Positions 1 to 64,000 of a DNA stretch of 64,000 nucleotides are shown here, piece by piece (position 1 is the first letter of the stretch; each line of letters begins with the position of its first letter). Source of the DNA: Massilia sp. CF038. Lineage in GTDB: Bacteria > Pseudomonadota > Gammaproteobacteria > Burkholderiales > Burkholderiaceae_D. The position numbers were made by a program, and so were the translations under genes. The stretch is taken from positions 1,426,001-1,490,000 of the forward strand of contig NZ_FQWU01000001.1 of assembly GCF_900129765.1 (NCBI RefSeq). Direction: 5' to 3'. The notes below the pieces were generated by a model. It made no database searches and had not been told where the DNA came from. It was given only the letters and a program-made list of their open reading frames with translations.

Positions 1-339
1 CATGAAGGCCAGAGCGCACAGGTAAAGTTGATCGCCTATCCTTTCCAGCGTCACGGCATGTTGACTGGCAAGGTCATCCGGATCAGCGCAGACGCGGTCG
101 AACCTGCGCCGGGCAGCCGCGCAGCTGAGTCCAGTAGCGCCAGCGCGCCGCAGGGCGCCAGCTACAAGGCGCGCGTGCGCCTGGACCAGCAAGTGCTCAA
201 TGATGCACATGGCAACCGGCTGGCCATCACGCCAGGCATGCAGGTGGTCGCGGAAATCAACCAGGGCCAGCGCAGCGTACTGGAATATTTGCTGTCGCCC
301 GTCAGAAAAACTGTGCACGAGGCAGCGCGCGAACGCTGA
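1..339 (+). CDS. HlyD-family type I secretion membrane fusion protein, C-terminal end (partial)
   Basis: Only the last 112 codons are present; the frame is open from base 1, so the start lies outside the window. The end has the typical HlyD/PrtE adaptor pattern: a beta-rich stretch containing YPFQRHGMLTGKV, then GMQVVAEINQGQRSVLEYLL and a final LSPV segment. Proteins of this family sit in the inner membrane, span the periplasm and join an ABC exporter to a TolC-like outer membrane channel for one-step protein secretion. An Ala/Ser-rich insert at about residues 40-58 is not typical but is common in high-GC relatives. The ABC partner is presumably upstream. The family call is secure; the substrate cannot be seen. 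Confidence 0.9.
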   Translation, partial: HEGQSAQVKLIAYPFQRHGMLTGKVIRISADAVEPAPGSRAAESSSASAPQGASYKARVRLDQQVLNDAHGNRLAITPGMQVVAEINQGQRSVLEYLLSPVRKTVHEAARER

Positions 340-439
340 TACGTTCAGGTAGGGCCGCTGCCAGTTTTCCGTGCACGGACATTAATCCTTTGTACTTCAA
401 GGCCTTGCGCGCTGAAACCGGACTTGTTAACAGTGTTGT

Positions 440-454
440 CCACAGAATCTGTGG
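440..454. repeat. 15-bp perfect palindrome in the 340-544 intergenic gap
   Basis: CCACAGA-A-TCTGTGG is a perfect inverted repeat about 100 bases after the secretion adaptor stop and 90 bases before the next start. No T-tract follows, so it is not a standard terminator. It could be an operator or a weak hairpin. Nothing else is recognisable in this 205-base gap. Confidence 0.4.
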
Positions 455-544
455 GCAGTTTGGCGTCCGCCCCAGCCGGCTTTGATTGCGCGGGGCCGGC
501 TTTCATGGTCAGATGCTTGTCTGACCCACGTGACAAGGCTAGCC

Positions 545-1003
545 ATGCACCGACTGTTTCTTTTGCTCGTTTTCGCCGCGGCGCCACTGCAGGCGCAAAC
601 TGCCGGCCCCGCCGATCCACCATTGATTGAACGCGCCGTGCGCGACTATATCGAGTCACAGCACTTGGCCGATCCGGCCCGTATGGAACGCGCTCTCGAT
701 CCCCGGCTGGCCAAGCGCACCTACTGGCGGAAGGCCGATGGGACAGAATTCATCATGCAAACGGACTTTGCGGCCATGCTCAAGGTGGCTGGAACGTACA
801 ACCAGGACGGCAGCAAATTCCCCGCGCAGCCACGGGTCGACATCCGGATTCTCGATGTGGATCAGCGCGTTGCCACCGTCAAGCTGAGCGCAGACGAGTG
901 GATCGACTACATGCATCTGTACAAGAATCAGAAAGGCGAGTGGAAGATCATTAACGTGCTGTGGCAGTACCACGATACGGCACGCCAGGCCAGCAAGAAG
1001 TAG
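545..1003 (+). CDS. Secreted putative lumazine-binding (NTF2-like fold) protein
   Basis: This 152-residue protein begins with a short hydrophobic signal peptide ending near LQAQTAG. The mature part follows the pattern of the putative lumazine-binding family (SnoaL/NTF2-like fold): an N-terminal helix with IERAVRDYIESQHLADPARM, a WRKADG segment, and a C-terminal strand pair YKNQKGEWKIINVLWQY. I chose the ATG at 545 because it directly precedes the signal peptide; a longer open frame starting at 482 has no such sense. Members are small periplasmic or secreted proteins of unproven function, and no ligand can be assigned. It is convergent with the next gene, with only nine bases between them. Confidence 0.75.
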   Translation: MHRLFLLLVFAAAPLQAQTAGPADPPLIERAVRDYIESQHLADPARMERALDPRLAKRTYWRKADGTEFIMQTDFAAMLKVAGTYNQDGSKFPAQPRVDIRILDVDQRVATVKLSADEWIDYMHLYKNQKGEWKIINVLWQYHDTARQASKK

Positions 1004-1012
1004 TGCTCGGGC

Positions 1013-1435
1013 CTAGAAGCCTTCTGCCGCCAGCAACTCAAGCGACCAGTCCCTGGCGCTTTCGTAGTCGAGAAACAGCCCGCGGGGTGGGCTGCCGTCG
1101 TAAATACGTGCGTACATCGGCTCAAACAGGGCGCGGCCTTCCACATCGGCGGCGGCCACCACCGGGTTGCCAATGCAGCGCATGTGGGCCGTGGTGTAGA
1201 CGATGACTTCGGCCAGCCGGTCCAGCGCCTCGGGCGGGCACAGAAGCGAGCCAGTCACAATCGTCATGTGGACGTGCGGACCCGTGGCCGCCAATTGCTT
1301 GACCATCGGATGGGCTGCCTTCATCCATGTATTGACGAGCTCAAGGTTCCACGGGCCGACCAGTTCCGACACCAGGATGCGGCCTTCCAGGCGTAGCTTG
1401 TACTCCCCGTGTGGAATGAACTTCAGTATTGGCAT
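1013..1435 (-). CDS. Hypothetical protein, STAS/SpoIIAA-like
   Basis: A 140-residue cytoplasmic protein without signal peptide or membrane segment. It starts MPILKFIPHGEYKLRLEGRI, and the alternation of strands and helices, with IVVYTTAH-like and GLFLDYESARDW segments, resembles small SpoIIAA/STAS-like proteins, though I cannot prove membership. The open frame continues upstream into the antisense of the SMP-30 gene; the ATG at 1435 is chosen because upstream codons read as a shadow of that gene. It may follow the SMP-30-like gene on the same transcript, 64 bases downstream of it. No function is assigned. Confidence 0.6.
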   Translation of the reverse strand: MPILKFIPHGEYKLRLEGRILVSELVGPWNLELVNTWMKAAHPMVKQLAATGPHVHMTIVTGSLLCPPEALDRLAEVIVYTTAHMRCIGNPVVAAADVEGRALFEPMYARIYDGSPPRGLFLDYESARDWSLELLAAEGF

Positions 1436-1499
1436 TGGGACGGCAGTTGGTTTGCGAAATTGTTCGTGACAATTATCGCAGGTCTTGGCAACACGCCGT

Positions 1500-2402
1500 T
1501 TACCGTAGCTGCTGCCACTCGTTACCAGGCCGGTCGGCCCGGAATTGCAGCAGTTGGCCTTTTTCCATTTCGGTGACATACACGGTGCGGCCATCGGGCC
1601 CGCCAAAGGCAAGGTTGCTCGGCTTGCTGCCGGGCAGGGCGATTTCGCGCAGCACGCGCCCCTTGGGGGAGAGCTTGACCACCGTGCCTTTGCCATGCCG
1701 GGTCACGTACAGGTTGCCGTCCACGTCGGTGCGCATGCCGTCCAGACCAAAATCGGCAAAGCGCGCAAACACCCGTTTGCCCGACAGGCTGCCATCAGAA
1801 TCAATGGCAAACGCCCAGATGATGCGCTGCACGCTCTCACCCACATACAGGGTGCGCCCGTCAGGGCTCACTTCAATCCCGTTGGCCGTTCCCATGCCGG
1901 TCGCGACCACGCGCGCTTTTCCGGCCGTATCGATGCGCCACACCTGGCCGCCATTGTTCTTCCAGTCGGGGTCACTTGCGTACAGCACGCCGTCGGCGGT
2001 GATCGCCAGATCGTTTGGCTGGTACATGGCCTCATCATGGGCGAACACGGTCACCGCGCGCGTGGCCGGATCGATGCGTAAAATACTGTGGCCCACGTAG
2101 TCGGCCACGTAGAGCGTACCGTCCTTGCCAATGCGGATGCCGTTGCCCACGGCGTTTCCGGGCAAGGTGACAAACAGCTCCGGCGTGCCTTGGGCGACCA
2201 CGCCGATAGTCTGTTGACGCGCGAAATTGACAGCGTAGAGGCGTCCGGCTGCGTCAACCGCCGGACCTTCAATGCCGGACGTGAAACTGTGGGGCGCAGT
2301 CAGGGCCGTCACAGTAAATTCGCGGGCCGGTTTGTCCTGCGCGTAGCTGCTTGATGCCAGCAGTGCCGCCAGCACCGGCATCATTGAAATCCATGTCTTC
2401 AT
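1500..2402 (-). CDS. Secreted SMP-30/gluconolactonase/LRE-like beta-propeller protein
   Basis: A 300-residue protein with a signal peptide (about residues 1-22, ending SSSYAQD) and then repeated propeller blades: EGPAVDAAGRLYAVN, GNGIRIGKDGTLYVADY, PNDLAITADGVLYASD, NGIEVSPDGRTLYV and GLDGMRTDVDGNLYV. The metal-binding positions of SMP-30 proteins (an E in the first blade, N and D in later blades) have plausible counterparts in EGP, PND and NGI/GMRTD. Family members hydrolyse lactones or bind sugars in the periplasm; the substrate here is unknown. The ATG at 2402 begins the signal peptide. It stands alone downstream of the regA gene, with an 80-base gap. Confidence 0.85.
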   Translation of the reverse strand: MKTWISMMPVLAALLASSSYAQDKPAREFTVTALTAPHSFTSGIEGPAVDAAGRLYAVNFARQQTIGVVAQGTPELFVTLPGNAVGNGIRIGKDGTLYVADYVGHSILRIDPATRAVTVFAHDEAMYQPNDLAITADGVLYASDPDWKNNGGQVWRIDTAGKARVVATGMGTANGIEVSPDGRTLYVGESVQRIIWAFAIDSDGSLSGKRVFARFADFGLDGMRTDVDGNLYVTRHGKGTVVKLSPKGRVLREIALPGSKPSNLAFGGPDGRTVYVTEMEKGQLLQFRADRPGNEWQQLR

Positions 2403-2482
2403 TTGAGTGCGCCAAGAGGAGTCTGGCACCGATTGTAGCGCATCAATTGAGCGGCGATGTTCCAGCCGTGCTGTGCTTGATC

Positions 2483-3019
2483 CTACTTCACGCGCCGTTT
2501 TTCGAGCTTGCGCGCCAGCGTACGGCGGTGCATGCCGAGCTGGCGCGCCGCTTCTGAAATATTGAAGTTGTTCTCCGCCAGCACAGCGTGGATGTGTTCC
2601 CACTCCAGCGTTTTAATGGAGCTGGGTCGCTCGGTCTGTCCCAGCTCGGTGCTGCCGTCGACGTGACTGAAGGCCGCTTCGATGTCATCGCTGTTGGCTG
2701 GCTTGGCCAGATACTGACGGGCACCGAGCTTGATTGCGTCCACCGCCGTGCCAATGCTGGCAAAGCCGGTCAGCACCACGATCGACATGGCGGGATCGTG
2801 CGCGTGCAGCAGCTGCACGCAGGCCAGCCCCGACTGGGCACCCGCCAGCTTCAGGTCGACCACGGCGAATTCGGGTGAATTGGTCTGCAAAACGGTGCAC
2901 GCCTGCTCGTAGCTGGCCGCATGCAGCACGCGATAACCGCGCCGTTCGAATGAGCGGCCCAGGGTACGGGCAAAGGCGGCGTCGTCTTCGATGATCAGCA
3001 GTTCGCGTTCATCCGACAT
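2483..3019 (-). CDS. regA: Redox response regulator RegA/PrrA/ActR type
   Basis: The 178-residue protein has an N-terminal receiver domain with acidic pair E11-D12-D13, phospho-acceptor D55 in VVDLKL, and a conserved Lys in YLAKPAN. A linker leads to a Fis-type helix-turn-helix, NISEAARQLGMHRRTLARKL, at about residues 152-173. This short receiver-plus-Fis layout without an AAA+ domain is diagnostic of RegA/PrrA/ActR/RoxR. The start at 3019 overlaps the end of regB by 11 bases, implying translational coupling. Family members control respiratory and redox-linked genes, so the cyo operon upstream on the same strand is a likely target. That target is inferred. Confidence 0.93.
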   Translation of the reverse strand: MSDERELLIIEDDAAFARTLGRSFERRGYRVLHAASYEQACTVLQTNSPEFAVVDLKLAGAQSGLACVQLLHAHDPAMSIVVLTGFASIGTAVDAIKLGARQYLAKPANSDDIEAAFSHVDGSTELGQTERPSSIKTLEWEHIHAVLAENNFNISEAARQLGMHRRTLARKLEKRRVK

Positions 3020-4346
3020 CGTCGTCTCCGATCTCGACGGCGATGGCAGCCAGCGGCAGGCTGACACGCACAGCGGCGCCGCCCTCGGCCAAATTGCGCG
3101 CCTCGACCGTGCCGCCCAGCGTGCGAGCCACATTCACCACCAGGAACAGGCCCAGGCCGCCCCCGGGGCGCCCTTTGGTGGACTGGTAAGGCGTGCCGAA
3201 GTGCGCCAGCATGTCGGGGGCAAAGCCGGGGCCGCGGTCACGCACTTCAAGCGTCACGATGCCATCGGTTTCGGTGGCGACCACACTGATCCACTGGGGC
3301 GAGGCTTCCAGTGCGTTTTCCAGCACATTCCAGATCATCTGCTTGAAGGTGGAATCCGACACCACGGCCACGTCGCGCCCGATCCGGTTTTCGTAGTGGA
3401 AGGTGCCGATGTGGCGGCCGTCGCGCCATTCGGCCACCAGCTGGTCGAGGAAGTATTTGATGCTGGTGCGCCCCGATGCTTCGCCGCGTGCTTCGCCGGC
3501 GGACATGAGGATGCCGCTGACGATGGTTTTGCAGCGCGCAAGCTGGGCCTGCATTTCACCTATCTCAGCCAGCAGCTCGGGGTTGTTGGTGAATTCGGGC
3601 ATGCGGCGCCAGTCGCCCAGAATGACGGCCATGGTCGACAGCGGGGTACCAAGTTCGTGGGCCGCGCCGGAGGCCAGCAGACCCATACGCACGATGTGTT
3701 CTTCTTCCACCGCGCGCTGGCGCAGCGTGGCCAGCTGGGCGTCGCCGGCGCGCAGGTTGCGGCTGATGCGGGTGATGAAAATGGCCAGCAGCACCGCATT
3801 GAGCACCACGCTGATCAAAATCCCCTGAATATACAAACTGCTCAGGCCGTTCTGGTAGTCCTGCGGCAGCGCCAGCGGCTCGGCAAACAGCGCCAGGATT
3901 GCCAGGCACAGGCCGACAATGCCGACCACAATCCAGGTGGTCCAGCGTCTGAGCAAAATCGCGCTCAGGATTACCTGCAGCAGGTACAGGAAGACAAAAG
4001 GGTTGCTCATGCCGCCGCTCAGGTACAACTGGGCCGTCAGGCTGGCCACATCCATCAGCAGGGCCAGAAACACCTGGCCGTTGGTGACGGTGCGCTCTTC
4101 CTGCCAGCGCAAATGGCTGAACAAATTAAAGGCGATCAGGCAGGCCAGCACTTGCAGCATGGGCGCCAGCGGCAATTGCACCCCAAAGCCGAGGGTAACC
4201 GTGGCGATCGTGGTGATCTGGCCGGCCACCGCAATCCAGCGCAGCTCGATCAGATACTGCATGTTGCGGTAGCCCGCGGCGTGGCGCGCGGTTGCGGTGG
4301 GCCGCGGCGCCTGCTGCCAGGCGGCCTGTCCGATGGTTCGTTGCAT
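3009..4346 (-). CDS. regB: Redox/quinone sensor histidine kinase RegB/PrrB/RoxS type
   Basis: A 445-residue membrane histidine kinase. About six hydrophobic segments cover residues 30-195. The loop GGMSNPF at 111-117 matches the conserved GGxxNPF heptapeptide that binds ubiquinone in RegB. The H-box AAHELGTPLST places the phospho-histidine at 230. A cysteine at 272 in ARCKTI sits where the redox-active cysteine of RegB is expected, about 40 residues after the histidine. N-box and G-box (GGGLGLFL) follow. It lies 11 bases after SURF1 and overlaps regA. It should phosphorylate RegA in response to respiratory redox state; the residue assignments are from memory of the family. Confidence 0.93.
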   Translation of the reverse strand: MQRTIGQAAWQQAPRPTATARHAAGYRNMQYLIELRWIAVAGQITTIATVTLGFGVQLPLAPMLQVLACLIAFNLFSHLRWQEERTVTNGQVFLALLMDVASLTAQLYLSGGMSNPFVFLYLLQVILSAILLRRWTTWIVVGIVGLCLAILALFAEPLALPQDYQNGLSSLYIQGILISVVLNAVLLAIFITRISRNLRAGDAQLATLRQRAVEEEHIVRMGLLASGAAHELGTPLSTMAVILGDWRRMPEFTNNPELLAEIGEMQAQLARCKTIVSGILMSAGEARGEASGRTSIKYFLDQLVAEWRDGRHIGTFHYENRIGRDVAVVSDSTFKQMIWNVLENALEASPQWISVVATETDGIVTLEVRDRGPGFAPDMLAHFGTPYQSTKGRPGGGLGLFLVVNVARTLGGTVEARNLAEGGAAVRVSLPLAAIAVEIGDDDVG

Positions 4347-4357
4347 GGTTCTGCCCT

Positions 4358-5065
4358 TCAGCTGGTCGACGGTTGGCCGGTGCGCGCGACCAGCACGCAG
4401 CCGCCGGCCGCCATCAAGCTTAATGCAAACCAGGTGATTGCGTACACCAGATGATTGTTATTGAATGCGATAACGGTCAAGCCGCCCACCGGCGCGCCGG
4501 TGGCCGCACCAGGCGTCGCATCCTGGTCGAGGAAGTAGGGGGCCACAGGGCCCAGGCCGCGGGCGGCGGCAATGGCTTGCACATTGCGGGTGTACCAGCG
4601 CTGGGTGCCAGGATCGTTTTCGCGCAGCAGGGGCTTGTCGCGCTCACTCATGCGCAGCAGGCCGGTAATGCTGGTGTGCCCAGGGCCGGCAGGCGGCGCA
4701 GCGCGCCCTGGCACATAGCCCCGGTTGACCAGAACGGTGCTGCCATCATCGCTGCGAAACGGGGTCAGTACCCAGTAGCCGGGGCCCAGTACGGTGGAAG
4801 CCTGCACCAGCGTGGCGTCATCGTCCTGAAAGCGGCCGCTCAGGCGCAGGTGGCGGTATTCATCCTGGTCCCGCCGCAGGCGCGGCCAGCTGGTGGGCGG
4901 GGGCGCGGCAGCCGGCGCAGCGTGGACCCGCGCGTCAACCTGGGCAATCAGGGCTTGCTTCCACTGCAGGCGCTGCACTTGCCAGACGCCCAGTGCGAGC
5001 AACAGTGCGCTGAGCACGGCCAGGCACAGTACCACGCTCCAGCGCGCCCGGCGCGACCGCGTCAT
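4358..5065 (-). CDS. SURF1-family oxidase assembly protein
   Basis: A 235-residue protein with one N-terminal and one C-terminal membrane helix (about residues 12-28 and 208-228) around a periplasmic domain, the standard SURF1 topology. Family motifs visible are GVWQVQRLQWKQALI near the N-terminus, GRF, GYWVLTPF, VLVNRGYVP, and NNHLVYAITWFALS near the C-terminus. SURF1 proteins help insert haem into haem-copper oxidases. Its ATG overlaps the cyoD stop by four bases (ATGA), so it is probably made for the adjacent quinol oxidase rather than for a cytochrome c oxidase. Confidence 0.92.
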   Translation of the reverse strand: MTRSRRARWSVVLCLAVLSALLLALGVWQVQRLQWKQALIAQVDARVHAAPAAAPPPTSWPRLRRDQDEYRHLRLSGRFQDDDATLVQASTVLGPGYWVLTPFRSDDGSTVLVNRGYVPGRAAPPAGPGHTSITGLLRMSERDKPLLRENDPGTQRWYTRNVQAIAAARGLGPVAPYFLDQDATPGAATGAPVGGLTVIAFNNNHLVYAITWFALSLMAAGGCVLVARTGQPSTS

Positions 5066-5463
5066 GGGGTGTCGGCATGCATGGTGTGGTTCATCATGCC
5101 TGGCATCATGTTGTGGTTGAGGTGGTACATCACCCAGATCGATCCGCTCAGCATGATCACCAGCAGCATGAAGGTAAACAGCAGGGCCAGCAAGGACCAG
5201 CCGCCTTCGGCCTTGGTGTTCATGTGCAGGAAGTACACCATGTGCACGACGATCTGTACGGCGGCTAGGGCCAGCAGCACGAAGCCGGTCATGCTGGAGC
5301 TGGTGATCACCTTGCCCATCACCAGCCAGAATGGAATGGCGGTCAGGACCACGGCCAGCACGAAGCCGATCACATAGCCGCGCAGGGTGGAGTGGGGGCC
5401 GCTGTCGTGGTCATCGTGGTGGTCATGATCGTGGCCGCTTGGCGTGTGCGAAGGTGCGCTCAT
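5062..5463 (-). CDS. cyoD: Cytochrome bo3-type quinol oxidase subunit IV
   Basis: A 133-residue protein with three membrane helices, the CyoD pattern: [18 protein letters not shown], then a helix containing [12 protein letters not shown], then [14 protein letters not shown] followed by WVMYHLN. The N-terminus is unusually rich in His and Asp (residues 9-20), possibly metal-binding, and the C-terminus is Met/His-rich. It overlaps cyoC by four bases upstream and SURF1 by four bases downstream. Subunit IV is an accessory subunit thought to assist assembly of the CuB centre. Confidence 0.95.
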
Positions 5464-6080
5464 GGCAGCACTCCCATCAGGTAGACAAAGGTGAAGACGC
5501 CGATCCAGACGACGTCGAGGAAGTGCCAGAACATCGACAGGCACATCAGGCGGCGGCGGTTTTCCGGCGTCAGCCCATGCTTGCCCAGCTGGACCATCAG
5601 CGTCACCAGCCAGATGATGCCCGAGGCGACGTGCAGGCCGTGCGTGCCCACCAGCGTGAAGAAGGCAGTCAGGAAGCCGCTGCGCTGCGGGCCGGCGCCT
5701 TCGCCGATCAGGTGCGCGAACTCGTACAGTTCCAGGCCGATGAAGCCGGCGCCCAGCAAACCGGTGATGCCCAGCCAGATCAGGGTGGCGCGCAGGCGCC
5801 GCCGCTGCATTTCGAGCATGGCAAAGCCGAAGGTGATCGACGAGAGCAGCAGCAGCGAGGTGTTGAGCGCCACCAGCGGCAGATCGAACAGTTCTGCGCC
5901 GGTGGGGCCGCCCGCGTAGTTGCGCCCCAGGACAGCGTAAGTCGCGAACAGCGCGGCAAACACCAGGCAATCGCTCATCAGGTAAATCCAGAAACCGAGC
6001 AGGGTGCCGTTTTCAGGATGGTGTTCGCGCACGTAAAAACGGGCGCTTGGGTCGGTGGCGGGGAGCGTAATATCAGACAT
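5460..6080 (-). CDS. cyoC: Cytochrome bo3-type quinol oxidase subunit III
   Basis: A 206-residue membrane protein with five predicted helices, as in CyoC. Recognisable segments are [20 protein letters not shown] near residue 30, the [15 protein letters not shown] stretch of the haem-copper oxidase subunit III family, and [19 protein letters not shown] at the end. It has no catalytic metals of its own and stabilises subunit I. The start overlaps the end of cyoB by eight bases, and its stop overlaps cyoD. Confidence 0.96.
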
Positions 6081-8076
6081 GGCTATCCAGCATCAGGGAG
6101 CGACTGTGTTCGGTCCGGGCGACCTGCTCGGCCGGAATGAAGTAGTCGCGTTTGTAATTGAAAGTGTGAACGATGATCGCGGCCAGCAGGGCAACTGCAC
6201 CCACGCCGGCGATGAGCCACATGTGCCAGATCAGGGCGAAGCCCACCAGGCCGCTGAGCATGGCGATGACGAAGCCGGCACCGGTATTTTTTGGCATATG
6301 GATCGGCATGAAGTTCTCGCGCGGACGGGCATACGCGTTCGCTTTCATGTCGGCCCAGGTATCGTTGTCATACACCTGGGGCGTGAAGGCAAAGTTGTAG
6401 TCCGGCGGCGGCGACGAGGTCGACCACTCGAGCGTGCGGCCATTCCAAGGGTCGCCCGTCACATCGCGCAGGGCGGCGCGGTTGCGGTAGCTGACCACGA
6501 ACTGGATCAGCATCGAAGCAATCCCCAGCGCGACCAGCACGGCGCCAATGGCGGCCACCACAAACCAGATCTGTAGTGAGGGGTCGTCAAAGTGGCTGAC
6601 ACGGCGCGTCACGCCCATCAGGCCAAGTACATACAGCGGCATGAAGGCCAGGTAGAAGCCGACCACCCAGAACCAGAACGAGCATTTGCCCCAGAATTCA
6701 TCGAGCTTGTAGCCGAAGGCTTTCGGGAACCAGTAGTTAATGCCAGCGAAGACGCCAAACACCACGCCACCAATGATCACGTTGTGGAAGTGCGCAATCA
6801 GGAACAGGCTGTTATGCAGCACGAAGTCAGCCGCCGGCACCGCCAGCAGCACGCCGGTCATGCCACCGATAACGAAGGTGATCATGAAAGCGATGGTCCA
6901 CAGCATGGGCAGCTCGAAGCGGATGCGGCCACGGTACATGGTAAACAGCCAGTTGAAGATCTTGGCCCCGGTCGGGATCGAGATGATCATGGTGGTAATA
7001 CCAAAGAACGAGTTGACCGAGGCGCCAGAACCCATGGTGAAGAAGTGGTGCAGCCAGACCAGGTAGGACAAAATGGTAATGACTACGGTGGCATACACCA
7101 TCGAGGTGTAGCCGAACAGGCGCTTGCCCGAGAAGGTCGACACCACTTCCGAGAACACGCCAAACACCGGCAGGATCAGGATATACACCTCGGGGTGGCC
7201 CCAGATCCAGATCAGGTTCACATACATCATGGCGTTGCCGCCCAAATCGTTGGTGAAGAAGTGGGTGCCGGCCATGCGGTCGAGCGAGAGCATGCCCAGA
7301 ACCGCGGTCAGTACCGGGAAGGCGGCCACGATCAGCACGTTGGTGCACAGTGAGGTCCAGGTAAATACAGGCATCTTCATCAGCGTCATGCCGGGCGCGC
7401 GCATTTTGACGATGGTGGCGATCAGGTTGATCCCGGATAGCAGCGTGCCTACCCCGGCGATCTGCAAGGACCAGATGTAGTAATCCACGCCCGGATCGGG
7501 GCTGGCCATGATGCCCGACAGGGGCGGGTAGGCCAGCCAGCCGGTGCGGGCGAATTCACCCACGAACAGCGACACCATGGTCAGGCCGCCGCCGGCTGCC
7601 GTCATCCAGAACGAGAAGTTGTTCAGGAAGGGGAAGGCGACGTCGCGCGCACCGATCTGCAGCGGCACCACGTAGTTCATCAAGCCAGTCACGAGCGGCA
7701 TGGCCACGAAGAAGATCATGATCACGCCGTGCGCGGTAAAGATCTGGTCATAGTGGTGGGGCGGCAGGAAGCCGGCGTTGTCGCCAAAGGCCATGGCTTG
7801 CTGGGCGCGCATCATCAGGGCGTCGGCAAAGCCGCGCAGCAGCATGACGATACCGAAGATGATGTACATGATGCCGATTTTTTTGTGGTCGATACTGGTG
7901 ATCCAGTTGCGCCACAGCGGGCCCCATTGCTTGAAATAGGTGAGGGCGCCCAGCATGGCTGCGCCGCCAAGCGCCACCATGATGAAGGTCGCGATCAGGA
8001 TCGGCTCGTGGAGGGGAATCGCTTCCCAGGACAGCCGCCCCAGCAGCGGCATCGATTGATCAATATTGTTTTGCAT
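6073..8076 (-). CDS. cyoB: Cytochrome bo3-type quinol oxidase subunit I
   Basis: The 667-residue catalytic subunit binds low-spin haem, high-spin haem and CuB and reduces oxygen to water while pumping protons. The CuB/Tyr site is seen in [17 protein letters not shown], the paired CuB histidines in WLHHFFTMG, and the haem ligands in [12 protein letters not shown]. The length matches E. coli CyoB (about 663), longer than cytochrome c oxidase subunit I because of extra N- and C-terminal helices, which supports quinol rather than cytochrome c oxidation. It overlaps cyoA by 17 bases and cyoC by eight. Confidence 0.98.
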
Positions 8077-9058
8077 TGTTCGCCTCTACGGATACGGTTG
8101 GCTTGACACAGAAGCTGTCAATGCCCGATTGCGCCAGCTGGCCTGGTGGCGTTGCAACGTTGAGCTGGCCCATCATCTGGCTCATGCACATGGTGCCCGG
8201 CTCGACGCAGCGCTCGACAATGGCGTCAAACAGGCCGATTTCGGCTGTGCTGAAGTGGCGCACTGCGTCTTTGATGCTGGGTTTTTCCAGTTGCAGGTAA
8301 GTGGCGCGGTCCAGCGCGCCGCCGCCGGCCTTGACCGAGCGGACCCATTCTTCAAAGCCTGCCGCATCTTTGCCATGGAACTTGAAGCGCATGTCCGAGA
8401 AGCCTGCGCCGCTGTAGTTGGCGGAAAAGCCCTCGTACACGCCATGCTTGTTGATGACGGCATTGAGCGTGGTCTGCATGCCCGGCATGGCGTAAATCTG
8501 ACCAGCCAGTGCGGGCACATAGAAGGAATTCATCACGGTCGAGGCGGACAGCTTGAACTGCACCGGCACGTCGACCGGCGCCACCAGTTCATTGACGGTG
8601 GCGATGCCTTGTTCCGGATAGATGAACAGCCATTTCCAGTCCATGGCGACCACTTCCACCACCAGCGGCTTGACGTTGGGGGCCAGCGGACGGGCCGCAT
8701 CGATCCGGCTCAGGGGGCGGTAGGGGTCAAGGACGTGGGTACTGATCCAGGTGATCAGGCCCAGCGCAATAATGATCAGGAGCGGTGCGCCCCAGATGAC
8801 CAGTTCGAGGCGGGTGGAGTGGTCCCAGTCGGGTGCGTAAGTGGCCGAAGTGTTGCTTGCGCGATAACGCCACGCAAACACAATGGTCAGGATGATGACC
8901 GGCACAATGATCAGCAACATCAGCACGGTCGACACAACAATCAGTTGTGCCTGCTGAGCGGCGATGTCGCCGGACGGCTTCATCACCACCGTATTGCAGG
9001 CGGTAAGCAGCGCTAGGGGCGAGAGCAATATTGCACGGCGTACAAGAGGGGCAATCAT
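8060..9058 (-). CDS. cyoA: Cytochrome bo3-type quinol oxidase subunit II (lipoprotein)
   Basis: A 332-residue lipoprotein with lipobox LLTAC near residue 20, two membrane helices (about 37-62 and 83-105) and a periplasmic cupredoxin-like domain. The domain contains [22 protein letters not shown] and [23 protein letters not shown]. The CuA-binding cysteines of cytochrome c oxidase subunit II are missing, as expected for a quinol oxidase. It is the first gene of the cyo-SURF1-regBA unit; the promoter must lie in 9059-9248. The C-terminus has several Cys residues ([14 protein letters not shown]), which is less usual. Confidence 0.96.
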
Positions 9059-9121
9059 GCGGTTCTATGTTCTGGTGAGTCGAGCTTCGTACTCTACAGA
9101 TTGGAACCATGCCCGGCGATT

Positions 9122-9176
9122 GGACAAATTGTCCCACCCCCTGCGCACGCCTTGGGCAGCGATGGACAAACCGTCC
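9122..9176. promoter_or_regulatory. Two 13-bp palindromes in the cyoA/MFS divergent region
   Basis: GGACAA-A-TTGTCC (9122-9134) is a perfect inverted repeat. GGACAAACCGTCC (9164-9176) is a second, imperfect copy. Their centres are 42 bases apart, about four helical turns, so a dimeric regulator could bind both on one DNA face. They lie between cyoA (starts at 9058, minus strand) and the MFS gene (starts at 9249, plus strand). They do not match the FNR consensus. The regulator is unknown; RegA is one possibility but its sites are usually described differently. Confidence 0.5.
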
Positions 9177-9248
9177 CCCTCTGGTGCATGATGAGCTCGG
9201 GCCTGCCATCACGGCCAGCCTACCTAGAACAAGCAGGAGACAAAGCGC

Positions 9249-10586
9249 ATGTCCACCACCCATACCGCCCCGTACGGCGCCGACGCCGGCGCCCTCAGCG
9301 CCGACGCGCGCCGCATCAACGCCGACCATTCGGCCATTTCGCCTGGCGAAATCGCCATTGGCGTGGTGATCGGGCGCGCCTCCGAGTATTTTGACTTCTT
9401 CGTGTTTGCCATCGCCTCGGTGCTGGTGTTCCCGTCGGCGTTTTTCCCGTTTGCCGACCGGCTCACGGGCACCCTGTACGCCTTCGTCATTTTTTCGTTC
9501 GCCTTCGTCGCGCGCCCCATCGGTACCGCGCTGTCGATGGCGATTCAGCGCCGCTACGGGCGCGAAGTCAAGCTGACCACGGCGCTGTTCCTGCTGGGCG
9601 TGTCCACAGCCGGCATCGCGTTCCTGCCTACTTATGCCCAGCTGGGCAGCAAGGCCATCGTTCTGCTGGCCATTTTGCGGGTGGGACAGGGCCTGGCCCT
9701 GGGTGGATCCTGGGATGGCTTGCCCTCGCTGCTGGCCCTGAATGCACCGGCCAACCGGCGCGGCTGGTACGCCATGCTCGGTCAATTGGGCGCACCGGTC
9801 GGTTTCGTCATCGCGGCCGGCGTATTCTGGTTCCTGCTGTCGAATGTCACCAGTGCCGACTTCCTTGACTGGGGCTGGCGCTATCCCTTCTATGTGGCGT
9901 TTGCCATCAACGTGGTGGCCTTGTTTGCCCGTCTGCGGCTCATTTCCACCAATGAGTACGCGCATTTACTCGAAGACCGCGAGCTGCAGCCCACGCCGTT
10001 TGGCGAAATGTCGCGCAACCAGGGCCGCAATGTATTTATTGGCGCGCTGGCAGCGCTGGCCAGCTACGCCCTGTTCCACCTGGTGACGGTGTTCCCGCTT
10101 TCCTGGATCATGCTGTATTCCTCACGTCCGGTTACCGGATTCCTGGTCATTCAGATGTTTGGCGTGGGCCTGATGGCGATCGGCGTAGTTGCGTCGGGCT
10201 GGATCGCCGACCGCATTGGCCGCCGCACCACGCTGGGTACCCTGGCGGTGCTGATTGCCGTCTTCAGCTTCTTTGTGCCGGCCCTGATGGGCGGAGGCGA
10301 GCGAGGTCAGGACTGGTTCCTGCTGATCGGCTTTACGCTTCTGGGCCTGTCGTATGGTCAGGCTGCCGGCGCCGTGACCGCCAATTTCCCGGCCCGCTAC
10401 CGCTACACGGGCGCGGCCATCACGTCCGACCTGGCCTGGCTGGTGGGCGCCGGCTTTGCGCCACTGGTGGCCCTGGCTCTCGCGGCCAAATTCGGGCTGG
10501 TGTACGTAGGACTGTATCTGTTGTCGGGTGCGGTGTGTTCGCTGGCCGCGCTTAGCCTGAACCGGGCGCTTGATATTCGCGATTAA
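9249..10586 (+). CDS. Major facilitator superfamily transporter, metabolite:H+ symporter-like
   Basis: A 445-residue protein with twelve hydrophobic segments. The first loop contains GRASEYFDFFVFAIAS, and FARPIGT-like and GRR motifs follow: VARPIGTALS, IADRIGRRTTLG after the sixth-seventh helix region, and a conserved RVGQGLALGG in helix four. This pattern fits the metabolite:H+ symporter group that carries carboxylates or similar solutes. The start has a good AGGAGA ribosome site eleven bases upstream. It is divergent from cyoA and stands alone. The substrate cannot be told. Confidence 0.88.
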   Translation: MSTTHTAPYGADAGALSADARRINADHSAISPGEIAIGVVIGRASEYFDFFVFAIASVLVFPSAFFPFADRLTGTLYAFVIFSFAFVARPIGTALSMAIQRRYGREVKLTTALFLLGVSTAGIAFLPTYAQLGSKAIVLLAILRVGQGLALGGSWDGLPSLLALNAPANRRGWYAMLGQLGAPVGFVIAAGVFWFLLSNVTSADFLDWGWRYPFYVAFAINVVALFARLRLISTNEYAHLLEDRELQPTPFGEMSRNQGRNVFIGALAALASYALFHLVTVFPLSWIMLYSSRPVTGFLVIQMFGVGLMAIGVVASGWIADRIGRRTTLGTLAVLIAVFSFFVPALMGGGERGQDWFLLIGFTLLGLSYGQAAGAVTANFPARYRYTGAAITSDLAWLVGAGFAPLVALALAAKFGLVYVGLYLLSGAVCSLAALSLNRALDIRD

Positions 10587-10686
10587 GTGCCGGTCAGAGG
10601 CGGTTTGTCAGGGAAATGATTGCAAAATGCGGTAGCATTGAGGCAATTTAATTCCCTGGCGTCTGCGCCAGCAAGGAACTCTGACA

Positions 10687-11895
10687 TTGGAATCCCACAG
10701 TTTGCCTCCTGCCGCGCGCGACGCCAGCGCCCTGCACCCTTTACCCTATCACGCCACCATTGCCGACTACCTGCAGCGCCACGAGCCTGACGTGTGGCGC
10801 TGGGCTGCGGCGCGCGCCACCGTGGACGAGCAGCGCGAATCGCTACGCACCATGCTGCTGCGCGATACGTACCGGATCGACGCCCAGGCCCACGCCGAGG
10901 TGCATATGGCCCTGGCGACGGCCATGCAGCGCTTGCAGATCGAGGCGCCTGCTACCTTGTACCAGTCGGCCGGGCAGGAGATGAATGCCTCGCTCGTGTA
11001 CGTGCCGGGCGAAATCCACATCGTGTTGCATGGCCCGCTGCTGGAGCGGATGTCGGCGCCCGAACTGCTGGCCGTGTTTGGCCACGAACTGTCCCATTAT
11101 TTGCTGTGGTCGTGCGACGAAAGCCGCCACCTGGTCACTGACCGCATTCTGGGCGATACGGTGCGTACGCCCACGTCCACCCGCAGCCAGGAAGAAACCT
11201 ACCGCCGCTACAGTCTGCACACCGAATTGTTTGCCGACCGTGGCAGTGCGGTGGCAGCCGGCAGCGTGGGCGCCGCCGTTGCCGCCCTGGTCAAGGTGCA
11301 AACCGGGATTGCGGCAGTCGATCCTGACGCGTATCTGCGCCAGGCAGCCGAAGTGGACGCCAAGGAGGCGGGCGCCAGCGCCCAGTTCAGCCATCCTGAA
11401 ACCTTTATTCGTGCCCGCGCCCTGGCGCTGTGGTGGGACCAGTCCGACCAGCTGGACGCCTGGCTCGAACAGCGCCTGCACGGCATGCTGTCGCTTGAAC
11501 GGCTGGACCTGCAAGGCCAGTTGCGCCTGCAGGCGATGACACGCGGCTTTGTGGCCCATTTCCTGGATGCGAACGCATTTGCATCAGATGCCGTCATGGC
11601 CCAGGTGCGCATGCTGTTTCCCGACTGGCGTGAGGATGAAGCAGCGCTGGCGCCGCAAGCCTTCGATGCGGCGCAGGTCGACGACAGCGTGCGCCATTAT
11701 TTGAATGCACTCATGCTCGACCTGGCCCTGGCCGACCCTGATCAGCAGGATGCAGCGCTGCTGCGTGCAGGCCGCATTGCCCAGGCGATGGGCAGTTACG
11801 ACGCGCTCCTCAAGAACCTGCAGCGTGACGCCGGTTTTGGCAGGCGTGAGCTCGATCGCTACAAACGCCAGTTGGCCAAGGAGGTGCAGCCATGA
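10687..11895 (+). CDS. M48-like zinc metallopeptidase, first gene of helicase pair
   Basis: A 402-residue protein, probably starting at TTG (10687) nine bases after an AAGGAA site. The peptidase core has the zinc motif HELSH at 133-137 in LLAVFGHELSHYLLW and a likely third ligand E180 in SLHTELFADRGS, as in M48 peptidases. Unlike HtpX or Ste24, there are no obvious membrane helices, so it is predicted to be cytoplasmic. The C-terminal 200 residues are helical and TPR-like in feel (DSVRHYLNALMLDLALADPD). Its stop overlaps the next gene by four bases (ATGA), so the peptidase and the giant helicase are translationally coupled. The target is unknown; the helicase itself or a partner is possible. 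Confidence 0.82.
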   Translation: MESHSLPPAARDASALHPLPYHATIADYLQRHEPDVWRWAAARATVDEQRESLRTMLLRDTYRIDAQAHAEVHMALATAMQRLQIEAPATLYQSAGQEMNASLVYVPGEIHIVLHGPLLERMSAPELLAVFGHELSHYLLWSCDESRHLVTDRILGDTVRTPTSTRSQEETYRRYSLHTELFADRGSAVAAGSVGAAVAALVKVQTGIAAVDPDAYLRQAAEVDAKEAGASAQFSHPETFIRARALALWWDQSDQLDAWLEQRLHGMLSLERLDLQGQLRLQAMTRGFVAHFLDANAFASDAVMAQVRMLFPDWREDEAALAPQAFDAAQVDDSVRHYLNALMLDLALADPDQQDAALLRAGRIAQAMGSYDALLKNLQRDAGFGRRELDRYKRQLAKEVQP

Positions 11896-14800
11896 GTGGT
11901 CCCGAAGCGCACACCCTGGACACATTGATTGCCGCCCAGGCGGGACAACCCCTGTCTACCGACGATGTGCTGATGCTGCTGTTGCCCCTGTTTAGTCAGG
12001 TGGCGGCCCTGCATGCCGAAGGCAAGGTCGCCGCCCTGGATGCGGACGCCGTACTGGTGGGCGACGAGGGCGGTCTGGTTCTGCGCTCGCCCCTGGGGCA
12101 GGCGCCGCGCATGCAGATCGACGCGCTGCACCAGGTGCAGCCGAATCCCGCATCGGGACTCAACATTATCGGCGCGCTGCGCCGCGAACAGGAAGACAGC
12201 GGGCGCGAGAACGTGTCCGATCTGGCCCTGCAATTCGACGCCAATGCACCGATTGTGCGCCCCGTCTACCTGCCCGGGTCGATGACCTGGGAGCAAAGCC
12301 TTGGCCACCATGACGAGATCACCGACGTCTTCTCGCTCGGGATGATCCTGGCCAGCCTGGCGTGCGGCCTGGATTTTACGGACGAAGCAGACCTGCAATC
12401 GTTCGTGACCCATCGGCGCAACCTGTTTGAACTGGTGGATCGGCTGAACCCGATCGTGGCGGCCATCATCGTCGACATGACCGAGATTAACCGGCACCAG
12501 CGGGCCACCGACGTGGCCGCCCTGTGCACCCAGCTGCGCAACTGGCGCGAGCAACCCATGGCATTGGATGTGGACCGGGCACTGTCCGGCGCCAAAGGAG
12601 CCGCGCCGCGCCGCATGGCCGTGCTGGCGCACTTGCGCGACCGCCTGTTCGATCTGTCGCGCCGCAACCGCCTTCTGTACTTCCGTCCGAGCGCTTCCAC
12701 GGTCAACCTGACCGTGGCCAGCGTGCCGCTGATGCTGCAGATTGACAGCGTGCGGGCAGAGCAGATCTGTACCTGGGGTGGGCCGTTCGCGCAAGCGCTC
12801 CTGTCAGGCAAACCGGTGGCCTTGCAAAGCTGGCTGCGGTTTGACGACCAGCCTTACCTGCCGCCGGCGCTGGACCAGCTGATCAGCGAAACCCGGCGCG
12901 ACCGCGCAGAATTCGGCTTCAGTAATCTGCGGGTGGTGGTGGCATTCCTGCGCTGGCACAATCTGAAGGAGACGCCTGAAGAACGGATCGTCACGCCGCT
13001 CCTGTGGCTGCCGCTGGAACTGGCCAAGCGCAAAGGCGTGCGCGACCAGTATCTGGTGCAGTGCGCCGGCAGCGAAGCTGAGTTCAATCCCGTGCTGCGG
13101 CACCAGCTGCAGCAGCTGTACGATATCGAGCTGCCAGAGACGGTCGACCTGGAGACGACCACCATCGCCGCGATTCATGCCGACATTCTGGCGCAGATCC
13201 GCCGCACCGAGCCGGCTGTTGAACTGCGCCTGGTCGACAAGGTGGCAATCAAGATGGTGCGCCAGAAAGCCATGCAGCGCATGCAGCAATACCAGCGCCG
13301 CCGTCCTGGTACGGCGCGCCGCGCCAGTGCGGGCTGGCTGCCGCCCTATAGTTATGCGCGCGACGATTACCGCCCACTGGGCCGCGCCCTGTTCGAGCAT
13401 TATGTGCGTCCGGCGGAACTGCCGCAGCGCTTTGAAGCGGGCGCCGCGCCCGGTCCGAGTACGCGCCAGCCGCAGATGGTCGAGGCGGTGGAGGAGCGCG
13501 AAGGCTATGTCCTGCAGGAGTCCGAAGGCCACCGCTACGCCTGGGACCTGGACCTGACCCAGGTCACACTGGCCAACTTTAATTACAAAAAAATGTCGCT
13601 GGTACGCGACTATGCGCAGTTGCTCGATGGCGCAAGCGCCAATCCCGCCTTTGACCGCGTGTTTTCGATCGAGCCACGCGCTGTTGAAACGAATACGCCA
13701 CCGCCGTTGCCGGCAGCGGAACAATGGAGCGTGGTGGCATCCGACGCCACCCAGCAGACCGCAGTAGCGCTGGCGCGCAGTGGCCGCAGCTTCATCATCC
13801 AGGGTCCACCTGGCACTGGCAAGTCGCAGACCATTACCAATCTGATTGCCGACTACGCCGGGCGCGGCAAGCGCGTGCTGTTCGTGTGCGAAAAGCGCGC
13901 CGCGCTGGATGTGGTGTTCCACCGCCTGAAGCACAGCGGTCTGGAAGCGCTGTGCTGCCTGATTCACGATTCGCAGACCGACAAAAAAGCGTTCATCGCC
14001 GACTTGAAGGCATGCTACGAGCGCTGGATCGGCCAGACCGACGAAGGCGCGACGCTGGCGGCCCAGCGCGATGCGCTGGTCGAGCGGGTCGATGCGCACC
14101 AGCGCTTGCTCGATACCTTCGAAGCGGCGATGGGTGGCGTGACGGCAGAGTTAGGGATGCCGGTCCGCGCACTGCTGCGCCGCCTGGCTGCCTTGCCTGC
14201 CGCGCCACAGGCCGGACCGGCCCTGCGCGAGCAGCTACCGTCATACGCGGCCTGGCTGCAGCAGGGCGACCTGCCCGAACGCGTGCACCGGACCATGCGC
14301 GAGCGCTTCGGTCTGGACAGCCTGGCAGCCCATCCGTTCAGCCGCCTGGGCCGAACCTTGCTCCTCGACGAGCACGCCTACAGCCGCACCGGCCAGTTAT
14401 GCGAGACACTGGAAGCCGTCTTCGATACCCTGGATCCGCTGCTCGACAGTCAGGCTGCGTTGATCAATGCCGACGACCAGCTGGCGCCTGCCGCCGCCAT
14501 CGCCGCAGATTGCCAATGGCTGCTTGACAGTGGCCTGGTCAGCCACCTGAACCTGCTCGACACAGGTAGTACTGCCCATGCGGCGTTGCGTACGGCGCGC
14601 CAGGATCTGGCCGCACGCGCTGCCGCCTTGGCAGGCACCCAAGCGGCAACTGGCAATTGGCGCGACAAACTAAGCCCGGACGACACCGACAGTGCGCTGA
14701 CCCAGGTACGCGCCATGGAGCCGTCCATTATGCGCTGGCTCAACCCGGCATGGTGGCGCTTGCGCGCTGAGCTCAAACGCCGCTACGACTTTGCGCAGCA

Positions 14801-17372
14801 CGCTATCCATCCCGGTTACACCAAAGTACTGGCCGCACTGGCCGACGAGCACGCGGCCGCGCGCGCGCTGGAAGCTGCCGACAGCGGCTACCGCGTCCAG
14901 TACGGGGTCGAACGCATGCAAGCGTTTATGCAGCATTTCGATACGCTGGAAAAGCGTCTGCAGCAGAACGACGGACCGCACCGCCTCATTACGCAGCTGC
15001 GCGCCTTGGCCGATCCAGTCAGCCCGGCGCGCATGGCTGCACGCTCGCATGCGGCGCTGGCGCAGCTGGTGCAGCATGCCGCTGCGCTGCGGCTCGAACG
15101 CGACACTACCCTCGGCCAGGTGAGCGAACTGGCACGCGATTTGCGCGAGTCACTCGACGAACTGCCAGATCTGCTGCCGCTGCTGCGCGCCGTCGACGGT
15201 GCCGATCCTGCGTGCGCTTTTGTGATGCAGCGCATCGATCAGGCACCTTTAGCCTGCGAAGCGTTGATCGCTGATGAAACCTTGAGCCGCCTGGAACGCG
15301 GCAATCCTGTACTGGCCAGTTTTGGTGGCGCGGCACTGGCGCAGACTGCCCGCATTGTGGCGCAGGGGCAGCGCGATTTGCTGGCCCTTAATGCGCAACT
15401 GGTGGGCGCCAAACGGCATACCCTGTTTGCCGACCATGTGCATACCTCGTCGCTGGCGGCGGGGCAGCTCGACGCCGACGGCAAGAATTTCAAGAAGTCG
15501 TATGCGACCGGACGGCGCGAGCTTGAGCATGAATTCGGCAAGAGCATGCGTCACCGTTCGATCCGCGATCTGAGCGATGATGAAACGGGGATGGTCGTCA
15601 ACGACCTGAAGCCGGTGTGGCTGATGAGCCCATTGTCCGTTTCCGATACCTTGCCGCTGTCGGCCGACTTGTTCGACGTGGTTATCTTCGACGAAGCCAG
15701 CCAGATTCCGACCGAAGAAGCCGTCCCGGCCCTGAGCCGGGCGCGCCAGGTGATTGTGGTGGGCGACGAAATGCAGCTGCCGCCGACCAGTTTCTTCAGT
15801 GCCGGCGCGGGCGAGGCCGACAACGAGATCGTGGTGCAGGAGGAGGGCGAGAGCATCGCCATCAGCCTCGACTCGGACAGCCTGCTGAATCAGGCGGCGC
15901 GCAATCTGCCGGCCACCATGCTGGCCTGGCACTACCGAAGCCGTCACGAAGCGCTGATCAGCTTCTCCAATGCGGCCTTCTATGACGGTCGCCTGGTCAC
16001 CATTCCCGACCGCGCGCTGGAACAGCAGCGCGACCAGACCTTGCTGGTGCGGTCCGACCAGCATGGTGTGGGCGAACTTGCCAGCGCCGCCGTGATGGCG
16101 CAGCCGATCAGCTTCCATCGCATTGCCGATGGCGTGTATGTGGAGCGGCGCAATGCGCCTGAAGCGCGCTACATCGCCGAAATGGTGCGCGACCTGCTGC
16201 GCCGCGACACGGGCATGAGCCTGGGCGTCGTGGCGTTCTCGGAAGCCCAGCAAAGCGCCATCGAAGCGGCGCTTGAAGCGCTGGCCGAGGAAGATGCCGA
16301 CTTTGCCACCAATCTGGCGCGCGAATACGTGCGCGAGGACGAGGACCAGTTCAACGGTCTGTTTGTCAAAAACCTCGAGAACGTGCAGGGCGACGAGCGC
16401 GACGTAATCATCCTCAGTATCTGCTACGCGCCTGGGCCGGAGGGCAAGATGCTGATGAACTTTGGGCCGATCAATCAGCGCGGCGGCGAAAAGCGCCTCA
16501 ACGTGATCTTCAGTCGTGCAAGGCACCGCATGGCGGTGGTGTCGACCATTCAGGCCGAGGCCATCACCAACGTCCACAACGACGGCGCAGCTGCCTTGCG
16601 CAGCTTCCTGCAGTTTGCCCAGGCAGGTGCTGCGGGCAAGTTCGAGCAGGCCCAGGCCGTGCTGGGCGCCATGAACCACGGCGCACGCAACGCCTTTGCC
16701 CGCGCCACGGCGGCGGACAGCATCCGCGATGCCATCGCAGACGCGCTGCGCGCACGTGGCCACGACGTGCATGTCGACGTGGGCCGCTCGCAGTTCCGCT
16801 GCGACCTTGCCATCGTCGCCAAAGACCGTCAGACCTATGCGCTGGCTATCCTGCTCGACAAAGCGGATAGCGCTGCGGTCGATACGGTGGAGCGCTATGT
16901 GTTCCGTCCAGGCGTGCTGCGCAGCTTTGGCTGGCAGGTGCTGGATATTCCGGGCAAGGATTGGCGCGCTGATCCCGGCGCCGTCCTGCTGCGCATTGAA
17001 AGCATGCTCACGTCGGGCGAAGATCGGGCGCTGGCCCAGGAGATTGTCACACTGGTGCAGCATGTGCCTCGGATTGCGAAGCCGGTGCCGGAAACAGCAT
17101 CGGTGCCGGCCGCTGAGCCGGATCCTGCAGCATCTGATGCGCCGCCCTCAGGCGCGGCGCCAGATGCGGCGGCATCACTGCGTTTCGAGCAGGGAACTTC
17201 CCGTAAATTCTGGCGCGCCAGCGTGAGCGCTTGCGACCTGCGCGTGACGTACGGCCGTATCGGTACGGCTGGCCAGGAGATCGTGAAGCAGTTCGAGAGC
17301 GCAGAACGAGCGCGCCGCGAAATGGACAAGCTGGTCGCCGAGAAGCTGCGCAAGGGGTACGTTGAAGAATGA
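11892..17372 (+). CDS. Giant pseudokinase-helicase-(degenerate nuclease)-WGR protein
   Basis: An 1826-residue protein. Residues 1-225 look like a degenerate protein kinase C-lobe: ALHAEGKVAALDADAVLV stands where a kinase catalytic loop would be but lacks HRD, and TDVFSLGMILASLACGLDF resembles subdomain IX. A DUF4011-like segment follows at about 240-290 (LRDRLFDLSRRNRLLYF). The SF1 helicase has Walker A GPPGTGKS at about 638, Walker B VVIFDEAS at about 1266, GDEMQLPP, WHYRSRHE, and motif VI NVIFSRARHR at about 1536, as in COG1112. Residues 1611-1690 match the MTES_1575/Vsr-like endonuclease fold (FRCDLAIV), but the usual catalytic Glu region reads AILLD. Residues 1762-1826 are a WGR domain (YGRIGTAGQEIVKQFES). 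It may unwind and recognise nucleic acid in defence or repair. Confidence 0.87.
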   Translation: MSGPEAHTLDTLIAAQAGQPLSTDDVLMLLLPLFSQVAALHAEGKVAALDADAVLVGDEGGLVLRSPLGQAPRMQIDALHQVQPNPASGLNIIGALRREQEDSGRENVSDLALQFDANAPIVRPVYLPGSMTWEQSLGHHDEITDVFSLGMILASLACGLDFTDEADLQSFVTHRRNLFELVDRLNPIVAAIIVDMTEINRHQRATDVAALCTQLRNWREQPMALDVDRALSGAKGAAPRRMAVLAHLRDRLFDLSRRNRLLYFRPSASTVNLTVASVPLMLQIDSVRAEQICTWGGPFAQALLSGKPVALQSWLRFDDQPYLPPALDQLISETRRDRAEFGFSNLRVVVAFLRWHNLKETPEERIVTPLLWLPLELAKRKGVRDQYLVQCAGSEAEFNPVLRHQLQQLYDIELPETVDLETTTIAAIHADILAQIRRTEPAVELRLVDKVAIKMVRQKAMQRMQQYQRRRPGTARRASAGWLPPYSYARDDYRPLGRALFEHYVRPAELPQRFEAGAAPGPSTRQPQMVEAVEEREGYVLQESEGHRYAWDLDLTQVTLANFNYKKMSLVRDYAQLLDGASANPAFDRVFSIEPRAVETNTPPPLPAAEQWSVVASDATQQTAVALARSGRSFIIQGPPGTGKSQTITNLIADYAGRGKRVLFVCEKRAALDVVFHRLKHSGLEALCCLIHDSQTDKKAFIADLKACYERWIGQTDEGATLAAQRDALVERVDAHQRLLDTFEAAMGGVTAELGMPVRALLRRLAALPAAPQAGPALREQLPSYAAWLQQGDLPERVHRTMRERFGLDSLAAHPFSRLGRTLLLDEHAYSRTGQLCETLEAVFDTLDPLLDSQAALINADDQLAPAAAIAADCQWLLDSGLVSHLNLLDTGSTAHAALRTARQDLAARAAALAGTQAATGNWRDKLSPDDTDSALTQVRAMEPSIMRWLNPAWWRLRAELKRRYDFAQHAIHPGYTKVLAALADEHAAARALEAADSGYRVQYGVERMQAFMQHFDTLEKRLQQNDGPHRLITQLRALADPVSPARMAARSHAALAQLVQHAAALRLERDTTLGQVSELARDLRESLDELPDLLPLLRAVDGADPACAFVMQRIDQAPLACEALIADETLSRLERGNPVLASFGGAALAQTARIVAQGQRDLLALNAQLVGAKRHTLFADHVHTSSLAAGQLDADGKNFKKSYATGRRELEHEFGKSMRHRSIRDLSDDETGMVVNDLKPVWLMSPLSVSDTLPLSADLFDVVIFDEASQIPTEEAVPALSRARQVIVVGDEMQLPPTSFFSAGAGEADNEIVVQEEGESIAISLDSDSLLNQAARNLPATMLAWHYRSRHEALISFSNAAFYDGRLVTIPDRALEQQRDQTLLVRSDQHGVGELASAAVMAQPISFHRIADGVYVERRNAPEARYIAEMVRDLLRRDTGMSLGVVAFSEAQQSAIEAALEALAEEDADFATNLAREYVREDEDQFNGLFVKNLENVQGDERDVIILSICYAPGPEGKMLMNFGPINQRGGEKRLNVIFSRARHRMAVVSTIQAEAITNVHNDGAAALRSFLQFAQAGAAGKFEQAQAVLGAMNHGARNAFARATAADSIRDAIADALRARGHDVHVDVGRSQFRCDLAIVAKDRQTYALAILLDKADSAAVDTVERYVFRPGVLRSFGWQVLDIPGKDWRADPGAVLLRIESMLTSGEDRALAQEIVTLVQHVPRIAKPVPETASVPAAEPDPAASDAPPSGAAPDAAASLRFEQGTSRKFWRASVSACDLRVTYGRIGTAGQEIVKQFESAERARREMDKLVAEKLRKGYVEE

Positions 17373-17410
17373 GGCATGTTGGCAAAAACCTGTGGCTGTT
17401 GACCGTACAT

Positions 17411-17491
17411 CGTCCTCGCGGAGGCGGGGACCCATACCACATCGCCGGAGTTGTTGAGATGGTATAGGCCCCCGCCTCCGCGAGGGCGACG
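17411..17491. repeat. REP-like palindrome, copy 1
   Basis: Left arm CGTCCTCGCGGAGGCGGGG (from 17411) pairs with right arm ending CCCGCCTCCGCGAGGGCGACG (to 17491), around a loop of about 22 bases. It lies between the stops of the convergent helicase and hybrid kinase genes, so it may act as a bidirectional terminator. Two related copies are at 24513 and 40915. At the variable stem position this copy has G:C where the others have C:G and A:T. Confidence 0.85.
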
Positions 17492-17508
17492 TTGTGGATA
17501 TATTGTGA

Positions 17509-20663
<3,155 letters not shown>

Positions 20664-20667
<4 letters not shown>

Positions 20668-21902
20668 GGAAGGGGTGGGCCAGATGAGGGAGGAACGGAT
20701 ATCAGGTCGGGTGCGCTGCATGGGCAGCGCACGGTAAGGCAGGTGCCGCTGCCATTGCTGCTTGCATGCACGGTGCCGCCCAGGACGTTGGTAACGAGGT
20801 TATGGACTATATACAGGCCCAGGCCCGTGCTGCGGCCCATGCGGGTCGTAAAAAACGGCTCAAATACACGCCCCAGGACTGGCGCGGCGATGCCCTTGCC
20901 ATCGTCGCTGAGCGTCAGGGTTAAATGGTCAGCGTCCATATCGGCTTCCACGCGCAGACAACCGCCGTCGGACACACCATGCACCAGCGCGTTATCAAGC
21001 CACTGCAGCAGCACCTGCTCGAGCGCCAGTGGATAGGATTCCAGCACAATGGCCGGTGCCTGCTTGACCTCCAGCCGCACGCCTGCGGCCACCAGGCGTG
21101 TGCGCTGGGTCTCAAGTGTCTGCCCCAGCAAGTCGGCCAGGGCAAAGCGGCGCCGCACCGCGCCGCTCTGGTCTGCAGCGACTTGTTTGAACAGGTCGAC
21201 CAGCCGCGCTGAAGTGGCCAGGTTCCGCTGCAGCAGGCCGCTGGCGACGGCGGCATCGGACAAAAACAGGTCCAGGTCGCTGCGCCGCAGTCCGCCGCTG
21301 ACGGCGCCATTGAGCGCGGCCACCCGGGCGTCAAGTGCAGTCGAGGCCATGATGCAGTTGCCAATCGGCGTATTGAGTTCATGCGCGATCCCGGCCACCA
21401 TCGCCCCCAGGGAAGCGAGCCGCTCGGCGCGGCGCAGTTCGTCGCGGGTGCTGTGCAGCTGCGCCATGGCTGCGTTCAGGTCCGCATTGGCTTGTGCCAG
21501 GGCGCGCTGGCTGCGTGCCAGTTTCAGGTGCGCCGCCGTGCGGGCCAGCACTTCCTCGGCCTGGTAGGGTTTGCCGATAAAGTCGATCGCACCAGCGGCA
21601 AAGCCGCGCACCTTGTCGTTGGCATCGGACATGGCCGACAGGAAGATGACGGGGATATCGCACAGGGCCGGATTGGCTTTCAGACTGCGGCACACTTCGA
21701 AGCCGTCAATGCCGGGCATGCGCACATCGAGCAGGATCAGTTCCGGTGCGCGTGCCTGTACGCTCCACAGGGCCAGCTCGCCGTCTGGTGCCTGGCGCAC
21801 GGTGTAGCCGGCGCCGGATAACAGGTCGCCAAGCAGTTTGAGCGAGGCTGGCGTGTCTTCCACCACCAGCACTTCGCCCATGCTGCCGGTGCGGTCCATC
21901 AT
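20664..21902 (-). CDS. Receiver-histidine kinase protein
   Basis: A 412-residue soluble protein with the reversed order receiver-then-kinase. The receiver (residues 10-125) has acidic E15-D16, phospho-acceptor D59 in LILLDVRMPG and Lys in FIGKPYQ. A coiled-coil linker (125-160) joins a kinase with H174 in GIAHELNTPIGN, N-box QWLDNALVHG and G-box GRSTGLGLYIVHN. Such proteins act as response-controlled kinases inside multi-step networks. Its receiver is very like that of the protein encoded at 24631-25884 (shared EDTPASL, APDGELALWS and PELILLDVRMPG), so the two probably arose by duplication. Four-base overlaps join it to both neighbours. Confidence 0.92.
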
Positions 21903-24634
21903 TGCGCTTGCCCGGCAAGGCTATGTTCGAGCAGCGCGCACAGGGCAGGGTAGCGGTGCGCGGCCAGCATGGTGTCGATGGCAGCTGCTGCCTCCCCATG
22001 CACCAGGCGCACGCTGGCCATGATCGCGTCGACCCGGCGCATGTCAAGCTGCTGCAAGGCGTCGCGCAATTGCACGCGTGTCTCCTCCGACAGGTCGGTC
22101 AGGCGATCCATGCTGGGCGACGCCGCTATTGCCGGGATGGCTGGCGCAGGCAATGCGGCGGGGCTGGCCGCAGCCGCGTGTGCGTCGGCCGCCACTTCGA
22201 TTGCAAAGCTGAATTCCGAGCCCTGGCCGGGCCGCGACTGCACCAGCAGTTCGCTGCCAAGCAGACGCACGAACTGGCGCGAGATGGTCAGTCCCAGGCC
22301 GGTTCCCGCCTGGCTTTTGGGCGTGTCGGCCTGAATGAAGGGGTCGAAGATGCGTGCCACGTCGGCGCTGTCGATGCCCATGCCGGTATCGCCCACCACG
22401 AACGACAGCCGCTGCGTGGTCTCGGACAGTGGCGACGCCGTCACCGTCAGCCAGACCTGGCCGGCATCGGTGAATTTGACCGCGTTCGAGACGAGATTGA
22501 GCAGAATTTGCCGCAGTTTGCCGCCGTCGGTGACAATCTGCCCGACAGGTGGACAGGAGACGGTCAGCGTCAGGCCCTTCTGGCGCGCAGCCAGGCCCAC
22601 CATGTCTTCCACTTCGCGCAGCAGAGCGGGCAGGTCGACGCTGCTGTGCGACAGGCGCAGCTGCCCTGCCTCGATCCGCGACAGCTCCAGAATGTCGTTG
22701 ATGAGCGACAGCAGATGGTGGCCGGCGCGGTTGATGATATTCAGGTTGTGCTTTTCTTCGTCAAACAGGCTGGTGGAATCGGCCATGATGTGGGAAAAGC
22801 CGATAATTGAATTGAGCGGCGTACGCAGCTCGTGACTCATGTTAGCCAAAAACACGCTCTTGGCGCGATTGGCCGCCTGTGCATCCTGCACCGCCAATGA
22901 CAGGGCGGCAGTCCGTTCGGCCACTTGGGATTCCAGCACCGCGCCGCGATCGAGCAGCTCCTGTTCGGCGCGTTTGCGGTCGCTGATGTCGACGTAGCCG
23001 CCGCGCAGCAGGGCGTCGCCAAACGAGGGCAGGGCCACCACGCTCACTTCGCACGGGAAGACGCGGCCGTCGGCAGCGCGCACCATGCGCTCGAACACCA
23101 GCTCTTCGCCGGCCAGGCTGCGCTCGGCATTGCGCTGCAGCGTTTCCCCTGGCGGCAAGCCGTCGGGCTGGTTCTCAAGGTAGTAGCGTTCGGGCCCGCC
23201 TTCGAGCAGCACGGCGCGGCTGGCGCCGAACAGCCGTTCAGCCTTGCTGTTGGCATCGACCCAGCGTTTTTTGCGCACGTCGTAGACCACGATCGCTTCT
23301 GGCGACTGTTCCACCAGCACGCGAAAGCGGCGCTCCGCCACGCGCAGACGGCGGCGCTGGAATAATAGCGTGGCGGACAGCAGCGATAGCAGGGCGATCA
23401 CGGCCGCACCGCCAAGCACCAGCTGGCGGTGCTCGGCCCAGACCGAGGGCGGCCGGTTCAGGAAGACCGTGTCATGGGGCAGCAAGCCGGGGTCGATTTG
23501 CCAGCGCTGGATCTGACGCCAGTCATACATGTTTGTAATGGCGAACGGGACTTCGGTGACGCCGGGCCGCACGGCCCGGGTCCCGGCCAGAATACCAAGC
23601 ATGTAGGCCACGCCGTCGGTGGCAGTGTGTTCGACGTCGCGCACGGCGCCGCCCAGTGGCCCATTCCCCATGCCAGTGCTGAACAAGGTGAACACCGGTG
23701 CTTTGGCCAGGCGGGCGATGCGCATCGCCTGGTCGTAGGCTGGCACGTTCTGGCCCAGCACATCGCGGCTGACGGGGCCCAGCAACACGACCGAATGGGG
23801 CGGCGCCCCGGCCACATGCGCCACCATACCTTCGGCCGACAGGGCATCGGTGTATTCCACTTCCAGCTTCAGGCCCATCTCGGCAATGACAGAGGCAATC
23901 AGCTGCTTGCCCTGCTGGTCGGCCGGGCCGGCACCGACGGTGACGATCACGCGCTCGGTGGCGGGGAACAGGCGCAGCGCCTGTTCCAGGGTGCGCCGCT
24001 CGCTTTCGTGCACCCGCGGCAAAATCAAGGCATGCTGCCCCAGCTTATGCAGCGGCGGCGCCGTCACATCCACCGCAAATACAGGCACCCCCGGTGCCAG
24101 ATCGCGCAGTTCATCGAGGGTGAAGTCGAGTGCGGGCTGGCGCAAGGCGATGATCAAGTCGATGGGCTGGCCCTTGTACAGTTCCAGCAATTGCTCGCGC
24201 AGGCGCGGCCGGTACTGCGGTGCGTCGGCGCGGTACAGGTTCAGGTACTCGACCATCACATTGTCGCGGACGAGGCCACCGCGGTCGAACTGGTCGACCA
24301 TGGTGCGCACCACCGCGTCCACGCCGGGACGGCCGTACGACGGCGACGCGAGCAGCAGCACCCGTTTGCCCGCCAGCGCTGGCGAAGGGGGCGCCGGCGC
24401 CGCCGCCCAAACGGGACTGGCCAACAGCCAGGCAAAGGCGATGAGCACGACGCTGATGCGAATCAAGGCCGGGGCTAGCTCAAAGACGCGCTGCAGTTGT
24501 TCGACTAGACCCACATCGCCCTCGCGCAGGCGGGGGCCTATGCCACGCTGCCGCATTCGGATGGGTGGAATAGGCCCCCGCCTGCGCGAGGGCGATGTAG
24601 TGCGGTGACTCGTGCTTGTGGCGATCCGCTTCAC
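21899..24634 (-). CDS. Sensor histidine kinase with periplasmic ABC-type substrate-binding domain and PAS
   Basis: A 911-codon frame. After an N-terminal hydrophobic helix (about residues 58-80) comes a region resembling ABC substrate-binding proteins of the PF04392 type (SYGRPGVDAVVRTM, PIDLIIALRQPALDF, VFAVDVTAPPL, PHSVVLLGPVSRDV), to about 385. Then follow a membrane helix (about 408-428), a PAS domain, HisKA with His near 598 (SHELRTPLNSIIG), HATPase (TGLGLTISRQF) and a helical tail. It should sense a periplasmic small molecule. The GTG at 24634 overlaps the previous stop (GTGA), but residues 12-40 are then translated from a REP-like palindrome. A GTG at 24514 preceded by GAGG, or a TTG directly before the signal helix, are alternative starts. 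Confidence 0.88.
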   Translation of the reverse strand: MKRIATSTSHRTTSPSRRRGPIPPIRMRQRGIGPRLREGDVGLVEQLQRVFELAPALIRISVVLIAFAWLLASPVWAAAPAPPSPALAGKRVLLLASPSYGRPGVDAVVRTMVDQFDRGGLVRDNVMVEYLNLYRADAPQYRPRLREQLLELYKGQPIDLIIALRQPALDFTLDELRDLAPGVPVFAVDVTAPPLHKLGQHALILPRVHESERRTLEQALRLFPATERVIVTVGAGPADQQGKQLIASVIAEMGLKLEVEYTDALSAEGMVAHVAGAPPHSVVLLGPVSRDVLGQNVPAYDQAMRIARLAKAPVFTLFSTGMGNGPLGGAVRDVEHTATDGVAYMLGILAGTRAVRPGVTEVPFAITNMYDWRQIQRWQIDPGLLPHDTVFLNRPPSVWAEHRQLVLGGAAVIALLSLLSATLLFQRRRLRVAERRFRVLVEQSPEAIVVYDVRKKRWVDANSKAERLFGASRAVLLEGGPERYYLENQPDGLPPGETLQRNAERSLAGEELVFERMVRAADGRVFPCEVSVVALPSFGDALLRGGYVDISDRKRAEQELLDRGAVLESQVAERTAALSLAVQDAQAANRAKSVFLANMSHELRTPLNSIIGFSHIMADSTSLFDEEKHNLNIINRAGHHLLSLINDILELSRIEAGQLRLSHSSVDLPALLREVEDMVGLAARQKGLTLTVSCPPVGQIVTDGGKLRQILLNLVSNAVKFTDAGQVWLTVTASPLSETTQRLSFVVGDTGMGIDSADVARIFDPFIQADTPKSQAGTGLGLTISRQFVRLLGSELLVQSRPGQGSEFSFAIEVAADAHAAAASPAALPAPAIPAIAASPSMDRLTDLSEETRVQLRDALQQLDMRRVDAIMASVRLVHGEAAAAIDTMLAAHRYPALCALLEHSLAGQAQ
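24513..24598. repeat. REP-like palindrome, copy 2, inside the apparent 5' end of a kinase gene
   Basis: Arms ACATCGCCCTCGCGCAGG and CCTGCGCGAGGGCGATGT are exact complements around further pairing (GCGGGGGCC with GGCCCCCGC). It overlaps the first 40 codons of the longest reading of the substrate-binding kinase, where it would encode a peptide with SPSRRRGP and GPRLREGD. Insertion of this element may have displaced or extended the original start. Confidence 0.85.
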
Positions 24635-25884
24635 GGGTGGGCCGTCAGCAAAGGCAGGCTGAAACTGACAACGGCGCCGCCATCGGGATGGTCGCTGGCC
24701 CAGGCTTGTCCGCCGGCGGCAGTAATGATGCCGTGCGAAATCGACAAGCCCAGTCCCATGCCGTTTGGCTTGGTGCTGTAAAACGATTCGAAGGCACGTT
24801 CGTGATTGCCGCCAAAGCCGCAGCCATGGTCGCGCACCTGTACCTGCACTTCCTGGGTGCCCAGCAAGCTGGCGCCAATGTGCAGCACGCGCGGCGGCGC
24901 GCTGTGCTGCATCGCATCCATTCCGTTGAGCAGGAGATTGACCATGACTTGCTGCAGCTGAACCGGGTCGGCCGCCACCGGCAGCGCGAGCGCGGTGTGC
25001 TCGTGTTGCAGCGTGATCTGTCGGCCGCGTGCTTCGGCCGCCAACAGGTCCACCGTGGCGCCGACCAGCGTACCAAGATCAAGCTCGACAGCGACAGCGT
25101 CGGATTTGCGCAAGGTGGCCCGCATGCGCTGGATCAGGTCGCTCGCGCGCAAGTCGTCGCGCCGGATATCTGCCAGGATTTCCGCCACTTCATCGAGGGG
25201 CGGTGGCGTCATGCGCAGAAACAGTTCGGCTGCTTCCGCATTGCTCAGAATCGCGGCGAGCGGCTGGTTCAACTCGTGCACCAGGGCCGCGCTGCACACG
25301 CTGGCACTGGCATTGCGGTTCATGTGGGCAATCTCGGCCAGGCGCTGCTGCGCTTCGCGCTCGGCAAGGTCGCGCTGCTGGCGTTCGCTCATCAACGCCA
25401 GCTCGGCGCGTGCCAATTCGCCCGCCTTGGTCTCGACCAGTTGCTGCAGGTTGTCGTTCTGCCACGCCAGCAACTTTTGCAGGCGCGCCAGCTTGAGCTG
25501 GGCCGCCACACGCGCTTTAACTTCAAGGAAATTGTACGGTTTGGAGATAAAGTCGACGCCTCCGGATTCAAAGCCGCGCAGCTTGTCGTCGGTGTCATCA
25601 AAGGCCGACAGGAAAATCACTGGCACATCGCGCAAGGCGGCGTGCTGCTTGAGGGCGCGGCAAACCTGGTAGCCATCCATGCCGGGCATGCGCACATCGA
25701 GCAAAATCAGTTCAGGAGAACGTGCCTTGGCACTCCACAGGGCCAGTTCACCATCGGGCGCTTCGCGCACCCGGTAGCCGGCCTTTTCCAGCAGGGAGGT
25801 CAACAGACGCAGCGAGGCGGGCGTATCCTCCACCACGAGGATGTCGCCGCCGTCGTCGAGCGGGTGCGGCACGTCAGGCATCAT
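24631..25884 (-). CDS. Receiver-histidine kinase protein (paralogue)
   Basis: A 417-residue soluble protein, receiver first (phospho-acceptor D63 in LILLDVRMPG, Lys in FISKPYN), then a long coiled coil (about 130-195) and a kinase with H203 in ALVHELNQPLAAIL, a form of H-box seen in FixL/DctB-like kinases, and G-box GMGLGLSISHGI. I chose the ATG at 25884 because a GGAGG site lies ten bases upstream; the longer frame to 25962 has no good site. It is a diverged copy of the protein at 20664-21902. Its stop overlaps the GTG of the next gene by four bases, so substrate-binding kinase and this protein are likely made together. Confidence 0.91.
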   Translation of the reverse strand: MMPDVPHPLDDGGDILVVEDTPASLRLLTSLLEKAGYRVREAPDGELALWSAKARSPELILLDVRMPGMDGYQVCRALKQHAALRDVPVIFLSAFDDTDDKLRGFESGGVDFISKPYNFLEVKARVAAQLKLARLQKLLAWQNDNLQQLVETKAGELARAELALMSERQQRDLAEREAQQRLAEIAHMNRNASASVCSAALVHELNQPLAAILSNAEAAELFLRMTPPPLDEVAEILADIRRDDLRASDLIQRMRATLRKSDAVAVELDLGTLVGATVDLLAAEARGRQITLQHEHTALALPVAADPVQLQQVMVNLLLNGMDAMQHSAPPRVLHIGASLLGTQEVQVQVRDHGCGFGGNHERAFESFYSTKPNGMGLGLSISHGIITAAGGQAWASDHPDGGAVVSFSLPLLTAHP

Positions 25885-25977
25885 CGGCGCGGGGCCTCCG
25901 GTGTGGTTGTTTGTTCCATACCAATTGTCACAGATCATAAACGACAACGGCATGGAACTCAATCCGGACCGTCCCGC

Positions 25978-27666
25978 TTAAAAACTGGTCCAGTCGCCAC
26001 CGCTGGCAGCCTGGGCCAGGCGGGCAGGGCGTGGTGCCGGCAAGCGCTTGGCTGGGGCCTTGGCGGCGGGCTTTGCTGCCGGGCTTGGTGCTGCGGCTGC
26101 CACGGCGAAGCCTTGCTGGGCGTTGCCAGGCAAAACGAAAATACTGACGGTGCGCGCCAGCGCCGCCGCCTGCTCCTGCAAGCTGGCAGCCGCGGCGGCC
26201 GATTCTTCGACCAGCGCCGCGTTCTGCTGGGTTACCTCATCCATTTGCACCACGGCCTGGTTGATCTGCTCGATGCCGGCGCTTTGCTCTTCGCTGGCGG
26301 CCGCAATTTCGCTCATGATGTCAGACACCTGGCGTACCGACACCATCACTTTTTCGATCGTCGCGCCGGCGTCGTTCACCAGCACGCCACCGGTGTTGGC
26401 CTTTTCCACCGAGTCGTTGATCAGGACCTTGATTTCTTTGGCGGCGTTGGCCGAGCGCTGGGCCAGGCTGCGCACTTCGGTCGCCACGACGGCAAAGCCG
26501 CGTCCTTGTTCGCCGGCGCGGGCTGCTTCCACGGCGGCATTCAGCGCCAGGATATTGGTCTGGAAGGCGATTCCGTCGATCACGGCGATAATCTCGTTCA
26601 TCTTGCGCGAGCTTTCCTTGATCAGGCCCATGGTCTCGATCACCTTGCCCACGGCGGCGCCGCCTTCCGTGGCGTGCGCCGTGGCGCTGCCCACCAGGGC
26701 GTTGGCGCTGCGGGCATTGTCGGCATTTTGCTTGACGGTCGAGGTAAGTTCTTCCATCGACGAAGCGGTTTCCTCCAGGCTGGCAGCCTGTTGTTCGGTG
26801 CGCGAGGACAGGTCCAGGTTGCCTGCGGCGATTTCGCTGGACGCCGTGGCAATGGTGTCACTGCTGTTGCGCACCTCGCCCACGGTGGCGGTCAACGCTT
26901 TGACCATGTCACGCAGTGCGCCCAGCATGCGACCCAGTTCATTGGTTGAATCGACGCGAATGTCCTGGGCCAGATTGCCCGCAGCGATCTGGTCAGCGAC
27001 CTTGATGGCCACGCCCAGCGGCACGGTGATCGACACGATCAGCCACATGCCGCCTGCCGCGCCCAGCAGCATGGCCAGCACGATGGCGCCAATGGCGACC
27101 GCGCGGAAGCTCTGGAAGTGCTCCTGGGACGAGAGGTATTCCTCTTTGCCGACGTCCTGCTGCAGTTCGATCAAGGCGCTCATCGGCACCCGCGCTTCGC
27201 TATACAGATGATCCATGGTGCCATGTACCATTTTGGTGGCGGCAGCCAGATCGCCGGCCCGCACTGCAGCGATGGTGGGGCGCACGCCGTCTTTCAGGAA
27301 GGCGATACGTTTGGCCGTGAAATCGGCCGCCAGATTCTTTTCTTTATCCGTCAAGAAGGTCGCGTTGTAGGCCGCAACGACCTTGTCGCCCGCCTCGATG
27401 TCCTTTTCCAGGGAATCCATCTGCGCCGCGTTTTTGGCCGGATCGTCCGTCAATGCCTTGGCCAGCATCAGCTGGTGGCGATTGACCAGCCGAATCACGC
27501 GGTCCAGGTCGCCCATGGCCACCAGCCGGTCTTCATAGACGGTTTTGAGCGAGGCGTTGACCGAACTGAGGGCATTCAGCCCGCCCACGCCGATCAGCAG
27601 GCTGCACGACAGCAGGAAGCCGATGATGGCAATCAGGCGGGTTTTGATGGCAATATTCTTTAACAT
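25978..27666 (-). CDS. Methyl-accepting chemotaxis protein with C-terminal CheR-tether motif
   Basis: A 563-residue chemoreceptor: membrane helix at about 5-30, a periplasmic four-helix-bundle sensor with [16 protein letters not shown] (a Tar-like 4HB domain), a second helix near 185-205, HAMP, and the signalling hairpin [19 protein letters not shown] near residue 365. The last five residues, DWTSF, fit the xWxxF pentapeptide that tethers CheR/CheB in Tsr and Tar. The ATG at 27666 has an AGGAG site six bases upstream. The next upstream gene is a lone receiver; a cheW is four genes upstream, but no cheA, cheR or cheB is in the window. The ligand is unknown. Confidence 0.95.
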
Positions 27667-27705
27667 GGTGTTCTCCTGATGGAAAGCGAAGGGCAAAGTG
27701 AGGGT

Positions 27706-28089
27706 TTAATGGAGGGGAAGGCCGGCGGTGGCGCTGCGGATGGCTGCCACCAGCAGGGCTGAACTGACCGGTTTGCACAAAAAGCTGCTGCAGCCAAGCC
27801 GGGTCGCGCGCTGGCGCGCTTCCGGATGGTCGCGTCCGGTAATGAAGATGACGGGGGTGCGGTCACCCTGGTGGACCAGCATTTCCTGCAATGCCAGCCC
27901 GGACATGCCGTCGAGGTCAATGTCCAGCAGCAGGCAGTCGAAGGTGGCGCCCGGCGCCAGTGTCAGCAGTTGTTCCGCCGAGACAAAGGCATCGACCGCG
28001 TAGCCGTGCGCACGCAGCAGCCGCGCCAGTGCGCGGTTGGTGGGCAGGTCGTTTTCGACCAGAGCAATGCGGTGCGGGGAAGATGACAT
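27706..28089 (-). CDS. Stand-alone receiver-domain response regulator
   Basis: A 127-residue single-domain response regulator with VENDLPTNRALARLLRAHGY at the N-terminus, phospho-acceptor in LLLDIDLDGMSG (Asp near 51), and Lys in FLCKPVS. The first acidic pair is reduced to E-N-D. The start at 28089 is the first ATG that keeps the domain compact. Without an output domain it probably acts in a phosphorelay or by protein contact, like CheY or Spo0F. It lies 39 bases before the chemoreceptor gene and is likely co-transcribed. Confidence 0.85.
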   Translation of the reverse strand: MSSSPHRIALVENDLPTNRALARLLRAHGYAVDAFVSAEQLLTLAPGATFDCLLLDIDLDGMSGLALQEMLVHQGDRTPVIFITGRDHPEARQRATRLGCSSFLCKPVSSALLVAAIRSATAGLPLH

Positions 28090-28104
28090 TTTTGACCTGA
28101 GGCA

Positions 28105-28125
28105 ACAGTTCCGATAACGAACTGT
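28105..28125. repeat. Inverted repeat in the gap between two response-regulator genes
   Basis: ACAGTTC-N7-GAACTGT is a perfect 7-bp inverted repeat 16 bases before the receiver gene start (minus strand). It may be an operator or an mRNA hairpin. No T-tract follows on either strand. Confidence 0.4.
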
Positions 28126-28169
28126 ATGCGCCTGCAAGCCTTTTGTAACTGGTACTTTGGTACAGGTCC

Positions 28170-28799
28170 TCAGGCGGCTTTGAGCACACCAAGGCGTGAC
28201 GCGGCCATCACCAGCTCCGCCAGGGAGTCAACTTGCATTTTTTCCATCACGCTGCGCCGGTGTTCCTTGACGGTGCGTTCCGTATTGCCAAGCTGGTCGG
28301 CAATCTGTTTGTTGAGCAGGCCTTGCACGACCAGGGCGAATACCTGCTGCTCGCGCGGGGTCAGCTGCGCCATGCGCGCCTGCATGGCTTGCAGCTCGCC
28401 GATGGACTGCGCGTCGAGACGGCAACGGGCCACGGCGCGTTCGACCGCTTCAAACAGCTGTTCGCTGGCGACCGGTTTGGCCAGAAAGTCCTCGGCCTCG
28501 GCCTTGATGGCGCGCACGCTCATGGCGATGTTGGCGCCGCCACTTAAAAAGACGATCGGCAGGCGGTGGTGGATGCCGACCAGGTAATCCTGCAACTGCA
28601 GGCCCGACAGCCCGGGCATGTGGACATCCAGCAGAATGGCACCGGGGCCCGGGGCGGGCGGCGCGGCCAGGAAGCTCGCTGCCGAGGCGTGCTGGGCAAC
28701 CGCATAGCCCGCCGCGCTCAGCAGCCGGCCCAGGGCCGTGCGCAAGGCATCGTCATCGTCGACGATATGAATTGTCACGCCGCTGAGGGTTGTGTCCAT
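28170..28799 (-). CDS. LuxR/FixJ-type response regulator
   Basis: A 209-residue protein with receiver (VDDDDALR, phospho-acceptor D58 in ILLDVHMPG, Lys in FLAKPVA) and a C-terminal LuxR helix-turn-helix beginning LTPREQQVFALVVQGLLNKQ at about residue 146. The domain order and length match FixJ/TodT/NarL-type transcriptional regulators; the sequence of the receiver is closer to FixJ. It sits between the diguanylate cyclase gene (29 bases upstream) and the lone receiver. Its target genes and cognate kinase are unknown; one of the kinases downstream is possible. Confidence 0.92.
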   Translation of the reverse strand: MDTTLSGVTIHIVDDDDALRTALGRLLSAAGYAVAQHASAASFLAAPPAPGPGAILLDVHMPGLSGLQLQDYLVGIHHRLPIVFLSGGANIAMSVRAIKAEAEDFLAKPVASEQLFEAVERAVARCRLDAQSIGELQAMQARMAQLTPREQQVFALVVQGLLNKQIADQLGNTERTVKEHRRSVMEKMQVDSLAELVMAASRLGVLKAA

Positions 28800-28828
28800 A
28801 ACGACACATTCTGCCCGCTAAGGCAGGC

Positions 28829-30016
28829 TTAGGCAAGCGCGCAGGCCGGGGCCGGTGTCGCCTGGCAAACGCGGTCGCGTCCGCTTTCCTTGGCGCGGTA
28901 GAGGGCGCTGTCGGCGCGCGCAATCAGGGCCGCCATTTCAAACCCAGGCTGCTGCGGCATGATGGCCAGGCCGGCGCTGACGCTGGCGCCATCGCCCAGA
29001 CCATCGATACTGGCGCTGTTGCGGTGAAAGTGCGCCCGGACGCGTTCGGCCAGGGCCAGGGCCGCGGCCGGTGCGGGATTGTCGAGGACGATGCAAAATT
29101 CTTCGCCACCCCAGCGGCAAGCGGCGGCATTAGGCAGTTTGACCGAGGCCAGCACCTGACCCATCACCACCAGCACCTTGTCGCCCATCTCGTGACCGTG
29201 GGTGTCGTTGATGGCCTTGAAATAATCAATGTCGAGCAGCAGCACACCCAGTGTCTGCCCGCCGTCTGGCCCGCGTGCCAGCAGCGGATCGAGATGCTGG
29301 CGCAGGCCGCGCCGGTTCAGCAAGCCCGTGAGCGCGTCGCGCCCGGCCATGGCGCGTACTTCACCCACCAGGCGCAGCATGATCAGCAGGAACAGGGCCC
29401 AGTTGCCAATCAGGGTATTGAGAATGGCGCCGGCAGCGCTGACCAGATTGGCCAGCGGCAGCTGGGGCGCACCGTACGACACCGGCGCGGCGCTGCCGAC
29501 AATCAGAATGCCCTGGACCAGGCCCGCGCAAGCCTGCAGGGCCACCGTGGCAGCTGCGACCTGAAAAACGCGCCGGGCCAGCTTTTCCTGGCTGGTCCAG
29601 AGGATCCAGGCAGTCCAGGCATTGACCACGGTTTGATGGGTCGACAGCGCGCCAATGCGCCAGGCCGTGTCGGGTACCAGCAAAGTGAATACGATCGTGA
29701 CCACCACCACAATGGCCGACAGCAGCCACAGCGCGCGCATGGCGCCGGGCCGGCCGCAGAACTGCATGGTGCCGGCCAAAATGCACACCTGGCCAACAGC
29801 GACCGGGATGTTAAACAGCAGCGAGGCCACGCGCCAGTCTTCGATCAGGCGCGGGCCGTCGACCATGGTGGCCAGGCCAATGCAGCAGCAGCCGATCGCC
29901 CACAGCAGCACACCCGGCATTTGCCGCGCTACCCGGTACAAGGTGGCAAACATGGCGCCAGCCGTCAGCGAGGCCAGGCCCAGCACGGTGAGCAAGGTTG
30001 GTTCGTCGAAATTCAT
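28829..30016 (-). CDS. Membrane diguanylate cyclase (GGDEF)
   Basis: A 395-residue protein with about seven hydrophobic segments in the first 220 residues and a C-terminal GGDEF domain with RWGGEEFCIVL (about 300-310), a catalytically competent GGEEF form. DALTGLLNRRGLRQ and LLLDIDYFKAINDTHGHEMG are the usual substrate and metal motifs. No RxxD inhibitory site is clearly seen where expected. It should make cyclic di-GMP from GTP in response to a membrane signal. Its ATG overlaps the stop of the GGDEF/EAL gene (ATGA), so maker and the dual-domain protein are coupled. Confidence 0.94.
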   Translation of the reverse strand: MNFDEPTLLTVLGLASLTAGAMFATLYRVARQMPGVLLWAIGCCCIGLATMVDGPRLIEDWRVASLLFNIPVAVGQVCILAGTMQFCGRPGAMRALWLLSAIVVVVTIVFTLLVPDTAWRIGALSTHQTVVNAWTAWILWTSQEKLARRVFQVAAATVALQACAGLVQGILIVGSAAPVSYGAPQLPLANLVSAAGAILNTLIGNWALFLLIMLRLVGEVRAMAGRDALTGLLNRRGLRQHLDPLLARGPDGGQTLGVLLLDIDYFKAINDTHGHEMGDKVLVVMGQVLASVKLPNAAACRWGGEEFCIVLDNPAPAAALALAERVRAHFHRNSASIDGLGDGASVSAGLAIMPQQPGFEMAALIARADSALYRAKESGRDRVCQATPAPACALA

Positions 30017-32448
30017 GGCGTCTCCAGCAAAGTTGGGGTGCTTGCCGCGCTGGCCATGCGCAGGGCTTCTTCAAAGCGCGCCACGGGCACGGGCTTGCCG
30101 AACAAATAGCCCTGGTAGACATGGCAGCCGGCGGCCGCCAGCGCATCGCGCTGCGCCACCGTTTCCACCCCCTCGGCAATGACTTCCATGCCCAGGCTCT
30201 GGCCCAGCGCGACGATGGTGCGCACAATGGCCATGTCGCTTGGGGCTGGCAGTTCGCGCACAAAGGTCTGGTCGATCTTGAGCTGGTTCAGGGGCAGGCG
30301 TTTCAGGTAGGACAGCGAGGAATAGCCGGTACCGAAATCGTCGAGCGAAATACCGATGCCAGCCTGCTTGAGGGCGTTGATGGTTTCGATGACCAGGTCG
30401 GTGTGCTCGAGCAGCATGCCTTCGGTCAGTTCCAGTTTCAGACGGGCGGGATGGGCGCCGCTGCGCGCCAGCACCGCCAGCACCTGGTCGACAAAATCGG
30501 GCTGGCTGAACTGGCTGGCGCTGACGTTGACAGCCAGGCTGAGCTTGCCTGCGACAGGGTCGTCAGTCCACGCCGCCAGCTGAGCACATGCTGTCTCCAG
30601 CACCCAGTGGCCCAGCGGCAGAATCAGGCCGCTGGACTCGGCCAGCGGAATGAATTCGCCGGGCGAGACCATGCCGCGTTTCGGATGCTGCCAGCGCACC
30701 AGCACTTCCGCACCGCGCACCTGCCCATGCGAATCGATCTGCACCTGGTAGTGCAGCAGGAATTGCTGCTGCTCGAGCGCCAGGCGCAAATCCTGCTCCA
30801 GGGCCAGACGTGCGGCCACGGCCGCCTGCGTGGCCGGGTCGAAAAAGCGCACGGTGTTACGCCCGGCTGCCTTGGCCTGGTACATGGCCGTGTCGGCACG
30901 CTGCACCAGTTCATCAACGCTGTGCAGCTGGCCACGAAACAGGGAAATCCCAATGCTGGGTGAACTGAGATAGGGGAAGGCCTCGATTTCGTAGGTGCCA
31001 GCCAATGCGGCGCGCACCGTTTCCGCCCGGGCGGCCACCTGGCGCTGAGCCTCGGCCGGATCGGACGAGAGCCCGGTGGCCAGCACGGCAAACTCGTCGC
31101 CGCCCATGCGGGCTACCTGGTCCGCGCCATTCAGGCAGGCGTGCAAACGCTGGGCCACGGCCTTGAGCAGCAAGTCGCCCCGCTCGTGGCCCTGGGTGTC
31201 GTTCAAGACCTTGAAATGGTCCAGGTCAATCAGCAGCAAGGCGCCGTGCTGCATGCCGGGGACGCTGGCGTCCATCGCAGCGGCAACGCGCTCCAGCAGC
31301 AGGCGCCGGTTGGGAAGGCCAGTCAATTCGTCGAACCAGGCCAGGCGGCTGATCTCGTCCTGCGCGCGCTGGCGTTCCAGATCGGCGATCTGACGGGCGT
31401 CGCGCAGCGAGGCGTGCCCCTCTTCGATTGCCTGCAGGTCGCGTGCGCGCCGCCGGGCTGCCTGGCCGGCGACCGCCAAAAAGCCCAGCGACAGCATGAT
31501 GAACGCGGCCGTCAGGCCAGCGATGATCCCTACCTGGCGCATCCAGCCGGCCATGGCGTGCTGGTTCGATTCGCCGACCCATACATAGAAACCGTATTTG
31601 CTGCTGCGCTCGTAGGAAAAGGTGGTGGTCGCACCACTTTGGGCCGAGCGGCTGGTGGTGTAGGTGCCGCGCGCGGCATCGCGCTTGAGTGCCTGCTGCA
31701 GTTCCGGCGACAGGCGGCTGTCGCCAACGGCCAGCTTCAGCGTGCCAGCCTGACCGCTGCGCCAGGCAATGGCCTTGAAGTGGGCATCGCGCAGCACAAT
31801 GCTGGCACCGGGCTGGAGTTCGATTTTTTCCAGCATGGTGCCGAGCTGGGTGGTATCGAGCGCGCCCGTGACCACGCCGCCAAAGCGGCCGTCGGGCAGA
31901 TCGAGACGGCGCGCGAACGGCCAGATCCAGCGCTGGCTCAGACGCCCCAATACGGGTTCGTTCATATAGAGCGCACGCTGGGGACGCACGGCAAGCGCTG
32001 CGAAGTAGCTGCGCTGGGACAGATTCAGCGGCGGAAAGACGGGCAACTGGCCAAAAATGACGTCACCGCGCGCATTGCTGGCCACGAGGGTCGGCACCAC
32101 GTGCAGGCGTTCCTGCTGGCGCAGCATGAACTGGTTGACAGCGCGCGCGTCGATGGTGCCGCTGGCACGCTGGCGCGCGATTTCGTCGCTGGTGGCCAAC
32201 AGCGACAGGTCGATTGAGTCGACCACCCCATCGATGGTCAGCACAACCGAGCCGGCCAGATTGCGCGTGGTGACCGCTACCCGTTCCTCGGCGTAGCGGC
32301 GCAGATAGAGCAGGGTAAGCACCGACGTGACGATAATCGCCACGATGGCCGTGCAAATGGCCAGGCATAGCAGGCGCCGCACATGGCTGGCGCGCGCTGT
32401 GCCCTGGGTAGCGTCAGAGCCGCCGGTGGCCATCGCAGCGTCGTTCAT
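30013..32448 (-). CDS. GGDEF-EAL protein with periplasmic Cache-like sensor
   Basis: An 811-residue protein. A first membrane helix (about 22-44), a periplasmic Cache-like sensor of about 250 residues (SQRSYFAAL, GALDTTQLGTMLEKI), a second helix, a short coiled coil, then GGDEF (RMGGDEFAVLA near 447, intact) and EAL (EVLVRWQHP near 580, with EVL in place of EAL). EAL catalytic motifs DDFGTGYSSLSYLKRLP and the closing region VIAEGVET are intact, so it may both make and break cyclic di-GMP. The ATG at 32448 shares its A with the cheW stop (TGATG); a TTG one codon earlier is also open. Confidence 0.93.
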   Translation of the reverse strand: MNDAAMATGGSDATQGTARASHVRRLLCLAICTAIVAIIVTSVLTLLYLRRYAEERVAVTTRNLAGSVVLTIDGVVDSIDLSLLATSDEIARQRASGTIDARAVNQFMLRQQERLHVVPTLVASNARGDVIFGQLPVFPPLNLSQRSYFAALAVRPQRALYMNEPVLGRLSQRWIWPFARRLDLPDGRFGGVVTGALDTTQLGTMLEKIELQPGASIVLRDAHFKAIAWRSGQAGTLKLAVGDSRLSPELQQALKRDAARGTYTTSRSAQSGATTTFSYERSSKYGFYVWVGESNQHAMAGWMRQVGIIAGLTAAFIMLSLGFLAVAGQAARRRARDLQAIEEGHASLRDARQIADLERQRAQDEISRLAWFDELTGLPNRRLLLERVAAAMDASVPGMQHGALLLIDLDHFKVLNDTQGHERGDLLLKAVAQRLHACLNGADQVARMGGDEFAVLATGLSSDPAEAQRQVAARAETVRAALAGTYEIEAFPYLSSPSIGISLFRGQLHSVDELVQRADTAMYQAKAAGRNTVRFFDPATQAAVAARLALEQDLRLALEQQQFLLHYQVQIDSHGQVRGAEVLVRWQHPKRGMVSPGEFIPLAESSGLILPLGHWVLETACAQLAAWTDDPVAGKLSLAVNVSASQFSQPDFVDQVLAVLARSGAHPARLKLELTEGMLLEHTDLVIETINALKQAGIGISLDDFGTGYSSLSYLKRLPLNQLKIDQTFVRELPAPSDMAIVRTIVALGQSLGMEVIAEGVETVAQRDALAAAGCHVYQGYLFGKPVPVARFEEALRMASAASTPTLLETP

Positions 32449-32927
32449 CAAGCCGCCAGACTGTCCAGGTCCACCGCATCGGCGCCGGCTACGGGCTGGG
32501 CAATGTCAACCAGGATCAGCATGCGCTGGTCCAGCGTCCCGATGCCGGTCACGAACTCGGCATAGCTGCCGGCGCTGATCGCCGGCACGGGCTTGATCTG
32601 ATCGGGCGTGAGCGCAAGTACTTCGGACACGCTGTCGACGACCACGCCAATCTGCGCGCCGTTGACCACCAGGATGACCACCACTGTGAACTGGTCATAC
32701 ACCGGGTCGGGCAGTTTGAACTTGATGCGCAGGTCAATGATGGGCACGATCACGCCGCGCAGGTGAATCACGCCTTTGACGTGATCGGGGCAATTGGCGA
32801 TGCTGGTCACGGCGGTGTAGGGGCGCAGTTCCTGCACTTGCTGGATGTCGACACCGTATTCTTCGGCGCCAAGCCGAAAACTCAGAAATTCGAGAATGGT
32901 ATCGGCGGTTTGGGTAGTCGTTTGCAT
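32448..32927 (-). CDS. cheW: CheW-family chemotaxis coupling protein
   Basis: A 159-residue protein of CheW type: LEFLSFRLGAEEYGVDIQQV, then IANCPDHVKGVIHLRGVIVP, IDLRIKF, and the conserved VDSVSEVL segment. CheW couples chemoreceptors to CheA. The ATG at 32927 has AAAGG five bases upstream. It is the first gene of the minus-strand signalling block, and divergent from the oxidoreductase at 33130. A CheA kinase is not in the window, so it must come from another locus, or this CheW serves another kinase. Confidence 0.94.
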   Translation of the reverse strand: MQTTTQTADTILEFLSFRLGAEEYGVDIQQVQELRPYTAVTSIANCPDHVKGVIHLRGVIVPIIDLRIKFKLPDPVYDQFTVVVILVVNGAQIGVVVDSVSEVLALTPDQIKPVPAISAGSYAEFVTGIGTLDQRMLILVDIAQPVAGADAVDLDSLAA

Positions 32928-33084
32928 GCGGGCCTTTCGTTGCCGTGCGTGGAAGATGATTGCACTGTAGGCACAAACGAGGCGGGCGTATATTGTCCTT
33001 TGGTGCAAGGAGGGGCAGGAGGCTTATCAAGTTGATATGGTTACCGCGCCGGGGAAAAATGGTTGGCAAAGTTGTCGGGCAAAG

Positions 33085-33102
33085 ATATGATGATCATCAT
33101 AT
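33085..33102. promoter_or_regulatory. 18-bp perfect palindrome before the oxidoreductase gene
   Basis: ATATGATGATCATCATAT is a perfect inverted repeat centred 36 bases upstream of the ATG at 33130 and in the 202-base divergent region with cheW. Its position in the likely promoter suggests an operator for a dimeric repressor (TetR, MarR or ArsR type), but no such gene is adjacent. Nothing else is recognisable in 32928-33129. Confidence 0.6.
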
Positions 33103-33129
33103 TTTACTATTCGCACTAAGGAAGTCGAC

Positions 33130-34137
33130 ATGAAAGCACTGGTTTTGGAACGTTACGCGGGCGCCGGCGGGATTGAATTCGCCGACATTGCCGGACCACG
33201 CATTGAACCGAACGAGATTTTGGTGCAGGTGCATGCGGCTGGCCTCAATCCGATCGACTACATGATCGCGAAAGGTGATTTCAAGCCCATCATCAAACTG
33301 GGCTTGCCTGCCACCTTGGGCAGCGATCTGGCCGGCGTGGTCACATCGGTCGGCAGTGCGGTCACCCGCTTCAAGGTAGGCGACGCGGTGTATGCCAGTA
33401 CCTTTGACCTGGGCTTTGGTGCGCTGGCAGAGTATGTCGCCGTGCCCGAACACGCAGCGGCGCTCAAGCCGGCCAAGCTCGATTTCGTGCAAGCCGCCTC
33501 CATCCCGATGGTTGGCCTGACGTCATGGCAGGCGTTGAAGGAGCGCGCGCAGGTCAAGCCTGGCCAGAAAGTCTTCATCCCCGCGGGTTCGGGTGGTATA
33601 GGAACGTTTGCCATTCAGCTTGCGAAGCATCTGGGTGCGACGGTTGGCACCACCACCAGCACGGCCAATCTGGCGCTGGTGCGCAGCCTGGGCGCAGACG
33701 AGGTGGTCGACTACAAGAGCCAGGCCTTTGAAGATGTGCTGAGCGGGTACGACGTGGTGCTTGGCACGGTCAAGGGTGACGGGCTGGAAAAAGCGCTCCG
33801 GATCGTTAAGGCCGGGAGCGCGGTCGTGTCGTTGATCGGCCCGCCGACTGCCGCCTTTGCGCGGGCGCGCGGGATGAACGTCGTCTTGCGGTTTGTGTTT
33901 GGCCTATTGAGCCGCAAGATCATCGGCCGGGCCAGAGCGCGCGATGCCTCGTATTCGTTCCTGTTTGTGCGCGCTGATGGCAGTCAGCTGGCTCACATCG
34001 CCACTCTGATTGAAGCGTCGCATATCCGTCCGGTTGTTGACCGAGTATTCCCGTTCGCGCAAGCGAAGGAGGCGATTGCGTATCTGGAGGGCGGGCGTGC
34101 CAAGGGAAAGGTCGTGGTGCAAATGCTTGCGCCATGA
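33130..34137 (+). CDS. Zinc-free MDR-family NADP-dependent oxidoreductase
   Basis: A 335-residue protein of the medium-chain dehydrogenase/reductase superfamily, quinone oxidoreductase branch. The GroES-like N-terminal part contains VQVHAAGLNPIDYMIAKG and LGSDLAGVVTSVGSAV; the catalytic Cys and zinc ligands of alcohol dehydrogenases are absent. The cofactor loop is AGSGGIGTFAIQLAKHLGA at about 155-175. Enzymes of this branch reduce quinones or enones with NADPH. The start has an AAGGAAG site seven bases upstream. It is convergent with the following LysR gene. Confidence 0.9.
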   Translation: MKALVLERYAGAGGIEFADIAGPRIEPNEILVQVHAAGLNPIDYMIAKGDFKPIIKLGLPATLGSDLAGVVTSVGSAVTRFKVGDAVYASTFDLGFGALAEYVAVPEHAAALKPAKLDFVQAASIPMVGLTSWQALKERAQVKPGQKVFIPAGSGGIGTFAIQLAKHLGATVGTTTSTANLALVRSLGADEVVDYKSQAFEDVLSGYDVVLGTVKGDGLEKALRIVKAGSAVVSLIGPPTAAFARARGMNVVLRFVFGLLSRKIIGRARARDASYSFLFVRADGSQLAHIATLIEASHIRPVVDRVFPFAQAKEAIAYLEGGRAKGKVVVQMLAP

Positions 34138-34154
34138 GCGGCGCAAGGAATTGG

Positions 34155-35057
34155 TCATGGCTGTTTTGCAGCCCGAACCAACGCAAGAAAATGCGGCAGG
34201 ATGGGGGACGCATTTGAACTGGCAAAAGCCACAGCGAGTCCCACGCGCAGCGGGCGGCCGTCTTCCTTGAGAGGGCGGAATACGACACCGTTGCGTTTGA
34301 TTGCTTGCAGGGATGCGGGTATCAGCGCGACGCCCTTGTTCTCCGCGATCAAGCCCAGAAGAATGTGATGGTCGGCCGGTTCCGCAAGCTTGTGCGGTTT
34401 GAAGTTGATGCGGTCGAAATGCGATTCACAGTAGTCGTAATAACCGGGATTGAGGCGCCGCTCGAACCAGAACAGGGCTTCATCGTGCAGAGCGTCGAAG
34501 CCAACCTTGCGTTTTTTTGCCAGGGGATGCTGCGCGGGCAAAGCGACTACCAAGGGCTCTTCCAGAATCGTTTCCACCGTCAGCCCCTGGGCATCGGTAT
34601 GCAAGCCGATGAAGGCGGCATCCATCGCGCCGTTTTTGATGTCGCGTACCAGACTGATCGAATGTTTGCCTTTGATACCGAAGCGCCACTGCGGGAACTG
34701 CAGGCGCAGCGCTTCGAACACGTCGGGCATCACGCTGCGGTCGAACACTGTCGTGTAGCCCACCACAAACTGGCCGCCCGCTGCGCCCTTGGCATGTTGG
34801 GCCACCGCGACCGCCTTTTCGGCCTGGGCCAAAGTGCGCCGGACTTCAGGCAGGAAGGCAGCACCCGCTTCGGTCAGTGTCACCCCGGCCTTGTGGCGTG
34901 TGAATAGCTGGACGCCCAGCTGTTCTTCCAGTTGCCGGATTTGCCTGCTTAACGGCGGCTGGGAGATATGCAGGCGCAGTGCCGCGCGTCCAAAGTGACG
35001 TTCTTCACATACCGCCACAAAGTAGCGGAACTGGCGCAAATCGATCGATTCGTTCAT
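34155..35057 (-). CDS. LysR-family transcriptional regulator
   Basis: A 300-residue regulator with an N-terminal winged helix ([20 protein letters not shown], then [20 protein letters not shown]) and a two-lobed effector domain ([39 protein letters not shown]). It is divergent from the carboxymuconolactone-decarboxylase-like gene with an 85-base gap carrying a T-N11-A inverted repeat that overlaps its own start. That layout suggests control of the divergent gene and autoregulation. The effector is unknown; it resembles BenM/CatR-type regulators in its RQFRYFV start, which is only suggestive. Confidence 0.93.
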
Positions 35058-35070
35058 ACCGAAAAGGTAT
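35056..35070. promoter_or_regulatory. LysR-type operator (T-N11-A inverted repeat)
   Basis: ATACC-N5-GGTAT fits the T-N11-A rule for LysR sites (T at 35057, A at 35069). A further GGTAT half-site lies at 35080-35084, ten bases on. The repeat overlaps the start codon of the LysR gene and lies upstream of the divergent gene, so binding could repress its own gene and activate the neighbour. Confidence 0.6.
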
Positions 35071-35142
35071 CACAAAAATGGTATTGGAAACGTGCGCCGC
35101 CGCCCGCTACATTGGCCGCTCCACATGCTGAAAGGATCAAAC

Positions 35143-35511
35143 ATGGACAACGAACGCTACCTGCGGGGCTGGGCCAAGCTCAAGGAAGTCGATGGCAAGG
35201 CAGGCGAAAACGTCATCGACAGCCTGCGTGATATCGCGCCCGACTTTGCGCGGATGATTATTGAATTTCCCTTCGGGGATATCTATTCGCGCCCGGGGCT
35301 GGACCTGAAGACACGCGAACTGGCGGTTGTGGCGGCGCTGACGGCGCTGGGCAACGCTGCGCCGCAATTGAAGGTGCACATTCACGGCGCGCGCAACGTC
35401 GGTTGCTCGGAACAGGAAATCGTGGAAGTGATCATGCAGATGGCCGTGTATGCCGGCTTTCCTGCTGCCCTCAACGGCCTGTTTGCGGCAAAGGACGTGT
35501 TCGCAACGTAG
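35143..35511 (+). CDS. Carboxymuconolactone decarboxylase family protein
   Basis: A 122-residue protein of the CMD/AhpD fold. [18 protein letters not shown] and [20 protein letters not shown], with [13 protein letters not shown] at the end, are the family pattern of gamma-carboxymuconolactone decarboxylase (PcaC) type. The CxxC redox pair of AhpD is absent, so a peroxidase role is unlikely. The true substrate may not be carboxymuconolactone because no other protocatechuate genes are near. The ATG at 35143 has an AAAGGA site nine bases upstream. The gene is divergent from a LysR gene that probably controls it. Confidence 0.88.
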
Positions 35512-35525
35512 AGTATGCGGTTTGC

Positions 35526-37040
35526 TCAGCCGGGTGCTGCGTAACGCTCACGCAGGACATTCTTTTGCACCTTACCCATGGTGTTGCGCGGCAGTTCAGG
35601 CACAACGTGGCAGCGCTTGGGGATCTTGAAGTTGGCCAGCATGGCCTTGAGCGACGACAGGATGGCGGCAGGGTCGGGCTGCGCGCCCGGCTTGGGAACG
35701 ATGATGGCCACGCCGACTTCGCCAAAATCGGCATCCGGCACCCCCACGACGGCACTTTCGGCCACGCCGGGGAGGTTATTGATATAGCCTTCAATCTCGG
35801 CGGGGTACACGTTGTAGCCACCGCTGATAATCAAATCCTTGCTACGCCCGACAATGGTGACGTAGCCGTCGGCATCGACCTTGCCCACATCGCCGGTCTT
35901 GAAATAGCCGTCTGCCGTGAATTCCTCCTTGGTCTTTTCGGGCATCTGCCAGTAGCCGCTGAATACATTCGGCCCCTTGACTTCGATGCCGCCAATCGCA
36001 CCTGGCGGAAGCGAAATGCCGCGTTCATCGCTGACGCGCAGCGAGACGCCGGGCAGAGGGAGACCAACCGTGCCGCCACGCCGCTCGCCCCCGCTGTATG
36101 GATTCGACGTCAGCATGACCGTTTCGCTCATGCCGTAGCGCTCCAGGATGGTGTGGCCGGTGCGCTCTGTCCACTGGCGGAAGGTTTCCAGCAGCAGCGG
36201 TGCCGATCCCGAAATGAACAGGCGCATGTTGCGCGCCGCCGTGGTGTCGAGACCAGGTTCGGCAAGCAGGCGCACATACAAGGTCGGCACGCCCATGAAA
36301 ACGGTTGCCTCAGGCAGTCGGGCCAGCACGCCCTTGGGATCGAATTTGGCAAACCAGATCATCTTGCTGCCGTTGAGCAGCGCGCCGTGCACCGCCACGA
36401 ACAGACCATGAATATGGAAGATCGGCAGGGCGTGGATCAGCACGTCGCCGCGCTGCCAGCCCCAGTAGTGTTTCAGTACGCGCGCATTGCTCAACATGTT
36501 GCCGTGGGTGAGCATTGCCCCCTTGCTGCGCCCGGTGGTGCCGCTGGTGTACAGAATGACGGCCAGGTCGTCGCTCTTGCGCGCCGCTGCCGTGTGCTGG
36601 TCGGCGCATTGTGCTGCCTGGTCCAACAGCGTTCCGCTGCGCTTGTCATCCAGGGTGAATACATGCTCCGCGCCATGCTGGCGGGCGATCCGGCTGATCC
36701 AATCCAGATTGGCGCTGCTGCAGACGACGACGGCGGGCGTGGCGTCGCTGAGGAAGTGTTCCATTTCGGTCTGGCGGTAGGCCGTATTGAGCGGCAGGAA
36801 AACATAGCCCGCGCGCAGGGTCGCGAGGTACAGCATCAAGGCTTCCACCGATTTCTCGGCCTGCATGGCGATGCGCGCGCCTGGGGCCAATGCAAGCGAT
36901 TCAAGCAGCACAGCCATCATTGCCGTGCCACGCTCCAGATCGCGCCACGAATAGCACAGGCCATCATCGGTTTCGATGGCGACGCTATCCAGGTCGGCAG
37001 GAAAGCTGGCACGCAAGGCTGCAAACAGGTTGTCGTTCAT
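35526..37040 (-). CDS. matB: Malonyl-CoA synthetase (acyl-CoA ligase family)
   Basis: A 504-residue adenylate-forming enzyme. The P-loop-like motif YTSGTTGRSKGAML is at about 164-177; RYGMSETVM, YFKTGDVGKVDADGYV and GRSKDLIISGGYNVYPAEIE are the core adenylation motifs, and the catalytic Lys is in MGKVQKN near the end. Length and details (HALPIFHIHGLFVA, MGVPTLYVRLL) fit malonyl-CoA synthetases rather than acetyl-CoA synthetases. It would make malonyl-CoA from malonate, ATP and CoA. The usual partner malonyl-CoA decarboxylase (matA) and transporter (matC) are not adjacent. The LysR gene upstream, in the same direction, may control it. Confidence 0.85.
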   Translation of the reverse strand: MNDNLFAALRASFPADLDSVAIETDDGLCYSWRDLERGTAMMAVLLESLALAPGARIAMQAEKSVEALMLYLATLRAGYVFLPLNTAYRQTEMEHFLSDATPAVVVCSSANLDWISRIARQHGAEHVFTLDDKRSGTLLDQAAQCADQHTAAARKSDDLAVILYTSGTTGRSKGAMLTHGNMLSNARVLKHYWGWQRGDVLIHALPIFHIHGLFVAVHGALLNGSKMIWFAKFDPKGVLARLPEATVFMGVPTLYVRLLAEPGLDTTAARNMRLFISGSAPLLLETFRQWTERTGHTILERYGMSETVMLTSNPYSGGERRGGTVGLPLPGVSLRVSDERGISLPPGAIGGIEVKGPNVFSGYWQMPEKTKEEFTADGYFKTGDVGKVDADGYVTIVGRSKDLIISGGYNVYPAEIEGYINNLPGVAESAVVGVPDADFGEVGVAIIVPKPGAQPDPAAILSSLKAMLANFKIPKRCHVVPELPRNTMGKVQKNVLRERYAAPG

Positions 37041-37136
37041 TCGTCACTCCAGGGGCGCGTGATGCGGATTGGTAAGCGGCGGCCACAATTGGGCTGCCGT
37101 GGAGCGGGTATCTTAATCGAATGCGCCCGCCTGTGC

Positions 37137-38039
37137 TTACAGGGTTTTACGCATCAGATCGAGGAACCCTTTGAGCACCGGCGAAGCATTATCGCGGCGC
37201 CAGGCCAACCCCGTCTCTACCTGCGGCGTGGCGTGCGCCAGCGGATAATATTGCACACCCGGGCGGCGCAAATTGCTGACGGACTGCGGTACCAGTGCGA
37301 TCCCCATGCCAGCCGATACAAGGCTGACGATGGTTTGCATCTGGATCGCTTCCTGGCCAATCACGGGCGTGATGCCGGCGCTGCGGAACACGGCCAGAAT
37401 GGCATCGTACAGGCCGGGCGAGATGGCGCGCGGGAAGATGATCAGCGGTAGCGCCAGCAAGGTGCGCAGGTCCGCTTCGCGCTTGCCGCGCAGTGCGCGC
37501 AGTCCGGCGGGCGCGGCCAGGATCAGCGGCTCGCTCAGCACCGGCAGGTAGTCCAGCGCGGCCCTGGCCTTGTCCGGCAGCGGCGGGATCAACAGGCCAG
37601 CGTCGATGCGGCCGTTAAGCAGTTCGTCGAGCTGCAGATCCGAGGTCGCTTCCTGAAGCGTGATCTGCACATGCGGGTAGGCCGCCCGGTAAGCGCGCAG
37701 GAAGGGCGGCAACACGCTGTAGTCGGCCGACGATACAAAAGCCAGGGCCAGCTTGCCTGACTCGCCCAATGCCGCCCGTTGCGCCAGCGCCGGCAGTTCC
37801 CCGGCCTGGGTCAACAGGCGGCGCGCCTCCGGCAGCAATGCCGCGCCGGCCGCAGTGAGTGCAACGCCGCGTCGGTTGCGGTCGAACAGCGCTGCGCCCA
37901 GCAGTTCCTCGAGCGCGAAGATGGTTTGCGACAGCGGCGGCTGGGTCATCTGCAGACGGGCGGCAGCCCGGCCAAAATGGAGCTCTTCGGCGACGGTGAC
38001 AAAGTAGCGCAACTGGCGCAGTTCGATGTGAGATGACAT
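37137..38039 (-). CDS. LysR-family transcriptional regulator
   Basis: A 300-residue regulator: HTH segment LRQLRYFVTVAEELHFGRAA and LQMTQPPLSQTIFALEELLG, linker helix, then effector domain (KLALAFVSSADYSVLPPFL, GRIDAGLLIPPLP, PVIGQEAIQMQTIVSLVSAG). The combination of TQPPLSQ and a 'PFLRAYRAAYPHV' core is common in CatR/BenM-like LysR proteins. It is divergent from ilvD (110-base gap) and lies 96 bases before matB on the same strand. It may control matB or ilvD; neither can be shown from the sequence alone. Confidence 0.92.
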   Translation of the reverse strand: MSSHIELRQLRYFVTVAEELHFGRAAARLQMTQPPLSQTIFALEELLGAALFDRNRRGVALTAAGAALLPEARRLLTQAGELPALAQRAALGESGKLALAFVSSADYSVLPPFLRAYRAAYPHVQITLQEATSDLQLDELLNGRIDAGLLIPPLPDKARAALDYLPVLSEPLILAAPAGLRALRGKREADLRTLLALPLIIFPRAISPGLYDAILAVFRSAGITPVIGQEAIQMQTIVSLVSAGMGIALVPQSVSNLRRPGVQYYPLAHATPQVETGLAWRRDNASPVLKGFLDLMRKTL

Positions 38040-38149
38040 GGCTCTGTGATATGCATGGAGTATTACAGACCATTAAATCATATATTGGACAACTGGTGGC
38101 CAAGGAGGCACACTGATGGCTCCATTTTTATGCTGCTGCAGGAGACACC

Positions 38150-40012
38150 ATGCCAACTTACCGTTCACGCACCACCACCCACGGCCGTAATATGGCAGGC
38201 GCGCGCGCCTTGTGGCGCGCCACTGGCATGAAGGATGGTGACTTTGACAAGCCAATCGTCGCGGTCGTCAATTCGTTCACGCAGTTCGTACCCGGCCATG
38301 TCCACCTGAAGGACCTGGGCCAGCTGGTCGCGCGCGAGATCGAGGCAGCTGGCGGTGTGGCCAAGGAATTCAACACCATCGCCGTCGATGACGGCATTGC
38401 GATGGGCCACGGCGGCATGCTGTATTCGCTGCCTTCGCGCGACCTGATCGCCGATTCGGTCGAGTACATGGTCAACGCGCATTGCGCGGATGCGATGGTG
38501 TGCATCTCCAACTGCGACAAAATCACGCCGGGCATGCTGATGGCTGCCATGCGTCTGAATATACCGGTGGTGTTTGTATCGGGCGGGCCGATGGAGGCGG
38601 GCAAGGTGCTCAAAGTGGTCGACGGCCAGAAGAAAATCATCAAGCTTGATCTGGTGGACGCCATGATCAAGGCCGGCGACAGCACCGTGAGTGATGCCGA
38701 CGTGGCCGAGATCGAGCGTTCCGCCTGTCCGACCTGCGGTTCCTGCTCGGGCATGTTTACCGCCAATTCCATGAACTGCCTGACCGAGGCGCTGGGCCTG
38801 TCCCTGCCGGGCAATGGCACCATTCTGGCAACGCATTCGGACCGCAAGGAGCTGTTCCTGCGCGCCGGGCGCCTGGTGGTGGAATTGGCCAAGCGCTATT
38901 ACGAACAGGATGATGCGACTGTCCTGCCGCGCAATATCGCCACCAAGGCCGCGTTTGAAAACGCGATGGCGCTGGACGTGTCGATGGGCGGTTCCACCAA
39001 CACGGTGCTGCACTTGCTCGCTGCCGCGCACGAAGCAGGGGTCGAGTTCAAGATGGCAGATATCGACCGCATTTCGCGCAAGGTGCCTTGCCTGTGCAAG
39101 GTGGCGCCCATGACCGACAAGTATCACATCGAAGACGTGCACCGCGCTGGCGGCATTACCGCCATTCTGGGCGAACTGGCGCGCGCCGGCCTGCTCGACA
39201 CTTCGGTCTACAGCGTGCATGCGCCGACCCTGGGCGAGGCGATTGAGCGCAATGACATTACCCGCAGCGACGATCCGGCGGTGCACCAGCTGTTCCGCGC
39301 CGCGCCAGGTGGCGTGCCGACCCAGACGGCGTTTTCGCAGTCGGAGCGTTTTCAGGCGCTCGACCTCGATCGCAGCACCGGCTGCATTCGCGACAAGGCA
39401 CACGCCTATTCGCAGGATGGCGGGCTGGCCGTCCTGTACGGTAACCTGGCCGAAAACGGCTGCATCGTCAAGACTGCCGGCGTGGACGAAAGCATCCTGA
39501 AATTCAGCGGCAAGGCGCGCGTGTTTGAAAGCCAGGACGCGGCGGTCGAAGCCATTCTGGGCGACACCGTGCACGAAGGCGATGTCGTCATCATCCGCTA
39601 CGAAGGCCCCAAAGGCGGACCGGGCATGCAGGAAATGCTGTACCCCACCTCGTACATCAAATCCAAAGGCCTGGGCAAGGCGTGTGCGTTGTTTACCGAC
39701 GGGCGCTTCTCGGGTGGTTCGTCCGGCCTGGTGATTGGCCACGCCTCGCCGGAGGCAGCTGAAGGCGGCGCCATCGGCCTGGTGGAAGAGGGCGACATGA
39801 TCGATATCGATATCCCGGAGCGCACCGTCAATCTGCGCGTCAGCACCGAAGAGCTGGCCCACCGGCGCGCCGCCATGCAGGCGCGCGGGGACAAGGCCTG
39901 GCAGCCGCTGGACCGTGAACGCTACGTTTCGCAGGCGCTGCAGGCGTACGCGGCGCTGACCACTTCGGCGGACCGCGGCGCGGTGCGTGATCTGGCCCAG
40001 CTCAAGCGCTAA
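38150..40012 (+). CDS. ilvD: Dihydroxy-acid dehydratase
   Basis: A 620-residue enzyme of branched-chain amino acid synthesis, removing water from 2,3-dihydroxy-3-methylvalerate or -isovalerate. The iron-sulfur cysteines are in [12 protein letters not shown] (about 120-130) and [21 protein letters not shown]-like sequence (near 195). [20 protein letters not shown] near the C-terminus is the ilvD/edd substrate signature. The length (about 620) fits the long E. coli-type IlvD with a [4Fe-4S] cluster. The ATG has GGAGA seven bases upstream. It stands alone; no other ilv gene is in the window. Confidence 0.97.
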
Positions 40013-40156
40013 GGTAAATTGCATTAAATCTTATTCAAATGGCATTTTGATGGCCTTTCTGGTTTAGTATTGCCCAGTTGCAGCAGTCTTCTTTTCGCAA
40101 CTGTTTCGGCATGCGCTTTCCCGTGAAGTCATCAAAACCCACTTGAGGAGATTCAG

Positions 40157-40852
40157 ATGCAATTAGCGAGGCGGTTGGCGGCAGAAAGTCTGGGCACGTT
40201 CTGGCTGGTGCTCGGCGGTTGCGGCAGTGCTGTACTGGCGGCCGGGTTTCCCGGTCTGGGAATCGGATTTCACGGCGTCGCGCTGGCCTTCGGTCTGACG
40301 GTGCTGACGATGGCGTTTGCCATCGGCCATATCTCGGGCTGCCATCTGAATCCTGCGGTGACCCTGGGTTTGTGCACGGCCGGGCGTTTCCCAAAAGGCG
40401 AGGTGCTGCCTTACTGGCTGGCGCAAGTCGCGGGGGCCTGCATTGCCGCTGGCGTGCTGTACCTGATCGCGAGCGGTAAGCCGGGTTTTGACGTGGGTGG
40501 CGTTGCCGCCAATGGCTACGCCGATCTGTCGCCTGGCAAATACACCATTGTGGCCGCGCTGGTGTGCGAGATCGTGATGACCTTTGTGTTCCTGATGGTG
40601 ATTCTGGGCGCCACCGATGGGCGCGCGCCCGCTGGCTTCGCCCCGATTGCGATTGGCTTATGCCTGACGCTGATTCACCTGATCAGCATTCCGGTGACGA
40701 ACACCTCGGTCAATCCGGCGCGCAGCACCAGTCAGGCCCTGTTTGCGGGTGGCGAGTATGTGATGCAGCTGTGGCTGTTCTGGCTGGCGCCGCTCATTGG
40801 CGCCGCACTCGCTGGTCTGGCCTATCCCGCTTTGTTCGAACAAAAGCGCTGA
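40157..40852 (+). CDS. aqpZ: Aquaporin Z
   Basis: A 231-residue water channel with six membrane helices and two half-helices carrying NPA motifs: [17 protein letters not shown] (about 60-77) and [17 protein letters not shown] (about 180-196). The selectivity filter is that of AqpZ (Phe in the first helix, His in [17 protein letters not shown], Arg after the second NPA), so orthodox water transport rather than glycerol. The start follows GAGGAGA. A rho-independent terminator follows 24 bases after the stop. The 144-base gap from ilvD holds no recognised site. Confidence 0.96.
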
Positions 40853-40876
40853 CGCGGGCAGGCGGCAAGCAAAACA

Positions 40877-40897
40877 GGCTCCTTCGGGAGCCTTTTT
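40877..40897 (+). terminator. Rho-independent terminator after aqpZ
   Basis: GGCTCC-TTCG-GGAGCC is followed by TTTTT: a six-base stem closed by a stable UUCG-type tetraloop and a short U-run. Confidence 0.9.
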
Positions 40898-40914
40898 CAT
40901 GTCCGCCGCCACCC

Positions 40915-40998
40915 CATCGCCCTCGCGAAGGCGGGGGCCTATAGCACGTGTACTACTTCGGTTAAGTGGCATAGGCCCCCGCCTTCGCGAGGGCGATG
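40915..40998. repeat. REP-like palindrome, copy 3
   Basis: Arms CATCGCCCTCGCGAAGGCGG and CCGCCTTCGCGAGGGCGATG are exact complements, with further pairing GGGGCCTAT/ATAGGCCCC around a loop of about 25 bases. It lies just beyond the aqpZ terminator and before the MerR gene. The variable stem pair is A:T here. Confidence 0.88.
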
Positions 40999-41042
40999 TG
41001 GTGGGGATTGACCCGGAATTGTCCCGATAATGCCGCGTTCGA

Positions 41043-41074
41043 TTGAATTTCATGGGCCTCGGCTACACTATAAT
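41043..41074 (+). promoter_or_regulatory. Possible MerR-type promoter with a 20-base spacer
   Basis: TTGAAT (41043-41048) and a perfect TATAAT (41069-41074) are separated by 20 bases, longer than the usual 17, as in promoters remodelled by MerR-family activators. It lies 32 bases before the start of a MerR-type gene, so autoregulation is plausible. No strong dyad is seen in the spacer. Confidence 0.5.
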
Positions 41075-41105
41075 CGCAATTACACGGTTCACAAGCGGGT
41101 CAAAA

Positions 41106-42050
41106 ATGCCGGAAAACATCTACGCCTCCGAAGCCGGCCGCTACCGCAGCGGCACTGCCGCGCGCCTGGCCGGCCTGTCAGTCGAAACCTTGCGCGTGTG
41201 GGAGCGCCGCTACGGCATTTCCAATGCGGTCCGATCCGAGCACGGCCAGCGCCTGTATTCGGACGCGCAAGTGGCGCGCCTGCGCTTGATGAAACAGCTG
41301 GTCGACCAGGGCCACGCCATTGGCGCGCTCGCGCACCTGCCGCCGGATCAACTGAGCACATTGCCCACGCGTCCCGATCCGGCCGCCCCAGCGCGCCCGG
41401 TGCGCGTGGCGCTGGTCGGCCTGCCGCTGGCGCAGCGGGTGGCAGGGCAAGAGGTACCTGGGCTCGAGGTGGTGGCCGAATGCGCCGATCTGGATACGGC
41501 CGCAGCGGCGTTTGCCCATGTCGACATGGACGTGCTGCTGCTGGAAGTGGCCGAACTGGACGAGCGCGCCATGCCTGCCATCGCAGCTTTGCGCCAGCAG
41601 TGCGACGCTGCGGTCGTGGTGCTGTACCGCTTTTGCGCCAGTGCCGTGATTCGGCAGCTGCGCACGCTCGGCTGTCTGGTGGCGCGTGCGCCGGGTGACG
41701 CCGCCGAAATCGTTTTGCTGTGCCAGACGGCGTTGCCGGTCCAGGCCAGACGGCCGCCAGCGCCACCCGTGGCGCCGGCACCAGCGCGACGCTTTGACGA
41801 TCATTCCCTGGCTGTCCTCAGCGCCGCCCGCAACAGCATTCATTGCGACTGTCCGCGCCACCTGTCCGAGATCCTGCTTTTACTGAACAGTTTCGAACGT
41901 TACAGCAGCCAGTGCGCGCAGCGCACCCCGGAAGACGCCGTGCTGCATGAAGAACTCAAGCAGACCGCCGGCGCCGCCCGGGTCTTGCTGGAAGACGCGT
42001 TGGAACGGCTGGCGCGTGCGGACGGTTTGCCGCTGCCGCCTGGCTTATAA
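41106..42050 (+). CDS. MerR-type regulator with Rossmann-like and CxCP domains
   Basis: A 314-residue protein. Residues 10-75 form a MerR winged helix (YRSGTAARLAGLSVETLRVW, RRYGISNAVRSEHGQRLYSD). Residues 98-205 (RVALVGLPLAQRV, VDMDVLLLEVAELD, CDAAVVVLYRFCASAVIRQL) look like the flavodoxin-like fold of CarH/LitR B12-binding domains, but no DxHxxG motif is present, so B12 binding is doubtful. A C-terminal helical part has HCDCPRHLSEILLLLNSFE and YSSQC, a Cys-rich motif that could hold a metal or cofactor. The ATG at 41106 directly precedes the HTH. An FAD oxidoreductase of a kind often found in LitR/CarH clusters follows, which hints at light, redox or oxidative-stress control. Confidence 0.82.
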   Translation: MPENIYASEAGRYRSGTAARLAGLSVETLRVWERRYGISNAVRSEHGQRLYSDAQVARLRLMKQLVDQGHAIGALAHLPPDQLSTLPTRPDPAAPARPVRVALVGLPLAQRVAGQEVPGLEVVAECADLDTAAAAFAHVDMDVLLLEVAELDERAMPAIAALRQQCDAAVVVLYRFCASAVIRQLRTLGCLVARAPGDAAEIVLLCQTALPVQARRPPAPPVAPAPARRFDDHSLAVLSAARNSIHCDCPRHLSEILLLLNSFERYSSQCAQRTPEDAVLHEELKQTAGAARVLLEDALERLARADGLPLPPGL

Positions 42051-42073
42051 GGTTTTACATTTGTTTGTGCATC

Positions 42074-43054
42074 ATGATTGAACCATTGCATATTGCTGTT
42101 GTTGGTGCCGGCATTGCCGGCCTGTCGTGCGCCACCGCGTTGCAGCACGCGGGCTACCGTGTCAGCGTGTTCGACAAAAGCCGTGGCCCCGGTGGGCGCA
42201 TGAGCACCCGCCGTGGCGACAGCTGGCAGTGCGACCACGGCGCACGTTTCTTTACCGCTGACGACCCCGGTTTTCGGGCTGAGGTGGCGCGCTGGGAGCG
42301 GGCCGGCGTGGCCGCGCCCTGGTATCCGGAACTGCGCCAGATTGATGCCGCCGGCCGGGTGACCCGTGGCGACGCTGCCGAGCGTTTTGTCGGCACACCC
42401 GGCATGTCGGCGCCGGCCCGCATGCTGGCCTCGTCGCTGGCGCTGTACAGCGGCCAGACGGTCAGCGCGGTGCAGCGCGACGGCACCAGCTGGCGCTTGC
42501 TGGGGCAGGGCGAGGCGCTGTCGGGCTGCCGTTTTGACGCGCTGGTCATTGCGTTGCCAGCGCCGCAAGCCGCACAGCTGCTGCATGCAGTCGCACCGCG
42601 GCAAGGCGCACTGGCGGCCAGTGTGACTATGGCGCCGTGCTGGGCTCTGATGCTGCAATATGCGCAGCCGCAGGCGCTTGGCTTCGACGCGGCGCAGCTG
42701 GCAGCCGGTGCGCTGTGCTGGGCAGCGCGCGACAGTGCCAAGCCGGGCCGCAGCGGGAGCGAGAGCTGGGTCCTGCACGCCAGCGCGGCCTGGAGCACGG
42801 CACATATCGACGCCGATCCCGTTACTGTGGCAGCGCAGCTGCTGCCAGCTTTTGCCGAGTTGGGCGCCGCCGCGCCTGTGCAGTGGCAGGCCCACCGCTG
42901 GCTCTACGCGACCCCGGCAACGCCGCGCGCGGAGGTATTTGACTGGGACCCGAAGCTCGCGCTGGGCTTGTGTGGCGACTGGCTCGGTGGCGTCAACGTG
43001 GAAGCTGCCTGGCTGAGCGGGCGCCGGCTCGCGCACGAAATTTCCTTGCGCTAA
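42074..43054 (+). CDS. FAD-dependent oxidoreductase (renalase/amine oxidase-like)
   Basis: A 326-residue flavoprotein. The N-terminal FAD-binding fold is IAVVGAGIAGLSCATALQHA followed by SVFDKSRGPGGRMSTRR and CDHGARFFTA, a pattern of bacterial renalase-like NAD(P)/FAD oxidoreductases. The C-terminal FAD contact is GLCGDWLGGVNVEAAWLSG. Family members oxidise isomeric forms of NAD(P)H or unknown amines; the substrate here is unproven. The ATG at 42074 is 24 bases after the regulator stop, so the two are probably one transcript. Confidence 0.87.
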   Translation: MIEPLHIAVVGAGIAGLSCATALQHAGYRVSVFDKSRGPGGRMSTRRGDSWQCDHGARFFTADDPGFRAEVARWERAGVAAPWYPELRQIDAAGRVTRGDAAERFVGTPGMSAPARMLASSLALYSGQTVSAVQRDGTSWRLLGQGEALSGCRFDALVIALPAPQAAQLLHAVAPRQGALAASVTMAPCWALMLQYAQPQALGFDAAQLAAGALCWAARDSAKPGRSGSESWVLHASAAWSTAHIDADPVTVAAQLLPAFAELGAAAPVQWQAHRWLYATPATPRAEVFDWDPKLALGLCGDWLGGVNVEAAWLSGRRLAHEISLR

Positions 43055-43093
43055 AATCGCAGCGGTAGACCTTGATGCGAAAGATGAAGCGCC

Positions 43094-43621
43094 ATGAAAG
43101 TATTGGGTATCAGCGGCAGCCTGCGCAAGGCGTCGATCAATTCGGCCTTGCTGCGCGCCGCGCAGGCGCTGGCCCCCGAAGGCATGACGCTCACGATCTT
43201 TGATGGTGTAGGCGCCTTGCCCTTGTTTAATCCGGATCTGGAAGTCAACATGCCCGATCCGGTCCGGGCGCTGCATGCGGCGGTAGCGCAGGCTGATGCG
43301 CTGCTCATCGCCAGTCCGGAGTATGGGCATGGCGTCACCGCGGTCATCAAGAACGCGCTTGACTGGCTGGTCAGTTTCGAACCGGCAGCCGGCAAGCGCG
43401 TGGCACTGTTGAACGCGGCCCCACGCGCCCATCATGCCGATCTGGCCCTGCGCGAGATCTTGCGCACGATGGCGCTGGACATCGTGGAGCCAGCCTCGGG
43501 CATTCTTACGGTGATGCGCACCGATGACGAGCGCGCCATGATCGCCGACCCGATCCTGGCAGCTGCGATCCGGCGGCATCTGGCCGCACTGGCCGGCACC
43601 GCCGCCGGGAGCGTGATTTAG
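43094..43621 (+). CDS. NADPH-dependent FMN reductase family protein
   Basis: A 175-residue flavodoxin-like protein: LGISGSLRKASINSALLRAA binds FMN phosphate, PLFNPDLE and SPEYGHGVTAVIKNALDWL are the family signatures of azoreductase/chromate-reductase-type NADPH:FMN reductases (SsuE/ChrR-like). It reduces quinones, azo compounds or metals in family members; the physiological role here is not clear. It lies 39 bases after the FAD oxidoreductase gene, so the regulator and the two flavoproteins may form a redox operon. Confidence 0.9.
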   Translation: MKVLGISGSLRKASINSALLRAAQALAPEGMTLTIFDGVGALPLFNPDLEVNMPDPVRALHAAVAQADALLIASPEYGHGVTAVIKNALDWLVSFEPAAGKRVALLNAAPRAHHADLALREILRTMALDIVEPASGILTVMRTDDERAMIADPILAAAIRRHLAALAGTAAGSVI

Positions 43622-43662
43622 TGGCATACTGCCAAGCCAGCGAATCCGCATCGGGGAATGAA

Positions 43663-44388
43663 GTGCAAAAATTATTGTCAGATCTGAGCCGTCTGTATCT
43701 GTTGCCAGGTACGCTGTCGCTCGATGCGTTCCAACAGCATATGGCCGATCAGGCCGGCGCACCTGTCCCGTTGGCGGCAGCCGATGGCAGTGCGCGTGCG
43801 CTGGTCATTCCGTTTCGCAAGGCCCCTGGCAGCAGCGATGCACGCCACTGGACGCTGCTGTGCGAGGTGGCGAATGCCTTGCAAACGGCGCTTGGCCTGC
43901 CGGCGCCCGCCGTCAGCATTTCCGGCACCGATGGGTTTGACCTGTGGCTGTCGTTCGAGACTGCGCAGCCGCATACGCTGCTGCAAGAATTACTGATGCT
44001 GCTGCAGGCGGCTTATTGTCCCGAGTTGCAACTGACGCCGCAGCAGGTTGGGACAGCGGCCGCGCTGCCGCCCTGCATGGACGCGGCGACCGGGAAATGG
44101 TCCGCCTTTATCCATCCTGACCTGGGCGCCTCGTTCGCGGATGAACCCTGGCTTGAAGTGGCGCCGCCCATGGCCGGGCAATCAGCCTTGCTGCAGCATT
44201 GTGGCAGCATCAGCCCGGCTGCTTTGCGCGAAGCATTGCAGAGCCTGCGCAAAGGGGACGCCCCGCCCACGCCGCTGCAGGCGGTCGGTGCGCCCGGCTT
44301 GCTGCTGGCCGATGCGACGCTGGAAGACATCGTGCAGCATCTGCATTCGAAAAACATTGAGCCGACCTTTCGGCACCTGCTACGCTAA
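43663..44388 (+). CDS. Hypothetical protein, unrecognised
   Basis: About 241 residues from a GTG at 43663, which has GGGGA seven bases upstream; a GTG at 43621, sharing a base with the previous stop, is an alternative 14 codons longer. No signal peptide or membrane segment. The middle has ARALVIPFRKAP, ISGTDGFDLWLSFE and FIHPDLGASFADEPWLEV. The ISGTDGFDLWLSFE stretch reminds one of the SGNGYHLW-type motif of archaeo-eukaryotic primase folds, but the likeness is short and may be chance. It ends ten bases before a DUF1993 gene start, so they are likely co-transcribed. The function is unknown. Confidence 0.65.
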   Translation: MQKLLSDLSRLYLLPGTLSLDAFQQHMADQAGAPVPLAAADGSARALVIPFRKAPGSSDARHWTLLCEVANALQTALGLPAPAVSISGTDGFDLWLSFETAQPHTLLQELLMLLQAAYCPELQLTPQQVGTAAALPPCMDAATGKWSAFIHPDLGASFADEPWLEVAPPMAGQSALLQHCGSISPAALREALQSLRKGDAPPTPLQAVGAPGLLLADATLEDIVQHLHSKNIEPTFRHLLR

Positions 44389-44400
44389 AGGCGGCCCATC

Positions 44401-44913
44401 ATGACAGTCGCACTTTACGACGCCTCCGTTCCTGTTTTTCTGCGTTATCTGGGGCAGCTTGCCCAGTTGCTGCGGCTGGCCCAGCGCCACGATAACGCGG
44501 CCAGCCTGCTCGACGCGCGGCTGGCGCCGGACATGCATTCATTTGCGTCGCAAGTGGCGATCGCAGCCAGTTTTCCGCTGCGTGTCTGCTTGCCGCTTGC
44601 GGGACGTGCTGTGCCTTCCGATGGCCCCACGCCTGCTTCGTTCGAGGTACTGCACGAACGCGTGGCCCAGGCTGCCGCCGCGCTGGCGCTGTTGCCGCGC
44701 TCGGATTTCGACGGGGCCGATCAGCGTGTGATCGAAAGCCGGGCCGGTGAGGCGCTGGTCAGCCTGCCAGGTCCTGCCTTCCTGTTCCAGTACGCGCTGC
44801 CGAACTTCTTTTTTCACCTGACCGCGGCCTACGCCATCCTGCGCCATCACGGTGTTGCACTGGGCAAGGAAGATTTTGATGGCTGGCATGTGTACCCAAG
44901 GGTATCAGCCTGA
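44401..44913 (+). CDS. DUF1993 family protein
   Basis: A 170-residue soluble protein with VPVFLRYLGQLAQLLRLAQR at the start and FLFQYALPNFFFHLTAAYAI near the end, the pattern of DUF1993 proteins, which have a DinB-like helical bundle. FFFHLTAAYAILRHHGV holds two or three histidines that could bind a metal. DUF1993 members have no firm function. It starts 12 bases after the preceding hypothetical gene and closes the group that begins with the MerR gene. Confidence 0.85.
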   Translation: MTVALYDASVPVFLRYLGQLAQLLRLAQRHDNAASLLDARLAPDMHSFASQVAIAASFPLRVCLPLAGRAVPSDGPTPASFEVLHERVAQAAAALALLPRSDFDGADQRVIESRAGEALVSLPGPAFLFQYALPNFFFHLTAAYAILRHHGVALGKEDFDGWHVYPRVSA

Positions 44914-45010
44914 ACAGACGTGCTTAACCTATCCATTCATCAATTTTAGTTGCACATTTGGCACGCGGAGGCGAAAATGGCGGCGCTATTTTCCTTCGAC
45001 TGCCAAATTA

Positions 45011-45373
45011 ATGAAACTGATCACCAAATCACTCTGCATCATCGCGCCGATTCTTCTGTCGGGCTGCTTTACCATCAAGCTCGATAACGTGGTCCGCGAT
45101 ACGGCCGATGTGAGCAAGAGCGCCTATCAGTCTCTGGCGGCCAAGTGGGACGCGAAAAAGAAGGCCAAGACGGCGACCGTGATCAGCCACTCCTATATTG
45201 GTAACAACAATCAGACCGTCACGGAAGTCAAGCAGCTGTGCGAAACCGAGGCTGCGCAGAAATTGCGCACCATGAGCGGTCTTGAGGAAGTGCGCTACAC
45301 CGTCATCGAAAACGAGATTGTGACGATCAATGGCGCCGTTGCCGCCAATTGCAAACTGGGCATGGACAAGTAA
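45011..45373 (+). CDS. Small lipoprotein
   Basis: A 120-residue protein starting MKLITKSLCIIAPILLSGCF, a lipoprotein signal with lipobox LLSGC (lipid-anchored Cys at 19). The mature part has KKKAKTATVISHSYIGN and two Cys (CETEA, NCKLGMDK) that could form a disulphide. I do not recognise a named family. No strong ribosome site precedes ATG 45011, but upstream codons of the same frame lack coding sense. The 97-base gap before it holds nothing notable. Confidence 0.75.
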   Translation: MKLITKSLCIIAPILLSGCFTIKLDNVVRDTADVSKSAYQSLAAKWDAKKKAKTATVISHSYIGNNNQTVTEVKQLCETEAAQKLRTMSGLEEVRYTVIENEIVTINGAVAANCKLGMDK

Positions 45374-45404
45374 ACGCGCAGGTCGGAATTCACCCGGGTA
45401 AATA

Positions 45405-45444
45405 ATTGTTTTAACAATGTTGGACAAAATGGCATTCTTGCCAT
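45405..45444. promoter_or_regulatory. Two adjacent inverted repeats before the M66-like gene
   Basis: ATTGTT-TT-AACAAT (45405-45418) and ATGGCA-TTCT-TGCCAT (45429-45444) are perfect inverted repeats, 38 bases before the start at 45482. They could be operators, or hairpins in the leader; neither has a T-tract. Confidence 0.45.
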
Positions 45445-45481
45445 AGCATGCCAGCAAGCAATTATTACCTTAAGGAATTTG

Positions 45482-47497
45482 ATGCGTTTGCAATTGAGAA
45501 CAGTAGTAACTTCCGTGGCCACTCTTGGCCTGAGTGCAGCCCTGAGCGCTTGCGGTGGCGGCTCGGGCGGCGGCGTCACGGCCCCGGCGGCACCGGCGCC
45601 GGTCACCACGGCACCTGCGACACCTGGCACCCCGGGCACGCCAGTGACGCCCGAGACCCCGGTCACGCCAGGCACGCCCGGCACACCCGTCACACCCGTC
45701 ACACCTGGCACGCCGCAGTCCGCGCTGCTGGTCTCCAAGCTCGAATTTGCGCAAACCCACGTGATGCCCGAGGCAGGCCTGGCATGGACCACCAGCAAGG
45801 ACAGGCAATCGCTGCACCTGGTGGGCGGCCGTGAAGCCCTGTTGATGGTCGTGTTGGGCCAGGCCGATGCCCAGCAGCCGCAGGTGCAAGCGTGGAAGCA
45901 GGATGTCCTGCTGGGCAGCATGGCCCTGTCGGCCCCGTCCAGTTTGCCGCTCACCGAAGCTGGCGGCACGCGCTACGCGCAGGACCGCTGGTCAGCCACG
46001 CTGCCCGGTGCCTGGCTGGTGCCTGGTGTAGCGCTCAAATTCGTGGCCACCAATTACGCTGCCAGCGCGGCGCGCCAGCCGCTGGTCGGCGCCAACAGCG
46101 ATGTGGCCCTGCATTTCCTGCCCGTGTATCTGTTTGGCGCCAACGACAGCAATACCTTCCCGTTTGCCACCACCAAGTCGCCCAGTGCGGCGCGCCTGAA
46201 CGAACTGTTTGCCAAGTGGCCCGTCACCAGCTTGAACGTGGACACCATCGGGCGCCTGGACTGGCCCAGCCTGGTGATCGAACCGCGTGCCAATGCCGCG
46301 GGCGTCATGCAGCCGGCGCATGTGCTGACCTCGATGGATCAGCAGCGTGATGGCTTTGCCGCCATGTCCGGATTGCTCGACATGATCGGCAAATTCCGTT
46401 CGGCCAATGGCGAAGGCAGTACCAACAACCTGTACTACGCGCCCATGCTGCCGATCGATACCGGCAGTGGCAAGTACCACGCGCCGGGCGGCGGTCTGGC
46501 AATCGTGGGCGGCGGCGCCGGTGTGGGCGAATACGCTTCCGGCGGGATTCTGATTCATGAACTGGGCCATGCCCTGAGCCTCGGCCATGCCGGCGAAGCG
46601 TTTGACAGCGGCTATTACCCGTACACAGCCGGCACCGTCAAAGGCTCGACATGGGGCTATGATCTGGCGCGCAAACTGTTCCTCAATGTGCTGGTGCCGG
46701 TGGGTGCCAGCAGTTACAACGGCTGCGCCAGCTCGCACCAGGTCGATGGCAGCGGCCGCTGTTTCAAGCAGGATCCAATGCAGGGCGGCTCGGGCGACCA
46801 GTTGAGCGGCGACGCGTACACCATGTTTGCTGACTTCTCGGTGGGCAAGATTCAGAACTGGTTCGAAGGCGATACCACGGTCGACAACAGCGGCAACCAC
46901 GTGTTCAACGGTGGGCGCATTTTCGTCGATGCCAAGTCGGCGACCGGCTATAGCCGCTGGGACGGTATCGCTGGTATGCGTGTGCCGGTCGCGGCCAACA
47001 GCACCACCAACCGCGGGCTGTACGGGGTGCTGAACCAGGGCTTGCCAGTCAAGACCGGGGTACCCGTGTATGCGATTGGCATTACCATGAGCTACGCCGG
47101 CTCGACCGGCGCGACCCAGATTTACCCGCCGCTTGCGCGCACAGGCAACCTGATCGCCCAGTTCGATCCCACCAGCGCTCAGGATCTGCAAGCCATTACT
47201 GCCAACACGGGAACCTATCCCTGGTATTGCCATGCCAGCGGCTGCGACTACACCTTGCGTGTGCGCTACGCCGACGGCAGCACCATTCACCGCGTGCTGT
47301 CGGGCGGCTTCCGCGAATGGTTCAAGCCAAGCGACCCGGTCCCGGCAGCAGCAAGCGATCCACTCAAGGGCGCCAGCTTCACGCGCTGGGTCGTGAATGT
47401 GCCGGGTGGTCAGGCGATCAGCAAGATCGAATTGCTCGACACACCCATGGTGTGGAAGGGCATGCCCGTCACTCCTGCGGTATTGGCAAGCCGCTAG
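45482..47497 (+). CDS. Secreted lipoprotein with M66-like metalloprotease domain
   Basis: A 671-residue protein with a lipoprotein signal (LSAALSAC, Cys near 23) and a Gly-rich start (CGGGSGGG). A Thr/Pro-rich linker with repeats of TPGTP, TPVTP and similar runs to about residue 78. The catalytic part contains HELGHALSLGHAG near 359, the HExxHxxGxxH zincin motif of M66 (StcE/ToxR-regulated lipoprotein) peptidases, with a later conserved KIQNWFEG segment. M66 enzymes cut glycoproteins or mucins; the substrate here is unknown. AAGGA lies six bases before ATG. The last 29 bases overlap the convergent LysR gene. Confidence 0.87.
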   Translation: MRLQLRTVVTSVATLGLSAALSACGGGSGGGVTAPAAPAPVTTAPATPGTPGTPVTPETPVTPGTPGTPVTPVTPGTPQSALLVSKLEFAQTHVMPEAGLAWTTSKDRQSLHLVGGREALLMVVLGQADAQQPQVQAWKQDVLLGSMALSAPSSLPLTEAGGTRYAQDRWSATLPGAWLVPGVALKFVATNYAASAARQPLVGANSDVALHFLPVYLFGANDSNTFPFATTKSPSAARLNELFAKWPVTSLNVDTIGRLDWPSLVIEPRANAAGVMQPAHVLTSMDQQRDGFAAMSGLLDMIGKFRSANGEGSTNNLYYAPMLPIDTGSGKYHAPGGGLAIVGGGAGVGEYASGGILIHELGHALSLGHAGEAFDSGYYPYTAGTVKGSTWGYDLARKLFLNVLVPVGASSYNGCASSHQVDGSGRCFKQDPMQGGSGDQLSGDAYTMFADFSVGKIQNWFEGDTTVDNSGNHVFNGGRIFVDAKSATGYSRWDGIAGMRVPVAANSTTNRGLYGVLNQGLPVKTGVPVYAIGITMSYAGSTGATQIYPPLARTGNLIAQFDPTSAQDLQAITANTGTYPWYCHASGCDYTLRVRYADGSTIHRVLSGGFREWFKPSDPVPAAASDPLKGASFTRWVVNVPGGQAISKIELLDTPMVWKGMPVTPAVLASR

Positions 47498-48410
47498 CGG
47501 CATCACCCTCGGCCGATGCCACGAAGTAGTCGATAAAGGCGCGGATCTTGAGCGCCATGTGGCGGCCCGGGGTGTACACCATATGCACGGCGCCGGTGTA
47601 GGGCGCCTCGATGTCCCAGTCCGCCAGCACTTGTTCTACCCGGCCCAGCGCCAGCGCATCCTGGGCAGCAAACGCCGGCACCAGGCAAATCCCGCCGCCG
47701 GCGCTGGCCAGCGCTACCATGGCAGCACTGTTGTTGACGGTGGCGCGGCCGCTCACGTCCACCGCAAGCTGCTTCCCCTTGGCGCTGAAGGTCCAGCGTT
47801 TGCCGAAACGGCCGTAGCCGAGGTGGCAGCATGTGTGCGCCGCCAGTTCGCCCGGTGTGAGGGGCGTGCCGTGCTGGCGCAGGTAAGCCGGGGCGGCCAC
47901 CAGCACATAGCGAAACCGGCACAGGGGCCGCGACGCCAGACCCGGCGCCAGCGTCGGCGCAATGCGTATTGCCAGATCCACCCCATCTTCAATCAGATCG
48001 ATCTGCCGGTCAGTCAGCGTCAGGCGTACCTCGACGTCGGGACAGGCATCCAGAAAACCCGGCAGCCTGGGCGCCAGCCAGGTCTGTCCGAACACAATCG
48101 GTGCGCTGACCCGCAGCACGCCGCGCGGGCCGGCACTGTAACTGCCGGCCAAGGCCTGTGCTTCGCGCGCGCTGGCCAGCATGCGCACGCTGGCCTCGTA
48201 GACCTGCTGGCCCAGCTCGGTCAGTGACAGAGCGCGGGTGGTGCGCGTCAACAGCCTGGCTCCCAGGTGTTCTTCCAGCCTTGCCACCTGGCGGCTGACC
48301 GCCGACGTTGTGGTGCCGGCCTGCCTGGCTGCGGCGGAAAAGCTGCCGCTGTCGACAACCTGGGCGAAGACGGCCATTTCATTCAGCATATCCATGGGTA
48401 TTTTTGCCAT
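47469..48410 (-). CDS. LysR-family transcriptional regulator
   Basis: A 313-residue regulator with HTH segment MAVFAQVVDSGSFSAAARQA and TTTSAVSRQVARLEEHLG, and a PBP2-type effector region (APIVFGQTWLAPRLPGFLDA, DLAIRIAPTLAPGLASRPL). This is the CrgA/AaeR-like group of LysR proteins common in proteobacteria. I take ATG 48410 (MAKIPMDML); ATG 48395 is the alternative. It is divergent from the MDR oxidoreductase with 87 bases between, so control of that gene is likely. Its 3' end overlaps the M66-like gene's 3' end. Confidence 0.9.
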   Translation of the reverse strand: MAKIPMDMLNEMAVFAQVVDSGSFSAAARQAGTTTSAVSRQVARLEEHLGARLLTRTTRALSLTELGQQVYEASVRMLASAREAQALAGSYSAGPRGVLRVSAPIVFGQTWLAPRLPGFLDACPDVEVRLTLTDRQIDLIEDGVDLAIRIAPTLAPGLASRPLCRFRYVLVAAPAYLRQHGTPLTPGELAAHTCCHLGYGRFGKRWTFSAKGKQLAVDVSGRATVNNSAAMVALASAGGGICLVPAFAAQDALALGRVEQVLADWDIEAPYTGAVHMVYTPGRHMALKIRAFIDYFVASAEGDAASGLPIPQE

Positions 48411-48497
48411 CAGTTCAACAATCTTTTGCCTGCAAGGTGGATTGTGCTCATGCAAGCACCAGTCGATACTATGCCTGTCAATCAGGAGGGCATCAAT

Positions 48498-49487
48498 ATG
48501 GAACACTTCATTTATCGCACCGCCAATGGCCGCCTGGTGCGTGAGGCGCAGCTTGTACAGCCCCTGCCGGCGGGATATGTGCGGCTGCGCATCGGCGCCA
48601 TCGCGCTCAATTTCCGCGACCTGTACATTGTGCGCGGCAACGCTTCCCGGCCGCGCGTGGACGGCTGCATTCCTTTCACCGACGCGGCCGGCACGATCGA
48701 CGCGGTGGGGGCTGGCGTCACCCGCTTCACGCCCGGCGCGCGCGCCTCTACCACGGTACTGCCCGCCTGGATCGATGGTCCGCTGTCGGCCGCCGCCTTT
48801 TCGGCCGGCGCGCCCGGTGTGTTCGCCAGCAGCATTGATGTGCACGAAAGTACCCTGGTGCCTTCGCCGGACTACCTGAGCGACGCGCAGGCCGCGACCT
48901 TGCCGGTGGCTGCGCTAACGGCCTGGCATGCGGTCGTTGAATTGGGCGCACTGCGTGCGGGGGACACGGTCGTGGTGCAAACGACAGGCGGCGTGGCACT
49001 GTTTGCCATTCAGTTTGCCGTGGCGCTGGGCGCGAGAGTGATCGTGGTCGGGCGTTCGCCGGAAAAGCTGGAGAAAGCGCATGCGCTGGGCGCTGCCGCC
49101 ACCATCAATACCAGCCAGACGCCCGACTGGGAGCAGGCTGTGCTGGCGCTGACCGCAGGTGCCGGTGCCAGGCTGGTGCTGGATATGGGGCTGGACGATT
49201 CGCTGCGCCGCTCGGTACGGGCCGCGGCCTTCGAAGGCACCGTGGCCGTGATTGGCGTGGTCCAGCAGCAAAGCAATTTGCTCGATATTTACCCGGTGAT
49301 GAACAAGAACCTGCGCTTGCGTGGCGTTGAAACGGGCTCGCGCAGCATGTTCGAACGCATGGCCAGCTTTCTGCAGGCGCAGCGCATCGTGCCGGTCATT
49401 GCTGCGCAGTTTGCCGCAGACCAGGCTGAGCAGGCGCTGGACTGTCTAAGTGAAAGCCCGTTCGGCAAAGTGGTGCTGAGGATGTGA
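48498..49487 (+). CDS. MDR-family NAD(P)-dependent alcohol dehydrogenase-like protein
   Basis: A 329-residue zinc-free MDR protein. RLRIGAIALNFRDLYIVRG and PFTDAAGTIDAVGAGVTRF form the GroES-like part; the cofactor loop is VVQTTGGVALFAIQFAVALGA near 160, then VIVVGRSPEKLEKAHALGA. Ends with FGKVVLRM as in quinone-oxidoreductase-like members. Zinc ligands are absent. AGGAGG lies eight bases before ATG 48498, which supports this start over a longer open frame. It is divergent from a LysR gene. Substrate unknown. Confidence 0.9.
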   Translation: MEHFIYRTANGRLVREAQLVQPLPAGYVRLRIGAIALNFRDLYIVRGNASRPRVDGCIPFTDAAGTIDAVGAGVTRFTPGARASTTVLPAWIDGPLSAAAFSAGAPGVFASSIDVHESTLVPSPDYLSDAQAATLPVAALTAWHAVVELGALRAGDTVVVQTTGGVALFAIQFAVALGARVIVVGRSPEKLEKAHALGAAATINTSQTPDWEQAVLALTAGAGARLVLDMGLDDSLRRSVRAAAFEGTVAVIGVVQQQSNLLDIYPVMNKNLRLRGVETGSRSMFERMASFLQAQRIVPVIAAQFAADQAEQALDCLSESPFGKVVLRM

Positions 49488-49572
49488 GGGGCGGGGTTGA
49501 ACTGTGCGGGCGGGGGCGAGTCTGAGCTAATGGTCAAGGTCAGTTCCATCCAACTTAGCCGGAGAGCACCTC

Positions 49573-50709
49573 ATGAACAACAACAAGGCGTTGAATCGCA
49601 TTGTCTGCCGCCTTTGGGCGGCCTTCGGTCTGGGCGCGCTGGCATTGCAAGCTGCGGCGGCGCCGGTGGTGTATCTGGCGGGCGACTCCACTGTCATGAG
49701 CTATGGCAGCGGCAATGCACCACAGCAGGGCTGGGGCGGCCGTCTGTCCGCCTTGTTTGGGGCCGGGGTCAGCTTCAGCAATCGCGCCATCGGCGGGCGC
49801 AGCAGCAAAAGCTTTGTTGATGAAGGGCGCCTGGCCGCCATTGTGACGGCCATCCGGCCCGGTGACTATCTGTTCGTCCAGTTCGGTCATAACGACGATT
49901 ACAGCGACCCGCGCCTGCATACCGATCCCTTCACCACCTACAAAACCTATCTGGGCAAGTATGTCGACCAAGCCCGTGGCGCCGGCGCCGTACCGGTGCT
50001 GGTCACCCCCATGGCGCGGCGCCATATCGATGGTGCTGGCCGGTTCATCAACGATTTCGTCGACCGCGTAAGCGCCATCCGGCAGCTGGCAGCGGAAAAG
50101 CAGGTGGCGCTGATCGATCTGAACGACAAGAGCCTGGCCTTTTACCGCCAAATTGGCGTGGCTGCCACGACCGATGTCTTTCTGTGGCTGGCGCCAGGCG
50201 CGTATGCCAAATTTCCCAACGGCGTGCACGACATTACCCACTTCCAGGAGTACGGCGCAGCGCAGCTGGCCCGCTTCGTCAGCGAAGGCATCGAAGAAAA
50301 CCGGCTCGGCATCCGCAGCCTGATCGGGGCGGTGGCGTATCCGGCCGAGGCGGGCTTGCTGGCGGGGGCGGGCACCGTGCGCGAGCGGGCTTATGCGGGC
50401 TGGCAGGGTAGCGGCTATGTCAATTTTCCGCGCAGCGGTGGCAGCTTGACGATGTCGAATGTGAACGGCAAAAGTGGGGGTATGCGGACCTTGCGCATTC
50501 GCTTTGCCAACGGCAGCGCCAGCGCCCGAAGCGGGCAGCTGGTGGTCAATGGCAGCACCAGCAATATCAGCTTTCGTCCCAGCGGGGGCTGGACCACCTG
50601 GGTCACGCAGGATGTGCCGGTGGCGCTCGTCAGCGGCACGGGCAATGCCATCAGCCTCAAGTCGACCGGTGCCGATCTGGCCAATGTCGATACGCTGACC
50701 GTGCTGTAG
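49573..50709 (+). CDS. Secreted SGNH esterase (rhamnogalacturonan acetylesterase-like) with CBM-like domain
   Basis: A 378-residue secreted protein: signal peptide (about 1-29, LALQAAAAPVV), then an SGNH/GDSL hydrolase with block I AGDSTVMSYG (catalytic Ser), FSNRAIGGRSS (Gly), FVQFGHNDD (Asn) and GVHDITHFQEYGA (Asp-His), the rhamnogalacturonan acetylesterase (CE12) pattern. Residues 255-378 (AEAGLLAGAG, YAGWQGSGYVNF, GQLVVNGST, ANVDTLTVL) look like a CBM35/CBM6 carbohydrate-binding domain. It would remove acetyl groups from plant cell-wall pectin. It stands alone. Confidence 0.88.
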   Translation: MNNNKALNRIVCRLWAAFGLGALALQAAAAPVVYLAGDSTVMSYGSGNAPQQGWGGRLSALFGAGVSFSNRAIGGRSSKSFVDEGRLAAIVTAIRPGDYLFVQFGHNDDYSDPRLHTDPFTTYKTYLGKYVDQARGAGAVPVLVTPMARRHIDGAGRFINDFVDRVSAIRQLAAEKQVALIDLNDKSLAFYRQIGVAATTDVFLWLAPGAYAKFPNGVHDITHFQEYGAAQLARFVSEGIEENRLGIRSLIGAVAYPAEAGLLAGAGTVRERAYAGWQGSGYVNFPRSGGSLTMSNVNGKSGGMRTLRIRFANGSASARSGQLVVNGSTSNISFRPSGGWTTWVTQDVPVALVSGTGNAISLKSTGADLANVDTLTVL

Positions 50710-50810
50710 GCTGGCGTGGGAACGGCGGCCTTATATTGTGCAAATTAATTTGAACATTTGGGCCAGTGGCGCGATACTGCATTGCATCCCATGCTAGATA
50801 AGGACCGATC

Positions 50811-51104
50811 ATGCGCATCCCCTCGCTTGCTTCCCTCATGCTCCTGCTGGCCGTTGCGGGCAACGCGGCCGCCATGGGCGCGCCACCCGATCGCGGGCCT
50901 GGCAAACAGACCACGTCGCCCCCGGGCCCACCAAGCGAGCAGCGCGCGGCCCCAGGCAAGGGCAGCATGGATGCCATGTCCGACGCCCGCCAGCAGCAGT
51001 TGAAAGCGAACCAGGACCGCCGTGCAAAGGCGCAGGAGACCCTGTCAAATCTGCAGAAAAAGAGCGCTGAGACGGGGAAAAGCACGGTCGATAACATGAA
51101 ATAG
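50811..51104 (+). CDS. Small secreted hypothetical protein
   Basis: A 97-residue protein with a signal peptide (LASLMLLLAVAGNAAA, about 1-21), then a Pro/Gly/Gln-rich stretch and a charged helical end (KANQDRRAKAQETLSNLQKK). The start has AAGGA seven bases upstream. No known family is recognised. The gene after it is 124 bases away; that gap holds nothing notable. Confidence 0.65.
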   Translation: MRIPSLASLMLLLAVAGNAAAMGAPPDRGPGKQTTSPPGPPSEQRAAPGKGSMDAMSDARQQQLKANQDRRAKAQETLSNLQKKSAETGKSTVDNMK

Positions 51105-51228
51105 CGGGCAGGGCGTTGCTGCGAAGCCGTTCTTTTGGGCACAGACAGTGCACTTGGCGTGCGAGGTCGTGTAAGCTGAGGCCGCCCAACAGGGCAATGT
51201 GCTTCCGTAAACATAGCCAACCCCATTC

Positions 51229-53088
51229 ATGCAAAGCTTGCCCCCCTTTCCGCGCCTGAGCGCCAATTCCGTTGTTTCTGCCACCTGCATCCTGGCGCTG
51301 CTGCATTTCGGGCGCGATTTTCTCGAGCCACTGGCGCTGGCGCTGATCCTCAGTCTGGTCATCGCGCCTCTGATCCGCATGCTCAGCCGCACGGGACTGC
51401 CGCATTTGCCGGCCACGCTGATTTCGGTGCTGATCGGCGCGGTGGGGATTGTCGGCATCAGCGTCGTCATCGGCGCGCAGCTGGTGGCGGTGACGGCTGA
51501 TTTGCCGCAGTACAGCGTGGCGATACAGTCCAAGCTGGAAAAAGTGAGGGAATTGACTGAGCGGCCGTTCGCCCGTATCGAGGCCGACCTCAAAGCCGTG
51601 GTGCCCGGCGCCACACGCGGCAGCCTGGTGATCAACAGCGCGGGCACCAAACTGGTGGCGGGGCAGGTGCGCCCGGTACCGGTGGAGATTCACGTGCCCC
51701 AGGCCACCGCCACCGATACGCTCACGCGGCTGCTGTCGGTGGTGTCGGGCCCGATTGGCGAGGCGGGGCTGGTGCTGGTGCTGATGGTGTTCATTTTGCT
51801 GGAACACGAGTCACTGCGCGACCGCATCGTACGCCTGACCGGGAACGCCGAAGTGGGGCGCACCATGCGCGCGCTGGGTGACGCTACCGACGGCGTGTCG
51901 CGCTTCTTCTTTTCCCAGTTCGTGGTCAACCTGGTGTTTGGCACGGTGATCGGCGGCGGCCTGTGGCTGGCCGGCGTGCCGCACGCCGCCTTGTTTGGCG
52001 CCTTGAGCGGTCTGCTGCGCTTTGTGCCCTATCTGGGCGCGCTGGTCGCAGGGGCCGTAATCGCCCTGTTTGTGGCAGCCATTGACGACGGCTGGTCGGT
52101 GGCCATCTTCTGCGTGGCCATGTACACGGCGCTGGAACTGCTGGTGGCCAATGTGGTCGAGCCCAAGGTGTACGGGCACAGTTCCGGCCTGTCGCCCCTG
52201 GCGGTGATTGTCTCTGCGCTGTTCTGGGGGGCGCTATGGGGACCGGTCGGGCTGCTCATTTCCACGCCGCTGACGCTGTGTCTTGTTGTGACGGGGCGCC
52301 ACGTACAGGCATTGGAACCAATCTCGATTCTGCTGTCCGATATGCCGATCGTGAATGCGGCCCAGCGCTTCTACCACCGTATTTTGCTGGGCGAGTCGGA
52401 GCTGATCATTCGCGACGCGCTGGTCTACCTGAAGCAGTTCAGCTTTGCCTCTTACTGCGACAACGTCCTGCTGCCAGGATTGGCGCTGGGGGTGGATGAA
52501 TTCGACGCCGGTAAAATCGAAAAATCACAGCAGAACAATATCCGTTCCAGTATCGCGGCGCTGGCCGCGACCATCATCCCGGCGGCAGGCGCGCCCTTGC
52601 GTCGGCCGTTGCGCAAGGCGGCTGCGGGCACTGAAGGCAACGTCGGTGCGCACCTGCGCAAACTGCGTCAGGCCCACCTGGAACGCTGGCAGGGTTCACT
52701 TGATGTGCCGGCCCGTTCGATCGTGCTGTGCGCCGGGCTACCCACCGAACGCGATGAACTGCTCAATGAACTGTTTGTGCTGGCCCTGCGCGAAGCGGGC
52801 ATTGATGCGCGCAGCGCCTCGCCGGACAACCGCGACGACAAGCCGGACGGCGCCAACGATCTGGTGGCGATGGTATTCCTCAGTTATCCGCTGGCCGAGT
52901 CACTGGCAGCATGGCAGGAGATGGCGCAGCATTTGCGCGCCAATCTGCCCAATGCCATGCTGATCACCATGCGCCTGCTGGGTGAAGGCGAAGACGCGAA
53001 AGAAGCGGTCGTCGCAAAAAGCGTCGACACGGTGCTGCATTCGTTTGAAGAGGGTGTCGAATTCGTGCTGCCGGACCGCACCGGCTAA
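51229..53088 (+). CDS. AI-2E-family (PerM-type) permease with long C-terminal soluble domain
   Basis: A 619-residue protein. The first 360 residues have the AI-2E family pattern of eight helices: FLEPLALALILSLVIAPLI, the central FVVNLVFGTVIGGGLWLAGV, FGALSGLLRFVPYLGALVAG, and the ending YGHSSGLSPLAVIVSALFWG. Usual members are 340-390 residues, so about 230 residues are extra. The extra part (from about 365) is soluble, with LPGLALGVDEFDAG and ARSIVLCAGLPTERDELLNELFVLAL, and looks like a Rossmann-type alpha/beta domain. Membership in the family does not prove autoinducer-2 transport; a general efflux or ion role is equally possible. It stands alone and is convergent with the hemolysin III gene. 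Confidence 0.87.
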   Translation: MQSLPPFPRLSANSVVSATCILALLHFGRDFLEPLALALILSLVIAPLIRMLSRTGLPHLPATLISVLIGAVGIVGISVVIGAQLVAVTADLPQYSVAIQSKLEKVRELTERPFARIEADLKAVVPGATRGSLVINSAGTKLVAGQVRPVPVEIHVPQATATDTLTRLLSVVSGPIGEAGLVLVLMVFILLEHESLRDRIVRLTGNAEVGRTMRALGDATDGVSRFFFSQFVVNLVFGTVIGGGLWLAGVPHAALFGALSGLLRFVPYLGALVAGAVIALFVAAIDDGWSVAIFCVAMYTALELLVANVVEPKVYGHSSGLSPLAVIVSALFWGALWGPVGLLISTPLTLCLVVTGRHVQALEPISILLSDMPIVNAAQRFYHRILLGESELIIRDALVYLKQFSFASYCDNVLLPGLALGVDEFDAGKIEKSQQNNIRSSIAALAATIIPAAGAPLRRPLRKAAAGTEGNVGAHLRKLRQAHLERWQGSLDVPARSIVLCAGLPTERDELLNELFVLALREAGIDARSASPDNRDDKPDGANDLVAMVFLSYPLAESLAAWQEMAQHLRANLPNAMLITMRLLGEGEDAKEAVVAKSVDTVLHSFEEGVEFVLPDRTG

Positions 53089-53706
53089 CTACAGAACGTA
53101 GAACAGGATCGTGAAGTAGTGCAGGGCGCTGCCGCCAATGACGAACAAATGCCAGATCCCGTGGGCGTGGCGTAGCCGGTCATCAAGCACGTAGAACACG
53201 ATGCCGACGGTGTACACCACGCCGCCGGCGGCCAGCCACGCGAAGCCGGCCGTGCCCAATGCTGCGTGCAGGGGAATCAGGGCCGCCAGTGCCGCCCAGC
53301 CCATGACCAGGTAAATCGCCAGCGATAACTTGCGCGCGCCGCCATTGGGCCGCATTTCCTGCAGCACGCCCAGGATGGCCAGGCCCCACACCACGGCCAG
53401 CAGCGGCCAGCCCCAGGTCTCGCGCAGGGAGACCAGACAAAATGGGGTATAGCTGCCTGCGATGAGCAGGTAAATTCCATGATGATCCAGCTTTTGCAGC
53501 AGCTGCTTGGCCGGACCGCGCACGCTGTGATACAGGGTGGATGCGCTGTACAGCAAAATCAAGGTGGCACCGTACACGGCAACGCTGGTGATGGCCCAGG
53601 CGTCGCCTGCGGTGGCGGCTGTGACCAGCAAGACCACCGTACCTGCGACGGCCAGCAAGGCGCCGACCAGGTGGGTCCATGCGTTCAGTTTTTCTCCGTG
53701 ATACAT
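53089..53706 (-). CDS. Hemolysin III family (YqfA/TrhA-like) membrane protein
   Basis: A 205-residue protein with seven membrane helices. YHGEKLNAWTHLVGALLA, YSASTLYHSVRG, KLDHHGIYLLIAGSYTPFCL and RLRHAHGIWHLFVIGGSALHY carry the conserved His, Asp and Ser pattern of the PAQR/hemolysin III superfamily. ATG at 53706 (GGGAG six bases upstream) is chosen over an upstream TTG. The name comes from a Bacillus protein; in Gram-negative bacteria it is linked to membrane lipid/energy homeostasis, not haemolysis. Its stop abuts the convergent permease gene. Confidence 0.9.
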   Translation of the reverse strand: MYHGEKLNAWTHLVGALLAVAGTVVLLVTAATAGDAWAITSVAVYGATLILLYSASTLYHSVRGPAKQLLQKLDHHGIYLLIAGSYTPFCLVSLRETWGWPLLAVVWGLAILGVLQEMRPNGGARKLSLAIYLVMGWAALAALIPLHAALGTAGFAWLAAGGVVYTVGIVFYVLDDRLRHAHGIWHLFVIGGSALHYFTILFYVL

Positions 53707-53763
53707 CGATGCTCCCAATTGAATAGCGGGACCATTGTAGTCGATGACGTCGCGCCCGACTCC

Positions 53764-54093
53764 TTACCTGGCGGCCGGGGCGACAGGCTCGATCAGTACC
53801 AGCTTGCCCGTCTTCGGATCGCGGAACACTTCGCCAACCCGGTCGTAGCCGTTGCCGTTGTGGGCTGTGCCGCTGGCCGGCTGGGTGATTTCCTGGCCTT
53901 TTTCGACCGGCTTGGGTGCCTTCAGCGCGCTCTGGGTGCCGGCGGCGAGGGCTGCGATCAGACCGCAGGCAAATACCAGCATGACGTCCACCAGGTTGAC
54001 CAGGCTGGCGCGCGGATCTTCATCACTGTCGTCGAAACGCGCATCCAGGCGTGAATACAGGCGCAGTGTCTTGCGGCTTGGCGGGGTGCTCAC
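53764..54093 (-). CDS. DUF2149 protein, ExbD/TolR-like
   Basis: A 109-residue protein. One membrane helix at about 30-50 in LVNLVDVMLVFACGLIAAL, where Asp in NLVDVMLV matches the proton-carrying Asp of ExbD/TolR proteins; the rest (KPVEKGQEITQP, GKLVLIEPV) is periplasmic. Published family placement is DUF2149, usually next to ExbB-like and CobN-like genes. It likely forms a proton-driven pair with the preceding gene, with which it overlaps by four bases. It is HmuU-like in position. Confidence 0.87.
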   Translation of the reverse strand: MSTPPSRKTLRLYSRLDARFDDSDEDPRASLVNLVDVMLVFACGLIAALAAGTQSALKAPKPVEKGQEITQPASGTAHNGNGYDRVGEVFRDPKTGKLVLIEPVAPAAR

Positions 54094-54530
54094 GCTGCCG
54101 CCTCCATCGCTTCGAGTGTCTCTTCGTACCAGCGGCGGCGCAGTTTGCCGATCACCAGGCCGCCAATGCCGGCCACCAGGCCAAGCACGGTGGCGTCAAA
54201 GGCGACGGTGACGGCGCTGGCCAGTTGGGCCGGATCGCCTTTGCCAAGAGCGGCCAGGCCGGGCCCGAGCGGAATGATGGTGGCCATCAGGCCCAGCATC
54301 GGCGGGATCCGCGCCAGCAGGTCGGCGCGTTCGAGCCGGTGGCGCGCGATTGCCTGCACCTTGGCCATGTCGCCGGTGCTGCGCAGACGGGCCAGGCCGA
54401 ACCAGCGCTCGCCGGCGGCGATACCTGCTTCAATAACGGCGATGGCGCAGGCCAGCAACAGCGCTGCCAGTGCTGGTGTAAGTAGCCAGGTCACTGCATC
54501 GTGCAGCCAGCTGAAAGAAAAAGCACTCAT
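54090..54530 (-). CDS. MotA/TolQ/ExbB-like proton channel protein
   Basis: A 146-residue protein with three membrane helices: TPALAALLLACAIAVIEAGI, then LARIPPMLGLMATIIPLGPG (the conserved TolQ/ExbB proton-channel region) and VTVAFDATVLGLVAGIGGLV, ending in a cytoplasmic KLRRRWYEE tail. It is shorter than ExbB/TolQ (about 240), as usual for the copies next to CobN-like genes. Start is taken at ATG 54530, which overlaps the chelatase stop by four bases. It probably uses the proton gradient to power the chelatase or receptor complex. HmuT-like in position. Confidence 0.88.
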   Translation of the reverse strand: MSAFSFSWLHDAVTWLLTPALAALLLACAIAVIEAGIAAGERWFGLARLRSTGDMAKVQAIARHRLERADLLARIPPMLGLMATIIPLGPGLAALGKGDPAQLASAVTVAFDATVLGLVAGIGGLVIGKLRRRWYEETLEAMEAAA

Positions 54531-57500
54531 GAAAACTCCTGTTTTTGAAATTGGGGGACGTGCTGGCCCCGCCATAGTCCCAGCGCAAACAGCGCCAGGG
54601 ATGCCGCGAGCAGCGAAAGAATGGTGACAGTGCGGCTGACGACGTCGACCGGGGCGACGGCCGTCTCGGTCAGCTCGTAGTAGCGTGGTGCCGGCGCTGC
54701 TGCGGCCCCGCCTGGCGCGGCGGGACTGTGCTCCGACGCAGCCGGTCTTTGACCGGCAGGCTGCTGGCGCTGGCCTGCTGCTGCGCTGTCGGCAGGCAGC
54801 GTTTCACCACGCGCCTTGGCCAGCGTCACGCCCAATGCTCTGGCGTCGGCCGCCTCCAGTTGCGGCGCCAGCCACTGCCACATCGGGTGGTCGGGCGCCG
54901 CGTGTCCGCTGCCTGGCAGACCGTTCCTGGCCACCAGCTGCGCCAGCTCGCCGCCCATTTTCTTGATGGTGGCAGCGTCTGTCTTCCAGTAGCCTTTTTC
55001 GGCAGCGACCATGAAAATGGCCAGCATGTGCGCCTTGACGTGAGCGTTATGATCCTTGCCCAGAAATTGGGGCAGGCCCAGTTGCTGGGAGTCGTCGAAG
55101 TACACGGCCTTGACTTCATCCCAGGCCCAGTTCTTGACCAGGTCTGGCCGCGTGACCTGCCAGCCCCACAAGTTCTCCAGGAATTCCTGTCCCATGGTGC
55201 GCGCGCCTGCGTAGCCGTGACCCATCAGGGGTTTGAGCCAGGCTGGATTGAGAAAGCGTCCGCGCAGTTCGCCCAGCAGGGCGGTGGTGAGCGGCTCCAC
55301 ATCGGCCCGGCCAGGCTCGGCGTGCTGCAGGATCAGCGCCTCGGGCGGGTGGCCGGTACGTCCCTCGATTGCCAGCGACAGGCCGCCCAGGTAGTCGAAG
55401 GCGTCGTTGTTGTCGAGCAGGCCGTACAGATTGCTGGCACGGCCGTGATAAGTGCGGGCGATGCCATCGAGCGCGCTGTCAAAGGCCGCGTGGTTCGCTT
55501 CACCGCTTTCGTCCAGGCCGTAGGCGTGCCCCATGCGATTGCGGTAGGCGCGCCCGATCTCGTCGCGCTCGCGCCATGCGCCCGAGCGCTCGGTCAACCG
55601 GTTCACCCCAGTGCCATACGCGCCCGGGGCATCACCAAAGATGCGCTGGGCGGCGGCGCGGCCCGCATCCACGCTGGCCATGCCGCCATCCTGCAACGCG
55701 CGCTGGCGCACCAGCCACTCGCGCGCAACGCGGTTGTCGGCCGGCGCTTCGCTGCCCCACGCGGCGGTGGGCACGGGGGCCAGGGCCGCGCTCAAGGCGT
55801 CTTTCAGTTCAGGGTGCTGCGCGGTTAGCGTGTTGGCCGACGCCGCCAGCGACAGGCGTCCTGCACGGTCGATCAGGTTGATCAGGTTGGGGTACAGATC
55901 GCGGAACAATCCGGAGGTGGTAACCAGCACATCGCGCCGGACGGCGCCCGGCTTGAGCCGCACGTCGGTAACGATGCCGCGCGCATTCCAGACCGGTTCC
56001 GCACCCATCAGCGACAGGGCAAAGGCCACCATCACGCCTTCGTCGCGCACCGCGTCGGACGCCCACAAAATAATGCCCTCGCTGCCTTGGCCCGATTTGT
56101 CGCGCGCGGCTGCCTTTAGCGCCATTTTTTCACCGAGCCCGTAGCCCAGCCGGGTGGGCAGAATATCGCCGTCGACAGCGTGGAAATTGCGGCCCGTGGG
56201 CAGCGCGTCTGGCGAGCGCAATGGATCGTTGCCCTTGCCCGGTGCGACATAGCGGCCATCGAGTCCGGCCAGCAGACCCAGCATCTCCAGACGGGGCGAA
56301 TCGGCCAGCTTGCGGCTGACCGCGGGGTCGTCGATGCCGCCTTTTTTCATCGAGCCAAGCATCAGATCAAGCGAGGCCTGATTCCAGGGCCGGCCAAAAA
56401 TGTGCAGACCAAAGGGCATGAATTTTTCCTGCAGCTTGGTCAGGTAGTGGCCCACTTCGTGCGCCAGCAAGTCATCGTCTGCCGCTTCAAAGCCAATGCC
56501 GCGCACTTCCAGCACGTCCGCCATCGACGCTTCCAGCTCGGCTTTCAGGTTCAGTGCCACGACCTGTTCGCGCATGCCCTGCGCGGCCTGCGCCTTGAGC
56601 GACTCGGACGACGCCGATTCAAAGCTTTCCACTGCCTGGCGCAAGGTCAGCAGCTGGTCGTACAGCGGGGTGGTGGCGAGTGGCGGCGTGAGGTGGTCGA
56701 CAATCACCGCCAAGCCGCGCCGCTTGGCCTGCGTGCCTTCACCGACGCCGTCCACGATATAGGGATAGACGCCGGGCAGGTCGGCGGCAATCAGGCTGGG
56801 ATAGTCGTCCGCGCTCAGCCCAACGGCTTTGCCGGGCAAAAACTCATAAGTCGAATGGCGGCCCACGTGCACCATGGCGTCGGCCTTGAAACGGTCGCGC
56901 AGCCAATGGTAGTAGGCCAGGTACTGGTGCGGCGGGGTGACGCTGGTATTGGCGTGCAGGAGTTCTTCGTCCACTTCCCAGCCGCGCGGCGGCTGCGGGC
57001 CAATGAACACATTGCCAAACACCAGACCAGGCACCAGCAGCTTGCCGCTGTCGACCATGATTTTTCCGGGCGCCGGGCCCCAGCCTTTCAAACCCTCGAT
57101 GCCGTAGCCGGTGATGCGGTCCTTGGTGGCGCCCAATGTGGCGCAGCGGCGCGTCGGCTGGTCTGCCAGGCAGGCCTGGTAGCCTGCCTCCAGTGCGCGC
57201 AGGTCGGCAATGGCTTCCAGGCGGCGCGGGTGGGCGGCGCCTTCCACCAGGTGGTGCAGTTCCTTGAGAATGGCGTTGGCGCGTTTGCGTCCGACCGCGC
57301 GTTCGTTGGCCGCTTCCGCTTCCAGTACCTCGGCATGCAGGCGGCCCAGCGGTCCGCTGGTCATTTCGCCCTGAATGCGCGGCGCCAGCGTGGCGAACCA
57401 GCGTGCGTAATCTGCAGCGCTGACCGAATTGACCGAGCCGCTCAGTTCGCGCAGGGCGGCCCTGTCTTCGGGCAGATTGACCCCGTGCGCCATGATCCGG

Positions 57501-58855
57501 TCGAGCAGGGCTTCGGGGGAGGCCGGCAGTTCGCCGACCGTGTAGCCAGCCGCCTTCATCGCATGCAGCATGTCGAACAGCGTGGCTGGCACGTCCAGAT
57601 TGTCGGCGCCAATGTTCTGGCGGCCGGGCGGGTGGTTGTAGTAGATGACGGCCACGCGCTTGTCCGCATTGGCCTTGGCGCGCAATGCCAGCCAGCGCTG
57701 CACGCGCGCGGACAGGCGTGCCACTTCCGCATCCAGCGTGACCGGCAGGCGGTTCTCGATCCCCGTCTGGCGATCCGCTCTGGCCGCGCCGAGCGCGGCG
57801 ACCACGATGGGTTGCCCGATGCCTTGCAGTTCCGGCAGCGCGACCCGGTACTGCACCGAATCGGGTGGCAAGCCGTCGGGCGACAGGCGCCACTGGGTGG
57901 CACTGCGCTCGCTCAGGCGGATCGCCTTGAAGACAGGTACATCGAGCTGCTTGAAGGCGTCGGTCACGGCCTCTCGCCCTTCCGCCGCGCCCACCACAAA
58001 GTCCTGCAGGATCACCAGCGCCGCCGTTTTGGCTGGCGCAATCAGCGCTGGCAAGCGTTCCAGCGCCTGGCGCGACGCGCCGCCCCAGCGCGTGAGCACC
58101 TGCACGCAGGGCTGGCCGCGCTGCTCGATGGCGCGGCAAATGTCCGCTGGTGCTGTGCCGTCCATGTTGGCCAGGTCCAGCACCACCACGGTGGGGACGG
58201 CCTTCAGGCCCAGTTGCGCCGCATTGCCCCAGGCGGCATCGTCGCTCAATTCCTTCTGGCCCACGCGCAGGCGCAAGGTAGCTTCCGGCTGCACCGGTGC
58301 CATGGGCTGGCGCGGATCGAGCCGGTGCGCCAGCAAAGCCTGGGTATTGTCGACACCACCAGCTTGCCAGATGCGGCGCGCCGCAAGCCAGTGGCTGGCC
58401 GTCGGCCGGGCCTGGGCGGCGCGCAGGGCATCTTCCGAAGGCTGTTCGGCAGCCAGCTGGCGCAGCGTTTCGGCCGGGAAGTCCTCCAGGCTGCCATCGG
58501 CATCGCGGCTCATCAGGTTCAGGCTCGCTTCCCCATTCATGGCCAGGATGGGCGTCTGCCGGCGCGCGTGCCGCGCGAGCGCATCTTTCAGCTTGCGCGC
58601 CGGGTCGCCAAACACCGAGACTGCCAGCACGCTGTCGGCCTGACCGATCCACTGGCCCAGCTGGCGGTCGCTGGCAGCCATCAACTGTGCCGGCGTGCGC
58701 AGAACGATGCGGTCGCCCGGATGGCTGGCCAGATGCCGGTGCGCCGCTTCGATCGTGACCGGGGCCGCGCGTTCGGTCACCACCCCAAACAGGGTGGCGG
58801 CGTGTATCTGCGGCAGGCTGACCGTCAGCAGGCAGGCCAGGAGTACGCGCTTCAA
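54527..58855 (-). CDS. Periplasmic membrane-anchored CobN/BchH-like chelatase
   Basis: A 1442-residue member of the CobN/magnesium chelatase H family. VIYYNHPPGRQNIGADNLDV, VHVGRHSTYEFLPGKAVGLS, and AKRRGLAVIVDHLTPPL are family-core segments. Cytosolic CobN lacks secretion signals, whereas this protein starts with a signal peptide (MKRVLLACLLTVSLPQIHA, about 1-19) and ends with a Pro/Gln/Ala-rich linker and one helix (about 1406-1425), so the bulk is probably periplasmic. The start is a TTG overlapping the receptor stop (TTGA). No cobS, cobT, bchD or bchI partner is near. HmuS of Bacteroidota, a similar CobN homologue reported to remove iron from haem, is the closest parallel. Its substrate here may be a corrinoid given the upstream riboswitch. 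Confidence 0.92.
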   Translation of the reverse strand: MKRVLLACLLTVSLPQIHAATLFGVVTERAAPVTIEAAHRHLASHPGDRIVLRTPAQLMAASDRQLGQWIGQADSVLAVSVFGDPARKLKDALARHARRQTPILAMNGEASLNLMSRDADGSLEDFPAETLRQLAAEQPSEDALRAAQARPTASHWLAARRIWQAGGVDNTQALLAHRLDPRQPMAPVQPEATLRLRVGQKELSDDAAWGNAAQLGLKAVPTVVVLDLANMDGTAPADICRAIEQRGQPCVQVLTRWGGASRQALERLPALIAPAKTAALVILQDFVVGAAEGREAVTDAFKQLDVPVFKAIRLSERSATQWRLSPDGLPPDSVQYRVALPELQGIGQPIVVAALGAARADRQTGIENRLPVTLDAEVARLSARVQRWLALRAKANADKRVAVIYYNHPPGRQNIGADNLDVPATLFDMLHAMKAAGYTVGELPASPEALLDRIMAHGVNLPEDRAALRELSGSVNSVSAADYARWFATLAPRIQGEMTSGPLGRLHAEVLEAEAANERAVGRKRANAILKELHHLVEGAAHPRRLEAIADLRALEAGYQACLADQPTRRCATLGATKDRITGYGIEGLKGWGPAPGKIMVDSGKLLVPGLVFGNVFIGPQPPRGWEVDEELLHANTSVTPPHQYLAYYHWLRDRFKADAMVHVGRHSTYEFLPGKAVGLSADDYPSLIAADLPGVYPYIVDGVGEGTQAKRRGLAVIVDHLTPPLATTPLYDQLLTLRQAVESFESASSESLKAQAAQGMREQVVALNLKAELEASMADVLEVRGIGFEAADDDLLAHEVGHYLTKLQEKFMPFGLHIFGRPWNQASLDLMLGSMKKGGIDDPAVSRKLADSPRLEMLGLLAGLDGRYVAPGKGNDPLRSPDALPTGRNFHAVDGDILPTRLGYGLGEKMALKAAARDKSGQGSEGIILWASDAVRDEGVMVAFALSLMGAEPVWNARGIVTDVRLKPGAVRRDVLVTTSGLFRDLYPNLINLIDRAGRLSLAASANTLTAQHPELKDALSAALAPVPTAAWGSEAPADNRVAREWLVRQRALQDGGMASVDAGRAAAQRIFGDAPGAYGTGVNRLTERSGAWRERDEIGRAYRNRMGHAYGLDESGEANHAAFDSALDGIARTYHGRASNLYGLLDNNDAFDYLGGLSLAIEGRTGHPPEALILQHAEPGRADVEPLTTALLGELRGRFLNPAWLKPLMGHGYAGARTMGQEFLENLWGWQVTRPDLVKNWAWDEVKAVYFDDSQQLGLPQFLGKDHNAHVKAHMLAIFMVAAEKGYWKTDAATIKKMGGELAQLVARNGLPGSGHAAPDHPMWQWLAPQLEAADARALGVTLAKARGETLPADSAAAGQRQQPAGQRPAASEHSPAAPGGAAAAPAPRYYELTETAVAPVDVVSRTVTILSLLAASLALFALGLWRGQHVPQFQKQEFS

Positions 58856-60924
58856 AACGCAACTCTCAGGTTCACACGCAAGGTACGCGGTTCGAGCGGA
58901 TGGATCAGGCGGCCGTCAATACCGCCGTTGCACTCGCCATTGGCCTGTTCGTTACGGGTACAGGCGCCACCCCAGTATTCGATGTCGTTGGCCTTGCGGT
59001 CGAACAGGTTCAGGATGTCGGCGCTGAACTGCACTCTGGGCGCGATTCGATAGCCCAGCTTCAGGTTGGCCGTGTAGAAGGGGGACGACTTGTGTGCGCC
59101 GGTTTCTTCCAGCGCATAAGCGCCCAGGTAGCGCATACGCAGCCCGCCGAACCAGGGACCGCCATAATCGACCCCGATGCCCAGCGATGCCGTCAGCGGG
59201 ATCGCATTCGGAATGTCGGTGCCGCCACCCTCGACTGCTTGTTTGAAGCGGGCCTGCGACCAGGCGATGTCGCCATCGATGATCAGCCAGGCGTTCGGAG
59301 CGTAGTAGTTGGACCATTCGATGCCGTGGCGCGTTGATGCACCGCGCGCCTCGGTCACGCCCTCGTCACCCACGAACACCAGCTCGGAACCCAAGTCCAT
59401 GTGCCACACCGACAAGCTGCTGCTCCATCCTGGCAGCACGGTGGTGCGCAAGCCCGCTTCGGCGCCACGCGCCTTGGAGAACAAGCCCAGTTTTTCAGTG
59501 CTGCTGCCGTCGGCCGGGTTCATGACGGAGGTGGCGCCGCGCACGTCGTTGCTATGGAAACCCGTGCCCCAGTTGGCATACAGCTCGGTTCTGGCCTGTG
59601 GTCCGAAGGGGCCAAACACCACGCCCAGCTTGGGGCTGGCCTGACCGGCATGGACGCTGCCGCCATTGGTGAGATTGAATTGGCCAGCGGCTGCCGTCAC
59701 ATCGGCATGGATGCGGTCATAGCGCAGGCCCGCGGTGGTGCGCAGCCATGGACGCCACTGGGTGCGCGCCTGGATGAACAGGCCGGCTGCGGTGTCCGTG
59801 ATGCGGTCCTGGCGCACGGTGTTGGTGCGAACGCGTGCCACAGTGTCGTACAGGCCGACGCTGTCAATCCGGTCCTGGCGCAATTGCAGGCCAAGCGTCA
59901 GTTCGGTGTCGTCCAGGTACCAGGCCTGGCTGACCTGTCCGCCCCAGGTAAGGCGCTGGTCTTCCTGTTCGTGCTGGTCGCCCTGCGGCCCGTTCATGAA
60001 GCCCGATGGCGCCGAGAACAGGTTCAGACCGTAGTCAATAACGTAGGCGCTGGCCTTGCTGGCACCGAGCGCGTTCGAGCGTTCCCACTCGCCGGACAGG
60101 CTGTAGCGATGAGTCACGCCACCATCGTGGCCGGACAAGGCACCGAAGCGGCCAATCTCGCCCCGCTCGATGGCGCGTTCGGGCACGTGTTCGGTCGCAT
60201 CCCACTCGGACTTGTACGCCAGGGCGCTGATCGCATAGCCGTTGTGCGCGGTGCCGCTCGACAGGCGCAGCACGGCATTGGTCTTGCGCAGGTGCTCGGG
60301 CTGGTCCCATGGCCCATTGTTGCGGGCCGCTTCGAATGCCCCCAGCAGCTGCATGCCGTCGATGCTGCCGCTGCCAGCAGCGAGCACGCGTCGAAAGCCA
60401 TGCGGTCCGGCCGTCAGGTCGGCAAACGGTGCCGGCAACTGGCGCTGGTAATCGATCCGCGCCGACCCGGTGGTGGTGAAGTCCCCGTCATCGGCCGCGT
60501 ACACGCCTTTTCGATACCTGACGTTTGCCACCAGTTCGGGAATCAGGAAGTTCAGATCCATGTAGCCCTGGCCGTGACCGTGGCTTGCCACATTGACCGG
60601 CATGCCCATTAAGCTGGTAGCAAAGTCGCTGCCATGATCAAGGTTGAAACCGCGCAGGAAGTACTGATTGGCCTTGCCGTCGCCCGAGTGCTGGGTGACG
60701 ATCATGCCGGGCACGGCCTCCATCACTTCGGAGGCGCGCAGCAAGGGACGGGTGGCCAGCTGTTTCGCCGTGATGGCGCCTTCGGTGGCCGAGTCGGCAG
60801 TGCCGACCATGCCGGCGCGCGCGCCGGTGACGACCACTTCCTGCATGACAGGTACGCCAGTGGCGAAGGCATAGGCCGATACGGCCCAAAGGGAGGCGGG
60901 CAGCCAGTATTGAAGCACTTGCAT
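58852..60924 (-). CDS. TonB-dependent receptor under B12 riboswitch control
   Basis: A 690-residue outer membrane receptor: signal peptide (about 1-21), TonB-box-like EVVVTGARAG, plug domain (ATRPLLRASEVMEAVPGMIV, HSGDGKANQYFLRGFNLDHG) and a beta-barrel ending in LRVNLRVAF with a terminal Phe. The barrel shares features with receptors next to CobN-like genes and is not obviously a copy of E. coli BtuB. The leader carries a cobalamin riboswitch, so a corrinoid is the likely cargo. It is the first gene of a five-part unit and overlaps the chelatase start by four bases. Confidence 0.92.
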   Translation of the reverse strand: MQVLQYWLPASLWAVSAYAFATGVPVMQEVVVTGARAGMVGTADSATEGAITAKQLATRPLLRASEVMEAVPGMIVTQHSGDGKANQYFLRGFNLDHGSDFATSLMGMPVNVASHGHGQGYMDLNFLIPELVANVRYRKGVYAADDGDFTTTGSARIDYQRQLPAPFADLTAGPHGFRRVLAAGSGSIDGMQLLGAFEAARNNGPWDQPEHLRKTNAVLRLSSGTAHNGYAISALAYKSEWDATEHVPERAIERGEIGRFGALSGHDGGVTHRYSLSGEWERSNALGASKASAYVIDYGLNLFSAPSGFMNGPQGDQHEQEDQRLTWGGQVSQAWYLDDTELTLGLQLRQDRIDSVGLYDTVARVRTNTVRQDRITDTAAGLFIQARTQWRPWLRTTAGLRYDRIHADVTAAAGQFNLTNGGSVHAGQASPKLGVVFGPFGPQARTELYANWGTGFHSNDVRGATSVMNPADGSSTEKLGLFSKARGAEAGLRTTVLPGWSSSLSVWHMDLGSELVFVGDEGVTEARGASTRHGIEWSNYYAPNAWLIIDGDIAWSQARFKQAVEGGGTDIPNAIPLTASLGIGVDYGGPWFGGLRMRYLGAYALEETGAHKSSPFYTANLKLGYRIAPRVQFSADILNLFDRKANDIEYWGGACTRNEQANGECNGGIDGRLIHPLEPRTLRVNLRVAF

Positions 60925-61033
60925 TCGATCTTCTTCACGATGACGCCGTCACCGCATGCAAATCGAACGTGGGCAAGCGTGGCGCGCACAAGCGCCAGGC
61001 GAAGCCTCAGTCAACGGACAAGGAAGTAACGGC

Positions 61034-61063
61034 AAAAACAGACAAAACCGATCCCCGGGTTTT
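61034..61063 (-). terminator. Possible riboswitch-controlled terminator
   Basis: On the minus strand AAAACC-N8-GGTTTT is followed by GTCTGTTTTT. The stem is short (six base pairs, A/T-rich) but lies just downstream of the aptamer and 110 bases before the receptor start, where an expression platform is expected. The region 60925-61033 is otherwise an untranslated leader. Confidence 0.4.
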
Positions 61064-61074
61064 GCACTATCAAG

Positions 61075-61270
61075 CGTGAAGGCCGGTCTTCTGGCTTGCC
61101 TTCATCCTCTTTTGTCCTTGCCTTCCCGTGCGCTGCACAGTGGCGTATGAACAAAATCGTCAGGCATACAGCAGCGGGGGCTGCGCCGGACTGGCAGGAG
61201 ATGGAGATCTCCTGCGGCACCGGCTTCCCGTTTCACCCTCCAGCCGACAAGCGGGAGGGCACCATTCACG
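61075..61270 (-). ncRNA. Cobalamin (B12) riboswitch aptamer
   Basis: Read on the minus strand, the region contains the hallmark pieces in order: TGGTGCC (start of the aptamer core), GGGTGAAACGGGAAGCCGGT, GCGCAGCCCCCGCTGCTGTA, and the B12 box AGCCAGAAGACCGGCC at 61096-61081. The outer stem P1 pairs CGTGAA (61270-61265) with TTCACG (61080-61075) exactly. This class binds adenosyl- or methylcobalamin and usually represses downstream uptake genes. It stands 150 bases before the TonB-dependent receptor and should control the whole receptor-chelatase-channel unit. Confidence 0.95.
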
Positions 61271-61315
61271 TAGTGGCGGGATTCTACCGTGAATGGCGGA
61301 CGGGATCAATCGGGC

Positions 61316-62284
61316 TTAACGCAGCTGGGTGTAATTGACCGGCACCCATTCGTAGCCTTTGCCGGCGCTGCGCAGGTGGCCCATGCCCGGGAACGAAATA
61401 TGCGACGCGCCAATCATCGTGCCTTCCTTGGCTGCCTGGGCAAACACCTTGGCACGTGCTGCCGATGCGGCTTTGGCGTCACTGTCGAACTGGATCGTCA
61501 CGCCCGGCTTGCCCATCTGGACGGCCGGAACGTGAATCAGATCGCCGATCAGCAGCAGCGTTTTGCCTTCGCTGGTCACGGTATAGGCGGTGTGGCCTGG
61601 CGTGTGGCCATAGCTTGGGGTGGCCACAATGCCGGGTACCAGTTCAGTCTTGCCGTCGAATGGCTTGAACTTGTCGCCGCTCTGGTAAGGCTTGATGGCG
61701 CCCATCGCACCCTGGAAGAAGCCCTTCGATGCGGCTGGCGCAGCGTCCAGATTGGCCTGGCTGAGCCAGAAGTCGGCGTCACGCTTGTCGGCGCGGACCA
61801 CGGCGTTGGGGAAGGCCGCCGCAGCGCCCTGGGCCAGGCCACCTACATGGTCCGGGTGCATGTGGGTGATGTAGATCTCGTCGATTTGCGCCGCGTCGTA
61901 TCCGGAGGCCTTCAGGTTGGCCAGCAGCTTGCCCAGGGTCGGGCCAAACAGGCTGGCCGCACCGGTATCGACCAGCACCAGTTTGCTGCCGGTGTTGATC
62001 AGGAAGGTATTGACGGAGGTTTCCAGCGGCGCCTTGAGGAAGACCTTGGACAGTGCCTCGGTGGTCTTGGCTGGTTTTTCGGCCAGCAACTGGTCGACCG
62101 GCAGGTCGACCGTGCCATCGCTCAGGGCGGTCACTTCGAAGTTACCCAGCATGATGCGGTGGAAACCGGGGGCGTTGGTCTTGGCCAGTGGCGCCGCGGC
62201 GCTGGCCGGATGGCCGGCACTGATGGCGAATGCCGATGCGATCAGGCTTGCCTGCACGAGTTGCTTGAGTTTTGCTTGCGTCAT
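61316..62284 (-). CDS. Secreted metallo-beta-lactamase-fold hydrolase
   Basis: A 322-residue protein with signal peptide (about 1-31, ISAGHPASAAA) and an MBL fold: TFLINTGSKLVLVDTGAA, the metal motif THMHPDHVGGL (HxHxDH), PSYGHTPGHTAY and LLIGDLIHVPAVQ. It resembles periplasmic lactonase/MBL hydrolases of the type sometimes described as quorum-quenching lactonases, but substrate cannot be inferred. AAGGAAG lies five bases before ATG 62284. It is divergent from a LysR gene that likely controls it. Confidence 0.9.
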   Translation of the reverse strand: MTQAKLKQLVQASLIASAFAISAGHPASAAAPLAKTNAPGFHRIMLGNFEVTALSDGTVDLPVDQLLAEKPAKTTEALSKVFLKAPLETSVNTFLINTGSKLVLVDTGAASLFGPTLGKLLANLKASGYDAAQIDEIYITHMHPDHVGGLAQGAAAAFPNAVVRADKRDADFWLSQANLDAAPAASKGFFQGAMGAIKPYQSGDKFKPFDGKTELVPGIVATPSYGHTPGHTAYTVTSEGKTLLLIGDLIHVPAVQMGKPGVTIQFDSDAKAASAARAKVFAQAAKEGTMIGASHISFPGMGHLRSAGKGYEWVPVNYTQLR

Positions 62285-62377
62285 GTGTCTTCCTTTTTTG
62301 CCCTTGGGCTTGTTGTTCATGCAATCGATTGTATTTTCTTGCGCAAACCAGCACAATCTTTTTAATTACAAACTTGT

Positions 62378-62394
62378 TTTGCGTAAAACGCAAA
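62378..62394. promoter_or_regulatory. LysR-type operator (T-N11-A) between hydrolase and LysR genes
   Basis: TTTGCGT-AAA-ACGCAAA is a perfect 7-3-7 inverted repeat that satisfies T-N11-A (T80, A92 in 62380/62392). A related palindrome TTGCGCAA is at 62339-62346, 33 bases away. Both lie in the 122-base divergent gap, so a tetrameric LysR protein could bridge them. Confidence 0.65.
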
Positions 62395-62406
62395 GATGGA
62401 CGGACC

Positions 62407-63345
62407 ATGATCGACGCAATGAAGGTGTTTCTGGCGGCGGCGGAGGCGGGCAGTCTGTCCCAGGTCGCCCGTGAGCGCAGCGTGGCGGTTTCCTCCATCG
62501 CGCGCAAGATCGACGCACTGGAGCAGGAGCTGGGCGTCAAGCTGCTCAGCCGCAGTTCGCGCCAATTGCTGCTGACCGATGCCGGCGAAGCCTTTGTACC
62601 GCGTGCCCGCGCCATCGTGTCGGAGCTGAACGACGCGCGTCACGCCATCGCCGAAATGTCGGCCGATCCGCGCGGCCAGCTGACCGTCACGGCGCCAGCG
62701 GCATTTGGCCGGCGCCACGTTGTGCGCGCGGTCAGCAGCTTCCTGGCGCAGTATCCGGCCATTGAGATCGTGCTGCATTTGAGCGACCAGCTGCTTGACC
62801 TGAGCGCGCAACGGGTCGACGTGGCCATCCGCATGGGCGTGCTGCCCGACAGCGATCTGGTTGCCACGGAGCTGGCGCCGGTACAAAGGCTGGTCTGCGC
62901 CAGTCCGGCTTACCTTGCAAAGCATGGTCGCCCGCAGACCCTGCAGGACCTGCTGCAGCATAACTGCCTGACGCTGGCGTCGATGCCCATACCGGCAGGC
63001 TGGTGGACTTTTGCCGGCATCCATGGCGAGCTGCCGCTGCCCGTGAAGGGCAACCTGCGCACCGACGACACCGAGGCCATGCTGCGCGCGGCCCGCGAAG
63101 GGCTGGGCATCGTGCACCTGGCCACCTGGATGGTCAGCGACGACATTATCGCTGGCCGCCTGGTGCCGCTGTTCGAGCCGGCGCTGGCTTCCAGGGGCCC
63201 GCGCTTGCCTGCCATTCACGCGTTGCGCTTGCCGGGACGCTCACATGCGGCCAAGGCGCAGCTGTTCATCGCGCATCTGCGGCGCGAATTTGGAGAGCCG
63301 GCGTATTGGGACGTGGCGCTGCGTGCAATGCCACCCGCGGGCTAG
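62407..63345 (+). CDS. LysR-family transcriptional regulator
   Basis: A 312-residue regulator with HTH MIDAMKVFLAAAEAGSLSQV and ERSVAVSSIARKIDALEQEL, then a PBP2-like effector domain (GQLTVTAPAAFGRRHVVRAV, QRVDVAIRMGVLPDSDLVAT). It belongs to the CrgA-like group that often controls divergent metabolic genes. It starts 12 bases after an operator-like palindrome and is divergent from the MBL-fold hydrolase. Confidence 0.93.
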   Translation: MIDAMKVFLAAAEAGSLSQVARERSVAVSSIARKIDALEQELGVKLLSRSSRQLLLTDAGEAFVPRARAIVSELNDARHAIAEMSADPRGQLTVTAPAAFGRRHVVRAVSSFLAQYPAIEIVLHLSDQLLDLSAQRVDVAIRMGVLPDSDLVATELAPVQRLVCASPAYLAKHGRPQTLQDLLQHNCLTLASMPIPAGWWTFAGIHGELPLPVKGNLRTDDTEAMLRAAREGLGIVHLATWMVSDDIIAGRLVPLFEPALASRGPRLPAIHALRLPGRSHAAKAQLFIAHLRREFGEPAYWDVALRAMPPAG

Positions 63346-63354
63346 ATCCGTCCT

Positions 63355-64000
63355 TTAAAACGCGAAACAGCTACAGCCCAGTGCACCCCAGAATCCGCCG
63401 TGATTTGCCACCGGCACTGTGGACTTGCGCGCCACGTCGTGCGCATGCACATGCACCGCGCAAGCGCCCTGGCACTGGTGGGGCAGCGCTGTGGCAGTGC
63501 GCGGCGCACTGTGGCGCCAGTGGCCACTGACGTTCTTTACCGGAGACCATTCGGGCAGCACCGGCAAGGGTGGCGGCGCGTGCGGTGTGAATTCGGCCTG
63601 CGCATGGACCACTTTGCCGTCTACCACCGTCAGCACCGATTCGATGGCCTTGATATCGTCTTCGGGCACGCTGAAAAAGTCAGCCGACAGCACGGCCAGA
63701 TCGGCCAGCATGCCTTCCTGGATGCGGCCTTTTTTGCCCTGGTCGCTGGAGAACCACGCACTGCCACTGGTCCACAGCTCCAGCGCCGTGTCGCGTGACA
63801 GCTGCGCCGCGCTATCGTACAAGCGCAGGCCGCCCACAGTGCGGCCCGACACCATCCAGTACAGCGCGGTCCAGGGGTTGTAGCTTGCCACGCGGGTGGC
63901 ATCGGTCCCGGCACCGACCGGAATGCCGGCGCCCAGCATGCGCGCGATGGGCGGCGTGGCCTTGGCCGCTTCGGCGCCGTAACGTTCGACAAAGTACTCG
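63355..64000 (-). CDS. Amidohydrolase (YtcJ-like), C-terminal end (partial)
   Basis: Open from the window edge; about 214 codons are present, starting with EYFVERYGAEAAKATPP before the first internal ATG. GIPVGAGTDATRVASYNPW is the metal-site Asp segment of amidohydrolase_3 proteins, and QEGMLADLAVLSADFFSVPE the closing beta-domain. The C-terminal end is unusual: Cys/His-rich CQGACAVHVHAHDVA and GCSCFAF. Family members hydrolyse amides or related bonds; the substrate is unknown. Convergent with the LysR gene, nine bases apart. Confidence 0.87.
   Translation of the reverse strand, partial: EYFVERYGAEAAKATPPIARMLGAGIPVGAGTDATRVASYNPWTALYWMVSGRTVGGLRLYDSAAQLSRDTALELWTSGSAWFSSDQGKKGRIQEGMLADLAVLSADFFSVPEDDIKAIESVLTVVDGKVVHAQAEFTPHAPPPLPVLPEWSPVKNVSGHWRHSAPRTATALPHQCQGACAVHVHAHDVARKSTVPVANHGGFWGALGCSCFAF

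Follow-up and report, generated by a model that had tools for sequence, protein, structure and literature searches.

A predicted exported CobN-like protein encoded with an ExbB-DUF2149 pair behind a cobalamin riboswitch in Massilia sp. CF038: a probable role in B12 uptake and salvage

Described units with CobN-like proteins

Units comparable to the one analysed here are already in print, namely the hmu operons, PA1922-PA1925 of Pseudomonas aeruginosa and a cluster on plasmid pSZ77 of Geobacter lovleyi, and a B12 phenotype for such genes may also have been published. Within the same superfamily, HmuS has been shown biochemically to be a haem dechelatase, and outside a few characterised clusters most of the sequences are described as not reliably annotatable (PMC12583661). 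Exported CobN-like proteins frequently carry the annotation 'cobaltochelatase'.

The hmuYRSTUV operon shares with the Massilia unit a receptor, a CobN-like protein (HmuS, PDB 9d26, of the same fold family), an ExbB-like protein (HmuU) and a DUF2149 protein (HmuV, so assigned by the order of annotations in PMC10434189), but it is iron-regulated, and its HmuY and HmuT are missing from the Massilia unit. A preliminary description of the locus had likened its gene order to hmuRSTU; counterparts of the receptor, S, U and V were indeed present, whereas hmuT and hmuY had none, and the order is therefore receptor-S-U-V. In Bacteroidota, the CobN-like BtuS is a family whose definition is attributed to Rodionov 2003 by PMC6460266, the tests reported there being concerned with haem iron, and hmu-like operons with a cobalamin riboswitch occur, as in Bacteroides fragilis NCTC 9343 (PMC10100974). 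These systems and the Massilia unit have in common an anchored CobN-like protein under B12 control, whose export is predicted in the Massilia case. Runella, the only Bacteroidota relative included in our comparison, fell with clade B.

Compared by annotation, the P. aeruginosa operon encodes a receptor, a CobN-like protein, a product annotated as ExbD and a hypothetical protein and, unlike the Massilia unit, is Zur-controlled and induced by lack of zinc (PMC4542158). On pSZ77, a gene for a CobN-like protein lies between cobalamin clusters together with genes of the ExbB type and TonB receptors, in the order cobN-exbB-exbD-tonB and with no CobS/CobT; the word 'riboswitch' is absent from that text (PMC3403914). 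A relative taken as belonging to that plasmid (H2) was ~32% identical to the Massilia CobN-like protein. Finally, the cobaltochelatase CobNST shares with the Massilia unit CobN homology, an invariant His and an aligned Asp, but it is cytoplasmic, whereas the Massilia protein is predicted to be exported and anchored and occurs without CobT and without a marker of de novo synthesis.

The Massilia operon and its riboswitch

The window analysed was a stretch of 64,000 nt of Massilia sp. CF038 (NZ_FQWU01000001.1), in which four translationally coupled genes lie on the minus strand behind one cobalamin riboswitch, as follows (window positions):

61064-61281, minus strand: cobalamin riboswitch aptamer RF00174, full-length match (cmscan, 114.7 bits, E 5.1e-28)
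61042-61065, minus strand: terminator-like hairpin with T run (pattern scan)
58852-60924, minus strand: TonB-dependent receptor of the 'R1' family, not BtuB, 690 aa (Pfam Plug and TonB barrel)
54527-58855, minus strand: homologue of class I chelatases, CobN-like and predicted to be exported, 1442 aa (PF02514, E 1.9e-241)
54090-54530, minus strand: ExbB/TolQ/MotA-family protein, codon-16 start (PF01618, E 5.3e-8)
53764-54093, minus strand: DUF2149 protein with ExbD-like membrane helix and Asp36 (PF09919, E 3.1e-9)

A cobalamin riboswitch had been proposed at 61075-61270, with a covariance search set as the test that could refute it; that search returned the aptamer listed above, which was the sole Rfam match at gathering level in the window and scored 114.7 against a threshold of 31.5 bits. 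Directly 3' of the aptamer, a hairpin with a T run (61065-61042, minus strand) was found, which is also part of the minimum-energy fold, the overall z-score being only -0.82. As two such sites occurred in a 521-base stretch where 0.6 were expected in shuffles, the hairpin is weak evidence alone; it is likely to be the expression platform, which would act by transcription attenuation. The pairing of riboswitch and operon is not due to chance, because a search of 294 genomes of the same taxonomic family gave 16 near-full-length orthologues, and a same-strand riboswitch was also located upstream of all 16.

Pfam matches and hydrophobic segments bore out the gene identities first assigned, that is, a receptor, a CobN-like protein with a signal and a C-terminal anchor, an ExbB-like protein and, with a membrane Asp, a member of the DUF2149 family. 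The start-stop overlaps said to join the four genes were recovered at all three junctions as 4-nt overlaps (TTGA, ATGA and GTGA), provided that exbB starts at codon 16 (54530), whereas the first ATG of the frame (54575) would give an overlap of 49 nt with the chelatase gene. The codon-16 ATG has AGGAG five nucleotides 5', and the longest exbB frame begins near that codon in 5 of 16 close relatives (L049, L052, L053, L054 and L056); position 54575 is probably not the true start.

An ordinary BtuB was ruled out for the receptor, which scored 20.4 bits with TIGR01779 (BtuB) against a cut-off of 599.7 and whose AF2 model (pLDDT 75.6, pTM 0.80) did not have BtuB among its best 50 Foldseek matches. 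The best match of this model was PqqU/YncD, with Fiu, OprC and FecA also recovered, and a PDB sequence search with the receptor gave no match at E 0.01.

The operon's own gene was the only member of the CobN family in the host genome, and profile searches of this genome found neither CobT (PF06213), as the preliminary description had anticipated, nor CbiC/CobH (PF02570), a marker of the de novo corrin pathway. Together with the predicted export signal, both absences ruled out a canonical cytoplasmic CobN. Four sites with B12-binding domains were present, and two further riboswitches, one of which precedes BtuB-BtuC-BtuD-BtuR-CbiA-CobU-CbiB and the other a second receptor and a BtuF-like protein. 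A link between the unit and B12 auxotrophy or loss of de novo synthesis was also considered and rejected, since CbiC was found in 3/17 genomes with an intact chelatase and in 61/277 without it in the same taxonomic family (Fisher p 1.0).

The CobN-like protein and the B12 context of its relatives

The PDB relatives of the CobN-like protein were ChlH (358 bits), HmuS (347 bits) and CobN (339 bits). Its sequence contains an N-terminal signal-like segment and a hydrophobic helix at the C-terminus, which argues for an exported and anchored protein and against a cytoplasmic one. Judged by hydrophobicity scoring in place of a signal-peptide program, an export-like segment was present in 69/80 relatives and the C-terminal helix in 71/80 (pass mark for the helix, a score of at least 1.6).

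Two sites, R666-H667-S668 and the acidic D1151, were invariant in 43/43 aligned members of the clade. H667 is the counterpart of the active-site His-538 of HmuS and was present in 63/63 aligned proteins of all classes; being superfamily-wide, it is not diagnostic of HmuS. The kinship to HmuS first suggested for this protein thus stands as regards the fold family and H667, but not beyond: HmuS His-1209 (in LSLDHxxEFMGG) aligns with Asp-1151, the haem ligand His-254 (head/neck) aligns with Glu-292, and between aligned stretches 2 and 3 HmuS has 293 residues and the Massilia protein 86, the methionine-rich domain-IV insert being missing; the alignment covers HmuS without the head domain that bears Met-79. 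These three differences ruled out orthology to HmuS. The best scores against HmuS came from clade C, tested via the single member L070, which is a separate clade with no upstream riboswitch.

A dechelatase like HmuS, which would strip metal from imported haem, corrinoid or metallophore to feed the cell with metal or ring, is unlikely. The proven activity of HmuS in the same superfamily (PMC12583661) and the retained H667 speak for it, as do other receptor-CobN units that seem linked to iron, to zinc (PMC4542158) and perhaps to nickel (Runella hyp cluster). However, the HmuS-specific His residues and insert are not conserved, scarcity of B12 would be a poor signal for the destruction of corrinoids, and the host genome lacks CbiC, so that little cobalt would be demanded for corrin synthesis.

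Relatives were found at 465 loci in named genomes, of which the best 80 were kept for counts. As had been proposed, the gene order was examined and the riboswitches before it were counted: ExbB was encoded immediately after the chelatase in 79 of these best 80 and DUF2149 in 78, and a same-strand cobalamin riboswitch was present upstream in 75 (74 by model R1, whose four weakest matches exceed the Rfam gathering score, and L147 by Rfam). It was not found in the remaining five (L126, L133, L137, L145 and L152). Since the counts use the closest 80 of the 465 loci, this rate holds for this clade only. At least three specific B12 genes were present within 8 kb in 29 of the best 80, and in Halomonas/Billgrantia (L131, L144 and L150) the order was riboswitch-BtuB-CobN-ExbB-DUF2149-BtuF-BtuC-BtuD. 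The riboswitch and B12-gene counts agree with the earlier proposal of a corrinoid rather than haem; the trio lies in B12 import and salvage operons of many related bacteria and therefore probably handles B12-type molecules during uptake.

Among the same best 80 loci, CbiA was encoded within 8 kb of the chelatase in 25. CobB, a homologue of CbiA, produces the substrate of CobN, and a narrower form of our explanation would be the insertion or exchange of cobalt, driven by proton motive force, in metal-free or mismetallated exogenous corrinoids in the periplasm. The retained H667 and D1151 and the induction expected at low B12 are consistent with it. However, CbiA is a cytoplasmic enzyme, a periplasmic source of cobalt would be required and, as described below, the motor is missing in Marinobacter, so we consider cobalt insertion somewhat unlikely. 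For Chlorobaculum tepidum, PMC8620254 cites the proposal that cobalt is inserted into cobalamin of exogenous origin.

The ExbB-DUF2149 pair and the proposed role of the unit

As in ExbB/ExbD-type stators, a MotA_ExbB domain (PF01618) is combined here with a partner that has a membrane Asp; the ExbB sequence had no significant match among PDB sequences. N33 and D36 were present in 79/79 DUF2149 sequences. A model of low confidence (pLDDT 68, pTM 0.28) placed a helix at residues 29-52, and we infer that Asp36 carries protons.

In Marinobacter, 22/22 intact orthologues had neither ExbB nor DUF2149 in the 1.1-1.5 kb examined downstream, and the hydrophobic helix was likewise missing from the C-terminus of all 22 (best score 0.58). 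DUF2149 was absent from all 22 Marinobacter genomes and present in 8/8 control genomes. Because they are confined to one clade, the losses of ExbB, DUF2149 and tail helix probably represent a single co-loss, and this joint loss suggests that the helix is tied to the ExbB-DUF2149 motor. At L107, ExbB and DUF2149 were present and the tail helix was not clear. The co-loss agrees, indirectly, with the view of the preliminary description that a proton channel pair stands in place of an ATPase.

The Marinobacter chelatase gene, though motor-less and helix-less, lies between BtuB and BtuF in 17/22 genomes, and its product retains H667; the motor is therefore not essential to every function. This location favours a second narrower form of our explanation, in which the CobN fold would be a corrinoid-binding carrier from receptor to BtuF with no metal chemistry, opened or released by ExbB-DUF2149. 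B12 salvage enzymes are cytoplasmic and need no chelation in the periplasm, which also speaks for such an adaptor. We regard it as a serious possibility, if on balance doubtful, as a pure binding protein need not conserve H667 and D1151 in 43/43 sequences and BtuF-like proteins exist besides.

A private TonB motor that energises the receptor, with the chelatase not a client, is the role proposed for HmuU-HmuV and PA1924 (PMC10100974, PMC4542158). For the present unit it is unlikely, because motor and chelatase helix were lost together while a BtuB gene still adjoins the chelatase gene in those 17 Marinobacter genomes, and because both motor genes closely follow the chelatase gene in nearly all of the best 80 loci.

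The gene content, the riboswitch, the conservation of the trio, its setting in B12 operons and the joint loss of motor genes and helix were all observed, and they are probably best explained by proton-motive-force-coupled handling of corrinoids in the periplasm during B12 uptake and salvage, a model whose ligand, mechanical coupling and chemical step we infer. When AdoCbl is scarce, the riboswitch would permit expression of the operon, and the receptor would bring into the periplasm its ligand, most likely a corrinoid or a precursor of one. There, the CobN-like protein would receive it in the chelatase cleft, act on it or hold it, and hand it towards BtuF-BtuCD. The ExbB-DUF2149 proton channel would grip the C-terminal helix and deliver proton motive force to the CobN-like protein, in analogy to the energising of TonB by ExbB-ExbD and of cytoplasmic CobN by CobS-CobT through ATP hydrolysis. 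In a stronger version, which we think rather unlikely, pulling of the helix by ExbB-DUF2149 would power insertion or exchange of the metal in corrinoids of external origin, replacing the CobS-CobT ATPase; if true, repair or completion of B12 would take place outside the cytoplasm.

One clade of exported CobN-like proteins is now placed in B12 uptake and salvage, an address that spans many beta- and gammaproteobacteria. The natural experiment in Marinobacter connects ExbB-DUF2149 with the chelatase's own membrane helix and therefore makes it testable whether an ExbB/ExbD-type motor can drive a periplasmic enzyme or carrier instead of TonB. The same logic would extend to HmuS, to the P. aeruginosa unit under zinc control and to a unit that may be linked to nickel.

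The riboswitch operon and its host genome

The cobalamin riboswitch that the preliminary description had placed before the operon was matched by covariance search, and is the sole match at the Rfam gathering level in the whole 64,000-nt window. The features found before the operon are the following:

61064-61281, minus strand: cobalamin riboswitch (Rfam, 114.7 bits against a gathering score of 31.5)
61065-61042, minus strand: terminator-like hairpin and T run, directly after the aptamer (pattern scan)

The scan counted two terminator-like sites in this stretch of 521 bases, where shuffled sequence would give 0.6, and the idea that the hairpin could act as a terminator is therefore no more than suggestive. 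Four genes follow on this strand. They encode a TonB-dependent receptor, a CobN-like chelatase homologue of 1442 residues, a protein resembling ExbB and a member of the DUF2149 family; the last three are referred to here as the trio and the last two as its putative motor. The start-stop coupling claimed for the four genes was borne out as 4-nt overlaps at all three junctions, provided that ExbB starts at 54530. The ATG at this position has AGGAG five nucleotides before it, and the longest exbB frame begins at about the same codon in 5 of 16 close relatives. A gene for a TrhA/haemolysin-III family membrane protein (53089-53718, same strand) starts 45 nt past the DUF2149 gene and may be on the same transcript.

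In the window's genome, the CobN family (PF02514) is represented by one gene, detected as three pieces in one frame, and the B12-binding domain (PF02310) by four places. No match was obtained in this genome to CobT (PF06213, profile search) or to CbiC/CobH (PF02570), which is required to build the corrin ring. Three cobalamin riboswitches are present in total. Behind the second lie genes for a receptor, a FecCD-type permease, an ABC ATPase, BtuR, a CbiA-like protein, CobU, CbiB and an aminotransferase; those for a CobS synthase and a phosphoribosyltransferase are in the vicinity. The third stands before genes for another receptor and for a periplasmic binding protein. Ten proteins of these two loci have Pfam support; the names BtuB, BtuC, BtuD, BtuF, CobD and CobT (phosphoribosyltransferase) are putative assignments that lean on gene order. 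On these findings the host appears to use and salvage B12 and to possess a standard uptake system besides the unit described here.

Conservation of the unit among relatives

When 294 genomes of the same taxonomic family were searched for the CobN-like protein, 99 matched at the threshold of E 1e-20, and 16 near-full-length orthologues (76-79% identity) were found besides the window's own. A same-strand riboswitch was located upstream in 16/16, adjoining the CobN-like gene, and also at a decayed copy in genome G014; some of the 16 have a recognisable receptor downstream, and others have none nearby. Among these 18 loci, a receptor of the window's family (R1) stands between riboswitch and chelatase only in the window and in G014. 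In the latter, from the genus of the window, the whole unit is decayed (L060 4873-12422), with stops in the chelatase and both chelatase and receptor broken up; its riboswitch still scores 115.5 bits. The chelatase gene of genome G159 appears in two parts (L058, L059), which a distance of almost 1.9 Mb separates on the contig, by rearrangement or misassembly.

Two further chelatase groups, clades B and C, were found in the same family beside that of the window protein (clade A). The eight clade B loci (L061-L068) have the order ExbB, DUF2149, CobN, with a riboswitch upstream in all except L068 (7/8) and a receptor after it in L063 and L066. None of the seven clade C loci (L069-L075) has a riboswitch upstream; one match of 35.6 bits in L073 lies beyond its DUF2149 gene. 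The chelatase unit of L073 carries a ChaN-type haem-binding protein (5531-6511), which points to haem. In Zoogloea, three loci have ChaN-like matches upstream of their B12 unit (L100 553-2077, L101 552-2075, L130 1275-1979), accompanied in L100 and L101 by an ExbB-like match.

When named genomes were searched with alignment A1, 465 relatives were obtained, the best 80 of which were retained for counts; going by their labels, these are beta- and gammaproteobacteria, save one labelled Myxococcota. The order and riboswitch singled out earlier recur among these best 80 of 465, ExbB lying just downstream of the CobN-like gene in 79 and DUF2149 in 78 (L117 runs into a contig edge and L161 lacks both). 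A same-strand riboswitch was found upstream in 74/80 by a covariance model made from 16 riboswitches. Some of these 16 share their species with members of the 80, and for the closest relatives the model is thus no independent test. The riboswitch lies within 700 nt of the CobN-like gene in 48 cases and farther up, behind other genes, in 26. Rfam added L147 (37.5 bits), and the weak model matches at L138, L141, L143 and L151 exceed the Rfam gathering score. At L137 and L152 the riboswitch is on the opposite strand only, and none was found at L126, L133 or L145, the upstream flank examined being 1.2-1.3 kb for L126 and L145. The membrane Asp of DUF2149 is invariant in 79/79 proteins, within the stretch NLVDVMLVF, which we take to resemble the ExbD motif.

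Specific B12 genes (BtuR, CbiA, CobU, CbiB, CobS, CobT, BtuC) were counted within 8 kb, and at least one was present in 33 of the best 80 relatives and three or more in 29. The trio lies exactly between BtuB and BtuF-BtuC-BtuD in L131, L144 and L150, and follows BtuB-BtuC-BtuD-BtuR or BtuR-CbiA in other loci. In 24 of 29 genomes checked, chosen from the best 80, the CobN-like gene is the sole member of its family. A sucC RNA (Rfam) lies near the unit in two Pseudomonas genomes (L143 4772-4839, L151 2212-2279).

Absence of motor and C-terminal helix in Marinobacter

The locus without motor genes, L161, is from Marinobacter, and its chelatase also lacks the C-terminal membrane helix. Among the 79 remaining named loci (best 80 of 465), 71 have a helix that satisfies a strict cut; the helix is visible below the cut in L111, L114, L118 and L159, lies farther from the end in L099 and in another frame in L115, and is cut by the contig end in L117. 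L107 keeps ExbB and DUF2149 and seems to lack the helix.

The CobN-like protein was matched in 26 of 100 Marinobacter genomes. The gene is intact in 22 (L192-L213) and split or truncated in three; the last genome has a weaker match (36-38% identity). No hydrophobic helix was found in the last 60 residues of any of the 22 intact proteins, where the best mean over 19 residues ranges from -0.73 to 0.58, and the 1.1-1.5 kb examined downstream contain no ExbB and no DUF2149. A DUF2149 profile found no match anywhere in these 22 genomes and at least one in 8/8 control genomes; the absence of ExbB refers to the gene's neighbourhood only. BtuB lies upstream and BtuF downstream in 17/22 loci, and neither within the flanks examined in five. 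As the nine Marinobacter sequences taken into the tree form one clade (support 0.93), whose sister is the Halomonas group, in which the trio is complete (support for the two together 1.0), motor genes and helix were probably lost together, once. A plasmid copy from Marinobacter sp. M3C falls inside this clade, in the order riboswitch, receptor, BtuF-type protein, permease, ATPase, CbiA, CobN without helix, CobO, CobQ, BluB; no ExbB or DUF2149 is annotated at this locus, in agreement with the co-loss.

Chelatase class, receptors and proposed function

In the tree, a long branch with full support divides clade A (43 sequences) from clades B and C, cytoplasmic CobN and BchH. The likeness to HmuS, the haem dechelatase of hmu operons, drawn in the preliminary description is weakened by the alignment: His-1209 and His-254 of HmuS align with D1151 and E292, and the HmuS domain-IV insert is absent from the window protein. 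HmuS His-538 corresponds to H667, a residue shared by 63/63 aligned proteins of all classes. R666 and S668 are invariant in 43/43 clade A proteins and occur in 0/20 others, and 58 alignment columns separate clade A in this way with one exception allowed. Scores against PDB entries place the window protein at roughly the same distance from ChlH, HmuS and CobN; on this measure one clade B protein is closest to CobN and one clade C protein is closest to HmuS.

The R1 receptors adjoin both clade A and clade B chelatases, with identities of 62-73% in ten loci and 41-44% in six. A riboswitch lies directly upstream of the R1 receptor in the window, L066, L082, L083, L096, L102, L118 and the decayed L060. 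H79, H97, H115, H117, H457 and H675 are invariant in 17/17 aligned R1-family receptors (alignment A5), and may bind a metal or a cofactor. The trio also has receptors of a second family in its neighbourhood, together with a PepSY_TM protein (assigned by Pfam in L048 and by similarity elsewhere). This second receptor has its own riboswitch in L086 (13247-17356), L113 (15471-19641), L115 (17068-20016) and L155 (3149-7329). The PepSY_TM protein presumably has a reductase-like role, and these units perhaps include a reductive step at the inner membrane. Since comparison ruled out the window receptor as BtuB, and a second receptor family is also found near the trio, its ligand is one that we infer.

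Precedents for such units are in print: hmu-like operons with a B12 riboswitch in Bacteroides (PMC10100974), BtuS, which PMC6460266 gives as the third type of CobN with reference to Rodionov 2003, PA1922-PA1925 (PMC4542158) and Geobacter pSZ77 (PMC3403914). A literature search, mostly at title level, found no paper on this proteobacterial clade. On the Runella slithyformis plasmid pRUNSL01 (L223 2095-12812), a TonB receptor, a urease-accessory-type protein, ExbB, DUF2149 and CobN lie in a hyp (hydrogenase maturation) cluster, a location that suggests a form of this machine linked to nickel.

We think that the trio handles corrinoids in the periplasm, where proton motive force would be its source of energy. 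The candidate steps are hand-over of the corrinoid and insertion, exchange or removal of its metal; if the unit is induced when B12 is scarce, hand-over and insertion would be more plausible than removal.
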